From: Lachnospiraceae bacterium
GTDB lineage: Bacteria; Bacillota; Clostridia; Lachnospirales; Lachnospiraceae
Assembly: GCA_017450065.1 (NCBI GenBank)
Contig: JAFSYI010000064.1
Span: forward strand, 1-45,939
DNA: 45,939 nucleotides
Reading direction: 5' to 3'
A program made the translations under genes and the position numbers. This document shows, piece after piece, positions 1-45,939 of this stretch (within the stretch, counting starts at the first letter, position 1; each line of letters starts with the position of its first letter). The notes beneath the pieces are model-generated. The model was not told where the DNA came from. It saw only the letters and a program-made list of their open reading frames with translations, and made no database searches.

Positions 1-138
1 AACTATTCAGAACAAGCTCAAAATACTTCGTATTTTTCGCTGTTTTGGATTCATCCAATACATAAATTTATAAAATATGCCTCTATCATGCAAGCATGAG
101 AGTCATATTTTAAAATTTATGTGCTGTTCTGAATAGTT
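1..138. repeat. MITE-like palindromic repeat element
   Basis: The first 14 bases (AACTATTCAGAACA) recur as a perfect inverted copy at 125-138, so the segment is bounded by 14-bp terminal inverted repeats. Inside, 61-79 and 104-121 pair almost perfectly (one-base bulge) around a smaller CATGC-AA-GCATG palindrome at 87-98, so the right half can form a long hairpin. There is no ORF inside. A diverged copy of its right 35 bases lies at 13721-13755. This looks like a short non-autonomous mobile element. The left edge coincides with the window edge, so the true boundary and any target duplication cannot be seen. The stretch from 139 to 223 holds no gene and no clear terminator. Confidence 0.7.
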
Positions 139-223
139 ACATAATATGTAATCATTCCGCCGGTCTTGTAGCGAATTACCATACTAAAGTATACGATTTC
201 AGTAATCTTGTCAATCCAAATAA

Positions 224-1171
224 TCAGTTATCCTCTCTGTTTAGACGGTTAACGATCAGGTTTGAAACAACCAGAAGGATGCAGCCAACCGTGCTCTGCA
301 GGAAAGAAGCAGCCGCCGAATAGTTGAAGTTAGCCTGCTGCATAAGAGCCTTGTATACATAGACATCCAGCGTCTGTGTTACAGGCTGAAGCGAATTCGA
401 ATCAAGAGGAACCTGATAAAACAGGCCGAAATCCGAAGTAAGAATGCTGCCTATATTCAGTATAAATATAGTGGTTATCGTAGTTTTAAGCTGCGGGATC
501 GTAATACTTATCACTCTGTCAAGGAATCCCGCACCGTCCAGTGCCGCACTCTCATAGAGGCTTCGGTCTATTGCAGTTATCGCACACATATATATGATCA
601 TTGAATATCCCATGGACTTCCAGATGCCGATGCCTATAAGTATCCCCCTCCAGTACTGCGGCGACTGATACCACTGCACGGCCTGTGCTCCGAACATCCT
701 GAGAACATGGTTTATCTGCCCCTCTCCGGTAGCAAGAAAACCGTACAGGCAATAACCCACTATTACCCATGAGAGAAAGTACGGAAGAAGCAGGACCATC
801 TGTACCACTCCCGAAAACATCCTTCCGTGGACTTCCGAAAGAAGTATGGCCAGAAATACCGGTATTACAATTCCCGCTATCAGAAATATCACATTATAAA
901 AAAGTGTATTAAACATGATACCGGGCATGTCGGAGGATCTTATCAGGAAAGAAAAATTACCAAGTCCCACCCATGGACTGTTGATAAAGAGGTTCTTAAA
1001 AAGTCCCTCTCCGGGTCTGGCCCTGAAATTCTTAAACGCAAAGGCTATGCCGAACATCGGCAGATAGTTAAACAGGCAGAACCATACCGCTGCCGGCAAT
1101 GCCAACAGGGTAAGCTGCCATGTTTCCTTTCTGAATCCCCCATGCTGTCTTGTTTTTTTTCTCTTAAACAT
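224..1171 (-). CDS. ABC transporter permease, LplB/YteP-like (CUT1 family)
   Basis: Inner-membrane permease of a binding-protein-dependent carbohydrate importer, about 315 residues with six hydrophobic segments. The cytoplasmic EAA loop that docks the ATPase is visible as ESAALDGAGFLDRV followed by ITIPQL, about two thirds along. The charged start MFKRKKTRQHGG and the first membrane span (LTLLALPAAVWFCLFNYLPM) are typical of LplB/YteP permeases. The ATG overlaps the stop of the binding-protein gene (TGATG), which favours it over the GTG one codon upstream and implies translational coupling. It is the last gene of a three-gene minus-strand operon. No ATPase is encoded nearby; CUT1 systems of this type commonly borrow a shared MsmX-like ATPase (family knowledge). 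The exact substrate is unknown; oligosaccharides from plant polysaccharide are the usual cargo of relatives. Confidence 0.88.
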   Translation of the reverse strand: MFKRKKTRQHGGFRKETWQLTLLALPAAVWFCLFNYLPMFGIAFAFKNFRARPGEGLFKNLFINSPWVGLGNFSFLIRSSDMPGIMFNTLFYNVIFLIAGIVIPVFLAILLSEVHGRMFSGVVQMVLLLPYFLSWVIVGYCLYGFLATGEGQINHVLRMFGAQAVQWYQSPQYWRGILIGIGIWKSMGYSMIIYMCAITAIDRSLYESAALDGAGFLDRVISITIPQLKTTITTIFILNIGSILTSDFGLFYQVPLDSNSLQPVTQTLDVYVYKALMQQANFNYSAAASFLQSTVGCILLVVSNLIVNRLNREDN

Positions 1172-2652
1172 CACTCAACCCATTCATCCAGTTTACTGTT
1201 TATATCTTCAAGCAGTTCATCCATTCCCGCCGCCTTCATTCTCTTCTGCATCTTCGGAATTACCACATCGGGATCGCTGGTACCCGTTCGAAGCTCGGCC
1301 GCATAATCGCTGTATATGGCCTGAAGCGCCGTAATTATATCCTCCTTGGGGGTCTGGTCATATGTAAAGCCCTTGGTCGTGCTGTATATCCCATCGGTCC
1401 TGTAACCTTCAAAAACACCCTCCCACTGGTTGGGATCGGCCATAAAATCGGTGCTCACGGATTCAACCGAGGCATTTACCACCGAGCCTGTAAGATAAAG
1501 TCTGGTATTATACCTGTCCTGTCCCGTCTTAAGCCTTAATACCGTGCCGTTCGGAAGATATTCAAAATGCCTGCCTTCGATACCGTAGCCCAGTATATCC
1601 CTGAACTTTCTGTCTGTGCCGAGAAGCTCAAGGTACTTAAGACAGGCTTTGGCGTGTTCCTCATCGCAGGCTGCGCAGATTGCAAACATGGCTCCCTGCT
1701 CACTTGTCCTTGAAATATAAGGCCCGTCGTATATGGAAGTCTTTACGTTAAAGCCCCAGTCCGACGGATTAGAATATCCCTGATATCCTTTCCATGCAAC
1801 ACCCCAGCGCACAGGTATCGTTTTATCCGCCGCCGTGGAATCGATAGTAGCGGCGTCCGGATGTATATATCCTGCCATATACCATTTATGAAGCAGCCTG
1901 AATCTGTTCATGAGCTCTTCACTGTCCCAGAAGGCTATCGCGCGGGGCTTTTCCCCCTCCTTCGTATAAGGTATAACAACGATAGGGTTCACTATCCTCT
2001 CAAGAAAATTCAGATAACCGGCCGGTCCTCCATTGCTCATTTCCAAAGGATATTCCGAAGGATGATCCTCCTTATAGGCCTTAAGATACGGCTCGATATC
2101 GGCGAAATCCATTCTCTCCGGGATCTTCATTCCCTTCTCCCCCTCGAAATAATCCGAGTTCATCCTGAACATGTTTTCGGAACCCATATCCTTAAGGGTG
2201 GGAACACCGTAAATACGCCCGTTTATCTTCGCGCAATCCCAGTAATCACCTATTGTCCGGTACAGGGCCGGGGTTTCCTTCCGTACAAGATCCGTGATGT
2301 CATAGTAGAGATTTTCCGATGCGTTCTTATCGAATCTGTTCACAAACGAGCTCGTAAATACCATATCGTAATACTCACCGGAAGCCATCATAAGGTTGAT
2401 ATTTTCGGTGGGCTGGAATTCAAGGTCTATCGTTACTCCTATCTTTCTTTGCGATACCTCATTCGCCGCTGCGACAACCTCCTTCACATCAAGAGGTACG
2501 TTTCCGTCATTGTAAGTGACAATTCTCAGTCTGATACCGTCTCCGTCCTCTCTTCCCGCATCTCCCGAGCATCCCGCAAGTATTAACGCATCGAGGAATG
2601 CAAGAACGGGTATGGACCAGACCGTAACATAGTATATAAACCGTCTAATCAT
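1171..2652 (-). CDS. extracellular solute-binding lipoprotein (LplA-like)
   Basis: Substrate-capture lipoprotein of the importer. From the chosen ATG it starts MIRRF, followed by a hydrophobic stretch and the lipobox LAGC, so the mature protein would be lipid-anchored through that cysteine on the outer face of the membrane. The body (about 490 residues) has the feel of the family 1 solute-binding fold, including the early YYDMVFTSSF and the late TTKGFTYDQTP and WEGVFEGYR segments common in LplA-type proteins. An ATG 18 bases upstream (2670) has no ribosome site; the one used sits behind GAAGG at suitable distance. It lies between the two permease genes. The C-terminus overlaps the downstream permease start by one codon. 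Substrate is not deducible. Confidence 0.85.
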   Translation of the reverse strand: MIRRFIYYVTVWSIPVLAFLDALILAGCSGDAGREDGDGIRLRIVTYNDGNVPLDVKEVVAAANEVSQRKIGVTIDLEFQPTENINLMMASGEYYDMVFTSSFVNRFDKNASENLYYDITDLVRKETPALYRTIGDYWDCAKINGRIYGVPTLKDMGSENMFRMNSDYFEGEKGMKIPERMDFADIEPYLKAYKEDHPSEYPLEMSNGGPAGYLNFLERIVNPIVVIPYTKEGEKPRAIAFWDSEELMNRFRLLHKWYMAGYIHPDAATIDSTAADKTIPVRWGVAWKGYQGYSNPSDWGFNVKTSIYDGPYISRTSEQGAMFAICAACDEEHAKACLKYLELLGTDRKFRDILGYGIEGRHFEYLPNGTVLRLKTGQDRYNTRLYLTGSVVNASVESVSTDFMADPNQWEGVFEGYRTDGIYSTTKGFTYDQTPKEDIITALQAIYSDYAAELRTGTSDPDVVIPKMQKRMKAAGMDELLEDINSKLDEWVE

Positions 2653-2739
2653 GTTCATTCCCTTCACCATCTATCATAAGGGGTACCGCTTGCGGTGGAT
2701 TCCTTATGATGGTTCTCAGTTTTCATATTCTGCTTTACA

Positions 2740-3684
2740 CTACCCCTTCACGGAACCCACAGCCAACCCTGTCTTTAAGAAGCGTTGGAAAAACGGGAAC
2801 AATAACATTACCGGCAGGATCACCACTACCACCATCGCCATCCTTATCGTTACGGCAGGCGGCGTATATGACTGCATACCGGAGAAATACTGTGCATCCC
2901 TCGTAATGGTATCTATACTCCTGTTCATGTTTACCAGTACATACTGAAGCGGATACAGCTCTGTATGATTGCTGTCTATATAAAGAAGAGACGGATACCA
3001 GCTGTTCCAGTACAAAAATATCTGGAAGACCGCAACCGTCATGATAACCGGTCTGGAAATCGGGAGTACAATCCGCGTAAGGATCTTAAAATGCCCGCAT
3101 CCGTCCAGCCTGGCTGCTTCAATAAGTGAGTCCGGGACGGAATCCATGAAGTAATTCCGCATGATCAGGATATACCAGGTCGAGCAGAGCCCGGGCACTA
3201 TAAGCGCAATATATGTGTTCTTAAGGTGAAATATCTGGGTATATACCATATAATTGGACACCAGCCCTCCGGAAAACAGCATGGGGATCATGATAAATAC
3301 AAGAAGAGCATTCCTGAAACGATACTCCTTTCTCGAAAGCGAATAGGCCATGGGACACATAAGTATGAGTCCGAGAACTGTCGCCAATACGGTTATCAGA
3401 ACCGAATTGACAAAGGCTCTGGCAAGATATGCGCCCGAAGCAAACAGATATCTGTATGCCTCAAGCGAGAACGAGTTGGGAAAGAAGCTGTAGCCCTCTT
3501 CCGTTACGCTTTGCTGAGATGAAAAGGATACTATGAAGACCAGCAGAACAGGAAGAAAGCACAATATTGACAGGAGCGCAAACAGCAGGGTCACGATCCT
3601 GTTGGTTTTTACCGAATATGCACTTTCTTCGGGCCTTATATAATCATCCATTGCTCCATCCATATCAAAACTTAACAGCTTCAT
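2740..3684 (-). CDS. ABC transporter permease, LplC/YtcP-like (CUT1 family)
   Basis: Second membrane subunit of the importer, about 314 residues with six predicted spans. The EAA loop reads EAARLDGCGHFKILTRIVLP, and SFSSQQSVTEEGYSFFPNSF after the first span is typical of LplC/YtcP permeases. It is the first gene of the minus-strand operon permease-lipoprotein-permease and would pair with the LplB-like subunit. The start is uncertain: the first ATG has only a weak A-rich ribosome site, and ATGs at codons 8 and 12 are possible. Inverted repeats in the upstream gap could bind a regulator. Substrate unknown. Confidence 0.86.
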   Translation of the reverse strand: MKLLSFDMDGAMDDYIRPEESAYSVKTNRIVTLLFALLSILCFLPVLLVFIVSFSSQQSVTEEGYSFFPNSFSLEAYRYLFASGAYLARAFVNSVLITVLATVLGLILMCPMAYSLSRKEYRFRNALLVFIMIPMLFSGGLVSNYMVYTQIFHLKNTYIALIVPGLCSTWYILIMRNYFMDSVPDSLIEAARLDGCGHFKILTRIVLPISRPVIMTVAVFQIFLYWNSWYPSLLYIDSNHTELYPLQYVLVNMNRSIDTITRDAQYFSGMQSYTPPAVTIRMAMVVVVILPVMLLFPFFQRFLKTGLAVGSVKG

Positions 3685-3708
3685 TCTTTTTATATTCAGT
3701 ATACAGTA

Positions 3709-3777
3709 TTTACATCATTTTATGTAAAAAAAATCAAACTTATTCCACTATATCTTGTATATTGACCGGGCAGGTCA
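3709..3777. promoter_or_regulatory. operator-like inverted repeats in divergent gap
   Basis: Between the permease gene (minus) and the repeat-protein gene (plus) there are two dyads: TTTACAT-6-ATGTAAA at 3709-3728 and TGACC-5-GGTCA at 3763-3777. The first lies 25 bases before the permease start, close to where its promoter should be. They are candidate regulator sites for the sugar importer; nothing in the window identifies the protein that would bind. Confidence 0.35.
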
Positions 3778-3839
3778 TACAAAATATACTGACAATTCGT
3801 TAAATATTCTTGTTTACATACATAAATTGGCAAATTGGC

Positions 3840-3868
3840 TTTACAATTCAGTTTCGTTAGTATATAAT
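3840..3868 (+). promoter_or_regulatory. promoter of the repeat-protein gene
   Basis: TTTACA (3840-3845), 17 bases, TATAAT (3863-3868): a near-consensus vegetative sigma promoter facing the secreted repeat protein. It predicts a leader of about 90 bases that contains a perfect 12-base palindrome, ATTGGGCCCAAT (3898-3909), before the ribosome site. Confidence 0.75.
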
Positions 3869-3963
3869 GTGACTGATGCATTAGAGAAAAGTAAAGAATT
3901 GGGCCCAATACAAAAGTATAATTTATCGTATTTATTTGCTTATTTATGAAAGGAGATTTTATT

Positions 3964-4899
3964 ATGAAGAGAACTGAAGTTATAAACAAGATTGGTAAGT
4001 TAATAGGAGCAGCTGCCACATTGGCGCTCGCAGTATTTGTTACAACAGCACCCGTAAAAGCCGACGTTATTTCCGAGGCACAAAGCGGATATGAAAGGGG
4101 TATGGCTTACCTGATGTCAACACAGGTTTCTCCGGATTCTTCTGTCATAAAAGAAGCACAGAGCGGATACGAAAAGGGAATGGCCTATCTTCAGTCCATA
4201 CAGCAGTCCACAATAGCAGCCGCGATTGAGACCGATCGTCAGGCAAGCGCAGGCGCTGTTGCGGGACAGGCTTATCTTGATGCGATCGAAGCAGCCACCG
4301 CACAGGCTGCCGCTGCAAGAGATGCCGAGGCAAAGAGCGGACTGGAGCGTGGTTATAAATATCTGCAATCTATTAATGAGGCTACTGCCAAAGCCGCAGC
4401 TGCAAGGGATGCCGAAGCCCTGAGCGGTCTGGAACGCGGCAGGAAATATCTGCAGTCCATCAATGAAGCTACCGCAAAAGCTGTTGCCGCAAGGGATGCC
4501 GAAGCCGTAAGCGGCGCCGAACGGGGACTGGCTTACCTGTGGTCCGTAAATCCTTCCCTGGTTCCGGAAGCAACCAAGGATATCCAGAGAGGTTATGAAT
4601 ATCTGGATTCCATAAACAAGGCCACTGTAGTTGCCGCGAACGCAAGGGATGCTGAAGCTGCTGCGGGTGCCGAGAAAGGTCTTGCATACCTCAACTCAAT
4701 AAATGAGGCTACTGCCAAGGCCGCAGCTGCAAGGGATGCACAGGCTGTGGCAGGAGGCGAGGCAGGCCTCGCCTATCTGAACTCCATAAACGTTGCTACT
4801 GCCAACGCTATGGCTGAAACCAAAAGACAAGCAGCTGACGGACTTACAAGGGGCTGGGCTTACCTGCAGGCAATACATGCAACAGTAGGAGCACCCTAA
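3964..4899 (+). CDS. secreted Ala-rich protein of ten ~29-residue repeats, unknown function
   Basis: A 311-residue protein that I do not recognise. The start at 3964 is set by AAAGGAG at 3949-3955; an in-frame ATG at 3946 lies before that site. Residues 1-33 form a classic signal peptide ending VKA, with cleavage expected before DVIS. Nearly all the rest is repeat: ten copies of a unit with core SGxERGxxYLxSIN followed by EATAKAAAARDAEA. The Tyr-Leu pair recurs at residues 49, 75, 104, 133, 162, 191, 213, 242, 271 and 300, so spacings are 26, four times 29, 22, then three times 29. The composition predicts almost pure helix. There is no Cys, LPXTG, transmembrane anchor or wall-binding domain, so it should be released. 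The gene is monocistronic with its own strong promoter and terminator. An extracellular structural, adhesive or surface-active role is a guess only. Confidence 0.85.
   Translation: MKRTEVINKIGKLIGAAATLALAVFVTTAPVKADVISEAQSGYERGMAYLMSTQVSPDSSVIKEAQSGYEKGMAYLQSIQQSTIAAAIETDRQASAGAVAGQAYLDAIEAATAQAAAARDAEAKSGLERGYKYLQSINEATAKAAAARDAEALSGLERGRKYLQSINEATAKAVAARDAEAVSGAERGLAYLWSVNPSLVPEATKDIQRGYEYLDSINKATVVAANARDAEAAAGAEKGLAYLNSINEATAKAAAARDAQAVAGGEAGLAYLNSINVATANAMAETKRQAADGLTRGWAYLQAIHATVGAP
4069..4890 (+). repeat. coding tandem repeats, 87-bp unit
   Basis: DNA basis of the ten protein repeats. The 87-base period is clearest between 4324 and 4497 and between 4651 and 4824, where whole phrases such as GCTGCAAGGGATGC recur. 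One unit is 9 bases short and one 21 bases short, both in frame. Synonymous changes between units show the array is not a very recent expansion. Confidence 0.8.
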
Positions 4900-4970
4900 T
4901 AAATACGCACAGACATATCGGGGTTGATTCGGTTATAAAGTTTAAACGGTATAAACACTAACACGCACAT

Positions 4971-5005
4971 AAAACAACAGGAAGACGGAGCTTCCTGTTG
5001 TTTTT
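4971..5005 (+). terminator. intrinsic terminator after the repeat-protein gene
   Basis: AAAACAACAGGAAG (4971-4984), loop ACGGAG, CTTCCTGTTGTTTT: a 14-bp perfect stem running into a T-tract. The A-run on the left side also makes it usable in the opposite direction, for the convergent cyclic-nucleotide-domain gene. Confidence 0.88.
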
Positions 5006-5045
5006 GTACACTTTTCTCTGCTTTCAGCAGAACCTGGTCGAGTAC

Positions 5046-5077
5046 GAATACCGAATTTCTGATGAAATTCGCTATTC
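5046..5077 (-). other. stem-loop at the 3' end of the cNMP-domain gene
   Basis: GAATTTC-TGAT-GAAATTC (5053-5070) flanked by GAATA and TATTC (5046-5050 and 5073-5077) gives a long hairpin immediately after the minus-strand stop. It lacks a U-tract, so it may protect the transcript end rather than terminate transcription; the bidirectional hairpin at 4971-5005 lies beyond it. Confidence 0.5.
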
Positions 5078-5583
5078 TATACCCTGTAATTCATCACATC
5101 ATAACTGTTATATGCTCCGGAAGCGGAAAACCCGCTTCCATATACGGCATAACCTCTGAGGTTCCGCTTTGCCGTCTGTATCACCTCATTGTTCGCTGAC
5201 GGACCATTCTTCAGCTCTTTTGACAGGATATCAATCTGGCGTTGCATAATAAGCAGCATATTTGCCATATTTCTCATTATATCTATGATGTTTTTGTGAT
5301 TTTCCTGCACAAAATCCCCCATCTCACCTTCTGTTATCCTTAACGCATATACATTGTCAAACGCTACCACTGTATATATGGAAGGCTTATGCAGGAGAAG
5401 ACCGAATTCCCCGAAGCATACCGGCGCTCCGATGAGCCCGAGCAGTACTTCGTTATCCGTTCCGTATCCGGTATACAGCTCGGCATGTCCTCTTATTATC
5501 TTATACATATCCGTACTCTTCTCCCCTTCTTTAAGGATCACACTTTCCCTCGGGAACATAACAATCTTTCCATTATCTGCCAT
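5077..5583 (-). CDS. stand-alone cyclic-nucleotide-binding-domain protein
   Basis: 168 residues. Residues about 10-110 match the Crp-type cNMP-binding beta-roll: GEKSTDMYKIIRGHAELY, then VCFGEFGLLLHKPSIYTVVA, which corresponds to the phosphate-binding cassette region (the usual GE-G-L-x-R-A pattern becomes GEFGLLLHKPSI, so the Arg that holds cyclic phosphate is absent). A helical segment follows (about 110-145, rich in Met, Ile and Lys). There is no helix-turn-helix, so it is not a DNA-binding Crp/Fnr regulator by itself, and the ligand may not be cAMP. GGAGGAG seven bases before the ATG supports the start. It is convergent with the secreted repeat protein. Its partner and ligand are unknown. 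Confidence 0.7.
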   Translation of the reverse strand: MADNGKIVMFPRESVILKEGEKSTDMYKIIRGHAELYTGYGTDNEVLLGLIGAPVCFGEFGLLLHKPSIYTVVAFDNVYALRITEGEMGDFVQENHKNIIDIMRNMANMLLIMQRQIDILSKELKNGPSANNEVIQTAKRNLRGYAVYGSGFSASGAYNSYDVMNYRV

Positions 5584-5686
5584 CCGGCCGCTCCTCCGTT
5601 TTCCATGTCAACCGAACATCTCTCATGTATCCGGTTCTCTATATTACTCTGTCTTTATTTCCATAGTTCAGTAGGTAATTCACCGT

Positions 5687-7126
5687 TCAGTGGCTCTGAA
5701 GAACAGACAGCAGAACCTCAAATACTTCCGGATTATTCCTGACTATTATCGCCAATGATGTTTTTGCCCTGTTCAGACCGTGGAACAGGCGTCTCACACG
5801 GTACTCTCCCTGTGCGCTGCACCGCAGGTATCCGTCCTCATCATATCCGAAGGTCTCATCCATGAGCATGATCACTTTTTCGAACTCGCGGCAGGTCGCC
5901 ATGTCGTTATCCCTGATATACGTATATCCGCATTCGATGCACATCTTCAGAAGCCCTCTCTCCTCTTCTTCATCATTGGCATAATACAGCATCACTGCAG
6001 GATATTTCTTCATCCTGTGGTTTCCGTGACATTGCATGATACAGCTTATGAATGAGGACAGCTCACTGTTCATCCTTATCCTGTTTGTAAGCCTGTATTT
6101 GATTATATCCTTATTCGCATTTACGGCCTCGCCCGTGTCAAGCGGACGTTCCTCAGGACAGATGACCGCTTCATGATCATAGGATATAATAACGTTTTTG
6201 CCCGTTTCCCTGCTGTATATGATAAGCTCCCCAAGGACTTCAGGCTTCATTCTGTGTCCTTCGTCAACAAATATATAGTCATATCCGTTAAGGTCAGGCA
6301 GTCTGTCAATTCCATGTGAAGGGTAGAAATCAATACGCTTGAGTCTTTTGTCCAGCTTATCCATCTCTTCCGGGAAGGATCCGAAATGCAGGACTATTGC
6401 CCTTTTCGAAGCAGATGTCAGTTCCATTGCAAGGTCATAAAGCAGAAGTGTCTTCCCGGTACCCGGCAGTCCGGTAAATCCCTGTACAAATGACGGAGAC
6501 TGCGGCAAAGTACGCGATAATCCTTTAATTATATGCTTTTTTATATCCTTTTGCTGCGAGGTAAGAAAATAATTTCCTTTAAGGAAACGGTCCGGGTCGG
6601 TGAGCGGTGAAATAAGATAGTTCTCCTCTTTAAAAAAGCTGTCTATATTATCTTCTACACATCCTGTCTGGACTGTAATATCGCGATACAGCTTTTCAAA
6701 GGACTCATCGATCAGGTTTCCGCTGTTACTCAGACGGACAAGTCTGTCTTCGCTGCTTATATATGTGTATGAACGTATAGATCTGTCAAGAGAGGACAGA
6801 TAACTCCGGTTCAGCATAAGCTGTCGCTTAATGCGGTCATTTTCTACATTATGGCTTTTAAGCTCAATATTGATAACCGTATCATCATTGATACGAAGAA
6901 GATCAAACTCCTTACCAAGCTTCGGAATCGTATAAGAATAGAAGAAATCAAGCATCCCTATGGATGCGCCGCACTTCATAAGCCTGCTGCAAAGTGCCGT
7001 CAGTCCTTCTATTTCCCAGTCCTTTATCTTAAGGAAGTATTCTCTTTTTGACATCTGGCGTTCAAGCCTTGCAAGATCGCTGCTCTTCTCGACCCGTGTC
7101 AGGGCATAAATATTTAATGTTTTCAT
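5687..7126 (-). CDS. PD-(D/E)XK nuclease-like / DUF2075-like P-loop ATPase
   Basis: 479 residues, two parts. Residues about 60-125 contain GKEFDLLRINDD then VINIELKS, a D75...E88-x-K90 arrangement typical of PD-(D/E)XK nuclease folds. Residues about 190-479 are a superfamily-1-like ATPase: Walker A GLPGTGKT (219-226), Walker B YIFVDEGHR (284-292), a polar LTNRIRMN segment (355-362), and a C-terminal GLNRAKTSLAII (450-461) like helicase motif VI. This matches the DUF2075 family layout (family knowledge). DNA or RNA cleavage coupled to ATP-driven translocation is plausible, and relatives are found in phage-defence contexts, but here it stands alone between an orphan sensor domain and the hyd operon. 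Calling it defence would be inference. Confidence 0.7.
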   Translation of the reverse strand: MKTLNIYALTRVEKSSDLARLERQMSKREYFLKIKDWEIEGLTALCSRLMKCGASIGMLDFFYSYTIPKLGKEFDLLRINDDTVINIELKSHNVENDRIKRQLMLNRSYLSSLDRSIRSYTYISSEDRLVRLSNSGNLIDESFEKLYRDITVQTGCVEDNIDSFFKEENYLISPLTDPDRFLKGNYFLTSQQKDIKKHIIKGLSRTLPQSPSFVQGFTGLPGTGKTLLLYDLAMELTSASKRAIVLHFGSFPEEMDKLDKRLKRIDFYPSHGIDRLPDLNGYDYIFVDEGHRMKPEVLGELIIYSRETGKNVIISYDHEAVICPEERPLDTGEAVNANKDIIKYRLTNRIRMNSELSSFISCIMQCHGNHRMKKYPAVMLYYANDEEEERGLLKMCIECGYTYIRDNDMATCREFEKVIMLMDETFGYDEDGYLRCSAQGEYRVRRLFHGLNRAKTSLAIIVRNNPEVFEVLLSVLQSH

Positions 7127-7248
7127 AAATCCGTAACCTCAAAGCATTGGCCGGCGGTCATACACAGGGACAAAAGAACCGGCTTCCCATGTCCAATTTT
7201 AGCATGAGGCATAAACACATACAATGCTTTTTGCGCCCATTGCGGTTG

Positions 7249-7277
7249 TTGACATCAAAATGATTGAGATATAAAAT
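7249..7277 (+). promoter_or_regulatory. promoter of the hydEGF operon
   Basis: TTGACA (7249-7254), 17 bases, TAAAAT (7272-7277). A perfect -35 and good -10 placed 38 bases before the hydE start fit a housekeeping sigma promoter for the three-gene operon. Confidence 0.65.
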
Positions 7278-7314
7278 ATGTTGGAAACTCAAATGAATAC
7301 ACATACAACGGATC

Positions 7315-8358
7315 ATGTACAGGAAATTAGTGGACAGGCTTGCAAAAAACTCGGTCCTTGACAGGGATGGATATCTCACGCTTATAAGAAACCGTGACTC
7401 TGTCAGGGAATATGCGGCCGGGCTTGCGACAGAGATAAAGAGACAGCATTACGGCGACCGCGTTTTCATCCGCGGTCTTATTGAGTTTACCAATAATTGC
7501 AGAAACAACTGCTACTACTGCGGCATAAGATCCGGAAACGGATGTGTTGAAAGATACAGGCTTAGTCCGCAGGATATACTCTGCTGCGCAGATTCAGGCT
7601 ATGAGCTTGGTTTCAGGACTTTTGTGCTTCAGGGCGGCGAAGACGCCGCATATACGGATGATGCACTGGTTGACATAATATCAGAGATCAGGCGGAAGCA
7701 TCCCGACTGCGCCATAACCCTGTCCGTCGGAGAACGATCCCGTGAAAGCTATCGCAGGCTTAAGGAAGCAGGCGCGGACAGATATCTGCTCCGTCATGAA
7801 ACCGTGAATCCCCTGCATTATAAAAAGCTTCATCCCGCGGACATGAGTCACGCGAACAGATTAAAGTGCCTTTATACCCTAAAGGAACTCGGCTACCAGA
7901 CCGGAGCCGGTTTTATGGTAGGATCTCCCGGACAGACGGATGAGGATCTTGCGGATGAGATGCTGTTTTTAAAGGAGCTTGACCCGCAGATGGTCGGGAT
8001 AGGTCCTTTTATCCCGCATAAGGACACACCTTTCTGCGATGAAAAACCGGGAAGTGCCGAACTGACGGTTTTTCTGCTTTCGCTTATCAGGCTTACTCTT
8101 CCAAGGGTCCTGCTTCCTGCCACCACCGCTCTCGGGACCATAGATCCGGCAGGACGCGAAAAGGGGATCCTTGCAGGTGCGAATGTGCTTATGCCCAATC
8201 TGTCTCCTGCTTCAGTAAGAAATAAGTACCTGCTGTATGACAATAAGCTGTGTACCGGCGAAGAAGCCGCGCAATGTATAGAATGCCTGAAATCCCGGAT
8301 AGCCGGGACCGGGTTTAAGATAGTAACCGAAAGGGGCGATTATAATGGTAAAATATGA
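7315..8358 (+). CDS. hydE: [FeFe] hydrogenase H-cluster radical SAM maturase HydE
   Basis: 347-residue radical S-adenosylmethionine enzyme. The [4Fe-4S] motif CRNNCYYC (C62, C66, C69) sits in IEFTNNCRNNCYYCGIRSGN, typical of HydE. HydE helps assemble the di-iron subcluster of [FeFe] hydrogenase; its proposed role is processing the HydG iron-cysteine product on the way to the azadithiolate bridge (known for the family). Further cysteines near the C-terminus (CTGEEAAQCIEC) occupy the place of the accessory cluster seen in some HydE proteins. The ribosome site is weak, but the protein start aligns with the usual N-terminus. It overlaps hydG by 14 bases. Confidence 0.94.
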   Translation: MYRKLVDRLAKNSVLDRDGYLTLIRNRDSVREYAAGLATEIKRQHYGDRVFIRGLIEFTNNCRNNCYYCGIRSGNGCVERYRLSPQDILCCADSGYELGFRTFVLQGGEDAAYTDDALVDIISEIRRKHPDCAITLSVGERSRESYRRLKEAGADRYLLRHETVNPLHYKKLHPADMSHANRLKCLYTLKELGYQTGAGFMVGSPGQTDEDLADEMLFLKELDPQMVGIGPFIPHKDTPFCDEKPGSAELTVFLLSLIRLTLPRVLLPATTALGTIDPAGREKGILAGANVLMPNLSPASVRNKYLLYDNKLCTGEEAAQCIECLKSRIAGTGFKIVTERGDYNGKI

Positions 8359-9766
8359 TGTACATTCCATGAAGGCTGAGGAATTCATTAATGACGAGGA
8401 GATCCGCAGTACTCTCGAATATGCAAACGAACATAAGGATGACATCGCACTGATAGATAAGATAATAAGGAAAGCCCGGGACCGTAAGGGCTTAAGCCAC
8501 CGCGAAGCAAGTGTGCTGCTTGCCTGTGAGGATCCGGACAAGATCAGTGAGATCTACGATCTTGCGGAGCAGATAAAGAAGGATTTCTACGGAAACCGGA
8601 TAGTACTGTTTGCCCCTCTGTATCTTTCAAACTATTGCGTGAACGGCTGTCTCTACTGCCCTTATCATCTTAAGAATAAACATATTCCGAGAAAGAAGCT
8701 TACTCAGGAGGAGGTTGCAAGGGAGGTTATCGCCCTTCAGGATATGGGGCACAAACGGCTCGCCATCGAATCCGGCGAAGACCCTGTCAATAATCCTATC
8801 GAATATATCCTTGACTGTATCAGGACTATCTATTCCATCAGGCATAAGAACGGAGCGATACGCAGGGTAAACGTAAACATTGCCGCTACCACCGTAGAGA
8901 ATTACCGCAAGCTTAAGGATGCCGGTATCGGAACCTATATCCTTTTTCAGGAAACTTATAATAAGAAGAATTATGAGATACTCCATCCTACCGGTCCCAA
9001 GCATGACTATGCATATCACACCGAAGCTATGGACCGTGCCATGGAGGGCGGAATTGATGATGTGGGTGTCGGCGTACTGTTCGGGCTTGACAATTATGCT
9101 TATGAATTCGCTGCCCTGCTTATGCACGCAGAGCATCTTGAGGCTGTTCACGGAGTGGGACCGCATACGATCAGCGTGCCGAGAGTAAAGCCTGCGGATG
9201 ATATAAACCCCGATGATTTCGACAATTCACTGAGCGATGAAATGTTCTGCAGGATAGCCGCCTGTATCCGCATAGCCGTACCATATACCGGAATGATAAT
9301 ATCAACACGCGAGACTCCTAAGGTTCGCGAAAAGATCATCCGTCTGGGTGTAAGCCAGATAAGCGGCGGATCAAGGACATCCGTTGGCGGTTATGCCGAA
9401 GCCGAACGTCCTCACGACACGGAACAGTTCGATGTTTCGGACAACAGAACTCTTGATGAAGTGGTAAACTGGCTTATGCGGGCAGGATACATCCCTTCAT
9501 TCTGTACTGCCTGCTACCGTGAAGGCAGGACCGGCGACCGTTTCATGGAACTGTGCAAATCAGGACAGATCCAGAACTGCTGCCACCCCAACGCTCTTAT
9601 GACACTCAAAGAATTCCTTATCGATTATGCCTCAGAGGATACGGTCAGACTGGGAGAAGCAATGATAGACAGGGAGATAAATAACATCCCGGCTGAAAAA
9701 GTGCGGGAAATAGTACGGGACCGTCTTGTAAAGATAGCTGCCGGAGAAAGAGACTTCAGATTTTAG
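8345..9766 (+). CDS. hydG: [FeFe] hydrogenase H-cluster radical SAM maturase HydG
   Basis: 473-residue tyrosine lyase. The radical SAM motif CVNGCLYC (C98, C102, C105) and the C-terminal auxiliary-cluster motif C-x2-C-x22-C (FCTAC ... NCC, with the final Cys before HPNA) are both intact. HydG cleaves tyrosine to supply the CO and cyanide ligands of the H-cluster and hands on an Fe(CO)2(CN)-cysteine unit (family knowledge). The start is supported by AAAGGGG upstream and by overlap with the end of hydE, implying coupled translation. Full length, no defects. Confidence 0.96.
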   Translation: MVKYDVHSMKAEEFINDEEIRSTLEYANEHKDDIALIDKIIRKARDRKGLSHREASVLLACEDPDKISEIYDLAEQIKKDFYGNRIVLFAPLYLSNYCVNGCLYCPYHLKNKHIPRKKLTQEEVAREVIALQDMGHKRLAIESGEDPVNNPIEYILDCIRTIYSIRHKNGAIRRVNVNIAATTVENYRKLKDAGIGTYILFQETYNKKNYEILHPTGPKHDYAYHTEAMDRAMEGGIDDVGVGVLFGLDNYAYEFAALLMHAEHLEAVHGVGPHTISVPRVKPADDINPDDFDNSLSDEMFCRIAACIRIAVPYTGMIISTRETPKVREKIIRLGVSQISGGSRTSVGGYAEAERPHDTEQFDVSDNRTLDEVVNWLMRAGYIPSFCTACYREGRTGDRFMELCKSGQIQNCCHPNALMTLKEFLIDYASEDTVRLGEAMIDREINNIPAEKVREIVRDRLVKIAAGERDFRF

Positions 9767-9816
9767 CGGCATAAGCAATATGATCCGGACTACAAGAACA
9801 GGAGAACAGAAAGCAC

Positions 9817-11001
9817 ATGAGCCTTAACGATACACCTATGGCCGAACGCACCCATATCGGATTCTTCGGTCTTCGAAACGCAGGAAAAAGCAGTCTTGTA
9901 AACAGGATAACGAATCAGGAAATGTCCCTTGTCAGCGATATTAAGGGCACTACTACCGACCCCGTAAAGAAGAGCATGGAGCTTCTGCCTCTCGGCCCCG
10001 TAACCATTATAGATACACCGGGTTATGACGATACAGGCAGCCTTGGGGAACTGAGGGTCAAGAAGGCCAAAGAGGTTCTTAAAATATGTGATATTGCAAT
10101 ACTTGTCACGGAGCATTCAGAACCGGAACCTGTTGAAAAAGAACTCCTTGCTCTGATAAAGGAGCGTTCTATCCCATATATGATCGTTAAAAACAAATGT
10201 GATACGGATGATCATGGTTTAAGTGATTTCTGTGATATCAGGGTAAGTGCCCTGACAGGTACGGGAATAGATGAGCTCAGGGAACAGATCGCACATATCG
10301 CAAAAGACACTGTCAGACCTGTTCGCTTCGTTGCCGATCTTCTGCATCCTCATGATACCGTTGTTCTTGTTATCCCGATAGATACATCCGCACCCAAAGG
10401 AAGGCTGATACTTCCCCAACAGCAGGCGATCAGGGATATTCTTGATGCCGGTGCTGTAAGCATTGTCACCGGTGTGGACGATCTGCCCGGTACACTCTCT
10501 TCCCTTGATCATAAGCCTGCTCTTGTGATTACGGATTCACAGGCCTTCGGCATCGTAATGAAGATGGTTCCTCAAAGCATACCTCTGACCTCATTTTCTA
10601 TTCTTATGGCACGATACAAGGGATTTCTGAAGGAAGCGCTTAAAGGCGCCGAGACAATAGGAAGGCTTACGGACGGAGCCCATATCCTTATATGTGAAGG
10701 ATGCACACATCACAGACAGTGCGAAGATATAGGAACTGTCAAGCTCCCAAAATGGCTTAAAGAGTACACCGGAAGGGAACTAAACCTGTCATTTACTTCG
10801 GGACACGGATTCCCCGAAGATCTGTCTCCGTACGATCTTATCATACACTGTGGTGCATGCATGCTGAATGACCGTGAGGTAAGCAGCCGTATGTCAGCGG
10901 CACAGGCTGCATCGGTACCATTTACCAACTATGGAACGGCTATTGCTTTCATGAACGGTATACTGTCCCGTTCTGTCGCGCCTGTCCTGCCCTGTCTTTA
11001 G
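9817..11001 (+). CDS. hydF: [FeFe] hydrogenase maturation GTPase HydF
   Basis: 394-residue scaffold GTPase that carries the 2Fe precursor and loads it into apo-hydrogenase. GTPase motifs are complete: GLRNAGKSS (G1), a Thr-rich switch (GTTTDP), DTPG (G3) and NKCD (G4). The C-terminal cluster region shows CEGCTHHRQC and HCGAC, matching the cysteines that hold the [4Fe-4S] cluster in HydF. It follows hydG after a 50-base gap with AGGAGA upstream, and ends the operon convergently with the HAD gene. No HydA catalytic subunit is encoded in the window. Confidence 0.95.
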   Translation: MSLNDTPMAERTHIGFFGLRNAGKSSLVNRITNQEMSLVSDIKGTTTDPVKKSMELLPLGPVTIIDTPGYDDTGSLGELRVKKAKEVLKICDIAILVTEHSEPEPVEKELLALIKERSIPYMIVKNKCDTDDHGLSDFCDIRVSALTGTGIDELREQIAHIAKDTVRPVRFVADLLHPHDTVVLVIPIDTSAPKGRLILPQQQAIRDILDAGAVSIVTGVDDLPGTLSSLDHKPALVITDSQAFGIVMKMVPQSIPLTSFSILMARYKGFLKEALKGAETIGRLTDGAHILICEGCTHHRQCEDIGTVKLPKWLKEYTGRELNLSFTSGHGFPEDLSPYDLIIHCGACMLNDREVSSRMSAAQAASVPFTNYGTAIAFMNGILSRSVAPVLPCL

Positions 11002-11016
11002 TGACCGGCCGGCTGC

Positions 11017-11532
11017 CTATAACGAAAATTCTCTCCTCTTTATCTGTTCCGCCCGCTCCACTATTTTTTCTTCCCAGTCGTCATCCTGCGCATCCAGCTG
11101 GTAGGCATTGAAACCATACTGTCTTCCCAATGTACATATGACCGTTTCATCATCAACATGAAGCGATATCCTGTATCTGCTCGGAACCTTCTGGGGAAGA
11201 GTTTCCTTATTGTCTCTCTGCACCTCTTTAAGATGTCTCGTCCCGTTTACAATACCGTCAAAATGGATTCCGTAAAGGAAAAACAGACTTTTTATATATG
11301 CTTCCGACCTAAAGGACGAAGTATACACCCACACCTCATAGCCCATATCCTGAAGACGGTTTATAAGGCGTGGTGTACCCAGACGGAGCCTCTCCTTAAA
11401 TATCCTGTTAAAAGGGAACTTAAGCGGCGGTTCTGTCTTGTGTGTTTCCGGAAATACAAAGAGAACCTCATCGAGATCAAAGGAAACACGCATTTTATTA
11501 TTTATATTTTCATTTTGTTTCTTTCTTATCAT
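11017..11532 (-). CDS. small HAD-fold hydrolase-like protein
   Basis: 171 residues or, from the second Met (11493), 158. HAD motifs appear intact: FDLDEVLF (D19, D21; nucleophile and acid), VYTSS (70-73; motif II), Lys-rich LKEVQRDNK (motif III region) and LHVDDE (D127, D128; motif IV metal ligands). A small fold of this kind usually acts as a phosphatase on a nucleotide or phosphoprotein, but the substrate is unknown. It shares an arrangement with the C-terminal half of the gene just upstream (x-RLG-x-P-x-L-x-R, GY-VWV-TS, Y-I-x-L), so the two are paralogous. The ORF overlaps the upstream gene by 23 bases. No good ribosome site is seen for either start, suggesting coupled translation. Confidence 0.68.
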   Translation of the reverse strand: MIRKKQNENINNKMRVSFDLDEVLFVFPETHKTEPPLKFPFNRIFKERLRLGTPRLINRLQDMGYEVWVYTSSFRSEAYIKSLFFLYGIHFDGIVNGTRHLKEVQRDNKETLPQKVPSRYRISLHVDDETVICTLGRQYGFNAYQLDAQDDDWEEKIVERAEQIKRREFSL

Positions 11533-12418
11533 TGGCTTCTATCTTCTTTACAGCATCCTCAACGGCTGCTGACCAGTCATGGGCAGGACAGTCGATTGCG
11601 ACCTGATCATATTCACCCGATTGCCCGTCGATCGCTATAACCATATCGTTATAGAGATTAAGGGTTGTTTTATATTTCTTCTTCATTATTTCTTTAATAT
11701 GGTTTTTCTTAGACTCGCTCGTCTTTTGAAGCCTTCCCGAGGCAGTTATTATTCCGTCGGGCTTTATCCTGTGTCTCCCGAGAAGTCCCTCGATGTAATC
11801 AACCGAGCAGTAGTCCGAGGTGAAGACCCATACATCATATCCCCTGGACTGAAAGAACCGGCACAGAGCCGGAAATCCAAGTCTGATATTCTGTTTATAT
11901 CTTATATTCGCTGGAAAATGAAGCTTCTTTTCTATCGGGCAGTCCGCTTCTTTTACAAAAATAAGTTCATTAAGATCGATAGTTACACGTTTGGTATTCC
12001 TGGATTTCTCAATTATATTTACAATATCCTCTTCATGAGTCAGATTAAGTATCTTGATTGGCGCCCTCTTTACCCCAAGTCTTATTGCGGCAGCCCATCT
12101 GTGATGACCGTTTATGATCATGTATCCCTCAGGATGCATTCTTTCCACCATAATACGTTCATCCATCCCCTCCCATGCACTGTAACCGCGGGACATTTCT
12201 TCTTTCATCCTCTTTTCATAATCAGAAATGATGGTATAGCTGGGGCCGATATCAGGAAAGCTGAATTCATCATCGGGATTGGGATGCATGTTGGTGCAGC
12301 GTGTCTTTCTGACAAGCAGACGCCTGGGAAGACTTGATCTGAGCGGAAACCATACTCCCTCATACTTCTTGATTTCATTCGCGATAAATTCACTGAATTC
12401 GGTTTTTACAGCTGCCAT
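11510..12418 (-). CDS. ParB/Srx-like domain fused to degenerate HAD domain
   Basis: 302 residues. The N-terminal half resembles the ParB/sulfiredoxin nucleotide-binding fold: YMIINGHHRWAAAIRLGVKRAP (99-120), with GHHR in place of the ParB GERR box. Members of this fold bind CTP or ATP, and some are kinases or nucleases (family knowledge). The C-terminal half is a HAD-like domain homologous to the next gene, but its key acids have drifted: DLNEL (148-152) instead of DxDxV, and YND (256-258) instead of DD. It may therefore be a regulatory pseudo-enzyme paired with the intact HAD protein. AGGAGG precedes the ATG and an extended -10 lies about 140 bases upstream. Function unknown. Confidence 0.7.
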   Translation of the reverse strand: MAAVKTEFSEFIANEIKKYEGVWFPLRSSLPRRLLVRKTRCTNMHPNPDDEFSFPDIGPSYTIISDYEKRMKEEMSRGYSAWEGMDERIMVERMHPEGYMIINGHHRWAAAIRLGVKRAPIKILNLTHEEDIVNIIEKSRNTKRVTIDLNELIFVKEADCPIEKKLHFPANIRYKQNIRLGFPALCRFFQSRGYDVWVFTSDYCSVDYIEGLLGRHRIKPDGIITASGRLQKTSESKKNHIKEIMKKKYKTTLNLYNDMVIAIDGQSGEYDQVAIDCPAHDWSAAVEDAVKKIEANDKKETK

Positions 12419-12558
12419 ATTGCCTCCTTATTTCTGTCACTGACAGTTTCTTATATATATGTTTTTCAACAGTTCAAGCCTCTTTTCATACACCTGCGGT
12501 TCCACCTCATGGATGTTGATGTTCGCATCACAGTTTTGTGCTGCTAACCCCTGTGTTA

Positions 12559-12567
12559 ATTATACCA
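12559..12567 (-). promoter_or_regulatory. extended -10 upstream of the ParB/HAD pair
   Basis: On the minus strand the bases read TGGTATAAT, a TGn-TATAAT extended -10, with no good -35. It would start the ParB/HAD transcript about 130 bases before the ATG. The rest of the gap 12419-12635 shows no gene and no convincing terminator for the gene on its right. Confidence 0.5.
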
Positions 12568-12635
12568 TATTTGTAAACGTTCGGCATAGCTTCGGAACAT
12601 TTCGTAACCGTTCACACTTCAGAATGTCCGCGGGT

Positions 12636-13688
12636 TTACTGCATTCTTATGAAGTCCTGTACATTCACATAGTCTATCCGCCTGTAATCAACATATACCG
12701 AGCGCGAACCGGCGCTTCCCGTCACTGATGCGGGATTACCCGACGTAGCCAGCTCATATGACAGGCGGATGATCTTTTCAGCCTGTCCTATGGCATCATT
12801 GTAGACCGTACCTTCCATTTTCTTCATCTGCACAAGTTCAAGAGCATCACTTATACCGTCTACTCCCACCACAAGAGGCTGATCTTCTCCTCTGTGTTTA
12901 ACAGCCTCAAGCGCGCCTATTGCCATCTCATCATTATTCGATATGACCATCTCTATCTCCTTGGGATGTTCATCTATAAGTGACGCCATCTTGCTCTCAG
13001 CCTGATCCCTGTTCCAGTTGGCTATCTCATCTCCTATCCTTTCGATCGGGATTCCTGCCTGCTGTATGGCTTCTATGGATATCTGGGTTCGGATGAGCGC
13101 ATCCTGATGCCCTATTTCACCTTCCAGTATAACGAACTGAATAACGCCGTCATCATTTCTGTCCACCTGCCGGAAGCGGTCACTGTCAGATAATGCGTCG
13201 ATCACGATCTCTGCCTGGAGAAGACCCGACTGCTCGGCATTGGCCCCGACGTAAAAAAGCTTATCCCATCTCTCAAGGTCCTCAGCTACGGGCTCCCTGT
13301 TAAAAAAGACAACCGGTATATCGGCACTTCTTGCCTTATCTATTATCACCGTTGCATCGGTCCTGTCCACCAGATTTACACAGACAACATCATAGCCCTT
13401 GTCTATGAAGCCGTTTACCTGATCATTCTGAGCCAGCTGGCTTCCTCCCGCACTCACTATGTCAACCAGCAGAATGTCTCCCGTCTCCTTCTCTATCTCT
13501 CTTGCCCGGGCGTTCATGCTTTCGCAGAGTTCTACTATGAAGGTATCATATACATCATTTACGCTGATGCCTATACGTATATTTCTGTTCTTTACAGGCT
13601 CATTGCCTGCATATCCTCCGTTCCGGCATCCGCATAGGATGCACAGAACCGGCATAATAAGAAAAAAAGCTATCATGTATCGTTTCAT
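12636..13688 (-). CDS. MglB-like galactose/glucose-type binding lipoprotein
   Basis: 350 residues of the type I periplasmic-binding fold. The start MKRYMIAFFLIMPVLCILCGC ends in a lipobox with Cys21 as the anchor. IRIGISVNDVYDTFIVEL, VDIVSAGGSQLAQNDQVNGF, VVCVNLVDRTDA, VVFFNREP, YVGANAEQSG and VISNNDEMAIGALEA follow the order seen in the galactose/glucose-binding protein MglB. No MglA or MglC is adjacent, so it could feed the upstream MmsAB transporter or act as a sensor subunit. It lies beyond a terminator that ends the kinase/sensor genes, with a diverged MITE fragment just upstream, and no clear promoter of its own. Confidence 0.83.
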   Translation of the reverse strand: MKRYMIAFFLIMPVLCILCGCRNGGYAGNEPVKNRNIRIGISVNDVYDTFIVELCESMNARAREIEKETGDILLVDIVSAGGSQLAQNDQVNGFIDKGYDVVCVNLVDRTDATVIIDKARSADIPVVFFNREPVAEDLERWDKLFYVGANAEQSGLLQAEIVIDALSDSDRFRQVDRNDDGVIQFVILEGEIGHQDALIRTQISIEAIQQAGIPIERIGDEIANWNRDQAESKMASLIDEHPKEIEMVISNNDEMAIGALEAVKHRGEDQPLVVGVDGISDALELVQMKKMEGTVYNDAIGQAEKIIRLSYELATSGNPASVTGSAGSRSVYVDYRRIDYVNVQDFIRMQ

Positions 13689-13720
13689 TGCAGTTTCCTG
13701 TTCTACACAGCTTGACGGTT

Positions 13721-13755
13721 CATATTTAAAAATACAGGTGCTGTTCTGAATAGTT
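13721..13755. repeat. partial copy of the MITE-like repeat
   Basis: These 35 bases match 104-138 at 31 positions, including an unbroken run GTGCTGTTCTGAATAGTT shared by both. Only the right arm is present, so this is a remnant of an older insertion. It lies between the MglB-like gene and the terminator on its right. Confidence 0.7.
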
Positions 13756-13757
13756 TC

Positions 13758-13798
13758 AAAAAATCAATCCGGGGATTTCGTGTCATGTCATATCCCGG
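13758..13798 (-). terminator. intrinsic terminator of the sensor operon
   Basis: On the minus strand, directly after the stop of the anchored binding-protein gene, CCGGGAT (13798-13792) pairs with ATCCCCGG (13776-13769), with one bulged base, and is followed by ATTGATTTTTT. It would end transcripts running through yesN, yesM and the sensor gene. Confidence 0.65.
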
Positions 13799-13800
13799 GG

Positions 13801-14778
13801 TCATCGTACGGTCGGGAACAGCAGTCTCTGGTTTGACTCATCATACATATTCTGATGATCCACCACCCCGTAAGCTATCGGATAAGCGGCATACCTGTCC
13901 GATTCTTCCTTATTTCCCCCGCGTTCAGCAAGAAGCCTTTTGAGCCCTATATAACCCATGCTGAACTCATCCTGGTATATTAGCGACTTAATAAGACGGT
14001 TGTCCACGTAATATACACTCTTGCTGCTGTTTGCTATCCCGTATATCTTTATATCCTTGTTCAGGTTGATCGTAGCATCCATAAGCTCCTCCACAGAGCC
14101 TGAATCAAGTGCAATTATAACATCCACCGCTTCTTCGGTAAGCTTTCTCTGAAGGAAGAACTGCGCCTTTTTGTTTATCTCCTGCTCATCGCGTTCCCAG
14201 ATCACAACATCATCGGCATAATGAATATCCGTGTTAAGAAACGCATTAAGTCTTTTCTGAACGCTGTCACGCTGTGTATGATCGCAAATGACCGCTGCCT
14301 TTATCCAGTCCTTTTCATTATCATCTATGGTTCCTGCAAGCGCCAGAGCCATTTCCGCATCATCCGCGCCGGTTACGGGCACTTCGGGGTCTCCCGTTCC
14401 CGACTCAACAAAAGCATACGGAATGCCGGGAGGATTATCCTTAATATACCTGCCTATCGCTTCTGCATCACAGGCCGCTATCAGAAGCGCATCTGCACCG
14501 TTTAAGGCTTCACGTCTTATAAGCGCCGCCTGTTCCTGCGGATCGTCCTCCGAAGACATGGTAATAAGAGTAACCTCCGCATTCATATCCGCTGCTGCGA
14601 TATCTGCTCCCTGCTTAAGATTCTCCCATCTTCTGTTGTCCGAACCATATACGATCAGTGAAACCTGTAATATCGGCTCCGTTTTCCTCATTAGGTTTAC
14701 ATAATATCCAATCTCTATGAGCATCAGGAGAAAAACAACAATAACCACATAAAACATCGGGGTTCTTTTTATTTTCAT
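13801..14778 (-). CDS. membrane-anchored sugar-binding sensor protein
   Basis: 325 residues: one N-terminal membrane span (FYVVIVVFLLMLIEIGYYV), no lipobox and no signal-peptidase site, then a type I periplasmic-binding domain (LKQGADIAAADMNAEVTLI, GADALLIAACDAEAI, DVIIALDSGSVEELMDA, IKIYGIANSS). A binding domain tethered by a single span beside a histidine kinase recalls XylFII of clostridial XylFII-LytS-YesN, where the tethered protein reads extracellular sugar for the kinase (established example). Its start overlaps the kinase stop by four bases, so the two are co-translated. Proposed role: sugar-sensing co-receptor for the kinase. Ligand unknown. Confidence 0.78.
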   Translation of the reverse strand: MKIKRTPMFYVVIVVFLLMLIEIGYYVNLMRKTEPILQVSLIVYGSDNRRWENLKQGADIAAADMNAEVTLITMSSEDDPQEQAALIRREALNGADALLIAACDAEAIGRYIKDNPPGIPYAFVESGTGDPEVPVTGADDAEMALALAGTIDDNEKDWIKAAVICDHTQRDSVQKRLNAFLNTDIHYADDVVIWERDEQEINKKAQFFLQRKLTEEAVDVIIALDSGSVEELMDATINLNKDIKIYGIANSSKSVYYVDNRLIKSLIYQDEFSMGYIGLKRLLAERGGNKEESDRYAAYPIAYGVVDHQNMYDESNQRLLFPTVR

Positions 14779-16580
14779 GACAGTTCTCCCCCCTTCTTGT
14801 AATCCTCATACGTGATCCTTGGAAGATGGATCCTTACTGTCGTGCCCTCATCCAGTTCGCTCTCTATCTCCAGACCGTAGCTTCCTTTAAAATACAGTTG
14901 GATCCTCTGATTTACATTCCACAATCCGATGCCCGATCCTTTACCTCTTGTCTTTGATTTCTCGGTCAGAAGGGTCCTTAGTGTTTCTTCGGGAATACCC
15001 ATGCCGTTATCGGTAACCTCGATATATACATCTCCATCCTTTTCATATCCTTTTACACTTATCTCCGAGTCTTCATCCATGGTACCATAGTATATGGCAT
15101 TCTCGATAAGCGGCTGAACGATGAGCTTGATGGTGCAGCAGCCCTCTATTGCCGGATCTATATCCACGGTTGCCGTAAATTTATTCTTATAACGCACCTT
15201 CTGGATACTGAGATAATTCCGGGCATGTCTGATCTCGTCCCTTATGGGTATGATGTTGTCACCCCTGCTTAAGCTGATACGGAACAGGGATGCAAGAGAC
15301 GTTACCATATCTATGGCGTCTTTGTACCTGCTGCTCTCTATCATCCAGATAACCGAATCAAGCGTATTGTAAAGGAAATGAGGATTTATCTGAGACTGCA
15401 GGGCATCAAGCTCACTTCTGCGCTTATCCCTCTGTTCCTTTACCATATCATCCATAAGCTTCCTCATCTGAACAACCATTGATCTTATTGTCCGTCCGAG
15501 ATGCATGATCTCATGCGTACCGCCTACATAAATATGCTCCTCACTCAGATCGCCCTCCTCAAGCTTTTTAACGCTCTCGTCCAATTGTCTGAGCGGGTCT
15601 GTAACCCTTGATGAAATAAACATATTACCCGACAGGACTATGAAGATCATCCCGGTCAGTATAATGACCATAAATATCCTGGTCTGTGAAAGGCTCAGTG
15701 TCAGATCCCTGATAGGCGTTACACTTACTATTCTCCATCCCGTATATCCTATGGTCTTAACTATAACGGATCTTTCCTCACCGTTATAGTTCTCTATGTG
15801 GCTGCCATCCTCATACCCCAGTGCCGTCCTGTTATTTTCGCTTAAAAGGCCGGAGTAAATGGCTCGCTGCCGGGGGTGATATATTATCTCTCCGTTTCTG
15901 TCCATAAGATACATATATCCCCTGCCGCCCTCATTAGCCTTCATAAACATCTGCTCAATGGCCGAAAAATCCATATCAACGAGAAGTATACCCCTTTGGA
16001 TATTTGCTCCCCTTGTAAGTTCCACACTCCTGCTCAGGGACACGACCCAATAATATCTGTAATTACTGTTTTCAAACATGTTCTGTACATGGGGAGTGGA
16101 AAAATGGATATCCGCTATCTTTTCATCGGCGCTCTTAAACCACTCCTGCTTACTGAAATCAACACCTTCTTTTCTTCCGGAAACAGGAGACGCGCCGATA
16201 AGAGCGCCGTCATTCGTCACACACGCGATACTGACGATATTACTCTTATTTGCCTCATACAGAAGATCCATTTCACTTATGAATGAATCCTTTGCAAGAT
16301 CGGTCCTTTTTACAACGGAATAATAGAACGAATCCGAAACACTCATCATATTCCGGATATATGTGTTAAGATTCCAGGCCACCTGTTCAAGCACCTGCTT
16401 GTCCTTCTCAATGGCATTCTCCCTGAGTCTTGCCGAGAACCTCGAATACATTGCAAATCCCGTCATAAGAACCCCGAGCACAGCGATCAGCGAAAAAGAT
16501 ATTGATATGATAAACTGGATACTTCTGCGCTTATATGTATTTTTTGCTGCCGAAACCAGCCGGTTAAGTCTTTTATTCAT
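14775..16580 (-). CDS. YesM-type sensor histidine kinase
   Basis: 601 residues. Order: first span 22-45; extracellular dCache-like region about 50-295 (EWFKSADEKI, GYMYLMDRNGEIIYHP, GYTGWRIVSV); second span 300-322; HAMP 323-375; His_kinase domain with the phosphorylated histidine in QINPHFLYNTLD (H401); ATPase with N-box PLIENA (E493, N494), G1 DNGMGI and G2 GKGSGIGL. All catalytic motifs are intact. It autophosphorylates and passes phosphate to the response regulator whose stop overlaps its start. Having both its own Cache domain and an adjacent anchored binding protein suggests two inputs. Sugar sensing is inferred from neighbours. Confidence 0.92.
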   Translation of the reverse strand: MNKRLNRLVSAAKNTYKRRSIQFIISISFSLIAVLGVLMTGFAMYSRFSARLRENAIEKDKQVLEQVAWNLNTYIRNMMSVSDSFYYSVVKRTDLAKDSFISEMDLLYEANKSNIVSIACVTNDGALIGASPVSGRKEGVDFSKQEWFKSADEKIADIHFSTPHVQNMFENSNYRYYWVVSLSRSVELTRGANIQRGILLVDMDFSAIEQMFMKANEGGRGYMYLMDRNGEIIYHPRQRAIYSGLLSENNRTALGYEDGSHIENYNGEERSVIVKTIGYTGWRIVSVTPIRDLTLSLSQTRIFMVIILTGMIFIVLSGNMFISSRVTDPLRQLDESVKKLEEGDLSEEHIYVGGTHEIMHLGRTIRSMVVQMRKLMDDMVKEQRDKRRSELDALQSQINPHFLYNTLDSVIWMIESSRYKDAIDMVTSLASLFRISLSRGDNIIPIRDEIRHARNYLSIQKVRYKNKFTATVDIDPAIEGCCTIKLIVQPLIENAIYYGTMDEDSEISVKGYEKDGDVYIEVTDNGMGIPEETLRTLLTEKSKTRGKGSGIGLWNVNQRIQLYFKGSYGLEIESELDEGTTVRIHLPRITYEDYKKGGELS

Positions 16581-18172
16581 GCTTTCTTCTGACGGTATTT
16601 AGCAGGCGACGTGCCAAACTGTTTTTTGAAAACATAGCTGAAATAGGTAGGCTCTTCATATCCTACCATCCCTGCGATAACATAGCTCTTTTCATCAGTT
16701 TCCTGAAGCAGCCTCACCGCTTCTTCCATTCTCACCCTGGTAAGGTATGCGACGAAATTCATTCCCGTCTCCTTCTTGAAAACTGTCGAGAAGTACGTTG
16801 TACCTACGCCAAGATGTGAACAGAGCATATCGACATTCAGGGACGAATCGGCATAATGCTCCCTGATAAACGCCTCCGCTTTCTCTCCCAACAGCCTGGT
16901 CGCACCGAGACGTTCCGCTCCTATCGCCTCCTGCAGCCTGCCGCACAGCTCGCTCAGCCACTCTGCTATCTCATCAAAGGAATGGAACCTGTCTATCTTA
17001 TCAAGCAGTTCCTTAGTGCTCTCCCAGTTGGCTTCAAGCCTGTAGGTGACCGCCACACGGGTAAGCTCAATTATGATCTCCGTACAGTACAGCCTAAGCT
17101 GAGGCATCGAAGCGGACAGCTTCTTAAGATGACCTGTAACCTCATTCACGGCCTCTTTGAGAGAAGCTGCATCGCCTACCTTTATCTCAGTTATAAGCTT
17201 ACGCATCAGATCCTCGTCTATTGTGAGAACTTCACTGTTTCTGGGTTCCACATCATCTATATATATCGCCTGATCCCCGGGCATCAGTATCCTGTATCCC
17301 ACTGCTTCCCTTGCCTCTGCAAAGGACCGCGGGATATCCCGGACGTTACCGTATACCCTTCCTATACCCGCCGATGTATCAAGACCGTACTGCTTCCTCG
17401 CGAGCTTGCAGATCTGGTCCATCCTGGCAATAAAGCCCTTATGCTCCTGCGTGCTCTTAAAACCGGCAATAACAACAACCGTACCGAGATAATTGATGCA
17501 GATATAATTTCCGGATCCCTCCAGACGTTCCTGAGTAAGATTCTTAAGAGATATTCCGAGAAGTCCGGGATTAAGCGGCTGCATGTTCTGTGTATCCTCT
17601 TCTATCTCCAGTACTCCGGTCGTGTAGAAGGCATCCTCCAGAGATATTCCGTAATCCTGAGGTCCTCTCTGTATCTGTTCAACGGTAAGATGCCCCTCCA
17701 GAAGTCCCACCATGAACTGCTCCTTCAGTACCGGAAGGCTCTCTTCGTAGAATTTCCTAAGCCTTTCTATGTTATGTCGCCTGTCAAAATCCTCATCCAG
17801 TCTTTCCCTTATCTTAAGGAAAACCCTGATAAGCTCTTCCGAATTTATCGGCTTTAGAATATATTCCTCCGCTCCGAGCCTGACAGCCTCCTGAGCATAC
17901 TCAAATTCATCATATCCCGAGAAAATGATTATCCTTACATCCGGCATTATTTCCTTAAGCCTTCGGCAGAAGGTCAATCCGTCCATGAAGGGCATGTGAA
18001 TATCCGTAAGCACCACATCAGGAGCGCACTGCTCCGCCTTTTCCAGAGCGTCCTCTCCGTTATCGGCTTTTGCGACCACACTGTATCCTATCTCTTCCCA
18101 GTTAATACAGCCTGCAATGGCTTCTCTGGCTTCTTCCTCATCATCAACAAGCATAACCTTATACAGGTTCAT
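16577..18172 (-). CDS. YesN-type response regulator, AraC family
   Basis: 531 residues from the ATG behind AGGAGG; a TTG two codons upstream is not preferred. The receiver domain has the acid pocket VDDEE, the phosphorylation site LTDIHMP (D57) and K in LKPINSEE. A long middle segment contains a degenerate GGDEF-like or helical linker typical of large YesN proteins. The C-terminal AraC domain has two helix-turn-helix units: SSLNVDMLCSHLGVGTTYFS and SYVIAGMVGYEEPTYFSYVF. AraC-type regulators bind paired direct repeats near -35; such repeats lie before the chvE gene (23615-23653). Likely target: the monosaccharide importer operon. Confidence 0.93.
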   Translation of the reverse strand: MNLYKVMLVDDEEEAREAIAGCINWEEIGYSVVAKADNGEDALEKAEQCAPDVVLTDIHMPFMDGLTFCRRLKEIMPDVRIIIFSGYDEFEYAQEAVRLGAEEYILKPINSEELIRVFLKIRERLDEDFDRRHNIERLRKFYEESLPVLKEQFMVGLLEGHLTVEQIQRGPQDYGISLEDAFYTTGVLEIEEDTQNMQPLNPGLLGISLKNLTQERLEGSGNYICINYLGTVVVIAGFKSTQEHKGFIARMDQICKLARKQYGLDTSAGIGRVYGNVRDIPRSFAEAREAVGYRILMPGDQAIYIDDVEPRNSEVLTIDEDLMRKLITEIKVGDAASLKEAVNEVTGHLKKLSASMPQLRLYCTEIIIELTRVAVTYRLEANWESTKELLDKIDRFHSFDEIAEWLSELCGRLQEAIGAERLGATRLLGEKAEAFIREHYADSSLNVDMLCSHLGVGTTYFSTVFKKETGMNFVAYLTRVRMEEAVRLLQETDEKSYVIAGMVGYEEPTYFSYVFKKQFGTSPAKYRQKKA

Positions 18173-18264
18173 TCCCAATCCTCCTAATATATTTCAGCCT
18201 TCTTATTTATGCCATCAGGACTCCACCTCTTCGCGGTACCTCTCATGACAAAAGCCTGCGGCAG

Positions 18265-19491
18265 TTACTGAAAAAGCTGTTCTTTTGTATAATACCCGCC
18301 TCCGATAAGTATCTCCTCATAATTATCTTCATCAATGATCACAGGGTCACAGAGATATGCAGGTACCGTAAGTACATTATTATTGTATTGGAATGTATCA
18401 TTGATCTCGGGTTCGCTGTTTTCAAGCAGCGCCTGGACCATTGTCACACACTTGGCCGCAAGTATCCTCGTATCCTTATATATGGTCATTCCCTGCCTGC
18501 CCTCGGCTATATTCCTTATCGCATTCTTCTCGGCATCCTGCCCGGTTATCAGCGGGAGGCTGTCTTCTGCAAATCCCGCATTCTTCCATGCCTTCAGGAT
18601 ACCGTATGCGAATCCGTCGAAGGCCGAGCAGGCTATATCCAGATCGCCGTTCTGATAATACTCCTTAATAAGTTCGGAACACTTTCCCTGTGCGGTATCC
18701 TCTGACCATCTTAAGATGCAGGTTTCGTAGAATGATGTCCTTCCCGATCTGCATACCAGCGTGCCGTCATCCAGATAAGGCTTAAGCACCTCCATAAGGC
18801 CTTTATACAGAAACAGGGCGTTGTTATCATCCGGGGAACCCATAAAGAACTCAATGGTATACGATCTTCCCGACTCCGATGCCTCCTTAAGTTTCATCTG
18901 ATCGCTTATAAATTCTCCGATAAGGGTCCCGACCTTCTTATTGTCGAAGGAAGCATAGTATGATACAGCATCCGTATCCATCAACAGCCTGTCGTAGGCT
19001 ATTACGGATATCCCGTTATCCTTCGCTTTTTTCAGGACATCCACCAGCCTGGTCGAATCTATGGAAGAGATAACGAGACAGTCCGCTTCATTACGGATCA
19101 TTGATTCTATCTGGCTGACCTGAAGCTCTATATCATCATCCGCATACTGAAGATCCACCTCGTATCCCAGAGTCTCAAGTCTCGCCTTTATGCTCATGCC
19201 GTCATTTATCCAGCGTTCAGAAGTCTTTGTGGGCATGGCAACGCCCACCCTCTTGGCAGGGATGGCGCCCTCATCTCTTCCTTCATACACGGAAGCCAGG
19301 CCTTCAATCTCGCTCTCCGTATATGCATCCGCTCCATATCCCGGAGCAGACGGGGCTTTACCTGCATTGTCATCCTTCCCGCCTGAATGTGCGCAACCCA
19401 TGCACATAAGCACCGGGATCAGTATAATAAATATCACAGTAAGTCTTGTCTTCATGAATATTATAATAACACAAAAAAGCTGTCTTTTCAT
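18265..19491 (-). CDS. second ChvE-like multiple-monosaccharide binding lipoprotein
   Basis: 408 residues from the first ATG, 396 from the second (19455). From the second Met the signal reads MKTRLTVIFIILIPVLMCMGC, a lipobox ending MGC. The body parallels the chvE product closely: GVAMPTKTSERWINDG, LQYADDDIELQVSQIESMI, VIAYDRLLMDTDAVSYYASFDN, FFMGSPDDNNALFLY, LITGQDAE and GGYYTKEQL. It is therefore a duplicated substrate receptor for the same ABC channel, perhaps with a different sugar preference, or a sensor for the adjacent YesMN pair. A terminator hairpin (19473-19507) contains the first ATG in its loop, so translation or transcription entry may be controlled. The start is unresolved. Confidence 0.85.
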   Translation of the reverse strand: MKRQLFCVIIIFMKTRLTVIFIILIPVLMCMGCAHSGGKDDNAGKAPSAPGYGADAYTESEIEGLASVYEGRDEGAIPAKRVGVAMPTKTSERWINDGMSIKARLETLGYEVDLQYADDDIELQVSQIESMIRNEADCLVISSIDSTRLVDVLKKAKDNGISVIAYDRLLMDTDAVSYYASFDNKKVGTLIGEFISDQMKLKEASESGRSYTIEFFMGSPDDNNALFLYKGLMEVLKPYLDDGTLVCRSGRTSFYETCILRWSEDTAQGKCSELIKEYYQNGDLDIACSAFDGFAYGILKAWKNAGFAEDSLPLITGQDAEKNAIRNIAEGRQGMTIYKDTRILAAKCVTMVQALLENSEPEINDTFQYNNNVLTVPAYLCDPVIIDEDNYEEILIGGGYYTKEQLFQ

Positions 19492-19507
19492 CAGAAGAGA
19501 CAGCTTT
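19473..19507 (-). terminator. terminator/attenuator between mmsB and the second chvE
   Basis: On the minus strand AAAGCTGTCT (19507-19498) pairs with AGACAGCTTT (19485-19476), loop of 12, then a run of six Ts: a sound intrinsic terminator just after the permease stop. It overlaps the possible first ATG of the next gene, so it may work as an attenuator rather than a full stop. Confidence 0.75.
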
Positions 19508-19531
19508 CCTGCTTAAATGCTTTAATAAGTC

Positions 19532-20707
19532 TTAACCTTTTTTACGTTTTGAAAGTACGTCCATGGTTACGGCGCCCAGAAGAACCGCACCCTTTACTAT
19601 CTTCTGGATATCTGTGGACCATCCGAAGAGGGACATACCGTTGTTAAGGATACCCATTACGAAAGCTCCGACTACAGCTCCGACTATCGTACCTGCACCA
19701 CCTGCAACCGCAGCGCCTCCGATATAGCATGATGCGATCGCATCCATCTCGAAACCGTCACCTGCCTTAGGCGTTGCCGAACCGTTTCTGGCTGCAAGGA
19801 CTATACCTGCAAGAGCTGAAAGTACGCCCATGTTAACGTATACCCAGAAAAATACCTTGTTGGTATCGATACCGGACAGATTGGCTGCCTTACGGTTACC
19901 GCCGAGAGCATAGATCTGGCGGCCTGCCACCGTCTTGCTTGTTATAAATCCGTATATGGCGATCAGGATCACCATTATAAGAAGCACAAACGGAAGTCCG
20001 TTGTATCTTGCCAGCTTATAGAAGAAGAACCATATGATAAACAGCATAACACCAAGCTTGGTAGCTGTCTGCCATGTCGGGTTTACCGCAAAGTTGTATT
20101 TCTTCTTGGTAGCAATGCTTCTAAGCTCGGAAACCACGAGGGCAACTGATGCAATGACCGCTACAAATATACTTACAAGATCCAAAGTTCCGTCTCCAAA
20201 CGGTATCTTTATTACCGGAAGGAAGCCGGCTCCTATGAAGTTGTATGACTGATCGAAGGGACCCTTTGTCTGTGCCTGGAGCAGTGTATAGGTAAGACCA
20301 CGGCCCATAAGCATTGTTGCCAGAGTCACAACGAAAGGCGGTATTCCAAGATATGCAATAAAGAATCCTGCAAAAATACCTGTCAGAAGACCTACAAGAA
20401 GTGCCGCTATGATAGCGATCCACATATTCATCTTAAGGTCTATCATGATGATACCCGCAACCGAGCCGCAGACAGCTACTACAGATCCTACACCCAGATC
20501 GATGTTACCGGTAAGTACACACAGCAGCATACCTATAGCCAGGATAACAACATAACCGTTCTGCATTATAAGGTTGTTGATATTCATGGGCGAAAGATTC
20601 GCACCCTTTGTTAACACAGCAAAAATCAGATAAATTGCTATCAGGGCAAAAAACATTCCGTACTGTTTCATGTCCATTTTGACAATTTTTTTATTCTTAG
20701 TTTCCAT
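19532..20707 (-). CDS. mmsB: multiple-monosaccharide ABC transporter permease MmsB/GguB
   Basis: 391-residue membrane subunit of the CUT2-type monosaccharide importer. It has about ten hydrophobic segments, starting MFFALIAIYLIFAVLTKG, with the conserved VLTGNIDLGVGSVVAVCGS, GIFAGFFIAYLGIPPFVVTLATMLMGRG and GGNRKAANLSGIDTNKV segments of the BPD_transp_2 family. It is the channel through which sugar bound by ChvE passes. The start overlaps the stop of the ATPase gene by 11 bases. CUT2 systems use one permease gene as a homodimer, consistent with a single copy here. Confidence 0.93.
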   Translation of the reverse strand: METKNKKIVKMDMKQYGMFFALIAIYLIFAVLTKGANLSPMNINNLIMQNGYVVILAIGMLLCVLTGNIDLGVGSVVAVCGSVAGIIMIDLKMNMWIAIIAALLVGLLTGIFAGFFIAYLGIPPFVVTLATMLMGRGLTYTLLQAQTKGPFDQSYNFIGAGFLPVIKIPFGDGTLDLVSIFVAVIASVALVVSELRSIATKKKYNFAVNPTWQTATKLGVMLFIIWFFFYKLARYNGLPFVLLIMVILIAIYGFITSKTVAGRQIYALGGNRKAANLSGIDTNKVFFWVYVNMGVLSALAGIVLAARNGSATPKAGDGFEMDAIASCYIGGAAVAGGAGTIVGAVVGAFVMGILNNGMSLFGWSTDIQKIVKGAVLLGAVTMDVLSKRKKG

Positions 20708-22262
20708 CTTCGTCTCCCTTCCTGTTATGAGCCATAATACACTGCATAATCCTCTCCTGCGTTACCTCTTCGCTGGTGAGCTCTCCTGCGATCTCTCCTT
20801 CATTTATTACATACAGCCTGTCACAGGTTCCGATTATCTCCTGCATTTCTGAGGATATTACTATTATGGCCTTTCCGGCCTTTGCCAGTTCATTGATGAC
20901 ACAGTAGATCTCATATTTGGCACCTACATCAATACCTCTTGTAGGCTCATCCATTATAAGCACATCCGGCTGTGTCAGCATCCATTTAGCAATGACAACC
21001 TTCTGCTGGTTACCGCCGGACAGCGATCCTACTACCTGTTTGATGGAATTAGCTTTGACATTTATCCTCTTCTTATATTCCTGTGCTGCCAATATCTCTT
21101 CATTTGCATTTATAACTCCATGCTTTGAAAAGAACTGCGGCCTTGCGGCTATTGCCATATTCTCCTTGATATCTGCTATAAGATTAAGTCCGTACGTCTT
21201 ACGGTCCTCGGAGATATAGGCAATCTTGGCTGCTATGGCATCCTTTACATTTCTTATCTTGACTTCATTGCCGTTTACCAAAACCTGTCCCGATATCTTC
21301 TGACCGTAGCTTCGTCCGAAAATACTCATCGCAAGCTCAGTCCGGCCCGCGCCCATAAGTCCTGCGAGTCCGACTACTTCTCCGGCACGGACCTTGATGT
21401 TTATGTTCTTAAGCACCTGTCTGTTTTCGTCATCCGGATGAAATACGTTCCAGTTCTTCACTTCAAAAATAACCTTTCCAAGCATTATATTCTCACGCTT
21501 GGGATAGCGGTTCGTCATCTCACGGCCTACCATAGCCTTTATGACTCTGTCTTCTGTATATTCGTCCCGTCCTTTGACCAGGGTTTCTATACTCTTGCCG
21601 TCACGGATTATCGTTATGGAATCCGAAACATACTCTATCTCATTAAGCTTGTGTGAAATAATGATAGATGTTATACCCTGTCTTTTAAGCTCAAGCATGA
21701 TATCCAGAAGCTTCTGGCTCTCTTCATCATTAAGTGCCGCCGTCGGCTCGTCTAAGATAAGCAGCTCCACCTTCTTGGCCATTGCCTTGGCTATCTCTAT
21801 AAGCTGCTGCTTTCCTACACCGAGGCTGTTAACGGGTACATTTACATCCTCATGCTCAAGGCCTACCCTGGCAAGCACTTCCTGCGCACGGCGTCTCGTC
21901 TCAGTCCAGTCGATAACGCCCTTCATACTGGTACGCTCATTGCCCAGGAAAACATTCTCCGCAACGGACAGCAAGGGACTGAGAGCCAGTTCCTGATGTA
22001 TAATAACTATTCCCTTTGCTTCCGAATCTCTCAGATTATGGAATGCGCATTTCTCACCCTTGTATATGATGTCACCCTCGTAAGTACCATGTGGATAAAC
22101 GCCTGAAAGGACATTCATGAGCGTTGACTTACCGGCTCCGTTCTCGCCGCAGAGAGCGTGTATCTCGCCCTTCTTAACCTTGATATTGACATCATCAAGA
22201 GCCTTCACTCCGGAGAACTCTTTAGTTATGTGGTTCATTTCCAAGATGATGTTATCCGACAT
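20697..22262 (-). CDS. mmsA: multiple-monosaccharide ABC transporter ATPase MmsA/GguA
   Basis: 521 residues with two fused ABC cassettes, as usual for CUT2 importers. The N-terminal cassette has Walker A GENGAGKST and Walker B LLILDEPTAAL; the C-terminal cassette has a degenerate Walker A (GLMGAGRTEL), a signature SLSGGNQQKVVIAKWM and Walker B VLIMDEPTRGID. The N-terminal signature is weak (NSLGVGKQQLIEIAKAM), as in this family. It energises import through MmsB. An AGGAGC ribosome site precedes the ATG. The gene follows chvE across a hairpin that probably lowers its expression relative to the binding protein. Confidence 0.95.
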   Translation of the reverse strand: MSDNIILEMNHITKEFSGVKALDDVNIKVKKGEIHALCGENGAGKSTLMNVLSGVYPHGTYEGDIIYKGEKCAFHNLRDSEAKGIVIIHQELALSPLLSVAENVFLGNERTSMKGVIDWTETRRRAQEVLARVGLEHEDVNVPVNSLGVGKQQLIEIAKAMAKKVELLILDEPTAALNDEESQKLLDIMLELKRQGITSIIISHKLNEIEYVSDSITIIRDGKSIETLVKGRDEYTEDRVIKAMVGREMTNRYPKRENIMLGKVIFEVKNWNVFHPDDENRQVLKNINIKVRAGEVVGLAGLMGAGRTELAMSIFGRSYGQKISGQVLVNGNEVKIRNVKDAIAAKIAYISEDRKTYGLNLIADIKENMAIAARPQFFSKHGVINANEEILAAQEYKKRINVKANSIKQVVGSLSGGNQQKVVIAKWMLTQPDVLIMDEPTRGIDVGAKYEIYCVINELAKAGKAIIVISSEMQEIIGTCDRLYVINEGEIAGELTSEEVTQERIMQCIMAHNRKGDEDGN

Positions 22263-22291
22263 CTTTAAGCTCCTTATTCTTTCATTCTTAT

Positions 22292-22320
22292 AAAACGGGT
22301 GGCAGCTTATGCCGCCACCC
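22292..22320 (-). terminator. intra-operon hairpin after chvE
   Basis: GGGTGGC and GCCACCC (22314-22320 and 22297-22303, read on the minus strand) form a strong stem with TTTT following. It lies between the binding-protein gene and the ATPase gene; such hairpins commonly protect the upstream message and let only part of transcription continue. Confidence 0.65.
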
Positions 22321-22353
22321 TATTTGGTTTTCAGGTTATCGGTCCGTACTATA

Positions 22354-23523
22354 TCAGTCTGCTAACTGATCCTCTGTATAGTAACCGCTGTCGATAAGTA
22401 CTTCCTTGTAGTTGTCCTTGTCAACCGGGATAGGCTCGCAAAGGTATGAAGGAACTGTGATCTTACCGTTGTTGTACTGATCTGTATCATTGATCTCAGG
22501 CTCTGAACCTTCAAGAACTGCCTGTACCATTGTAACGCACTTCTCAGCAAGGAGTCTTGTATCCTTTGAGATAGACATTGTCTGCTTACCTGAGATGATG
22601 TGCTTGGTAGCCATAAGCTCTGCATCCTGTCCTGTGATCATCGGCCAGTTGGCATCTGTGTAACCTGCGCCTTCAAGAGCTGACATACATCCGTATGAAA
22701 GTCCGTCGAAAGCTGATGCGATGATGTCAAGATCTTCATCTGCATAGTACCTTGTAAGGATATCCTCACATCTCTTCATAGCTGTCTGCTGATCCCATCT
22801 TAAGGTGTTGTTGTCATCGAACTCGATCTGTCCTGACTTGCAGACAAGCGATCCGTCATCAAGCAGAGGCTGGATCTGCTCCATAAGACCTGCATAAAGC
22901 ATATGAGCGTTGTTATCATCGGGTGAACCCATGAAGAGCTCGATAGTCTTGGGATCATCCTTTGTAGCACCGCAGTGCTCAACGATGTATTCACCGATCT
23001 TGGTACCAACCCCCTTGTTATCGAATGTTGCATAGTATGAAACAGCATCTGTGTTCATAAGAAGACGGTCATAAGCGATAACAGGAATACCTGCATCCTT
23101 AGCCTGAGCCTCAACGTTTACAAGAGCGTCAGAGTCGATAGCTGCGATAACGAGACAGTTAGCGCCTGCTGCGATCATGTTCTCGATCTGTGAAACCTGA
23201 GCCTGTACATCATCCTCTGCGTACTGAAGGTCTACTTCATAACCAAGCTTCTCAAGCTGTTCCTTCATGTTTGCACCGTCGTGCATCCATCTCTCTGATG
23301 ACTGGGTAGGCATTGCGACTGCAACCTTCTTGCCTGCGCCCGATGCCTCTGCTGCGGGTGCTGTTGCATCCGATCCTGCATCTGCTGCAGGTTCTGCTGC
23401 ATCTGCTGCGGGTGCTGCCGCATCTGCTGCGGGTGCTGCGGGTGCTGCTGCCTGACCGCATCCTGCAAGTAAAGATGCAACTACTGCTGCGCTCATGATG
23501 ACACTGAGTAATTTCTTTTTCAT
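22354..23523 (-). CDS. chvE: ChvE-type multiple-monosaccharide binding lipoprotein
   Basis: 389 residues. The signal MKKKLLSVIMSAAVVASLLAGC gives a lipobox (LAGC). An Ala/Pro/Asp/Glu-rich linker of about 45 residues (repeats of APAADA) then spaces the domain from the membrane. The binding domain is typical ChvE: VAVAMPTQSSERWMHDG, LQYAEDDVQAQVSQIENMI, AYDRLLMNTDAVSYYATFDN, ELFMGSPDDNNAHMLY, MITGQDAEL. Relatives bind arabinose, xylose, galactose or glucose. Uniform codon choice and AGGAGG-like site (AAAGGAGGAAATAAT before ATG) suggest very high expression. It heads the mmsAB operon, with a palindrome and putative activator repeats upstream. Confidence 0.93.
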   Translation of the reverse strand: MKKKLLSVIMSAAVVASLLAGCGQAAAPAAPAADAAAPAADAAEPAADAGSDATAPAAEASGAGKKVAVAMPTQSSERWMHDGANMKEQLEKLGYEVDLQYAEDDVQAQVSQIENMIAAGANCLVIAAIDSDALVNVEAQAKDAGIPVIAYDRLLMNTDAVSYYATFDNKGVGTKIGEYIVEHCGATKDDPKTIELFMGSPDDNNAHMLYAGLMEQIQPLLDDGSLVCKSGQIEFDDNNTLRWDQQTAMKRCEDILTRYYADEDLDIIASAFDGLSYGCMSALEGAGYTDANWPMITGQDAELMATKHIISGKQTMSISKDTRLLAEKCVTMVQAVLEGSEPEINDTDQYNNGKITVPSYLCEPIPVDKDNYKEVLIDSGYYTEDQLAD

Positions 23524-23546
23524 ATTATTTCCTCCTTTTTAAACCG

Positions 23547-23560
23547 GTGACATATGTCAC
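23547..23560. promoter_or_regulatory. 14-base perfect palindrome in the chvE leader
   Basis: GTGACATATGTCAC is a perfect dyad lying about 25-35 bases before the chvE ATG and downstream of the inferred transcription start. A repressor bound here would block transcription; as RNA it would form only a short stem. No matching regulator can be named from the window. Confidence 0.5.
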
Positions 23561-23595
23561 ACACTCTTCAGCTATCACTATATCAGGGAGGTGTC

Positions 23596-23653
23596 ATTAT
23601 AAAAATATAAAATCATTCACAGAAGATTAATATTTCTTCATAATTTATTCACA
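23596..23653 (-). promoter_or_regulatory. chvE promoter with paired TGTGAAT activator repeats
   Basis: On the minus strand, TATAAT (23601-23596) has no recognisable -35. Instead TGTGAAT occurs at 23621-23615, overlapping the -35 position, and again at 23653-23647, 32 bases (three helical turns) upstream. A missing -35 plus phased direct repeats is what an AraC-type activator such as the YesN homologue encoded downstream would need. The linkage is inferred. Confidence 0.5.
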
Positions 23654-23656
23654 AAC

Positions 23657-23683
23657 AAAAAGAAGGCATCATGACCTGCCTTC
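23657..23683 (-). terminator. terminator of the sigH operon
   Basis: On the minus strand GAAGGCA (23683-23677) pairs with TGCCTTC (23668-23662) and is followed by TTTTT. The sigH stop codon lies in the loop, so coding end and terminator overlap. Confidence 0.82.
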
Positions 23684-24301
23684 CTCCTTAAGTATCTTTT
23701 TTATCTTACCCTTCAGCCTTGACAGGGCATTGTCAGTGGATTTCTCATCCTTACCCAGGACCCTGGCTATCTGAACGTATGACATCCCGGTAACATACAG
23801 ATCAAGCACCTGCTTCTCAAACGAACTTAAGCTCTCTTCTATCTTCTGTTCAAGGCCTTCCACATTTTCCCTGTCGATGATCATCTCTTCGGGACTTAAT
23901 GAACCGGACGGGGAAAGTGAATCAATAAGGTATTTATCATCATCCCGTTCATCGTCCGACACATTCCCGTAAAGGGAGATATAATTATTAAGAGGGATGT
24001 GCTTTTGCCGTCTCGATGCCTGTACGGCTGTATATATCTGTCTGGAGATACACAGTTCCGCAAAGGTATAGAAACTGGCATCACGGCCTGCGTCATAATC
24101 ACGGACTGCCTTGAAGAGGCCGATCATGCCCTCCTGGATAAGGTCATCATTATCAGCACCGAGAATAAACATGGACCTTGCCTTACTCCTGACAAGGTCT
24201 TTATATTTCTCCATAAGATAGTCAGCAACCTCGCCGTCACCGTCACGGGATCTCATGATCAGTTCAATATCTGACAGTTCTTCATATTTATCGGAATTCA
24301 T
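23669..24301 (-). CDS. sigH: RNA polymerase sigma factor SigH (Spo0H-like)
   Basis: 210-residue sigma-70 family factor. Region 2 is seen in DYLMEKYKDLVRSKARSMF, DDLIQEGMIGLFKAVRDYD and SFYTFAELCISRQIYTAV; region 4 in LSSFEKQVLDLYVTGMSYVQIARVLGKDEKSTDNALSRLKGKI. This is the pattern of SigH, which drives transition-state and early sporulation or competence genes in Bacilli and Clostridia. Its place right after rlmB (three bases) in the cysE-cysS-mrnC-rlmB string is the conserved Firmicute location. The yacP gene that often sits between rlmB and sigH is absent. Whether this organism sporulates cannot be said. Confidence 0.93.
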   Translation of the reverse strand: MNSDKYEELSDIELIMRSRDGDGEVADYLMEKYKDLVRSKARSMFILGADNDDLIQEGMIGLFKAVRDYDAGRDASFYTFAELCISRQIYTAVQASRRQKHIPLNNYISLYGNVSDDERDDDKYLIDSLSPSGSLSPEEMIIDRENVEGLEQKIEESLSSFEKQVLDLYVTGMSYVQIARVLGKDEKSTDNALSRLKGKIKKILKEEGRS

Positions 24302-24304
24302 GGG

Positions 24305-25051
24305 CTATTCTCCGGCCATTCTCTGCCTTACGATCTCATAAGCGAGGACACCTGCGGCAACCGATGCGTTAAGAGAATCTATATCCCCCTTCATCGGGAT
24401 GGATGCCACGTAATCGCATTTCTCCTTAACAAGCCTTGATACGCCCTCACCTTCAGCGCCTATAACAAGACCGATAGGACCTGTCAGATTCTGTTTATAC
24501 ATGACTTCTCCGCCCATATCCGCACATACGAACCAAAGGCCCTCCTTCTTAAGGTCTTCTATGGTCTTACTCATATTGGTCACCTTGGCCACCGGCGTGT
24601 AATTAAGGGCCCCCGCAGAGGTACGTGCGACTGTAGCCGTAAGGCCGACTGCACGGTTCTTGGGAATTATGACCCCATGGGCTCCGCACAGATTGGCCGT
24701 CCTTATTATTGCTCCGAGATTATGGGGATCAACAATATTATCAAGAAGAAAAATGAAGGGATCCTCGCCCTTCTCTCTTGCCTTATCCAGAATATCACTG
24801 ACATCCGCATACTCATAAGCGGCTGACCGGGCTATGACGCCCTGATGATGTCCGGTACTGCTAAGCTGATCCAGCCTTTCCTTATCGACAAACTTTATGA
24901 TCGCATCAGTCTTTCTTGCTTCACGTTTGATGGTTGATACGGGACCGTCCTGACAGCCGTCCAGGATATAGAGCCTGTCTATAGGCCTGCCCGACCGCAG
25001 GGCTTCCAGAACAGCATTTCTTCCTTCTATATATATTTCTTCATATAACAT
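24305..25051 (-). CDS. rlmB: 23S rRNA 2'-O-methyltransferase RlmB (TrmH family)
   Basis: 248-residue SpoU/TrmH methyltransferase. An N-terminal substrate-binding part (IEGRNAVLEALRSGRPID) is followed by the knotted SAM domain: LLDNIVDPHNLGAIIRTANLCG, GLVIGAEGEGVSRL and DSLNASVAAGVLAYE. RlmB methylates the ribose of G2251 in 23S rRNA (E. coli numbering); some Firmicute homologues act on nearby sites. It belongs to the cysS-mrnC-rlmB-sigH string, with a 49-base gap after mrnC. Confidence 0.92.
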   Translation of the reverse strand: MLYEEIYIEGRNAVLEALRSGRPIDRLYILDGCQDGPVSTIKREARKTDAIIKFVDKERLDQLSSTGHHQGVIARSAAYEYADVSDILDKAREKGEDPFIFLLDNIVDPHNLGAIIRTANLCGAHGVIIPKNRAVGLTATVARTSAGALNYTPVAKVTNMSKTIEDLKKEGLWFVCADMGGEVMYKQNLTGPIGLVIGAEGEGVSRLVKEKCDYVASIPMKGDIDSLNASVAAGVLAYEIVRQRMAGE

Positions 25052-25100
25052 GGCCTTCTCCGCTAAATAAGTTTACATAATATGTCATTTGTGAAACATC

Positions 25101-25535
25101 TTATTCATCCGTCAGTTCCATACCTGTCTTTATAAGCTCAACAATCCTCGAGGTCCTGTTTTTAAGATACAGGTATCCGATAAGCGCCTCAAGACCCGTC
25201 GCCTTCCTGTAATCGCCCACAGAAGCATTCTTCGCGGTAGTGGGTGACTTGGCATTACGCCCCCTCTTATATATGGCCAGTTCCTCATCGCTTAAGATGC
25301 CTTTTTCAATAAACCACTTCACCATCTGCGCCTGGGACTGAGCCCTTACGATCCTGCTTGTCTTACGATGAAGTATATTTGCAGACCGGTTGGCCCGCTC
25401 AACCACGACTGTCTTTACGACAAGATCAAACACACTATCACCGATAAAGGCAAGTGTCAGTGGCGAATAGCCGTTAGCATCTATATCCGCAAGACCAAAC
25501 TTATCCTTTATGTTTTCAAGAATGCTTACATCCAT
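25101..25535 (-). CDS. mrnC: Mini-ribonuclease 3
   Basis: About 144 residues from the ATG that immediately follows the cysS stop (TAGGATG); a longer reading begins inside cysS and is not needed. The RNase III catalytic fold is present without a dsRNA-binding domain: SPLTLAFIGDSVFDLVVKTVVV at the start, KSPTTAKNASVGDYRKATGLEALIGYLYL near the end, with the acidic metal ligands D and E kept (GDSVFD, EALIG). Mini-III trims the 3' and 5' ends of 23S rRNA precursor in Firmicutes. Neighbours cysS and rlmB are the usual ones. Confidence 0.93.
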   Translation of the reverse strand: MDVSILENIKDKFGLADIDANGYSPLTLAFIGDSVFDLVVKTVVVERANRSANILHRKTSRIVRAQSQAQMVKWFIEKGILSDEELAIYKRGRNAKSPTTAKNASVGDYRKATGLEALIGYLYLKNRTSRIVELIKTGMELTDE

Positions 25536-25536
25536 C

Positions 25537-26934
25537 CTAAGCCCTGCTCCAGGTAACTCCCTCACGGGTATCCTTAATGATTATTCCCTTGGCTGCCAGC
25601 TCATCCCTTATTGCATCGGCTGTCGCAAAGTCTTTATCCTTCTTGGCCTGTGCACGCTGAGCTATCTTCTCTTCAATGTATGCTGAGAGCTCATCATCCA
25701 CTTCTTCCTTTTTATCTTCCTTAAGAAGGTTAAGTGAGAGCACGGTGTCATAGTCCTCTATTATCTTAAGCTTGGTTGCTCCGTTTAAGTCCGACTTAAG
25801 GACATCATACAGAAGTGTTAATCCCATTGCCGTGTTGCAGTCATTGCCTACAGCATCCGCGAATTTATCATGCCATTCCTTAACTGCAGCCTCATCCGCC
25901 TGTCCATCCGCTTTTACGGACAGTATCCTGTTCTTAAGCTTCTTATAGGTTGCCGTCGTCTGGTCAAGCGTATCATACGAGAAGGTCAGCGGTTTGCGGT
26001 AATGAGACTGCAGGGCAAACATCCTGTATACTATCGGGTCATATCCCTTACTCTCTAGCAGCGAGACTGTAAGGAATTCGCCCTTGCTCTTGCTCATCTT
26101 ACCGGTCTCATCATTCAAATGATGGACATGAAACCAGTAATTGCACCACTTATGTCCAAGGTATGATTCCGACTGTGCTATCTCGTTGGTATGGTGAGGA
26201 AACATATTGTCAACTCCGCCGCAGTGAATATCCATCCTGTTTCCAAGGTGTTTCATGCCGATGCATGAGCATTCAATGTGCCATCCGGGATAACCCACAC
26301 CCCAGGGGCTCTCCCACTTAAGGGCCTGGTCTTCAAATTTACTCTTGGTAAACCATAATACAAAATCATTCTTATTCCGCTTATTGATATCCTCACTTAC
26401 ATCATCACGGACTCCCACCATCAGTTCTTCTTCGTTCTGGTTACCGAAAACGTAATACTCCTTAAGCCTTGATGTGTCGAAGTAAACATTCTCACCTGCC
26501 TTATAGGCATAGCCCTTCTCAAGGAGTCCCTCGATCATATTTATGAATTCCGGAATGCAATTTGTTGCAGGTTCCACAACATCCGGCGTCTTTATATTCA
26601 GCTTGGCACAGTCGGAAAAGAAAGCATCCGTGTAAAACTGCGCTATCTCCATAACCGACTTGTGCTCTCTTTTAGCACCCTTAAGCATTTTATCCTCACC
26701 GGTATCGGCATCGGATGCAAGATGTCCCACATCGGTAATGTTCATTACCCGCTTAACGTCAAAACCCGAAAACCTCAGTATCTTCTCAAGCACGTCCTCA
26801 CATATATAACTCCGAAGATTGCCTATATGGGCATAATGGTAAACTGTGGGACCGCAGGTGTACATGGATACCTTCCCCGGTTCGTTTGGCACGAATTCCT
26901 CAATGTTTCTGGTAAGCGAGTTGTAAATCTTCAT
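25537..26934 (-). CDS. cysS: cysteinyl-tRNA synthetase
   Basis: About 465 residues from the ATG at 26934, behind GAGGAG; a reading starting at 27042 would run back through the cysE end and is rejected. Class I signatures are intact: CGPTVYHYAHIGNLR (HIGH-like HIGN) and KMSKSKG. Zinc ligands lie in the early CGP, IECSCIGMKHLG and HCGGVDNMFPHH segments. It charges tRNA-Cys. The gene follows cysE (cysteine synthesis) and precedes mrnC, the standard Firmicute order. No T-box leader was found in front of cysE or cysS. Confidence 0.96.
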   Translation of the reverse strand: MKIYNSLTRNIEEFVPNEPGKVSMYTCGPTVYHYAHIGNLRSYICEDVLEKILRFSGFDVKRVMNITDVGHLASDADTGEDKMLKGAKREHKSVMEIAQFYTDAFFSDCAKLNIKTPDVVEPATNCIPEFINMIEGLLEKGYAYKAGENVYFDTSRLKEYYVFGNQNEEELMVGVRDDVSEDINKRNKNDFVLWFTKSKFEDQALKWESPWGVGYPGWHIECSCIGMKHLGNRMDIHCGGVDNMFPHHTNEIAQSESYLGHKWCNYWFHVHHLNDETGKMSKSKGEFLTVSLLESKGYDPIVYRMFALQSHYRKPLTFSYDTLDQTTATYKKLKNRILSVKADGQADEAAVKEWHDKFADAVGNDCNTAMGLTLLYDVLKSDLNGATKLKIIEDYDTVLSLNLLKEDKKEEVDDELSAYIEEKIAQRAQAKKDKDFATADAIRDELAAKGIIIKDTREGVTWSRA

Positions 26935-26959
26935 AACGATCTCCTCAATAAATGTGTTC

Positions 26960-27637
26960 TTATTGTTTGTCTTTTGCCTTCTTGAGCTCCCTAAGCTCCC
27001 TTTCCATATCAAGCAGCCTGTTAGTAAGTTCCGAATTGGCATGCTGGAGGTTCTGTATATCCTCCTTTATCGGGTCCGGAAGATGTACCTGATCCATGCT
27101 CTCCCTGGGAATAACTTCATTCTCCCTCTTCACAATACGTCCAGGAACACCTACCACGGTACAATTCGGCGGGACCTCCTCAAGAACGACCGACCCGGCT
27201 CCTATCTTGGAACCGGCCCCTATTGTAAAGGAACCCAAAACCTTGGCTCCGGCAGATATCATGACATTGTCCTCAATAGTCGGATGCCTCTTTCCGGTTT
27301 CCTTACCTGTACCTCCGAGAGTCACCCCCTGGTATAGGGTAACGTTATTTCCGATTATAGTTGTTTCTCCTATGATTACTCCGCTCCCATGATCGATAAA
27401 GAATCCGCTCCCTATCTGTGCTCCGGGATGGATCTCAATGCCTGTTTTTCTCACGGCCCGCTGTGAAATAAACCTTGCAAGAAAATAATGCTTCTTAAGG
27501 TAGAGCTTATGTGCCAGCCTGTAATGAAGCATTACCCTGAAGCTTGGATAGAGGAACACCTCCATTGGCGAGTGTATAGCCGGATCCCTCTCCCTGATTA
27601 TCTGAATTTCATCCTTTATATTCTGAATAAATCCCAT
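26960..27637 (-). CDS. cysE: serine O-acetyltransferase
   Basis: About 225 residues from the ATG at 27637, with GAGGAAAG in front; the longer reading extends into ispF. The left-handed beta-helix hexapeptide repeats are clear (IEIHPGAQIGSGFFIDHGSGVIIGETTIIGNNVTLYQGV is seen in sections), with the catalytic His in IDHG and the GGTGKETGKRHP acetyl-CoA loop. It makes O-acetylserine for cysteine synthesis. A charged coiled-coil-like tail (ENLQHANSELTNRLLDMERELRELKKAK in outline) follows the repeats. It starts two bases after the ispF stop. Confidence 0.92.
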   Translation of the reverse strand: MGFIQNIKDEIQIIRERDPAIHSPMEVFLYPSFRVMLHYRLAHKLYLKKHYFLARFISQRAVRKTGIEIHPGAQIGSGFFIDHGSGVIIGETTIIGNNVTLYQGVTLGGTGKETGKRHPTIEDNVMISAGAKVLGSFTIGAGSKIGAGSVVLEEVPPNCTVVGVPGRIVKRENEVIPRESMDQVHLPDPIKEDIQNLQHANSELTNRLLDMERELRELKKAKDKQ

Positions 27638-27639
27638 AC

Positions 27640-28185
27640 TTATTCTTTCCTCAAGGGACATCCGCCACATCCGCCGCAAGATCCCGGCCCCACGCTGTAG
27701 CTTTCAAGTTCCTTAACCGAACTTATCATACATATGGCCTGAGCCGAGATACCGTCTCCTGCACCGGTAAATCCCAACCCCTCCTCGGTTGTTGCCTTGA
27801 CATTGACCTGGTCCTTTTCGATGCCGAGCGTATCCGCTATAACGGTCCGCATATCATCTATATATGGTTTCATCTTAGGTCTTTGGGCTATTATTGTGGC
27901 ATCTATATTTTCTATGATATATTGACTTGAATACAGAAGGTTTCCTACCTCATTAAGCAGCTTCACGGAATCGGCTCCCCGGTAGGCTTCATCAGTATCC
28001 GGAAAGTGACTTCCGATATCTCCGAGAGCTGCCGCCCCCACCAGGGCATCCATGATAGCATGCAATAGGACATCCGCATCCGAATGTCCTAACAGTCCCT
28101 TCTCATAGGGTATCCTGACTCCCCCTATTATAAGATCCCTGCCCACAACCAGCTTGTGGACATCATATCCCATTCCAACACGCAT
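27640..28185 (-). CDS. ispF: 2-C-methyl-D-erythritol 2,4-cyclodiphosphate synthase with Cys-rich tail
   Basis: 181 residues from the ATG behind CGGAGA (a TTG two codons upstream is less likely). IspF closes the cyclodiphosphate ring in the non-mevalonate isoprenoid route. Metal and substrate motifs are intact: [33 protein letters not shown] and [21 protein letters not shown]. The enzyme normally ends around residue 158; here a further 20 or so residues end [13 protein letters not shown], with three closely spaced cysteines. The tail could bind metal or be redox-sensitive (inference). Confidence 0.93.
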
Positions 28186-28205
28186 AAACAATGTCTCCGT
28201 AAGTA

Positions 28206-29561
28206 TTATTCAGATAGTGCATCATCCGCAAGGAAGATGGTCATCTCACTGACCTTGCCTGCCTTGTCTAAGATAAAGAGCATATTGTACTTGCCCATCT
28301 CATACATAAGCTGCTTCCTGCCGCCGGAGATCATGGCTTCGATGCCCTCACCATAGGTGTTCTTTATTGTTTCTATACCCGTACCGATTCCGATCCCTTC
28401 CGCCGTCTTAAAATCACCGTCGGTAACATCTATCTGGGAAACAACAAATTCGCCGACCGCTTTGGGATCGATGTCACTGTAGTATACATCATATCCGTCA
28501 AATTCCTGCATATAGGTCTTGATCTTATCGCCCTCGTCGGAGACAAGCTCCAGTGCCTTATCTATATTCTTGCCCTTAAGTCCTCCCACGGCATCAAGCG
28601 CAGCTCCGAGGGTTATATCACCACCGGCGCCCGGTATGCTCATAACCGCCCTGAAGTCGGAATTAAGTATCTGGTTATAAAGTCCGAAAATGACCGATCC
28701 GTTCCAGTCGACATTCTCAAGGTTATCGCTCCAATAGTTCACATATACCCTTACTTTATCATCGCTGTCCTTAGAAAGCACGGACAAGGCAAAAGGAGAA
28801 TCCGCATCTTCTTCCTTCATCATTACAACATACAGATTATTGTAGTAAAAGCCCCCCTTGCAGATAAGCTTCTCACAATCCTTAACTTCATCAATATATA
28901 CATACTCCTTATCGGAATAGGTCTTATATTCAAGTGGTCTTGTAAGTGCATCGGAATCAATACCGAGTGCAGCCTCAAGGGCAGAGTCAACATCCTTCCT
29001 TAATATCTTGCCCTCGGCTTCCTCCTTCTCGGATGATTTAACCTTCTTGATAATGCCTGAATCTCTTGATAATGCCTCATAGGCATTACAATCTTCCGGT
29101 TTCTCATAGGTGCTTAAAAGGAATCCGTTTATACTCTCATCCTTAAAGTATTCCGTGAAAAAGTCCTCTTCCTCTTCGCTCAAAATGTTATAAGATGAAT
29201 TCTTATCAACATTCTGTTCTATGTAAGCCATAAGTACGTTCTGGCCTGCCCTTATGGCATTCTCCACTTCTTCATTGGTGATCGGAGGTTTGATCCAGGG
29301 ATTATCGGGAATTGCGTCGTTCTTATACCACTCCATAAAATCATTGGTAGAGTTAACACCCTGCTGCATGGATTCCGTTATCATACTGACGTTTTTCTCG
29401 ATCTCTCCAAATGACTCCGTCACCTGCTCCATTGTTTTCGATGCATCCGCGATAGATTTCGATGCTTGCTCAAAAGCCGCAGGATCAAAGCCTGTTCCAT
29501 CGCACGCACATAACCCCGAACATATAAGCACTGCCGACAAACACAAAAAAAGCTTCTTCAT
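28206..29561 (-). CDS. lipoprotein of unknown function
   Basis: 451 residues that I do not recognise. The signal [20 protein letters not shown] ends in a lipobox (LCAC). Residues about 30-75 are helical and heptad-like ([20 protein letters not shown]), then comes a soluble acidic domain rich in Asp, Glu and Lys, with a repeated theme of [26 protein letters not shown] and a C-terminal [14 protein letters not shown]-like beta segment ([42 protein letters not shown]). The last part resembles the stability-type beta repeats seen in other clostridial lipoproteins. It lies 20 bases upstream of ispF, so may be co-transcribed with it. Function cannot be stated. Confidence 0.75.
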
Positions 29562-29612
29562 ATCCGTCCCTCCGTAGATTTGTTACCTACACTAACACTT
29601 CTCGTAAAATCT

Positions 29613-29618
29613 ATTATA
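29613..29618 (-). promoter_or_regulatory. -10 element for the lipoprotein/ispF transcript
   Basis: TATAAT on the minus strand about 52 bases before the lipoprotein ATG, with no good -35. It is back to back with the strong tRNA promoter on the other strand, about 45 bases away. Confidence 0.4.
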
Positions 29619-29661
29619 ACCTCTAATCAGGATAAATAAAAGTTTAAATTAAATATTTTCC

Positions 29662-29691
29662 TTGACAATGAATAGCTTAGGTTAGTATAAT
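29662..29691 (+). promoter_or_regulatory. tRNA-Met promoter
   Basis: TTGACA (29662-29667), 18 bases, TATAAT (29686-29691): both hexamers are perfect consensus, as expected for a stable-RNA gene. The tRNA begins 27 bases after the -10. Confidence 0.85.
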
Positions 29692-29718
29692 AGCAAAGCG
29701 GGCTGAAAAACCCATAAT

Positions 29719-29792
29719 GGCGAGATGGCTCAACTGGCTAGAGCGTCCGGTTCATACCCGGGAGGTTGAGAGTTCAAGTCTCTCTCTCGCTA
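29719..29792 (+). tRNA. tRNA-Met (CAT), elongator type
   Basis: 74 bases folding as a full cloverleaf: acceptor GGCGAGA with TCTCGCT (G1-U72 wobble), D stem GCTC/GAGC, anticodon stem TCCGG/CCGGG with loop TTCATAC, and T stem GAGAG/CTCTC with TTCAAGT. The 3' CCA is not encoded. The body closely resembles the Firmicute elongator tRNA-Met (CUGGCUAGAGCG and GGUUCAUACCCG shared), including the G1-U72 pair, and lacks the C1-A72 mismatch and three G-C anticodon pairs of an initiator. A tRNA-Ile with CAU (lysidine) is less likely. Single gene on the plus strand among minus-strand genes. Confidence 0.93.
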
Positions 29793-29798
29793 CTTAAA

Positions 29799-29830
29799 AA
29801 CCCCATGCCTTATGGCATGGGGTTATTTTT
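29799..29830. terminator. bidirectional terminator between tRNA-Met and rny
   Basis: AACCCCATGCC, loop TTAT, GGCATGGGGTT, then ATTTTT on the plus strand; on the minus strand the same stem is followed by TTTTTAAG. It ends the tRNA transcript and the rny transcript from opposite sides. Confidence 0.9.
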
Positions 29831-29831
29831 G

Positions 29832-31385
29832 TTATTTAGCATAATCGGTAACGCGACTCTCACGAATAACGTTAACCTTGATCTGACCCGGATATTCCAT
29901 TTCCTCTTCTATCTTCTTGGAAATGTCTCTTGCGAGTAATACCATATCTGCGTCATTTACCTGCTCAGGAACTACCATGATCCGGACTTCACGTCCTGCC
30001 TGAATAGCAAAAGACTTATCAACTCCCTTAAAGGAATTCGTAATATCTTCAAGTTGTTTTAATCTGTTAGTGTATGTCTCTAATGTTTCCCTTCTTGCTC
30101 CCGGACGGGCTGCCGAAATAGTATCGGCTGCCTGAACCAGTACTGCAACAAGTGACTGCGGTTCAACATCGCCGTGATGAGCCTCTACCGCATTGATGAC
30201 CGTTGCCGACTCCTTATACTTCCTGCACAGGTCAACACCCAGCTGGATGTGTGAACCTTCCATCTCATGATCGACTGCCTTACCTATATCATGGAGCAGA
30301 CCTGCCCTCTTGGCAAGGCGTACATCTATGCCGATCTCCGAAGCCAACAGGCCGCAGAGAAGGGATACTTCAATTGAATGCTTAAGTACATTCTGACCAT
30401 AAGATGTTCTGAAGCGGAGCCTTCCGAGCAGCTTTATAAGCTCGGGATGTATCCCGTGAACGCCGACTTCAAGTGTAGCCGACTCACCTTCCTCGCGGAT
30501 CATGGTCTCGACCTCCTTCTGAGCCTTCTCAACCATCTCCTCGATTCTTGCGGGATGTATACGTCCGTCAACAATGAGCTTCTCAAGTGCGATGCGGGCA
30601 ACTTCACGCCTTATCGGATCGAAGCCGGACAAAACAACGGCTTCAGGTGTATCGTCTATGATAAGGTCAACACCTGTCATCGTCTCAAGGGTTCTTATAT
30701 TTCTTCCCTCACGACCGATGATCCTTCCCTTCATTTCATCATTAGGCAGGGGAACAACGGATATTGTTGTCTCCGCAACATGGTCTGCAGCGCATCTCTG
30801 TATTGCGCCGACCACATATTCCTTAGCCTTCTTGTCTGCCTCTTCCCTGGCCCGGTTTTCAAGTTCCTTGACCATGACGGCAGTTTCGTGTTTTACATCA
30901 TCTTCAACAGTTTTTAACAGATATTCTTTTGCTTGTTCAGAGGTTAATCCGGATATTCTCTCCAGTTCCTGTACACGTTGTTCATTAAGCTTACTTACCT
31001 GCTCTTTTTGCTTTGCCAGTTCTTCTTCCTTCTTCGCGAAGCTGGCTTCACGCTTCTCAATTGCATCGGTCTTCTTGTCGAGATTCTCTTCCTTCTGCTG
31101 CACACGACGCTCCAAACGTTGTAATTCTGCCCGTCTTTCCTTGGTTTCCTTCTCACTGTCATTCTTGGCACGGATGGATTCTTCCTTAACCTCGAGCAGC
31201 CCTTCGCGTTTCTTCGCCTCAGCAGTTTTAAGAGCCTCATCGATAATCTCTCTGGCCTTCTGCTCAGCGTTGCCAATCTTCTCCTCATCGGTCTTCCTCT
31301 TATTTTCGTAACCCATTCTGTAGGAAACGAAACAGCCGGCCGCCAGAAGAACTAATGCAATAGCAATAATGATTACATATTGCAC
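29832..31385 (-). CDS. rny: ribonuclease Y
   Basis: 517 residues. An N-terminal membrane anchor ([20 protein letters not shown]) is followed by a long charged coiled coil (about 25-200), a KH domain ([15 protein letters not shown]) and an HD domain ([25 protein letters not shown]). RNase Y is the main membrane-bound endonuclease starting mRNA decay in many Firmicutes. The start is a GTG behind GGAGG, since no ATG is placed as well. A promoter lies inside the end of recX, so rny is transcribed separately. Full length. Confidence 0.96.
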
Positions 31386-31465
31386 AGGGCACCTCCTTAT
31401 AAAGTTTTCATTGTACGATTTATATAGAATACAACGATTCTACTTTAAAAAACTACAACAAATAA

Positions 31466-31494
31466 ATATTATACTTTTTAGGATGTTATGTCAA
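31466..31494 (-). promoter_or_regulatory. rny promoter
   Basis: On the minus strand TTGACA (31494-31489), 17 bases, TAATAT (31471-31466); a TATAAT read two bases earlier has a spacer of only 15. It overlaps the end of recX and leaves a leader of about 75 bases before the GTG. Confidence 0.55.
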
Positions 31495-31951
31495 GTAATT
31501 CTTCATCAAGGATCCGGTTTACCCTGTCTGTTTTAAAGCCCTTGTTGAACATATAAGCAAGCATTTTCTGTCGGGCAGTATGATCCAATGAGGATAGATC
31601 ACGGCATTTCTTATGGATAAGATGTCTGATCAGTTCATCCTCGGCATCATCGTCGGCATATTCTTCCATAAGGGCCAGGGCTATAAAGTCGGAAGAAACT
31701 CCTTTCTCAAGAAGCTTGCGTTCCGTCTCTCTCCTGCTCCTCACTCCGACCGAGCACCTCGCATAATTAACGGCATAACGAAGGTCATCCACATATCCGA
31801 AAGACTTAACATACTCAAGTGCTTGATCAACTGCCTCCTGCTCAAATCCCGCATGTGCAAGCTTGTCCCTGAGCCCGCGCTCGGTATAGTCCCTCGCCGT
31901 CAAAAGACGCATCGCCTTAAGCCTTGCCTCCCTGCTGTTCCTGTCGTCCAC
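31478..31951 (-). CDS. recX: RecX regulatory protein
   Basis: 157 residues with the three-helix tandem repeats of RecX: KAMRLLTARDYTERGLRDKL, EQEAVDQALEYVKSFGYVDDLRYA, and SRRETERKLLEKGVSSDFIALAL. RecX modulates RecA filaments, usually inhibiting them. A GTG start lies five bases after the recA stop, with GGAGG provided by the last recA codons, so the two are translated together and share the SOS-controlled promoter. Confidence 0.9.
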   Translation of the reverse strand: MDDRNSREARLKAMRLLTARDYTERGLRDKLAHAGFEQEAVDQALEYVKSFGYVDDLRYAVNYARCSVGVRSRRETERKLLEKGVSSDFIALALMEEYADDDAEDELIRHLIHKKCRDLSSLDHTARQKMLAYMFNKGFKTDRVNRILDEELLDITS

Positions 31952-31956
31952 GCTTC

Positions 31957-32988
31957 TTATTCCTCCGAAGGTGTCGTATCACCTTCATCCGAACCGGTCA
32001 GTCCGTAGTGTTCACGCACCTTCTGTTCGATCTCGTCAAGGAGCTCGGGATTCTGTTCAAGATACTGCTTGGTGTTCTCCCTGCCCTGGCCGATCTTCTG
32101 TCCGTTATACGCATACCATGCGCCGGACTTGTTTATAACATCAATATTGGCGGCAAGGTCAACAATATCGCCCACCATGGATATTCCCTTACCGAACATA
32201 ATGTCAAATTCGGCCTCCTTGAAGGGAGGTGCGATCTTATTCTTCACAACCTTTACACGGGTCCTGTTGCCTATAACCTCTCCGCCCTGTTTAAGTGACT
32301 CAATCCTTCTTACATCAAGACGGACAGAAGAATAAAACTTAAGCGCACGTCCGCCTGTTGTTGTTTCGGGATTTCCGAACATGACTCCAACCTTCTCACG
32401 AAGCTGGTTGATGAAAATGACCGTACAATTAGACTTCGAGATAACAGCTGTCAGCTTACGAAGGGCCTGTGACATAAGGCGGGCCTGAAGTCCCACATGC
32501 GAATCACCCATATCGCCGTCAATCTCAGCCTTGGGTACAAGGGCTGCAACCGAATCCACTACGATTATATCTACCGCTCCGGAACGGACCATGGTTTCGG
32601 TTATCTCAAGGGCCTGCTCACCGTTATCCGGCTGGGAAATATACAGATTATCTATATCAACTCCTATATTCTTCGCATATACCGGATCAAGGGCATGCTC
32701 CGCATCAATAAAGCCTGCAATACCTCCCCTCTTCTGTACCTGGGCTATCATATGAAGTGTTACTGTTGTCTTACCGGATGACTCGGGACCATAGATCTCC
32801 ACGATCCTGCCCTTGGGAATACCGCCAAGGCCCAGCGCAGTGTCAAGGCTCAGGGAACCCGTAGGGATCGTCTCGACATTCATGTGATTGGATGTATCGC
32901 CGAGCTTCATTACTGATCCCTTGCCATACTCCTTCTCTATTTTCTGTAATGCAACTTCCAATGCCTTTAATTTCTCTTCTCTTTCCAT
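31957..32988 (-). CDS. recA: recombinase RecA
   Basis: 343-residue DNA strand-exchange ATPase and SOS coprotease. Walker A is GPESSGKT (67-74), Walker B is in [14 protein letters not shown], and the L1/L2 loops are visible as [24 protein letters not shown] (in parts) and [21 protein letters not shown]. The acidic tail ends [10 protein letters not shown]. The start has GGAGACGAAATGG with ribosome site GGAGA. A perfect SOS box overlaps its promoter region. Full length, no inteins. Confidence 0.98.
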
Positions 32989-33031
32989 TTCGTCTCCTTT
33001 ACACTCCCGCCGTTAATCGAACATGTTTTTT

Positions 33032-33043
33032 GAACATTCGTTC
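33032..33043. promoter_or_regulatory. SOS (LexA/DinR) box, primary
   Basis: GAACATTCGTTC fits the Gram-positive LexA consensus GAAC-N4-GTTC exactly. It lies just downstream of the recA -10, over the likely start point, where LexA would block transcription. Confidence 0.85.
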
Positions 33044-33055
33044 GTCCTAATGGGT

Positions 33056-33084
33056 AATATAAAACATTCGTTCGAAAATGTCAA
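33056..33084 (-). promoter_or_regulatory. recA promoter
   Basis: On the minus strand TTGACA (33084-33079), 17 bases, TATATT (33061-33056). The spacer itself contains a second SOS-like site, so the promoter is bracketed by LexA sites. Confidence 0.8.
33062..33073. promoter_or_regulatory. SOS box, secondary (one mismatch)
   Basis: AAACATTCGTTC differs from GAAC-N4-GTTC at the first base only and shares the ATTCGTTC core with the primary box exactly 30 bases away. It lies between the -35 and -10 of recA. Confidence 0.65.
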
Positions 33085-33204
33085 GCGGTTTTCAGTTATT
33101 TTGGTGATTTTGATATTTTTTGAAATCAGTCGTTGCTCCGACCGATCTTAACGTCATAAATTATACAATAATCAATATGAACATATGGGAAATATATGGG
33201 ACCC

Positions 33205-33228
33205 GAAGACGAAAATCCGTTCGTCTTC
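33205..33228 (-). other. stem-loop at the cinA stop
   Basis: GAAGACGAA-AATCCG-TTCGTCTTC is a perfect 9-bp hairpin overlapping the cinA stop codon. There is no U-tract on either side, so it may be a transcript-end structure rather than a terminator. The stretch 33085-33204 shows nothing else. Confidence 0.45.
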
Positions 33229-34003
33229 AGGAGAAATTCTTCTCACTGTAATATTCAAGCACGCACATCCGAAGAAGCGCCAGAGCAGCTGAGGTTGCCG
33301 CACATCTTATCCTTGTCCTGTCACCTTCGAAATTATATTTCTCAACCCTTGTCTTGCCGCACACGCTGCAGCCGACATATACAAGACCCACCGGCTTATC
33401 TTCACTTCCTCCGTCGGGGCCTGCTATTCCGGTTGTGGATACGGTAACGTCAGCCTTGCTTGTCTGGGCACAGCCCTTGGCCATTTCCTTGGCAGTCTGT
33501 TCACTTACGGCACCGTACTTTACAAGAGTTGACTTCTTGACATTAAGCCTTGTTCTTTTTGCCTTGTTTGAATAGGTGACGAAGCCCTCCTTAAAAATAT
33601 CGGAGGCTCCCGGAATATCTATTATCGAAGAAGCAACCATGCCGCCTGTACAGGATTCACAGGTGGAAAGATACAGGTTGTTCGTCTTAAGAAGGTCCAC
33701 CACTGACTGAGCCAGTGTTGTATCCTTATCAGTTGCATATATACTAAGTCCGAAACGGCTCTTGATCTCCTTTACAAGACGTTTGCCAAGCTTCCTGCCG
33801 GAATCATCACCCTCATCAACGGCCGTGAGGGTAATAAGAACCTCACCGGGGGTGGAGCTGAGTTCAATACGAGGATTTTTACTGCCAAGAAGGTCCTTTA
33901 TGGAATTCCTGACATCCTTCTCCCTCATTCCGCATATCCTGAAATATTTCACAAATGATTCTTCTTTCTGTATCTCCACTGTATCCGGCTTATCCTTGGC
34001 CAT
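33227..34003 (-). CDS. cinA: CinA family protein lacking the MoCF-like N-domain (nicotinamide-nucleotide amidase type)
   Basis: 258 residues from ATG 34003 behind GGAGGAATTAAG; the longer reading runs back into pgsA. Residues about 15-95 match the middle KH-like part of CinA (FRICGMREKDVRNSIKDLL, PGEVLITLTAVDEG). Residues about 100-255 are the PncC amidase domain: LAQSVVDLLKTNNLYLSTCESCTGGMVASSI, TYSNKAKRTRLNV, GAVSEQTAKEMAKG, STTGIAGPDGGSEDKPVGLVYVG. Classic CinA (about 410 residues) begins with a MoaB/MoCF-like domain of about 170 residues, and none is present. PncC deamidates nicotinamide mononucleotide. The gene precedes recA, the usual com/SOS neighbourhood. Confidence 0.88.
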   Translation of the reverse strand: MAKDKPDTVEIQKEESFVKYFRICGMREKDVRNSIKDLLGSKNPRIELSSTPGEVLITLTAVDEGDDSGRKLGKRLVKEIKSRFGLSIYATDKDTTLAQSVVDLLKTNNLYLSTCESCTGGMVASSIIDIPGASDIFKEGFVTYSNKAKRTRLNVKKSTLVKYGAVSEQTAKEMAKGCAQTSKADVTVSTTGIAGPDGGSEDKPVGLVYVGCSVCGKTRVEKYNFEGDRTRIRCAATSAALALLRMCVLEYYSEKNFS

Positions 34004-34028
34004 CTTAATTCCTCCACTGAATGATAAC

Positions 34029-34574
34029 TTAATGTTCGTCGTTTTTAAGAACTTCCCTGTTTTTGTAAAGATAGTCAACAAGCGATACCACTGTCAGTAT
34101 AAGCGCTACCCATACAACAACCTGTGTCAGTATCGCATACAGGTCAAACTGCAGGTCACCTATCAGCATGCCTATCATGATCATCTGAAATACGGTTTTG
34201 AACTTGCCCCAGTAGCTTGCGGCAATTACGACACCGTTGTCCGATGCAACAAGCCTGAACCCGCTTATTATGAATTCACGGCTGATTATGACTATCACTA
34301 TCCATGATGCAAGCATGCCCTTTCCGGTAAGGCAGACCAGGGCCGAGCAAACAAGCAGCTTATCGGCCAGCGGATCCATAAACTTACCGAAATTGGTAAC
34401 GAGATTGTATTTTCTTGCTATCTTACCGTCGAGCAGATCGGTAAGGCTGGCTGTAATGAACAGGGTAAGGGCTATCCACTTACCATATCCTTCCGGGATA
34501 TCGTTTAGCATAAAGAACACAAAGAACGGGACCATCAAAACCCTTAAAACTGTCAGCTTATTAGGCAGATTCAT
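34029..34574 (-). CDS. pgsA: CDP-diacylglycerol-glycerol-3-phosphate phosphatidyltransferase
   Basis: 181 residues from ATG 34574, behind GGAG placed nine bases before it; this start lies within the end of rimO. The CDP-alcohol phosphotransferase motif DG-x2-AR-x8-G-x3-D-x3-D is intact in DLLDGKIARKYNL and FGKFMDPLADK. Four to five membrane spans follow the N-terminal LTVLRVLMVPFFVFFML. It makes phosphatidylglycerol phosphate, the first committed step to phosphatidylglycerol and cardiolipin. Between rimO and cinA, as in many Clostridia. Confidence 0.95.
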   Translation of the reverse strand: MNLPNKLTVLRVLMVPFFVFFMLNDIPEGYGKWIALTLFITASLTDLLDGKIARKYNLVTNFGKFMDPLADKLLVCSALVCLTGKGMLASWIVIVIISREFIISGFRLVASDNGVVIAASYWGKFKTVFQMIMIGMLIGDLQFDLYAILTQVVVWVALILTVVSLVDYLYKNREVLKNDEH

Positions 34575-35901
34575 CACACAATTCTCCAATCAGATCATAT
34601 TCGTTGGCGCCGGTAACCCGGACCTTTACGATATCACCGCTCATGAGCTCACGGTCTGAGTCAAAAAACAGCATTCCGTCAACTCCGGGCCCATCCATGT
34701 AGGTCCTTGCCGCATAAACGTCTTCTTCCACAAGCCTTCCTTCAACTATCACGGACAGCTCTCTTCCGGTCATTGAAAGAGCCCTGTTAAAAGCTATCTC
34801 CTGTTGGAGCTCCATGACCTCATCCCGCCGTTTTTCCTTTATTTCATCATCTATCTGGTCATCCATTTCGGCTGCTTTTGTTCCTTCTTCGGCCGAATAG
34901 GTAAAAATGCCAAGCCTGTCAAAGCGCTCTTCCCTCACAAAATCCAACAGCATTTCATGGTCTTTCTCATCTTCACCGGGAAACCCGCTGATAAGGGTAG
35001 TCCGGATAGCAATATCCGGGATCATTTCCCTAAGCCTTCCTATACGTTTCTTAATATCATCACGGCTCGTACGCCGTCCCATCCTTCTTAAAACCTTATC
35101 CGAAGCGTGCTGAATCGGCATATCTATATAATGGCATATCTTGGGCTCTTTCTTTATTACACTTATGAGCTCATCCGTTATCTCCTCGGGATAACAGTAT
35201 AAAAGACGTATCCAGCTGATCCCGTCTATCCTGCACAGCTTCTTAAGAAGCTGCGGCAGGCTCTTCCTGCCGTATATGTCAAGACCGTACAGTGTCGTCT
35301 CCTGAGCTACCAGAATGAGTTCCTTCACTCCTTTCCCTGCAAGCCTCTTTGCTTCATTTACAAGAAGTTCCATGGGGACTGACCTGTAATGTCCCCGCAG
35401 TTTCGGAATGATACAATACGTGCATAATTTGTTGCAGCCTTCCGCAATCTTAAGATATGAATAATACCCTCCGGTAGTCAGTACACGGTTCACACCGGGT
35501 TCTATCGGACGGTCTATATCATCAAGGTCCTTAACGTATTCACCCTTAAAAACCCTGTCAAGTGCAGATGCTATCCTGTCATAGGCCGTTGTCCCTATAC
35601 AGGCATCCACTTCAGGCATTTCTTCCCTTATTTCATCAGCATATCTCTGCGCCAGACACCCTGTTACGATCAGGGCCCTGCACTTTTTCAAGGGATCGGT
35701 CCTTAATTCTCCCAACCGGATTATGGTATTGATGCTCTCCTCCTTGGCATCACCGATGAAGCAACAGGAATTAACGATGAAAACGTCAGCTTCTTCTTCG
35801 TCATCCGTAAAATCGTACCCTCTCTCTCTGAGCGTTCCGAGCATGTTCTCGGAATCAACAAGATTCTTATCGCACCCTAGCGAGACAAACAATACCTTCA
35901 T
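34561..35901 (-). CDS. rimO: ribosomal protein uS12 methylthiotransferase RimO
   Basis: 446 residues. Three parts are seen: the UPF0004 domain with cluster cysteines C10, about C46 and C82 (SLGCDKN, VNSCCF, TGCLAQ); the radical SAM core with CNKLCTYC (C156, C160, C163); and a C-terminal TRAM domain (GRELSVIVEGRLVEEDVYAARTY in parts). RimO adds a methylthio group to an aspartate of ribosomal protein S12. The DSENMLG start and GETTLYG-like segment (AQETTLYGLDIYG) separate it from MiaB. It overlaps pgsA by 14 bases. Confidence 0.95.
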   Translation of the reverse strand: MKVLFVSLGCDKNLVDSENMLGTLRERGYDFTDDEEEADVFIVNSCCFIGDAKEESINTIIRLGELRTDPLKKCRALIVTGCLAQRYADEIREEMPEVDACIGTTAYDRIASALDRVFKGEYVKDLDDIDRPIEPGVNRVLTTGGYYSYLKIAEGCNKLCTYCIIPKLRGHYRSVPMELLVNEAKRLAGKGVKELILVAQETTLYGLDIYGRKSLPQLLKKLCRIDGISWIRLLYCYPEEITDELISVIKKEPKICHYIDMPIQHASDKVLRRMGRRTSRDDIKKRIGRLREMIPDIAIRTTLISGFPGEDEKDHEMLLDFVREERFDRLGIFTYSAEEGTKAAEMDDQIDDEIKEKRRDEVMELQQEIAFNRALSMTGRELSVIVEGRLVEEDVYAARTYMDGPGVDGMLFFDSDRELMSGDIVKVRVTGANEYDLIGELCDESA

Positions 35902-35948
35902 ATCAGGGGTTACTCTCCTATTACCTTGACAACTCCCGTATTAAGTTC

Positions 35949-36140
35949 TTATATGGCCACGGAGAGAGGTTTCTTATCCTCTGCATCCCGGACAGGAGTC
36001 GGTGCACCGTCAATAAGCTGTCTTGCCCGCTTGCTCGTAGCCATTACTATCGAATAGCGGCTGTTGACAACAGGCTGCTCGCCTTCCTCCACTTCACTGT
36101 TTACCACCTTCATAAGGTCGCTGTATGACGGATGTAACAT
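35949..36140 (-). CDS. rpoZ: RNA polymerase omega subunit
   Basis: 63 residues, short but typical of this gene in Clostridia: MLHPSYSDLMKVV, SRYSIVMATSKRARQLIDG and the C-terminal KKPLSVAI. It stabilises the beta-prime subunit in the core polymerase. The ATG follows the gmk stop directly (TAAATG), with GGAGG upstream inside gmk. Confidence 0.92.
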   Translation of the reverse strand: MLHPSYSDLMKVVNSEVEEGEQPVVNSRYSIVMATSKRARQLIDGAPTPVRDAEDKKPLSVAI

Positions 36141-36779
36141 TTATCCTTCCTCCTTATTATTTAAAAATTCATCAAACTCTTTTATTATCGTATCTATCGT
36201 ATCTGAGTTCCTGAATGCGGCATGTTTGGCGCATCTGACCGTATTATGCACTTCCCCGATGCATTCCCCAAGGTCGTCGTTTATTATAAGAAAATCATAT
36301 TTTCCGATCTCCCTTGATTCTTCGGCTCCCCGTCTCATCCGTTTCATTATGACTTCTTCGCTCTCGGTCCCCCGTTTCTTAAGGCGGTTATAAACCTCAC
36401 CGGCACTCGGGGGCATAACAAACATCAGGGCCGCCTCGGGGCACTTCTCTTTTACCAGGAAGGCTCCCTGCATCTCGATCTCAAGGATCACGTCCTTCCC
36501 CTTGTTCAGCATATCATCCACATATTGCCTGGGAGTTCCGTAGTAATTCCCCACATACTCCGCATGCTCAAGGAATTCATCCGCGGCGATCATCTTCTCG
36601 AATTCATCCCTGGTCTTGAAGAAATACTCCCTTCCGTCAACCTCGCCCGGTCTCGGGGCCCTGGTTGTTGCGGATACAGACAGGGCATAATTGTCATATC
36701 TTCTGATCAGTTCTTTAACTATGGTTCCTTTGCCTGATCCGGCAAACCCGGAAATGATCAACAGTATACCTTTTCTCAT
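36141..36779 (-). CDS. gmk: guanylate kinase
   Basis: 212 residues. P-loop SGFAGSGKGT, GMP-binding SVSATTRAPRPGEVDGREYFF, and lid DVILEIEMQGA are all as expected; the late RMRRGAEESREIGKYDFLIIND segment is also characteristic. It phosphorylates GMP to GDP. The usual neighbour remA (DUF370), which often sits between yicC and gmk in Clostridia, is absent: only 45 bases separate gmk from yicC. Confidence 0.96.
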   Translation of the reverse strand: MRKGILLIISGFAGSGKGTIVKELIRRYDNYALSVSATTRAPRPGEVDGREYFFKTRDEFEKMIAADEFLEHAEYVGNYYGTPRQYVDDMLNKGKDVILEIEMQGAFLVKEKCPEAALMFVMPPSAGEVYNRLKKRGTESEEVIMKRMRRGAEESREIGKYDFLIINDDLGECIGEVHNTVRCAKHAAFRNSDTIDTIIKEFDEFLNNKEEG

Positions 36780-36824
36780 ATATTTTACCTGTTTTGTTAA
36801 TACACTCGGAATATTATAAAAATA

Positions 36825-37703
36825 TTACTCTATGTTCTGGATCTGCTCGCGCACCTTCTCAATATCAGTCTTAAGATCTATGGCTACATTGGATGTTGAC
36901 AGATCTGTCGACTTAGAAAGGATCGTATTGGCCTCACGGTTCATTTCCTGAGCTATAAAATCAAGCTTGCGGCCCACGCTTCCGCCTGATAAAAGAGTAT
37001 CTTCCGTACCCTTTATATGACTCTTAAGCCTTACTATCTCCTCATCCACACACACCCTGTCGGCATACAGAGTCACCTCAGTAAGGATACGGCTCTCATC
37101 TATGGATGCATCATTAAGCATGTCGTGAACACGGTCATACATTTTCTTCCTGTATTCTTCAATAATGGCGGGGGCCCGTTTCTCAATATCGTCCACATAC
37201 TTAAGCATACCTTCAAGCTTATCAAGAAGGTCCTTCTTAAGATTGTCGCCCTCGGTAAGCCTTGACTTGACAAATGCTTCACAGGCCCTGCGGACCACTC
37301 CTTCGAGTTCTTTCCACAGTTCCTCCTCGTCAACCTCCTGTTCCTCAAGGGTAAAGACTTCCGGATACCTTGACAGAGCGGAAACCCTTACATCATTCTC
37401 AAGACTGAAGTCATCGCTCATTTCATTCAGATAGCTTAAGTATGACCTTGCCATCTCCCTGTTGTATTTCAGGCTGACATTGTCTTCGGTATAATCCTCA
37501 TAGGTTATATAAAGGTCTACCTTGCCTCTCTGCATGTATTCTTTAAGGATACCGCGGATAGAGGTTTCAAAGAATCCGATCTTCTTGGGCATCTTGATGT
37601 TCACATCAAGATAACGGTGGTTTACGGACTTTACCTCAACTGTGATCTTTCGCTTCTCATCACAAAATTCGGCCCGTCCGAATCCCGTCATACTCTTTAT
37701 CAT
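36825..37703 (-). CDS. yicC: YicC/YloC family endoribonuclease
   Basis: 292 residues from the ATG behind AGGAGA; the reading from 37730 has no ribosome site. Family signatures at both ends: MIKSMTGFGRAE and VEVKSVNHRYLDVNIKMP at the start, and GRKLDFIAQEMNREANTILSKSTD near the end. YicC is an oligomeric endoribonuclease described as affecting small-RNA turnover in E. coli. In Firmicutes it heads the gmk-rpoZ string. Located 77 bases after the broken rqcH. Confidence 0.93.
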   Translation of the reverse strand: MIKSMTGFGRAEFCDEKRKITVEVKSVNHRYLDVNIKMPKKIGFFETSIRGILKEYMQRGKVDLYITYEDYTEDNVSLKYNREMARSYLSYLNEMSDDFSLENDVRVSALSRYPEVFTLEEQEVDEEELWKELEGVVRRACEAFVKSRLTEGDNLKKDLLDKLEGMLKYVDDIEKRAPAIIEEYRKKMYDRVHDMLNDASIDESRILTEVTLYADRVCVDEEIVRLKSHIKGTEDTLLSGGSVGRKLDFIAQEMNREANTILSKSTDLSTSNVAIDLKTDIEKVREQIQNIE

Positions 37704-37780
37704 TTCGATTCTCCTAAATTGGGATGGCATTCCATCACATTCGCATACAGATTACATTATATTCCAAGCCACAATTCGCG

Positions 37781-39522
37781 TCAAGAAAAAGAACACAGGG
37801 TAAGCCCGTCAATCGAGGGTGAAGCCACAAGAGAATAATTGGTGTAGTAGACAACAAAACCGGGCTTGGCCCCCGCAGGTTTTTTAACCTCCTTTTTCTG
37901 AACATAGTCTATTTCAACCTTGTCCTGTTCCCGGCCTTTGGAATAATAAGCCGCAAGAGCCCCTGCCTCCTCAAATGTTTTATCGGTAAGTTCCCGTCCG
38001 TCCGACTTTACCAGAACGTGTGATCCCGGTATCTTTTTTGCATGAAACCACCAGTCCGATCCTGATGCCAGTTTAAATGTCAGATAATCGTTTTGGAAGT
38101 TGTTTTCCCGACATAGATATGGAAACCGTCAGAGTTTATATAATGAAAGGGTTTGCTTTTATATTCCTTCTTTTTATCCTTACCCTTTTTATGTATATAT
38201 CCGGCTTCGACAAGTTCCAGCCGTATCTCGGTGAGGTCATTTTCCAAAAGAGCTATATCAAGCGACGCCTGTATGGATTCAAGATGATCTATCTCCTCCT
38301 TTGTTTCCCTGGTCTGCACACTAAGCGCCTCCTCGGTTCTTTTAAGCTTTCCGTATCTGTCAAAATACTTTTTTGCATTTTCCGATGCGGTAAGATCGGG
38401 ATCAAGAGGTATAGTGATCTTCTCCCCGGTATAGTAATTATCCGCTTCAAGGGACCGGGCTCCGGGTTTTGCTCCGTATCCGTAGGTATTAAGCAGCTCG
38501 CCGTAGATCCTGTATTTTTCTTTCTTCTCCGTATCCTTAAGCTGTTTAAGCTGAAGGTCATACTTTTTTACATTCCTTTCAAGAGCCGTAGCGACGATCC
38601 TGCGAAGGTCTGCCGATTTCTGTCGTATCTTTGTATATACATTCCTTCTCGCATAGAAATTCTCAAGTATATACGACATGGAGTCATTCTTTTCAGGTGT
38701 AAGGTCTCCGTATCCTTTAAGTTCAATGGCCGAAAAATCGACAGGCAATGAGTCCTTAAGGATCATGTTCGGAGCAAAGTCACCTGCCTTCACACCATCC
38801 ATGAGCCAGATAAAGTTGTTGTAAAGGTGCCGCATCTCTTCAGCACTTAATGCATTAGCGCTTTTGTCGGGATCAAGCCCGCTCCTGTATATCAGTTCCT
38901 GGGCCGACTGGGGTGAAAAACCGGTAAAGGACGTATATATAGCCTTTGCAAGCTGCATGGGTTTTTTGGCTATAGTCTCTCCAAAGCTATCCAAAGATAT
39001 ATTCAGGGGATCTTTCTTGTCCAGTGTATTGGGTATAAAATAGGAACGCCCTGGAAGGACTTCCCGCACCGAACTTACCGCCGAGGATATGTGTTTTATA
39101 CTGTCAATTACCATATCCTTATCATCCAGAAAAATGATGTTCGAATGCTTTCCCATGATCTCGACAACAAGGGTCTTTTTACACATATCACCCATCTCGT
39201 TCAAATGGTCTATATCGAACATAAGGATACGTTCCAAAGACGGCTGCCTTATCGCGCTTATCCTGCCGTTCTGTATATGTTTTCTAAGCAGCATGCAAAA
39301 GCCCGGTGCCGCCATGGGCGATTGCTTGTTAACGTCCGTAAGATATAAAAAAGGCAGTGATGCATCTGCTGAAATGAGCAGACGATACTGGCCCTTTGCT
39401 GCCTTCAGCGTAAGCATTATCTCATCGTTTTCAGGCTGCGCTATCTTATATATCCTGCTTCCGAGTATCTTCTCTCTTAACTCGCTCAAAAGAGCGGCTA
39501 TCACTATTCCGTCAAGTGCCAT
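37781..39522 (-). pseudogene. rqcH: rqcH (NFACT/FbpA family), broken by a 1-base deletion
   Basis: RqcH recognises stalled 50S subunits and adds Ala tails in ribosome quality control. The first 480 codons (MALDGIVIAALLSELREKI onward) hold the NFACT-N, coiled-coil and start of the NFACT-R domain, then stop after HIYVGKTTSKTII. If one A is added to the run of four at 38103-38106 (minus strand), reading continues for about 108 codons: HIYVGKNNFQNDYLTFKL, ASGSDWWFHAKKIPGSHVL, FVVYYTNYSLVASPSIDG, to a stop at 37783. That restores the normal length of about 580 and the conserved NFACT-R core. The lesion may be natural or a sequencing error; every other part looks functional. Confidence 0.85.
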
Positions 39523-39546
39523 ATCATACTTCCCTTCTATACAACT

Positions 39547-41697
39547 TTAAGATCCGGCCTCGCCCGTTAATTTATGCAGTCTGAAGGCAAGCATCGTAAG
39601 ATCGTCAAACTGGGGGGCACCGGCAACAAAATCATCCACGTCCGCCCGTATATCCTTAAGCAGGGTCTTTGTGTCATCCGTCCACTTATCGGACAGAACC
39701 GCCTCAAGGCGCTCAGGACCGTAAAGCCTGTTATCCGCATCGGTGGCCTCAAGTACTCCGTCAGTATACAGAAGCAGGCAGTCCCCCTTCTTAAGGGTTA
39801 TCTCATTCGAAATATACTGTATTCCCGCCATCGCGGCAAGCGGTAATTTCTTCTTCTGTGGTTTCAGTATCTCTATACTTCCGTCAGCATGGATCACGTA
39901 TGGATATTCATGTCCCGCATCGCAATAGGTCATAACCCCTGTATTAAGATCGATGATCCCTATCCATGCGGTGACAAACAAGCCCTCTCCGTTTCCTTCG
40001 CACAACTGGTCACTTGTCTTTATAAAAATGTCTTCCACACTCGTTCCCGACTTTGAGTAATTCTTTATGAGAGTTTTGGCTATCACCATAAAGAGGGCTG
40101 CCGGAACTCCCTTGCCGGAAACATCGGCAATAACCAGTGCTATATGGTCATCATCAACCATGAAAAAATCATAAAAATCGCCGCCCACCTCTTTGGCCGG
40201 ATCCATCTTGGCATACAGTTCGAATTCCTTTCTGTCCGGAAATGGCGGAAAAACCGATGGGAGCATAGACGCCTGGATATGTGTGGCTACTGAAAGCTCG
40301 GCTCCTATCCTCTCTTTCTCGGCTGTGATGGCGGTTATATCCCTGATATACTGTTTCATCCGGCCTGTCATGGATTCAAATGACTTGGCCAGGGTCTGCA
40401 CCTCATCCCCCGTATCTATATCCCAGGAAAAATCGAGGGTATCACCCTCAAGAGCGCTTACATCCTTCGTAAGCATGACAATGGGAGCCGCAAGTCTTTC
40501 GGCGAATTTTTTGGATATAAAAGCCACAGACAAAGCGACCACCAGAAGAAGGGCCACCATATATACAACCGATCTGAAAATAGAACTCCTTACGAAATCG
40601 CGCTGTTCCATATTGGATCTGAATAATTCGGATACAAGATTTCTTGAAGGCTCTGATACTTCCCGTTCAGGAAGAACGGTCAGATAGGACCATCCGACCG
40701 TTTCCATGGGGGCATAGGCCACATAATACTCCTGTCCATCAAGATCGATAACACTCACACCCGCTTTACCCGAAACGGCATCCAGAGCCAGAGCTTTAAG
40801 CTCGGCATTGGGACTCTCCCTTAAGTCTGTCTGCATATCTTCGGAAACGGATAATTCTCCCTTGCTGCTTCCCGAAAAAAGTATCTGCCCGTAATTATTT
40901 ATGATACAGGCGTAGCCCTTCTCTCCCACATGAAAGTTATATACCTCATCATGTATGCTATCAAGATAAAGGCCGGCACCCGCAACTCCCCTGAGCACAC
41001 CGTCCGTATAGACCGGGATCCCACATGTCAATGCCTGTTTACCGGTATCGGCATCGCTGATTATCGAAGTAAAGACCGGCTTACCTTCCCTGACCGCCTC
41101 AATATACCAGGGACGTTCCCTGGCCTCAAAAAACAAAGGCTCCCCGTTTTTTGAAACATTGTATTCGGATACAGCCTCCGCACACAGGAATATTCCGGAT
41201 TCAGTGGCAAAATAATCCGAAACCATTGAATCGGTTGACTCGTTTACGGCCATCATGATCCCCTGCATATTGCTTATCAGGTCCACTTCATTTTTTATAC
41301 TCTCATCTTCCGGGTCAACATCCTTCCCATATGCCGTATAGACAACAATCTCTCCCATGTCAGCCTCATCATACTGCCTGAATTCATTTATCCCGTATCT
41401 ATCCTTAAAAAGATAAATATCCTCGGCACTGTCGGCAATTATATCTATCGCTTTTAAAAATTCGGAGAATTCCCTGTCAGCGATCCCGGCTCTTCCAACA
41501 GATGATTCGCTAAGAAGCTCCTTGGCCTGAATGCTCATGGCCTCCTTGGACATTTCTTCTACCCGGCTGCCGGCCTTCTTGCTCACTTCTATGATACTGC
41601 TCCGCATCATGCTCATCTGGATGAGCAGTATCAGTCCTATCACAAGAAGCACGGCACCCAGTGTCATTATTATTACACGAAATATCTTCTTCCTCAC
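39547..41697 (-). CDS. SpoIIE-type PP2C phosphatase with dCache and HAMP domains
   Basis: 716 residues. First span 8-28, large extracellular dCache-like region about 40-370 (ESGIFLCAEAVSEYNVSKNGEPLFFEARERPWYIEAV in parts; GLYLDSIHDEVYNFHVGEKGYACIINNYGQILFSG), second span about 375-395, HAMP, then the phosphatase: HIQASMLPSVFPPFP, GGDFYDFFMVDDDH, ADVSGKGVPAALFM, LLYTDGVLEATD and FDDLTMLAF. All metal-binding Asp residues are present. Such proteins dephosphorylate anti-anti-sigma (STAS) proteins in partner-switching systems (family knowledge); no STAS or anti-sigma gene is in the window. Its partner may be elsewhere. Confidence 0.9.
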   Translation of the reverse strand: MRKKIFRVIIMTLGAVLLVIGLILLIQMSMMRSSIIEVSKKAGSRVEEMSKEAMSIQAKELLSESSVGRAGIADREFSEFLKAIDIIADSAEDIYLFKDRYGINEFRQYDEADMGEIVVYTAYGKDVDPEDESIKNEVDLISNMQGIMMAVNESTDSMVSDYFATESGIFLCAEAVSEYNVSKNGEPLFFEARERPWYIEAVREGKPVFTSIISDADTGKQALTCGIPVYTDGVLRGVAGAGLYLDSIHDEVYNFHVGEKGYACIINNYGQILFSGSSKGELSVSEDMQTDLRESPNAELKALALDAVSGKAGVSVIDLDGQEYYVAYAPMETVGWSYLTVLPEREVSEPSRNLVSELFRSNMEQRDFVRSSIFRSVVYMVALLLVVALSVAFISKKFAERLAAPIVMLTKDVSALEGDTLDFSWDIDTGDEVQTLAKSFESMTGRMKQYIRDITAITAEKERIGAELSVATHIQASMLPSVFPPFPDRKEFELYAKMDPAKEVGGDFYDFFMVDDDHIALVIADVSGKGVPAALFMVIAKTLIKNYSKSGTSVEDIFIKTSDQLCEGNGEGLFVTAWIGIIDLNTGVMTYCDAGHEYPYVIHADGSIEILKPQKKKLPLAAMAGIQYISNEITLKKGDCLLLYTDGVLEATDADNRLYGPERLEAVLSDKWTDDTKTLLKDIRADVDDFVAGAPQFDDLTMLAFRLHKLTGEAGS

Positions 41698-41702
41698 AGA
41701 TT

Positions 41703-43358
41703 TCAGACTCCTTTATACACGATCCCGAGCATCGTCAGATCATCGAACTGAGGCGCGTCTCCCACAAAGGCATCAATATCCTTCCTGACATTTAAAAGCA
41801 TATCCTCGATGCTGTCTTTCGAGTGTCTCTGAAGAGATTCTATCATACGCTTTTCCCCAAACAGCTCCTGTTCACCATTGGTTGCCTCAGTAACACCATC
41901 CGTATACAGGAACAGACGCTCTCCCGGTTTAAGATCGGTCTCGGTCTCCCTGAACTTAAGTCCCTCCATGGTCGCAAGGGGCATTCCGTGCTTATCCTTC
42001 TCTATCCTGAAGCCCTCTTCAAGGCGATAAAATGCGGGATACTCATGACCACCGCTTGCGAATATAACATGGCCGGTGGAAATTGTCAGTATACCGAACC
42101 AGACCGTTACAAAGAGCTCTGCTTCATTGCCTTCACACAATTGGTTGTTGGCATCCGCAAGCACTTCCCCGGGACCCGAATAATTTCCGGACAGAGCCCT
42201 GTTCTTGATAAGAGTCTTGGCGATCACCATGAACAATGCCGCCGGAACACCCTTGCCGGAAACATCGGCCATAACAAGGCCAAGGTGATCATCATCTATC
42301 ATAAAGAAATCATAGACATCTCCCCCAACCTCTTTGGCCGGATTCATGGAGTCGTACAGATCAAATTCATTCCTTTCGGGAAATGGCGGGAATATTCTCG
42401 GAAGCATATCTGCCTGGATCTGCGTGGCAACATTAAGCTCCGCGCTTATACGCTCCTTCTCGGCAGTGATCTTGGTAATGTTTGCAACATAATCAAGGAT
42501 CTTCAGCTGCATGATCCGGGTCTCATTATACAGAGTCTCGATCTCATCCCCGCTATGGATATCCATTGAAATGACACTTTCTTTGGAATAACCTTCTTCT
42601 TCATCAGAAAAGGCCTTGGCGCCTTCCGTCAGCTGCTCGATGGGTTTTACAGCATATTTCCTTACAAGCATGATCCCTATGATTACGGTAAGTACGGTAA
42701 TGACAAAACTGAAATTGATCATGCGGTAACGGAAATGATTTCTGTCAGCCATTACCTGATTCATATCTATATCAACACCCACAGTGCTGACAGCATTTCC
42801 TGCGGAATCATATATGGGTTCGTAGGCAGAGCACACCCACTCACCACCCATATTGGATACATCAGGATCAATATGTACATTGGTGGTATACATGGAAAAC
42901 TCCTCTGCGTTTGGTCCCACAAGTCCGAGATATTCTATTCCCTCAGGGGCAGAAACCAGATAAACACTGACAGATCCCTCAATTGAGTGAATATAGATAT
43001 ACTTAACATCCATATCCTTGCGAATCTGTTCCAATGAATTATAAAGCGCTTCAAACTGTTCCCGGACACCCTTTTTCTCAATATAATCCCAAACAGGCTC
43101 CCAATTACCGGTCTCCTCCGCTTCCTTTCGCAGCTCTTTGAACTCATCTTCTTCTACAAGAAGCCGCAACCTCGCAACGAGATCACCGTCGACGGAATCC
43201 GCGACTGTAAGTGAAAGTTTTGAGGCGATCTCTTTATAATACTCATCCACCTTTGTTCCATGCTCTAACGTGCTGGTAAAAAACAACGCGGCAGCAAGGA
43301 TGAGCATAGAACACAAAACCATACCGCTAAGCTTAATTCCGAGACTCATCTTTTTCAT
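41703..43358 (-). CDS. SpoIIE-type PP2C phosphatase with Cache domain
   Basis: 551 residues. First span 9-29, extracellular Cache-like part about 30-205 (WVCSAYEPIYDSAGNAVSTVGVDIDM), second span about 215-235, HAMP-like linker, then phosphatase motifs IQADMLPRIFPPFPERNEF, GGDVYDFFMIDDDHLG, ADVSGKGVPAALFM, LYTDGVTEATNG and FDDLTML. The catalytic part is nearly identical in plan to the next gene (39547), so the pair arose by duplication and kept different sensors. Its start overlaps the stop of the transporter fusion upstream by four bases, so the three are one transcript. Target unknown. Confidence 0.9.
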   Translation of the reverse strand: MKKMSLGIKLSGMVLCSMLILAAALFFTSTLEHGTKVDEYYKEIASKLSLTVADSVDGDLVARLRLLVEEDEFKELRKEAEETGNWEPVWDYIEKKGVREQFEALYNSLEQIRKDMDVKYIYIHSIEGSVSVYLVSAPEGIEYLGLVGPNAEEFSMYTTNVHIDPDVSNMGGEWVCSAYEPIYDSAGNAVSTVGVDIDMNQVMADRNHFRYRMINFSFVITVLTVIIGIMLVRKYAVKPIEQLTEGAKAFSDEEEGYSKESVISMDIHSGDEIETLYNETRIMQLKILDYVANITKITAEKERISAELNVATQIQADMLPRIFPPFPERNEFDLYDSMNPAKEVGGDVYDFFMIDDDHLGLVMADVSGKGVPAALFMVIAKTLIKNRALSGNYSGPGEVLADANNQLCEGNEAELFVTVWFGILTISTGHVIFASGGHEYPAFYRLEEGFRIEKDKHGMPLATMEGLKFRETETDLKPGERLFLYTDGVTEATNGEQELFGEKRMIESLQRHSKDSIEDMLLNVRKDIDAFVGDAPQFDDLTMLGIVYKGV

Positions 43359-45939
43359 ACCTTCATCTCCCTTTTTTCTTTCTTATTATTAATTCCATCC
43401 ATTAACGATCCTGCAACCAGAAATACCAGACCTGAGATAACAAGTGAAGCAGCCACAACGCTTAAGCCCGGACCGACTCCTACAAGAATTACATAGGAGA
43501 ATACAAAAGGTCCTATGGCCTGCGCAACATTGACAACCAGATTATAGACTCCCAGTGCAGGACCGACTCCGTATTTTTCCACTGCTTTAAGGTCCGTATA
43601 ATATCCGGACTGAAGCGGAAGTCCAAAGCTGTCGGATATACCAAGAAGAGCCAGCGCTATAAACAGTGCCGGGATATTCTGCAGGTACACTACAATTACA
43701 AAGGCGACCGCATAAATCAGGGAGGCTGTTACCACTCCGACAGTTTTTCTTTTTTCCTTCGAGAAGAAGTTGGTCAACACCCCGCCGAATGCCATAACAA
43801 AAATTCCGTTTACCAGATATGAATAACCGATATAAGTCTCGGATAATCCATACCCACTTCCTACTATAGGATACAGATAGTTCAGGAAATAGAAGCATAT
43901 GGTAGTAGGTGTTACGATGAGGAGCAGGACCGCAATTACACGAATGTTAAGACAGAACCGGATAGTCTCCCGAAAACCTCCCGATGTTTCTCCTTCTTCC
44001 TCTCCTTTTCCGGGATGGCTTAGATACTTTGATGTAATAAAAAACATCGAGACGGAAAGAATTGTGGAAACCACAAATACCATCCGGTAGTTCATCCAGT
44101 TTACAAGGAAACCTCCGAACACTACTCCGCAGTTGATGCCGTTAAGTTCAGCTATATTGTACTGCGAAAACCCAAGATCCTTCTGTTCATCAGGAAGGTC
44201 GGTGATCCTCATATTGACCACCAGAAGGATAACACCCCAGCCTACGCCCTGAACCGCATTCCCAAGGATCAGCATCCAGATATTCGGAATGATCTTAAGG
44301 GCAAAGCCTGCGATAAACATCAGAGAAAATATCAGCATTGAGCGCTTTTCGCCCATCTTCTTTACTATCGTAACTCCGACCACCGAGAAAACAGCTCCGG
44401 TAATAACTTCCGCGGAAAGCGGAAGCGCAGCCATGATCTCGGGAGCAAATGACAGCCCCGAATCATTTTCAGCCACGTTCATGGCATACAGGGGCAAAAA
44501 AGCCGTTGGCAGGTTGGTGAGGAAAAATACCAGAAAGGAAACCATTCTCAGAACCTCCGGAGGAATTTCCTTCACATTGCCTGCGCCAAATGTTTTTTCC
44601 TTTTTATCGTACTCGGTAGTGCCTTTTACGAAATAGATTCCTTCCACTACCATAAGCATGACAACAACCGTGACAGCAAAGGTGTTGATGAGCGCATCCC
44701 AGACTAAATGCTTAAGCTCCCGGTTAAAACTTGCAACATCAGTACCCACCTCGATGATACCTATGGCTACGCCGTTTTCATCGAATATAGGATCATAAGT
44801 GAAAAGATACTCACCCTCAGCCGTGCTGCTCTGGTAGGTGATACCCTCCCCTGTTGTCAATACCATCTCTTCATTTGATCCCTCATACTCCCAGTCATAG
44901 GGATAAATCGCTCCGGTATTATCCTCAAGGCCGTAGCTTAAAACAATTTCCCCGTCAAGGTATTTGTACATCGAACAGTAGAGATCTTTCATAGAGTCCG
45001 ACTCATTAAAAAATACACTTGTGACGACTTTACGTACAGACAGATATTCCGGCCCCATGAAATCCTCCGCCCTGTCGAGGCTTTGGAATTCTTCCTTTGG
45101 CAGCTGGTTGCGAACCGTCGCCGATGCAAGCTCTGCCCTTGAAAAGAAAGCATCTGTCATCCTTGTCCGAAATTCGGGGATCACCACGGCAAGAATTAAG
45201 ACGGACAGCAGCATCGCTCCGGAAATAGCTCCCACAATCATCTTCATATAGGCATTGCCATTCTTTATGATGAACATCGCAGCCAAAAGCAGGTAATTCA
45301 AAAGAAGCAGAACTACTACCGTTAAAGCTATTTTCGATAAAATAGCAGGGACTAAATGGTTTAACCCTTTTTTACAGGAATCAAAATATTTAAACCGTGA
45401 ATCTCCCAGATAATGACGGACGGTGTAATCAGAGGATGTTGTAAGAGAATTTACCGCGCTGATGTTATAGACGATCTCACGATCATAAAAGTCCAGATCC
45501 TCCGTGATATCGGAAATCGTACCGGTATTCGTATCTATGGAGAGTATACACCTTTGGCCAATGTCCGATACGTAGAGTTTACCGCCAAAAAAACTGATAT
45601 CCCAGGGAATTGTCTGTTCCTTCCGATCCTTCGAAGAATAAAGCACCTCTTCTTCGCTGCCCCCATATCTTAAGATACGTCCGTCATAAGTACACAGGTA
45701 AACCACATCCGTTTCATCATCATATACAGCGCGGTGCAACATAGTACCGGCGTTTTCAAATGAAAAACTGCGCTCTCCCGTTCCCGGAGTTATCAGGCGG
45801 ATTTCTTCTGCGGTCTTGTAGATATAAGAAATTCCGTCCTTTGTCGGAGACAGCCCTGCGATATGAGGCTGCAGCGTCCTTTCTGTATACATGTAATGCG
45901 CAAGGCTCTGAACAAGGTTTCCTTCTTCATCGCACTCAA
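43355..45939 (-). CDS. beta-propeller/Cache/MFS transporter fusion, 5' end beyond window
   Basis: At least 860 residues; the frame is open back to the window edge, adding about 15 residues before the first Met (45892), so the start lies outside. Order, counting from that Met: beta-propeller-like repeats about 10-165 (AVYDDETDVVYLCTYDGRI, ISFFGGKLYVSDIGQR), two spans about 183-238, a Cache-like extracellular domain about 245-395 (FTYDPIFDENGVAIGIIEVGTDV), a third span 397-423, and an MFS transporter 445-835 (GAVFSVVGVTIVKKMGEKRS, GVGWGVILLVVNMRITDLP). Its Cache resembles that of the following phosphatase. It may be a transporter whose activity reports to the phosphatases. I know of no described fusion of this exact kind. 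Confidence 0.8.
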   Translation of the reverse strand, partial: ECDEEGNLVQSLAHYMYTERTLQPHIAGLSPTKDGISYIYKTAEEIRLITPGTGERSFSFENAGTMLHRAVYDDETDVVYLCTYDGRILRYGGSEEEVLYSSKDRKEQTIPWDISFFGGKLYVSDIGQRCILSIDTNTGTISDITEDLDFYDREIVYNISAVNSLTTSSDYTVRHYLGDSRFKYFDSCKKGLNHLVPAILSKIALTVVVLLLLNYLLLAAMFIIKNGNAYMKMIVGAISGAMLLSVLILAVVIPEFRTRMTDAFFSRAELASATVRNQLPKEEFQSLDRAEDFMGPEYLSVRKVVTSVFFNESDSMKDLYCSMYKYLDGEIVLSYGLEDNTGAIYPYDWEYEGSNEEMVLTTGEGITYQSSTAEGEYLFTYDPIFDENGVAIGIIEVGTDVASFNRELKHLVWDALINTFAVTVVVMLMVVEGIYFVKGTTEYDKKEKTFGAGNVKEIPPEVLRMVSFLVFFLTNLPTAFLPLYAMNVAENDSGLSFAPEIMAALPLSAEVITGAVFSVVGVTIVKKMGEKRSMLIFSLMFIAGFALKIIPNIWMLILGNAVQGVGWGVILLVVNMRITDLPDEQKDLGFSQYNIAELNGINCGVVFGGFLVNWMNYRMVFVVSTILSVSMFFITSKYLSHPGKGEEEGETSGGFRETIRFCLNIRVIAVLLLIVTPTTICFYFLNYLYPIVGSGYGLSETYIGYSYLVNGIFVMAFGGVLTNFFSKEKRKTVGVVTASLIYAVAFVIVVYLQNIPALFIALALLGISDSFGLPLQSGYYTDLKAVEKYGVGPALGVYNLVVNVAQAIGPFVFSYVILVGVGPGLSVVAASLVISGLVFLVAGSLMDGINNKKEKREMKV

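Follow-up and report, generated by a model that had tools for sequence, protein, structure and literature searches.

A propeller-Cache-MFS fusion encoded with PP2C phosphatases in Lachnospiraceae and its probable place in partner switching

Partner switching is usually drawn as a pathway leading from a sensor phosphatase to a STAS protein, from there to a kinase and finally to a sigma factor. The closest described systems, RsbU/RsbV/RsbW (SigB) and SiaABCD, share with the operon of the relative UBA3641 considered here a sensor-PP2C protein, a STAS protein with an SSAGLR motif and an HATPase_c_2 kinase. However, compared with RsbU and SiaABCD, this operon adds a transporter-sensor fusion, a binding protein and an enzyme. 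It differs further in that the genus lacks SigB/F/G factors above the cut-off used, and in that STAS is linked to an MscS channel or to its C-terminal domain.

The added components have counterparts in other systems. The MFS domain of the fusion has the same fold as the DHA1 MFS antiporters NorA, MdfA and VMAT, but the fusion carries in addition a transmembrane (TM) helix with an invariant Glu and an N-terminal propeller-Cache receptor, and its motifs A and C are incomplete. Its N-terminus matches part of the propeller of PknD-type NHL sensors, as well as the Pizza designs, although its output is a transporter and not a kinase. As in MprF/LPG synthase, an LPG_synthase_C-type enzyme is found beside a polytopic membrane protein in UBA3641; here, in contrast, the enzyme is a separate protein, its membrane partner is an MFS protein and no flippase domain is matched. 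Finally, the UBA3641 operon shares a TAXI-like binding protein with TRAP-TAXI systems, whereas inspection of the L035 ORF list reveals no DctM-type or other TRAP permease.

The window, that is, the whole stretch of DNA analysed, is an entire contig of 45,939 nucleotides (G000:C28:1-45939) from a Lachnospiraceae draft genome that is 88% complete. Three minus-strand genes lie at its end:

43355..>45937 (to the contig end at 45939), minus strand: sensor-MFS fusion, open reading frame; 860 of 980 residues by comparison with UBA3641, 5' end cut off
44705..44881, minus strand: extracellular part matched by sCache_3, fusion residues 353-411; below the Pfam cut-off
44642..44644, minus strand: codon of the invariant Glu (E552, full-length numbering) in the TM helix before the MFS domain; from the alignment, codon checked
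44546..44548, minus strand: codon of the invariant Arg (R584) at the start of MFS TM1; from the alignment, codon checked
43508..44542, minus strand: MFS domain with DHA1-like fold; from Pfam and fold search
43355..43358, minus strand: ATGA stop/start overlap of the fusion and PP2C-1, four shared bases in the sequence
41703-43358, minus strand: PP2C-1, open reading frame of 551 aa; N-terminal TM, extracellular Cache-like region, TM, weak HAMP, SpoIIE/PP2C
39547-41697, minus strand: PP2C-2, open reading frame of 716 aa with a GTG start; dCache_1 between two TMs, SpoIIE/PP2C

An earlier interpretation made from the letters alone (the sequence-only reading) had described a three-gene operon, with a fusion followed by two phosphatases carrying different sensors, in which overlapping stops and starts join the first two genes. 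The open reading frames and the ATGA overlap between the fusion and PP2C-1 are indeed present. The PP2C-1 stop lies 5 nt from the PP2C-2 start, and an AAAGGAG sequence inside the end of PP2C-1 is likely to be the ribosome binding site of PP2C-2; an NFACT gene is located 24 nt past PP2C-2. Pfam detects SpoIIE/PP2C in both phosphatases (E about 1e-45) and separates their sensors: dCache_1 is matched in PP2C-2 (E 3e-20), whereas the sensor part of PP2C-1 gives only weak sCache_3_3 (18 bits) and HAMP (13.8 bits) matches. The motifs GGD[FV]YD, ADVSGKG and FDD, the PP2C metal motifs, are kept in both proteins. In the fusion, MFS_1 is matched with an E of 5e-29 and sCache_3 with an E of 9e-5 (23 bits against a cut-off of 28.4).

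The first 120 codons of the fusion are missing because the window contig ends there. A full-length copy occurs in UBA3641 (G026; L035:13860-16802, which equals L056:10001-12940) and encodes 980 aa, 98% identical to the window protein across the shared 860 aa. In this copy the missing 120 codons and the remainder share one reading frame, which makes the propeller part of the fusion gene, as had been claimed; a separate propeller gene is refuted by L035 and L056. An artefact of reading is also ruled out, since the frame is open, is conserved to this extent in UBA3641 and recurs in RGIG4943, a Butyrivibrio MAG from roe deer rumen, with 85% identity in the best segment. Hydropathy and homology give the order TM, propeller, TM, TM, Cache, TM0 and a twelve-TM MFS domain.

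The propeller is weakly recognised by Pfam, with SGL in 4 of 18 N-termini (best E 1.7e-4) and NHL in 6 of 18 (best E 0.029). A profile of these 18 N-termini searched against the PDB matched NHL propellers, with the Pizza designs in first place (best E 2.4e-14) and domains of Brat, TRIM and PknD (1rwi, E 2e-7) below them; the match spans profile positions ~40-108 and 230-280 and not the whole ring. The MFS domain matched the 12-TM DHA1-type fold, and further MFS types as well. Foldseek placed NorA first (best E 1.6e-10, TM-score to target of 0.72-0.87 for the NorA entries), and its 50 listed matches also include MdfA and VMAT, lower down, together with the importers FLVCR1 and GLUT1, so that the fold does not tell the direction of transport. 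The uptake proposed in the sequence-only reading is therefore unproven: the nearest folds are DHA1 exporters, importers also score high, and amide-forming enzymes adjoin the gene. The full-length model has a mean pLDDT of 56.7, with a low-confidence N-terminal part; Cache strands can be seen in this low-confidence model, and the MFS part mostly reaches 60-86, with one loop below 50. By eye, motif A of the UBA3641 fusion has KxGxK without the acidic residue, and motif C has GxxxGxxxGG without the Pro; with these motifs incomplete, transport competence is not assured.

In UBA3641 the operon extends upstream on the same strand in the order STAS, HATPase, MscS, TAXI, CxxCxxCC, LPG, fusion and PP2C-1, with intergenic gaps from STAS through PP2C-1 of 91, 25, -4, -4, 4, 9 and -4 nt. 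A second UBA3641 contig begins within PP2C-1 and runs into PP2C-2 with a -4 overlap. Two of the upstream genes concern the output:

L035:9122-9421 (UBA3641): STAS with SSAGLR, the first gene of the operon
L035:9952-11334 (UBA3641): MscS with an RsbW/SpoIIAB-fold C-terminal domain near STAS; also in L043, L044, L066 and L079-L082

The statement that no STAS or anti-sigma gene lies nearby thus holds only as the window contig ends, the UBA3641 operon having both, and the hidden output would be in part an assembly artefact. The UBA3641 binding protein matches NMT1_3 (E 4e-80), which we take to identify it as TAXI. Neither a TRAP nor an ABC permease is found between STAS and PP2C on inspection of the UBA3641 ORF list, and Pfam finds no MprF flippase domain in the LPG and fusion genes of UBA3641. 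The LPG_synthase_C-type gene lies directly upstream of the fusion in L035, L057, L087, L088, L089, L090 and L099, with weak matches in L088, L089 and L099 (46-52 bits with a two-sequence profile).

The order in RGIG4943 is TAXI, CxxCxxCC, LPG, fusion and PP2C, and STAS, HATPase and MscS are absent from that fusion locus; these three genes are seen beside this type of cassette in one relative, UBA3641. The assembly of the window's genome yielded neither the LPG gene nor the first 120 fusion codons, and its STAS-HATPase pair is located on another contig, C17. A STAS gene presumably also stands upstream of the fusion in this genome, in a stretch not found in the assembly. The idea of an orphan without STAS is refuted for UBA3641 by its operon.

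The fusion and PP2C-1 (41703-45939) show 95-100% DNA identity to UBA3641 per 300-base step, compared with 86-93% for PP2C-2 and 74-92% for the genes beyond (window 30400-41697). The drop occurs within one contig in each of the two genomes, so that mixed binning alone is no explanation. A chimeric bin was considered and rejected, selected contig stretches having been checked by composition and identity; in tetranucleotide composition, the window correlates at 0.90-0.96 with five further stretches of the genome. The pattern suggests that the fusion/PP2C-1 cassette may have been exchanged recently, with misassembly or unequal constraint as the alternative.

The family was surveyed with a profile of 11 fusion-type proteins, each from one of 11 near genomes; 11 of the 21 near matching genomes thus supplied the profile's own rows. 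Matches comprise complete fusions, MFS proteins whose sensor is encoded separately, and contig-end fragments. Among 61 related genomes, 21 had a match, that of the window included; in a wider set of 392 genomes drawn from the whole order, 21 had one, in 16 of 173 genera. Together they give 41 distinct loci, 23 from the near set and 18 new in the order-wide set. A PP2C gene lies on the same stretch, within about 14 kb, at 27 of the 41, namely at 19/23 near-set and 8/18 order-wide loci: the association between MFS and PP2C is recurrent, and weaker outside the genus. Neither of the outcomes that the sequence-only reading named as counting against it occurred: the propeller belongs to the fusion gene, and MFS and PP2C remain together at 19 of the 23 near loci. 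At the four near-set exceptions (G035, G041, G013 and G023) the MFS gene lies no more than 3 kb from a contig end; the ten order-wide ones are G396, G375, G295, G259, G332, G074, G327, G142, G309 and G177. In total, 14 of 41 loci show no PP2C in the retrieved DNA, some of the order-wide ones being on long contigs. The window's genome offers a small control: of its five MFS loci, the two family members adjoin PP2C, whereas the contigs of the remaining three have none.

Other partners recur as well. At 20 of the 41 loci a binding protein is encoded nearby, of the TAXI, the Bmp or a third type. STAS and/or the RsbW-like HATPase is near nine, both being present at seven, and they share an operon with the fusion in UBA3641, which supports the link to STAS control suggested by the sequence-only reading. 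An amide- or aminoacyl-forming enzyme is near 27 loci and absent at 14, counting LPG_synthase_C, Aat, NRPS parts, ATP-grasp ligase and GNAT; leaving out GNAT, a generic superfamily, gives 20 of 41. The family MFS proteins are 15-23% identical to that of UBA3641 while keeping the Gly and Pro residues of the MFS core, and most near-locus MFS proteins share only 15-25% identity.

The window's genome contains a second module (G000:C53:45000-80394; L036, L037), with the order PP2C, sensor-MFS, binding protein, 3436-aa NRPS, PP2C and two ABC exporters, the latter of C39-type look by eye. Elsewhere an Aat gene directly follows the sensor-MFS gene (L088:9828-10484, L089:9959-10609 and L099:320-979; assigned by Pfam on the L088 copy alone), and two ABC exporters lie upstream at these same three loci.

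Two charged residues are conserved at the junction of receptor and carrier. In an alignment of 35 members, from which some near-identical copies and fragments were left out, position 552 is Glu in 32/32 fused proteins and position 584, at TM1, is Arg in 35/35 members. Three genomes encode the sensor and the MFS protein in adjacent separate genes, and in these split systems the last sensor TM carries the Glu, as judged by eye. The propeller-Cache receptor also occurs fused to HAMP and an adenylate/guanylate cyclase (L041:9191-11938 and L091:2738-5497, the cyclase match of the latter barely over the cut-off at 22.1 vs 21.9 bits); one of these two genes is 3 kb from a sensor-MFS gene, and the receptor-cyclase helix that matches TM0 has no Glu. 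This exchange of cyclase and MFS behind the same receptor places the MFS part in the position of an output domain. One report proposes that a variety of sensor domains act on PP2C by way of a coiled-coil linker and can be swapped among output enzymes (PMC12143880). In L086:8011-11454, a sensor-MFS protein and a solute-binding protein form one chain of 1147 aa, adjoining a PP2C, a lysine-aminomutase-like radical SAM protein and an ATP-grasp ligase; the single chain suggests that binding protein and MFS cooperate.

The window contig itself carries neither STAS nor HATPase. In relatives, SSAGLR is kept in 8/8 aligned STAS proteins (UBA3641 and seven other loci), and GGLG and the N-box Asn in 11/11 aligned HATPases. 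STAS is matched in 37/37 genus genomes (in G013 and G021 only within longer ORFs) and HATPase in 33/37. A SigB/F/G factor (TIGR02980) exceeds the cut-off in 0/37 genus draft genomes, compared with 21/24 other genomes of the order in the same search, which makes the sigma control suggested by the sequence-only reading doubtful. RpoD- or FliA-like targets are possible, as in Chlamydia, where an Rsb network governs the availability of the main sigma factor according to PMC4552016. STAS proteins with unknown targets, perhaps sigma factors, are reviewed in PMC8256260. Taken as a whole, the earlier interpretation is partly supported: its direction was right, its absent STAS was wrong, and uptake and sigma control are unproven.

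In the genus, STAS genes often have as neighbours MscS channels extended at the C-terminus by a domain of ~175 aa, or free-standing copies of this domain, which is found in 36/37 genus genomes. When its 55 matches are compared with the 53 strongest STAS matches, 22 have one of the latter no more than 6 kb away and 33 have none that close; 10/55 are within 6 kb of an HATPase match. Tight STAS/HATPase/MscS triads occur in L035, L079, L081 and L082, and stand-alone copies adjoin STAS in L050 and L077. The domain has no match among PDB sequences and no significant one in Pfam. Against HATPases, a profile of 4 sequences gives a probability of 7%, and one of 10 sequences 75% (E 2.6e-5, first 74 columns only). 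A fold search with a single-sequence model (pLDDT 58) ranks SpoIIAB, RsbW and UsfX at the top (best E 1.7e-4). Since GGxG is absent in 10/10 and DxG in 9/10 copies, it is probably a non-catalytic RsbW-like domain. Among the matches listed from open-licence PMC, taken as titles and abstract starts, no paper on a propeller-Cache-MFS fusion or an RsbW-like MscS domain appears.

We consider it fairly probable that the locus is the sensor and transport arm of Lachnospiraceae partner switching, a sensor-gated transporter feeding a PP2C-STAS-kinase switch. The extracellular propeller-Cache receptor would set the activity of the DHA1-fold carrier, to which it may be coupled by the TM helix with the invariant Glu and by the Arg at TM1, and the adjacent solute-binding protein (TAXI in the closest relative) would present the ligand. 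The cargo is most likely the product of the neighbouring enzyme, an amide or aminoacyl compound derived from an amino acid; this enzyme is LPG-synthase-C-like in the closest relative and NRPS, ATP-grasp, Aat or perhaps GNAT elsewhere. We infer the gating of the carrier, its substrate, the direction of transport and the identity of the ligand. The two Cache/PP2C proteins may sense how much of this compound, or of one related to it, is present outside, and may dephosphorylate the STAS protein, which would then take the RsbW-like kinase off its target; that STAS is the phosphatase substrate, and what the final target is, we likewise infer. The sequences themselves show the domain order, the structure of the UBA3641 operon, the gene association, the catalytic motifs, the invariant Glu and Arg and the lack of SigB/F/G in the draft genomes of the genus.

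The carrier might instead import an amino acid, peptide or ion handed over by the binding protein, with the sensors reporting its availability and the enzymes using what is imported. The binding proteins at 20/41 loci, the single MFS-binding protein chain in L086, the lack on inspection of a TRAP or ABC permease between STAS and PP2C in UBA3641 and the presence of GLUT1 and FLVCR1 among the fold matches all speak for such a role, but we regard it as rather doubtful: the top fold matches are DHA1 exporters (NorA, with MdfA and VMAT lower), and the NRPS and aminoacyl-transfer enzymes at many loci suggest a compound that is made and not consumed. The LPG-synthase-like enzyme directly upstream of the fusion at seven loci (three with weak scores) raises the prospect of a split MprF-like maker and flippase of aminoacyl lipids, with the sensors responding to envelope stress; this is improbable, as the same MFS family is paired with NRPS or ATP-grasp enzymes elsewhere.

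That the MFS part does not transport at all and is a membrane sensor signalling to the PP2C proteins seems similarly improbable. Such a role would fit the finding that one and the same type of receptor carries either a cyclase or an MFS part, the gaps in motifs A and C, and the invariance of the TM0 Glu and TM1 Arg; yet the propeller and Cache receptor senses already, the MFS-core Gly and Pro persist at 15-23% identity, and an adjacent biosynthetic enzyme points to a cargo. Least credible of all, and hardly to be expected, is that unrelated genes share one operon with no joint function. Fourteen of the 41 loci do lack PP2C, but the association holds at 19/23 near loci despite mostly 15-25% MFS identity, and PP2C adjoins none of the three ordinary MFS loci in the window's genome.

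The sensor-gated transporter that we favour could also form part of a closed circuit, in which the amino-acid-derived amide is made, exported by the gated MFS and read back by the binding protein and the Cache and propeller receptors, and the PP2C-STAS-RsbW-like kinase pathway controls MscS and not a sigma factor. This extension is unlikely as it stands; it draws on the MscS encoded with STAS and the kinase, a channel whose C-terminal domain has the RsbW/SpoIIAB fold but lacks kinase motifs. If true, partner switching would here have an ion channel for its output.

A lineage without detected SigB/F/G keeps several PP2C inputs, coupled to receptor-bearing transporters, and its STAS genes are linked to a channel with a pseudokinase-like RsbW domain. 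The exchange of cyclase and MFS, the MFS-binding-protein chain and the TM0 Glu and TM1 Arg provide exact handles for mutagenesis. Two testable questions follow: what STAS/RsbW pairs control where there is no SigB/F/G-type sigma factor, and whether a standard receptor module can gate a carrier.
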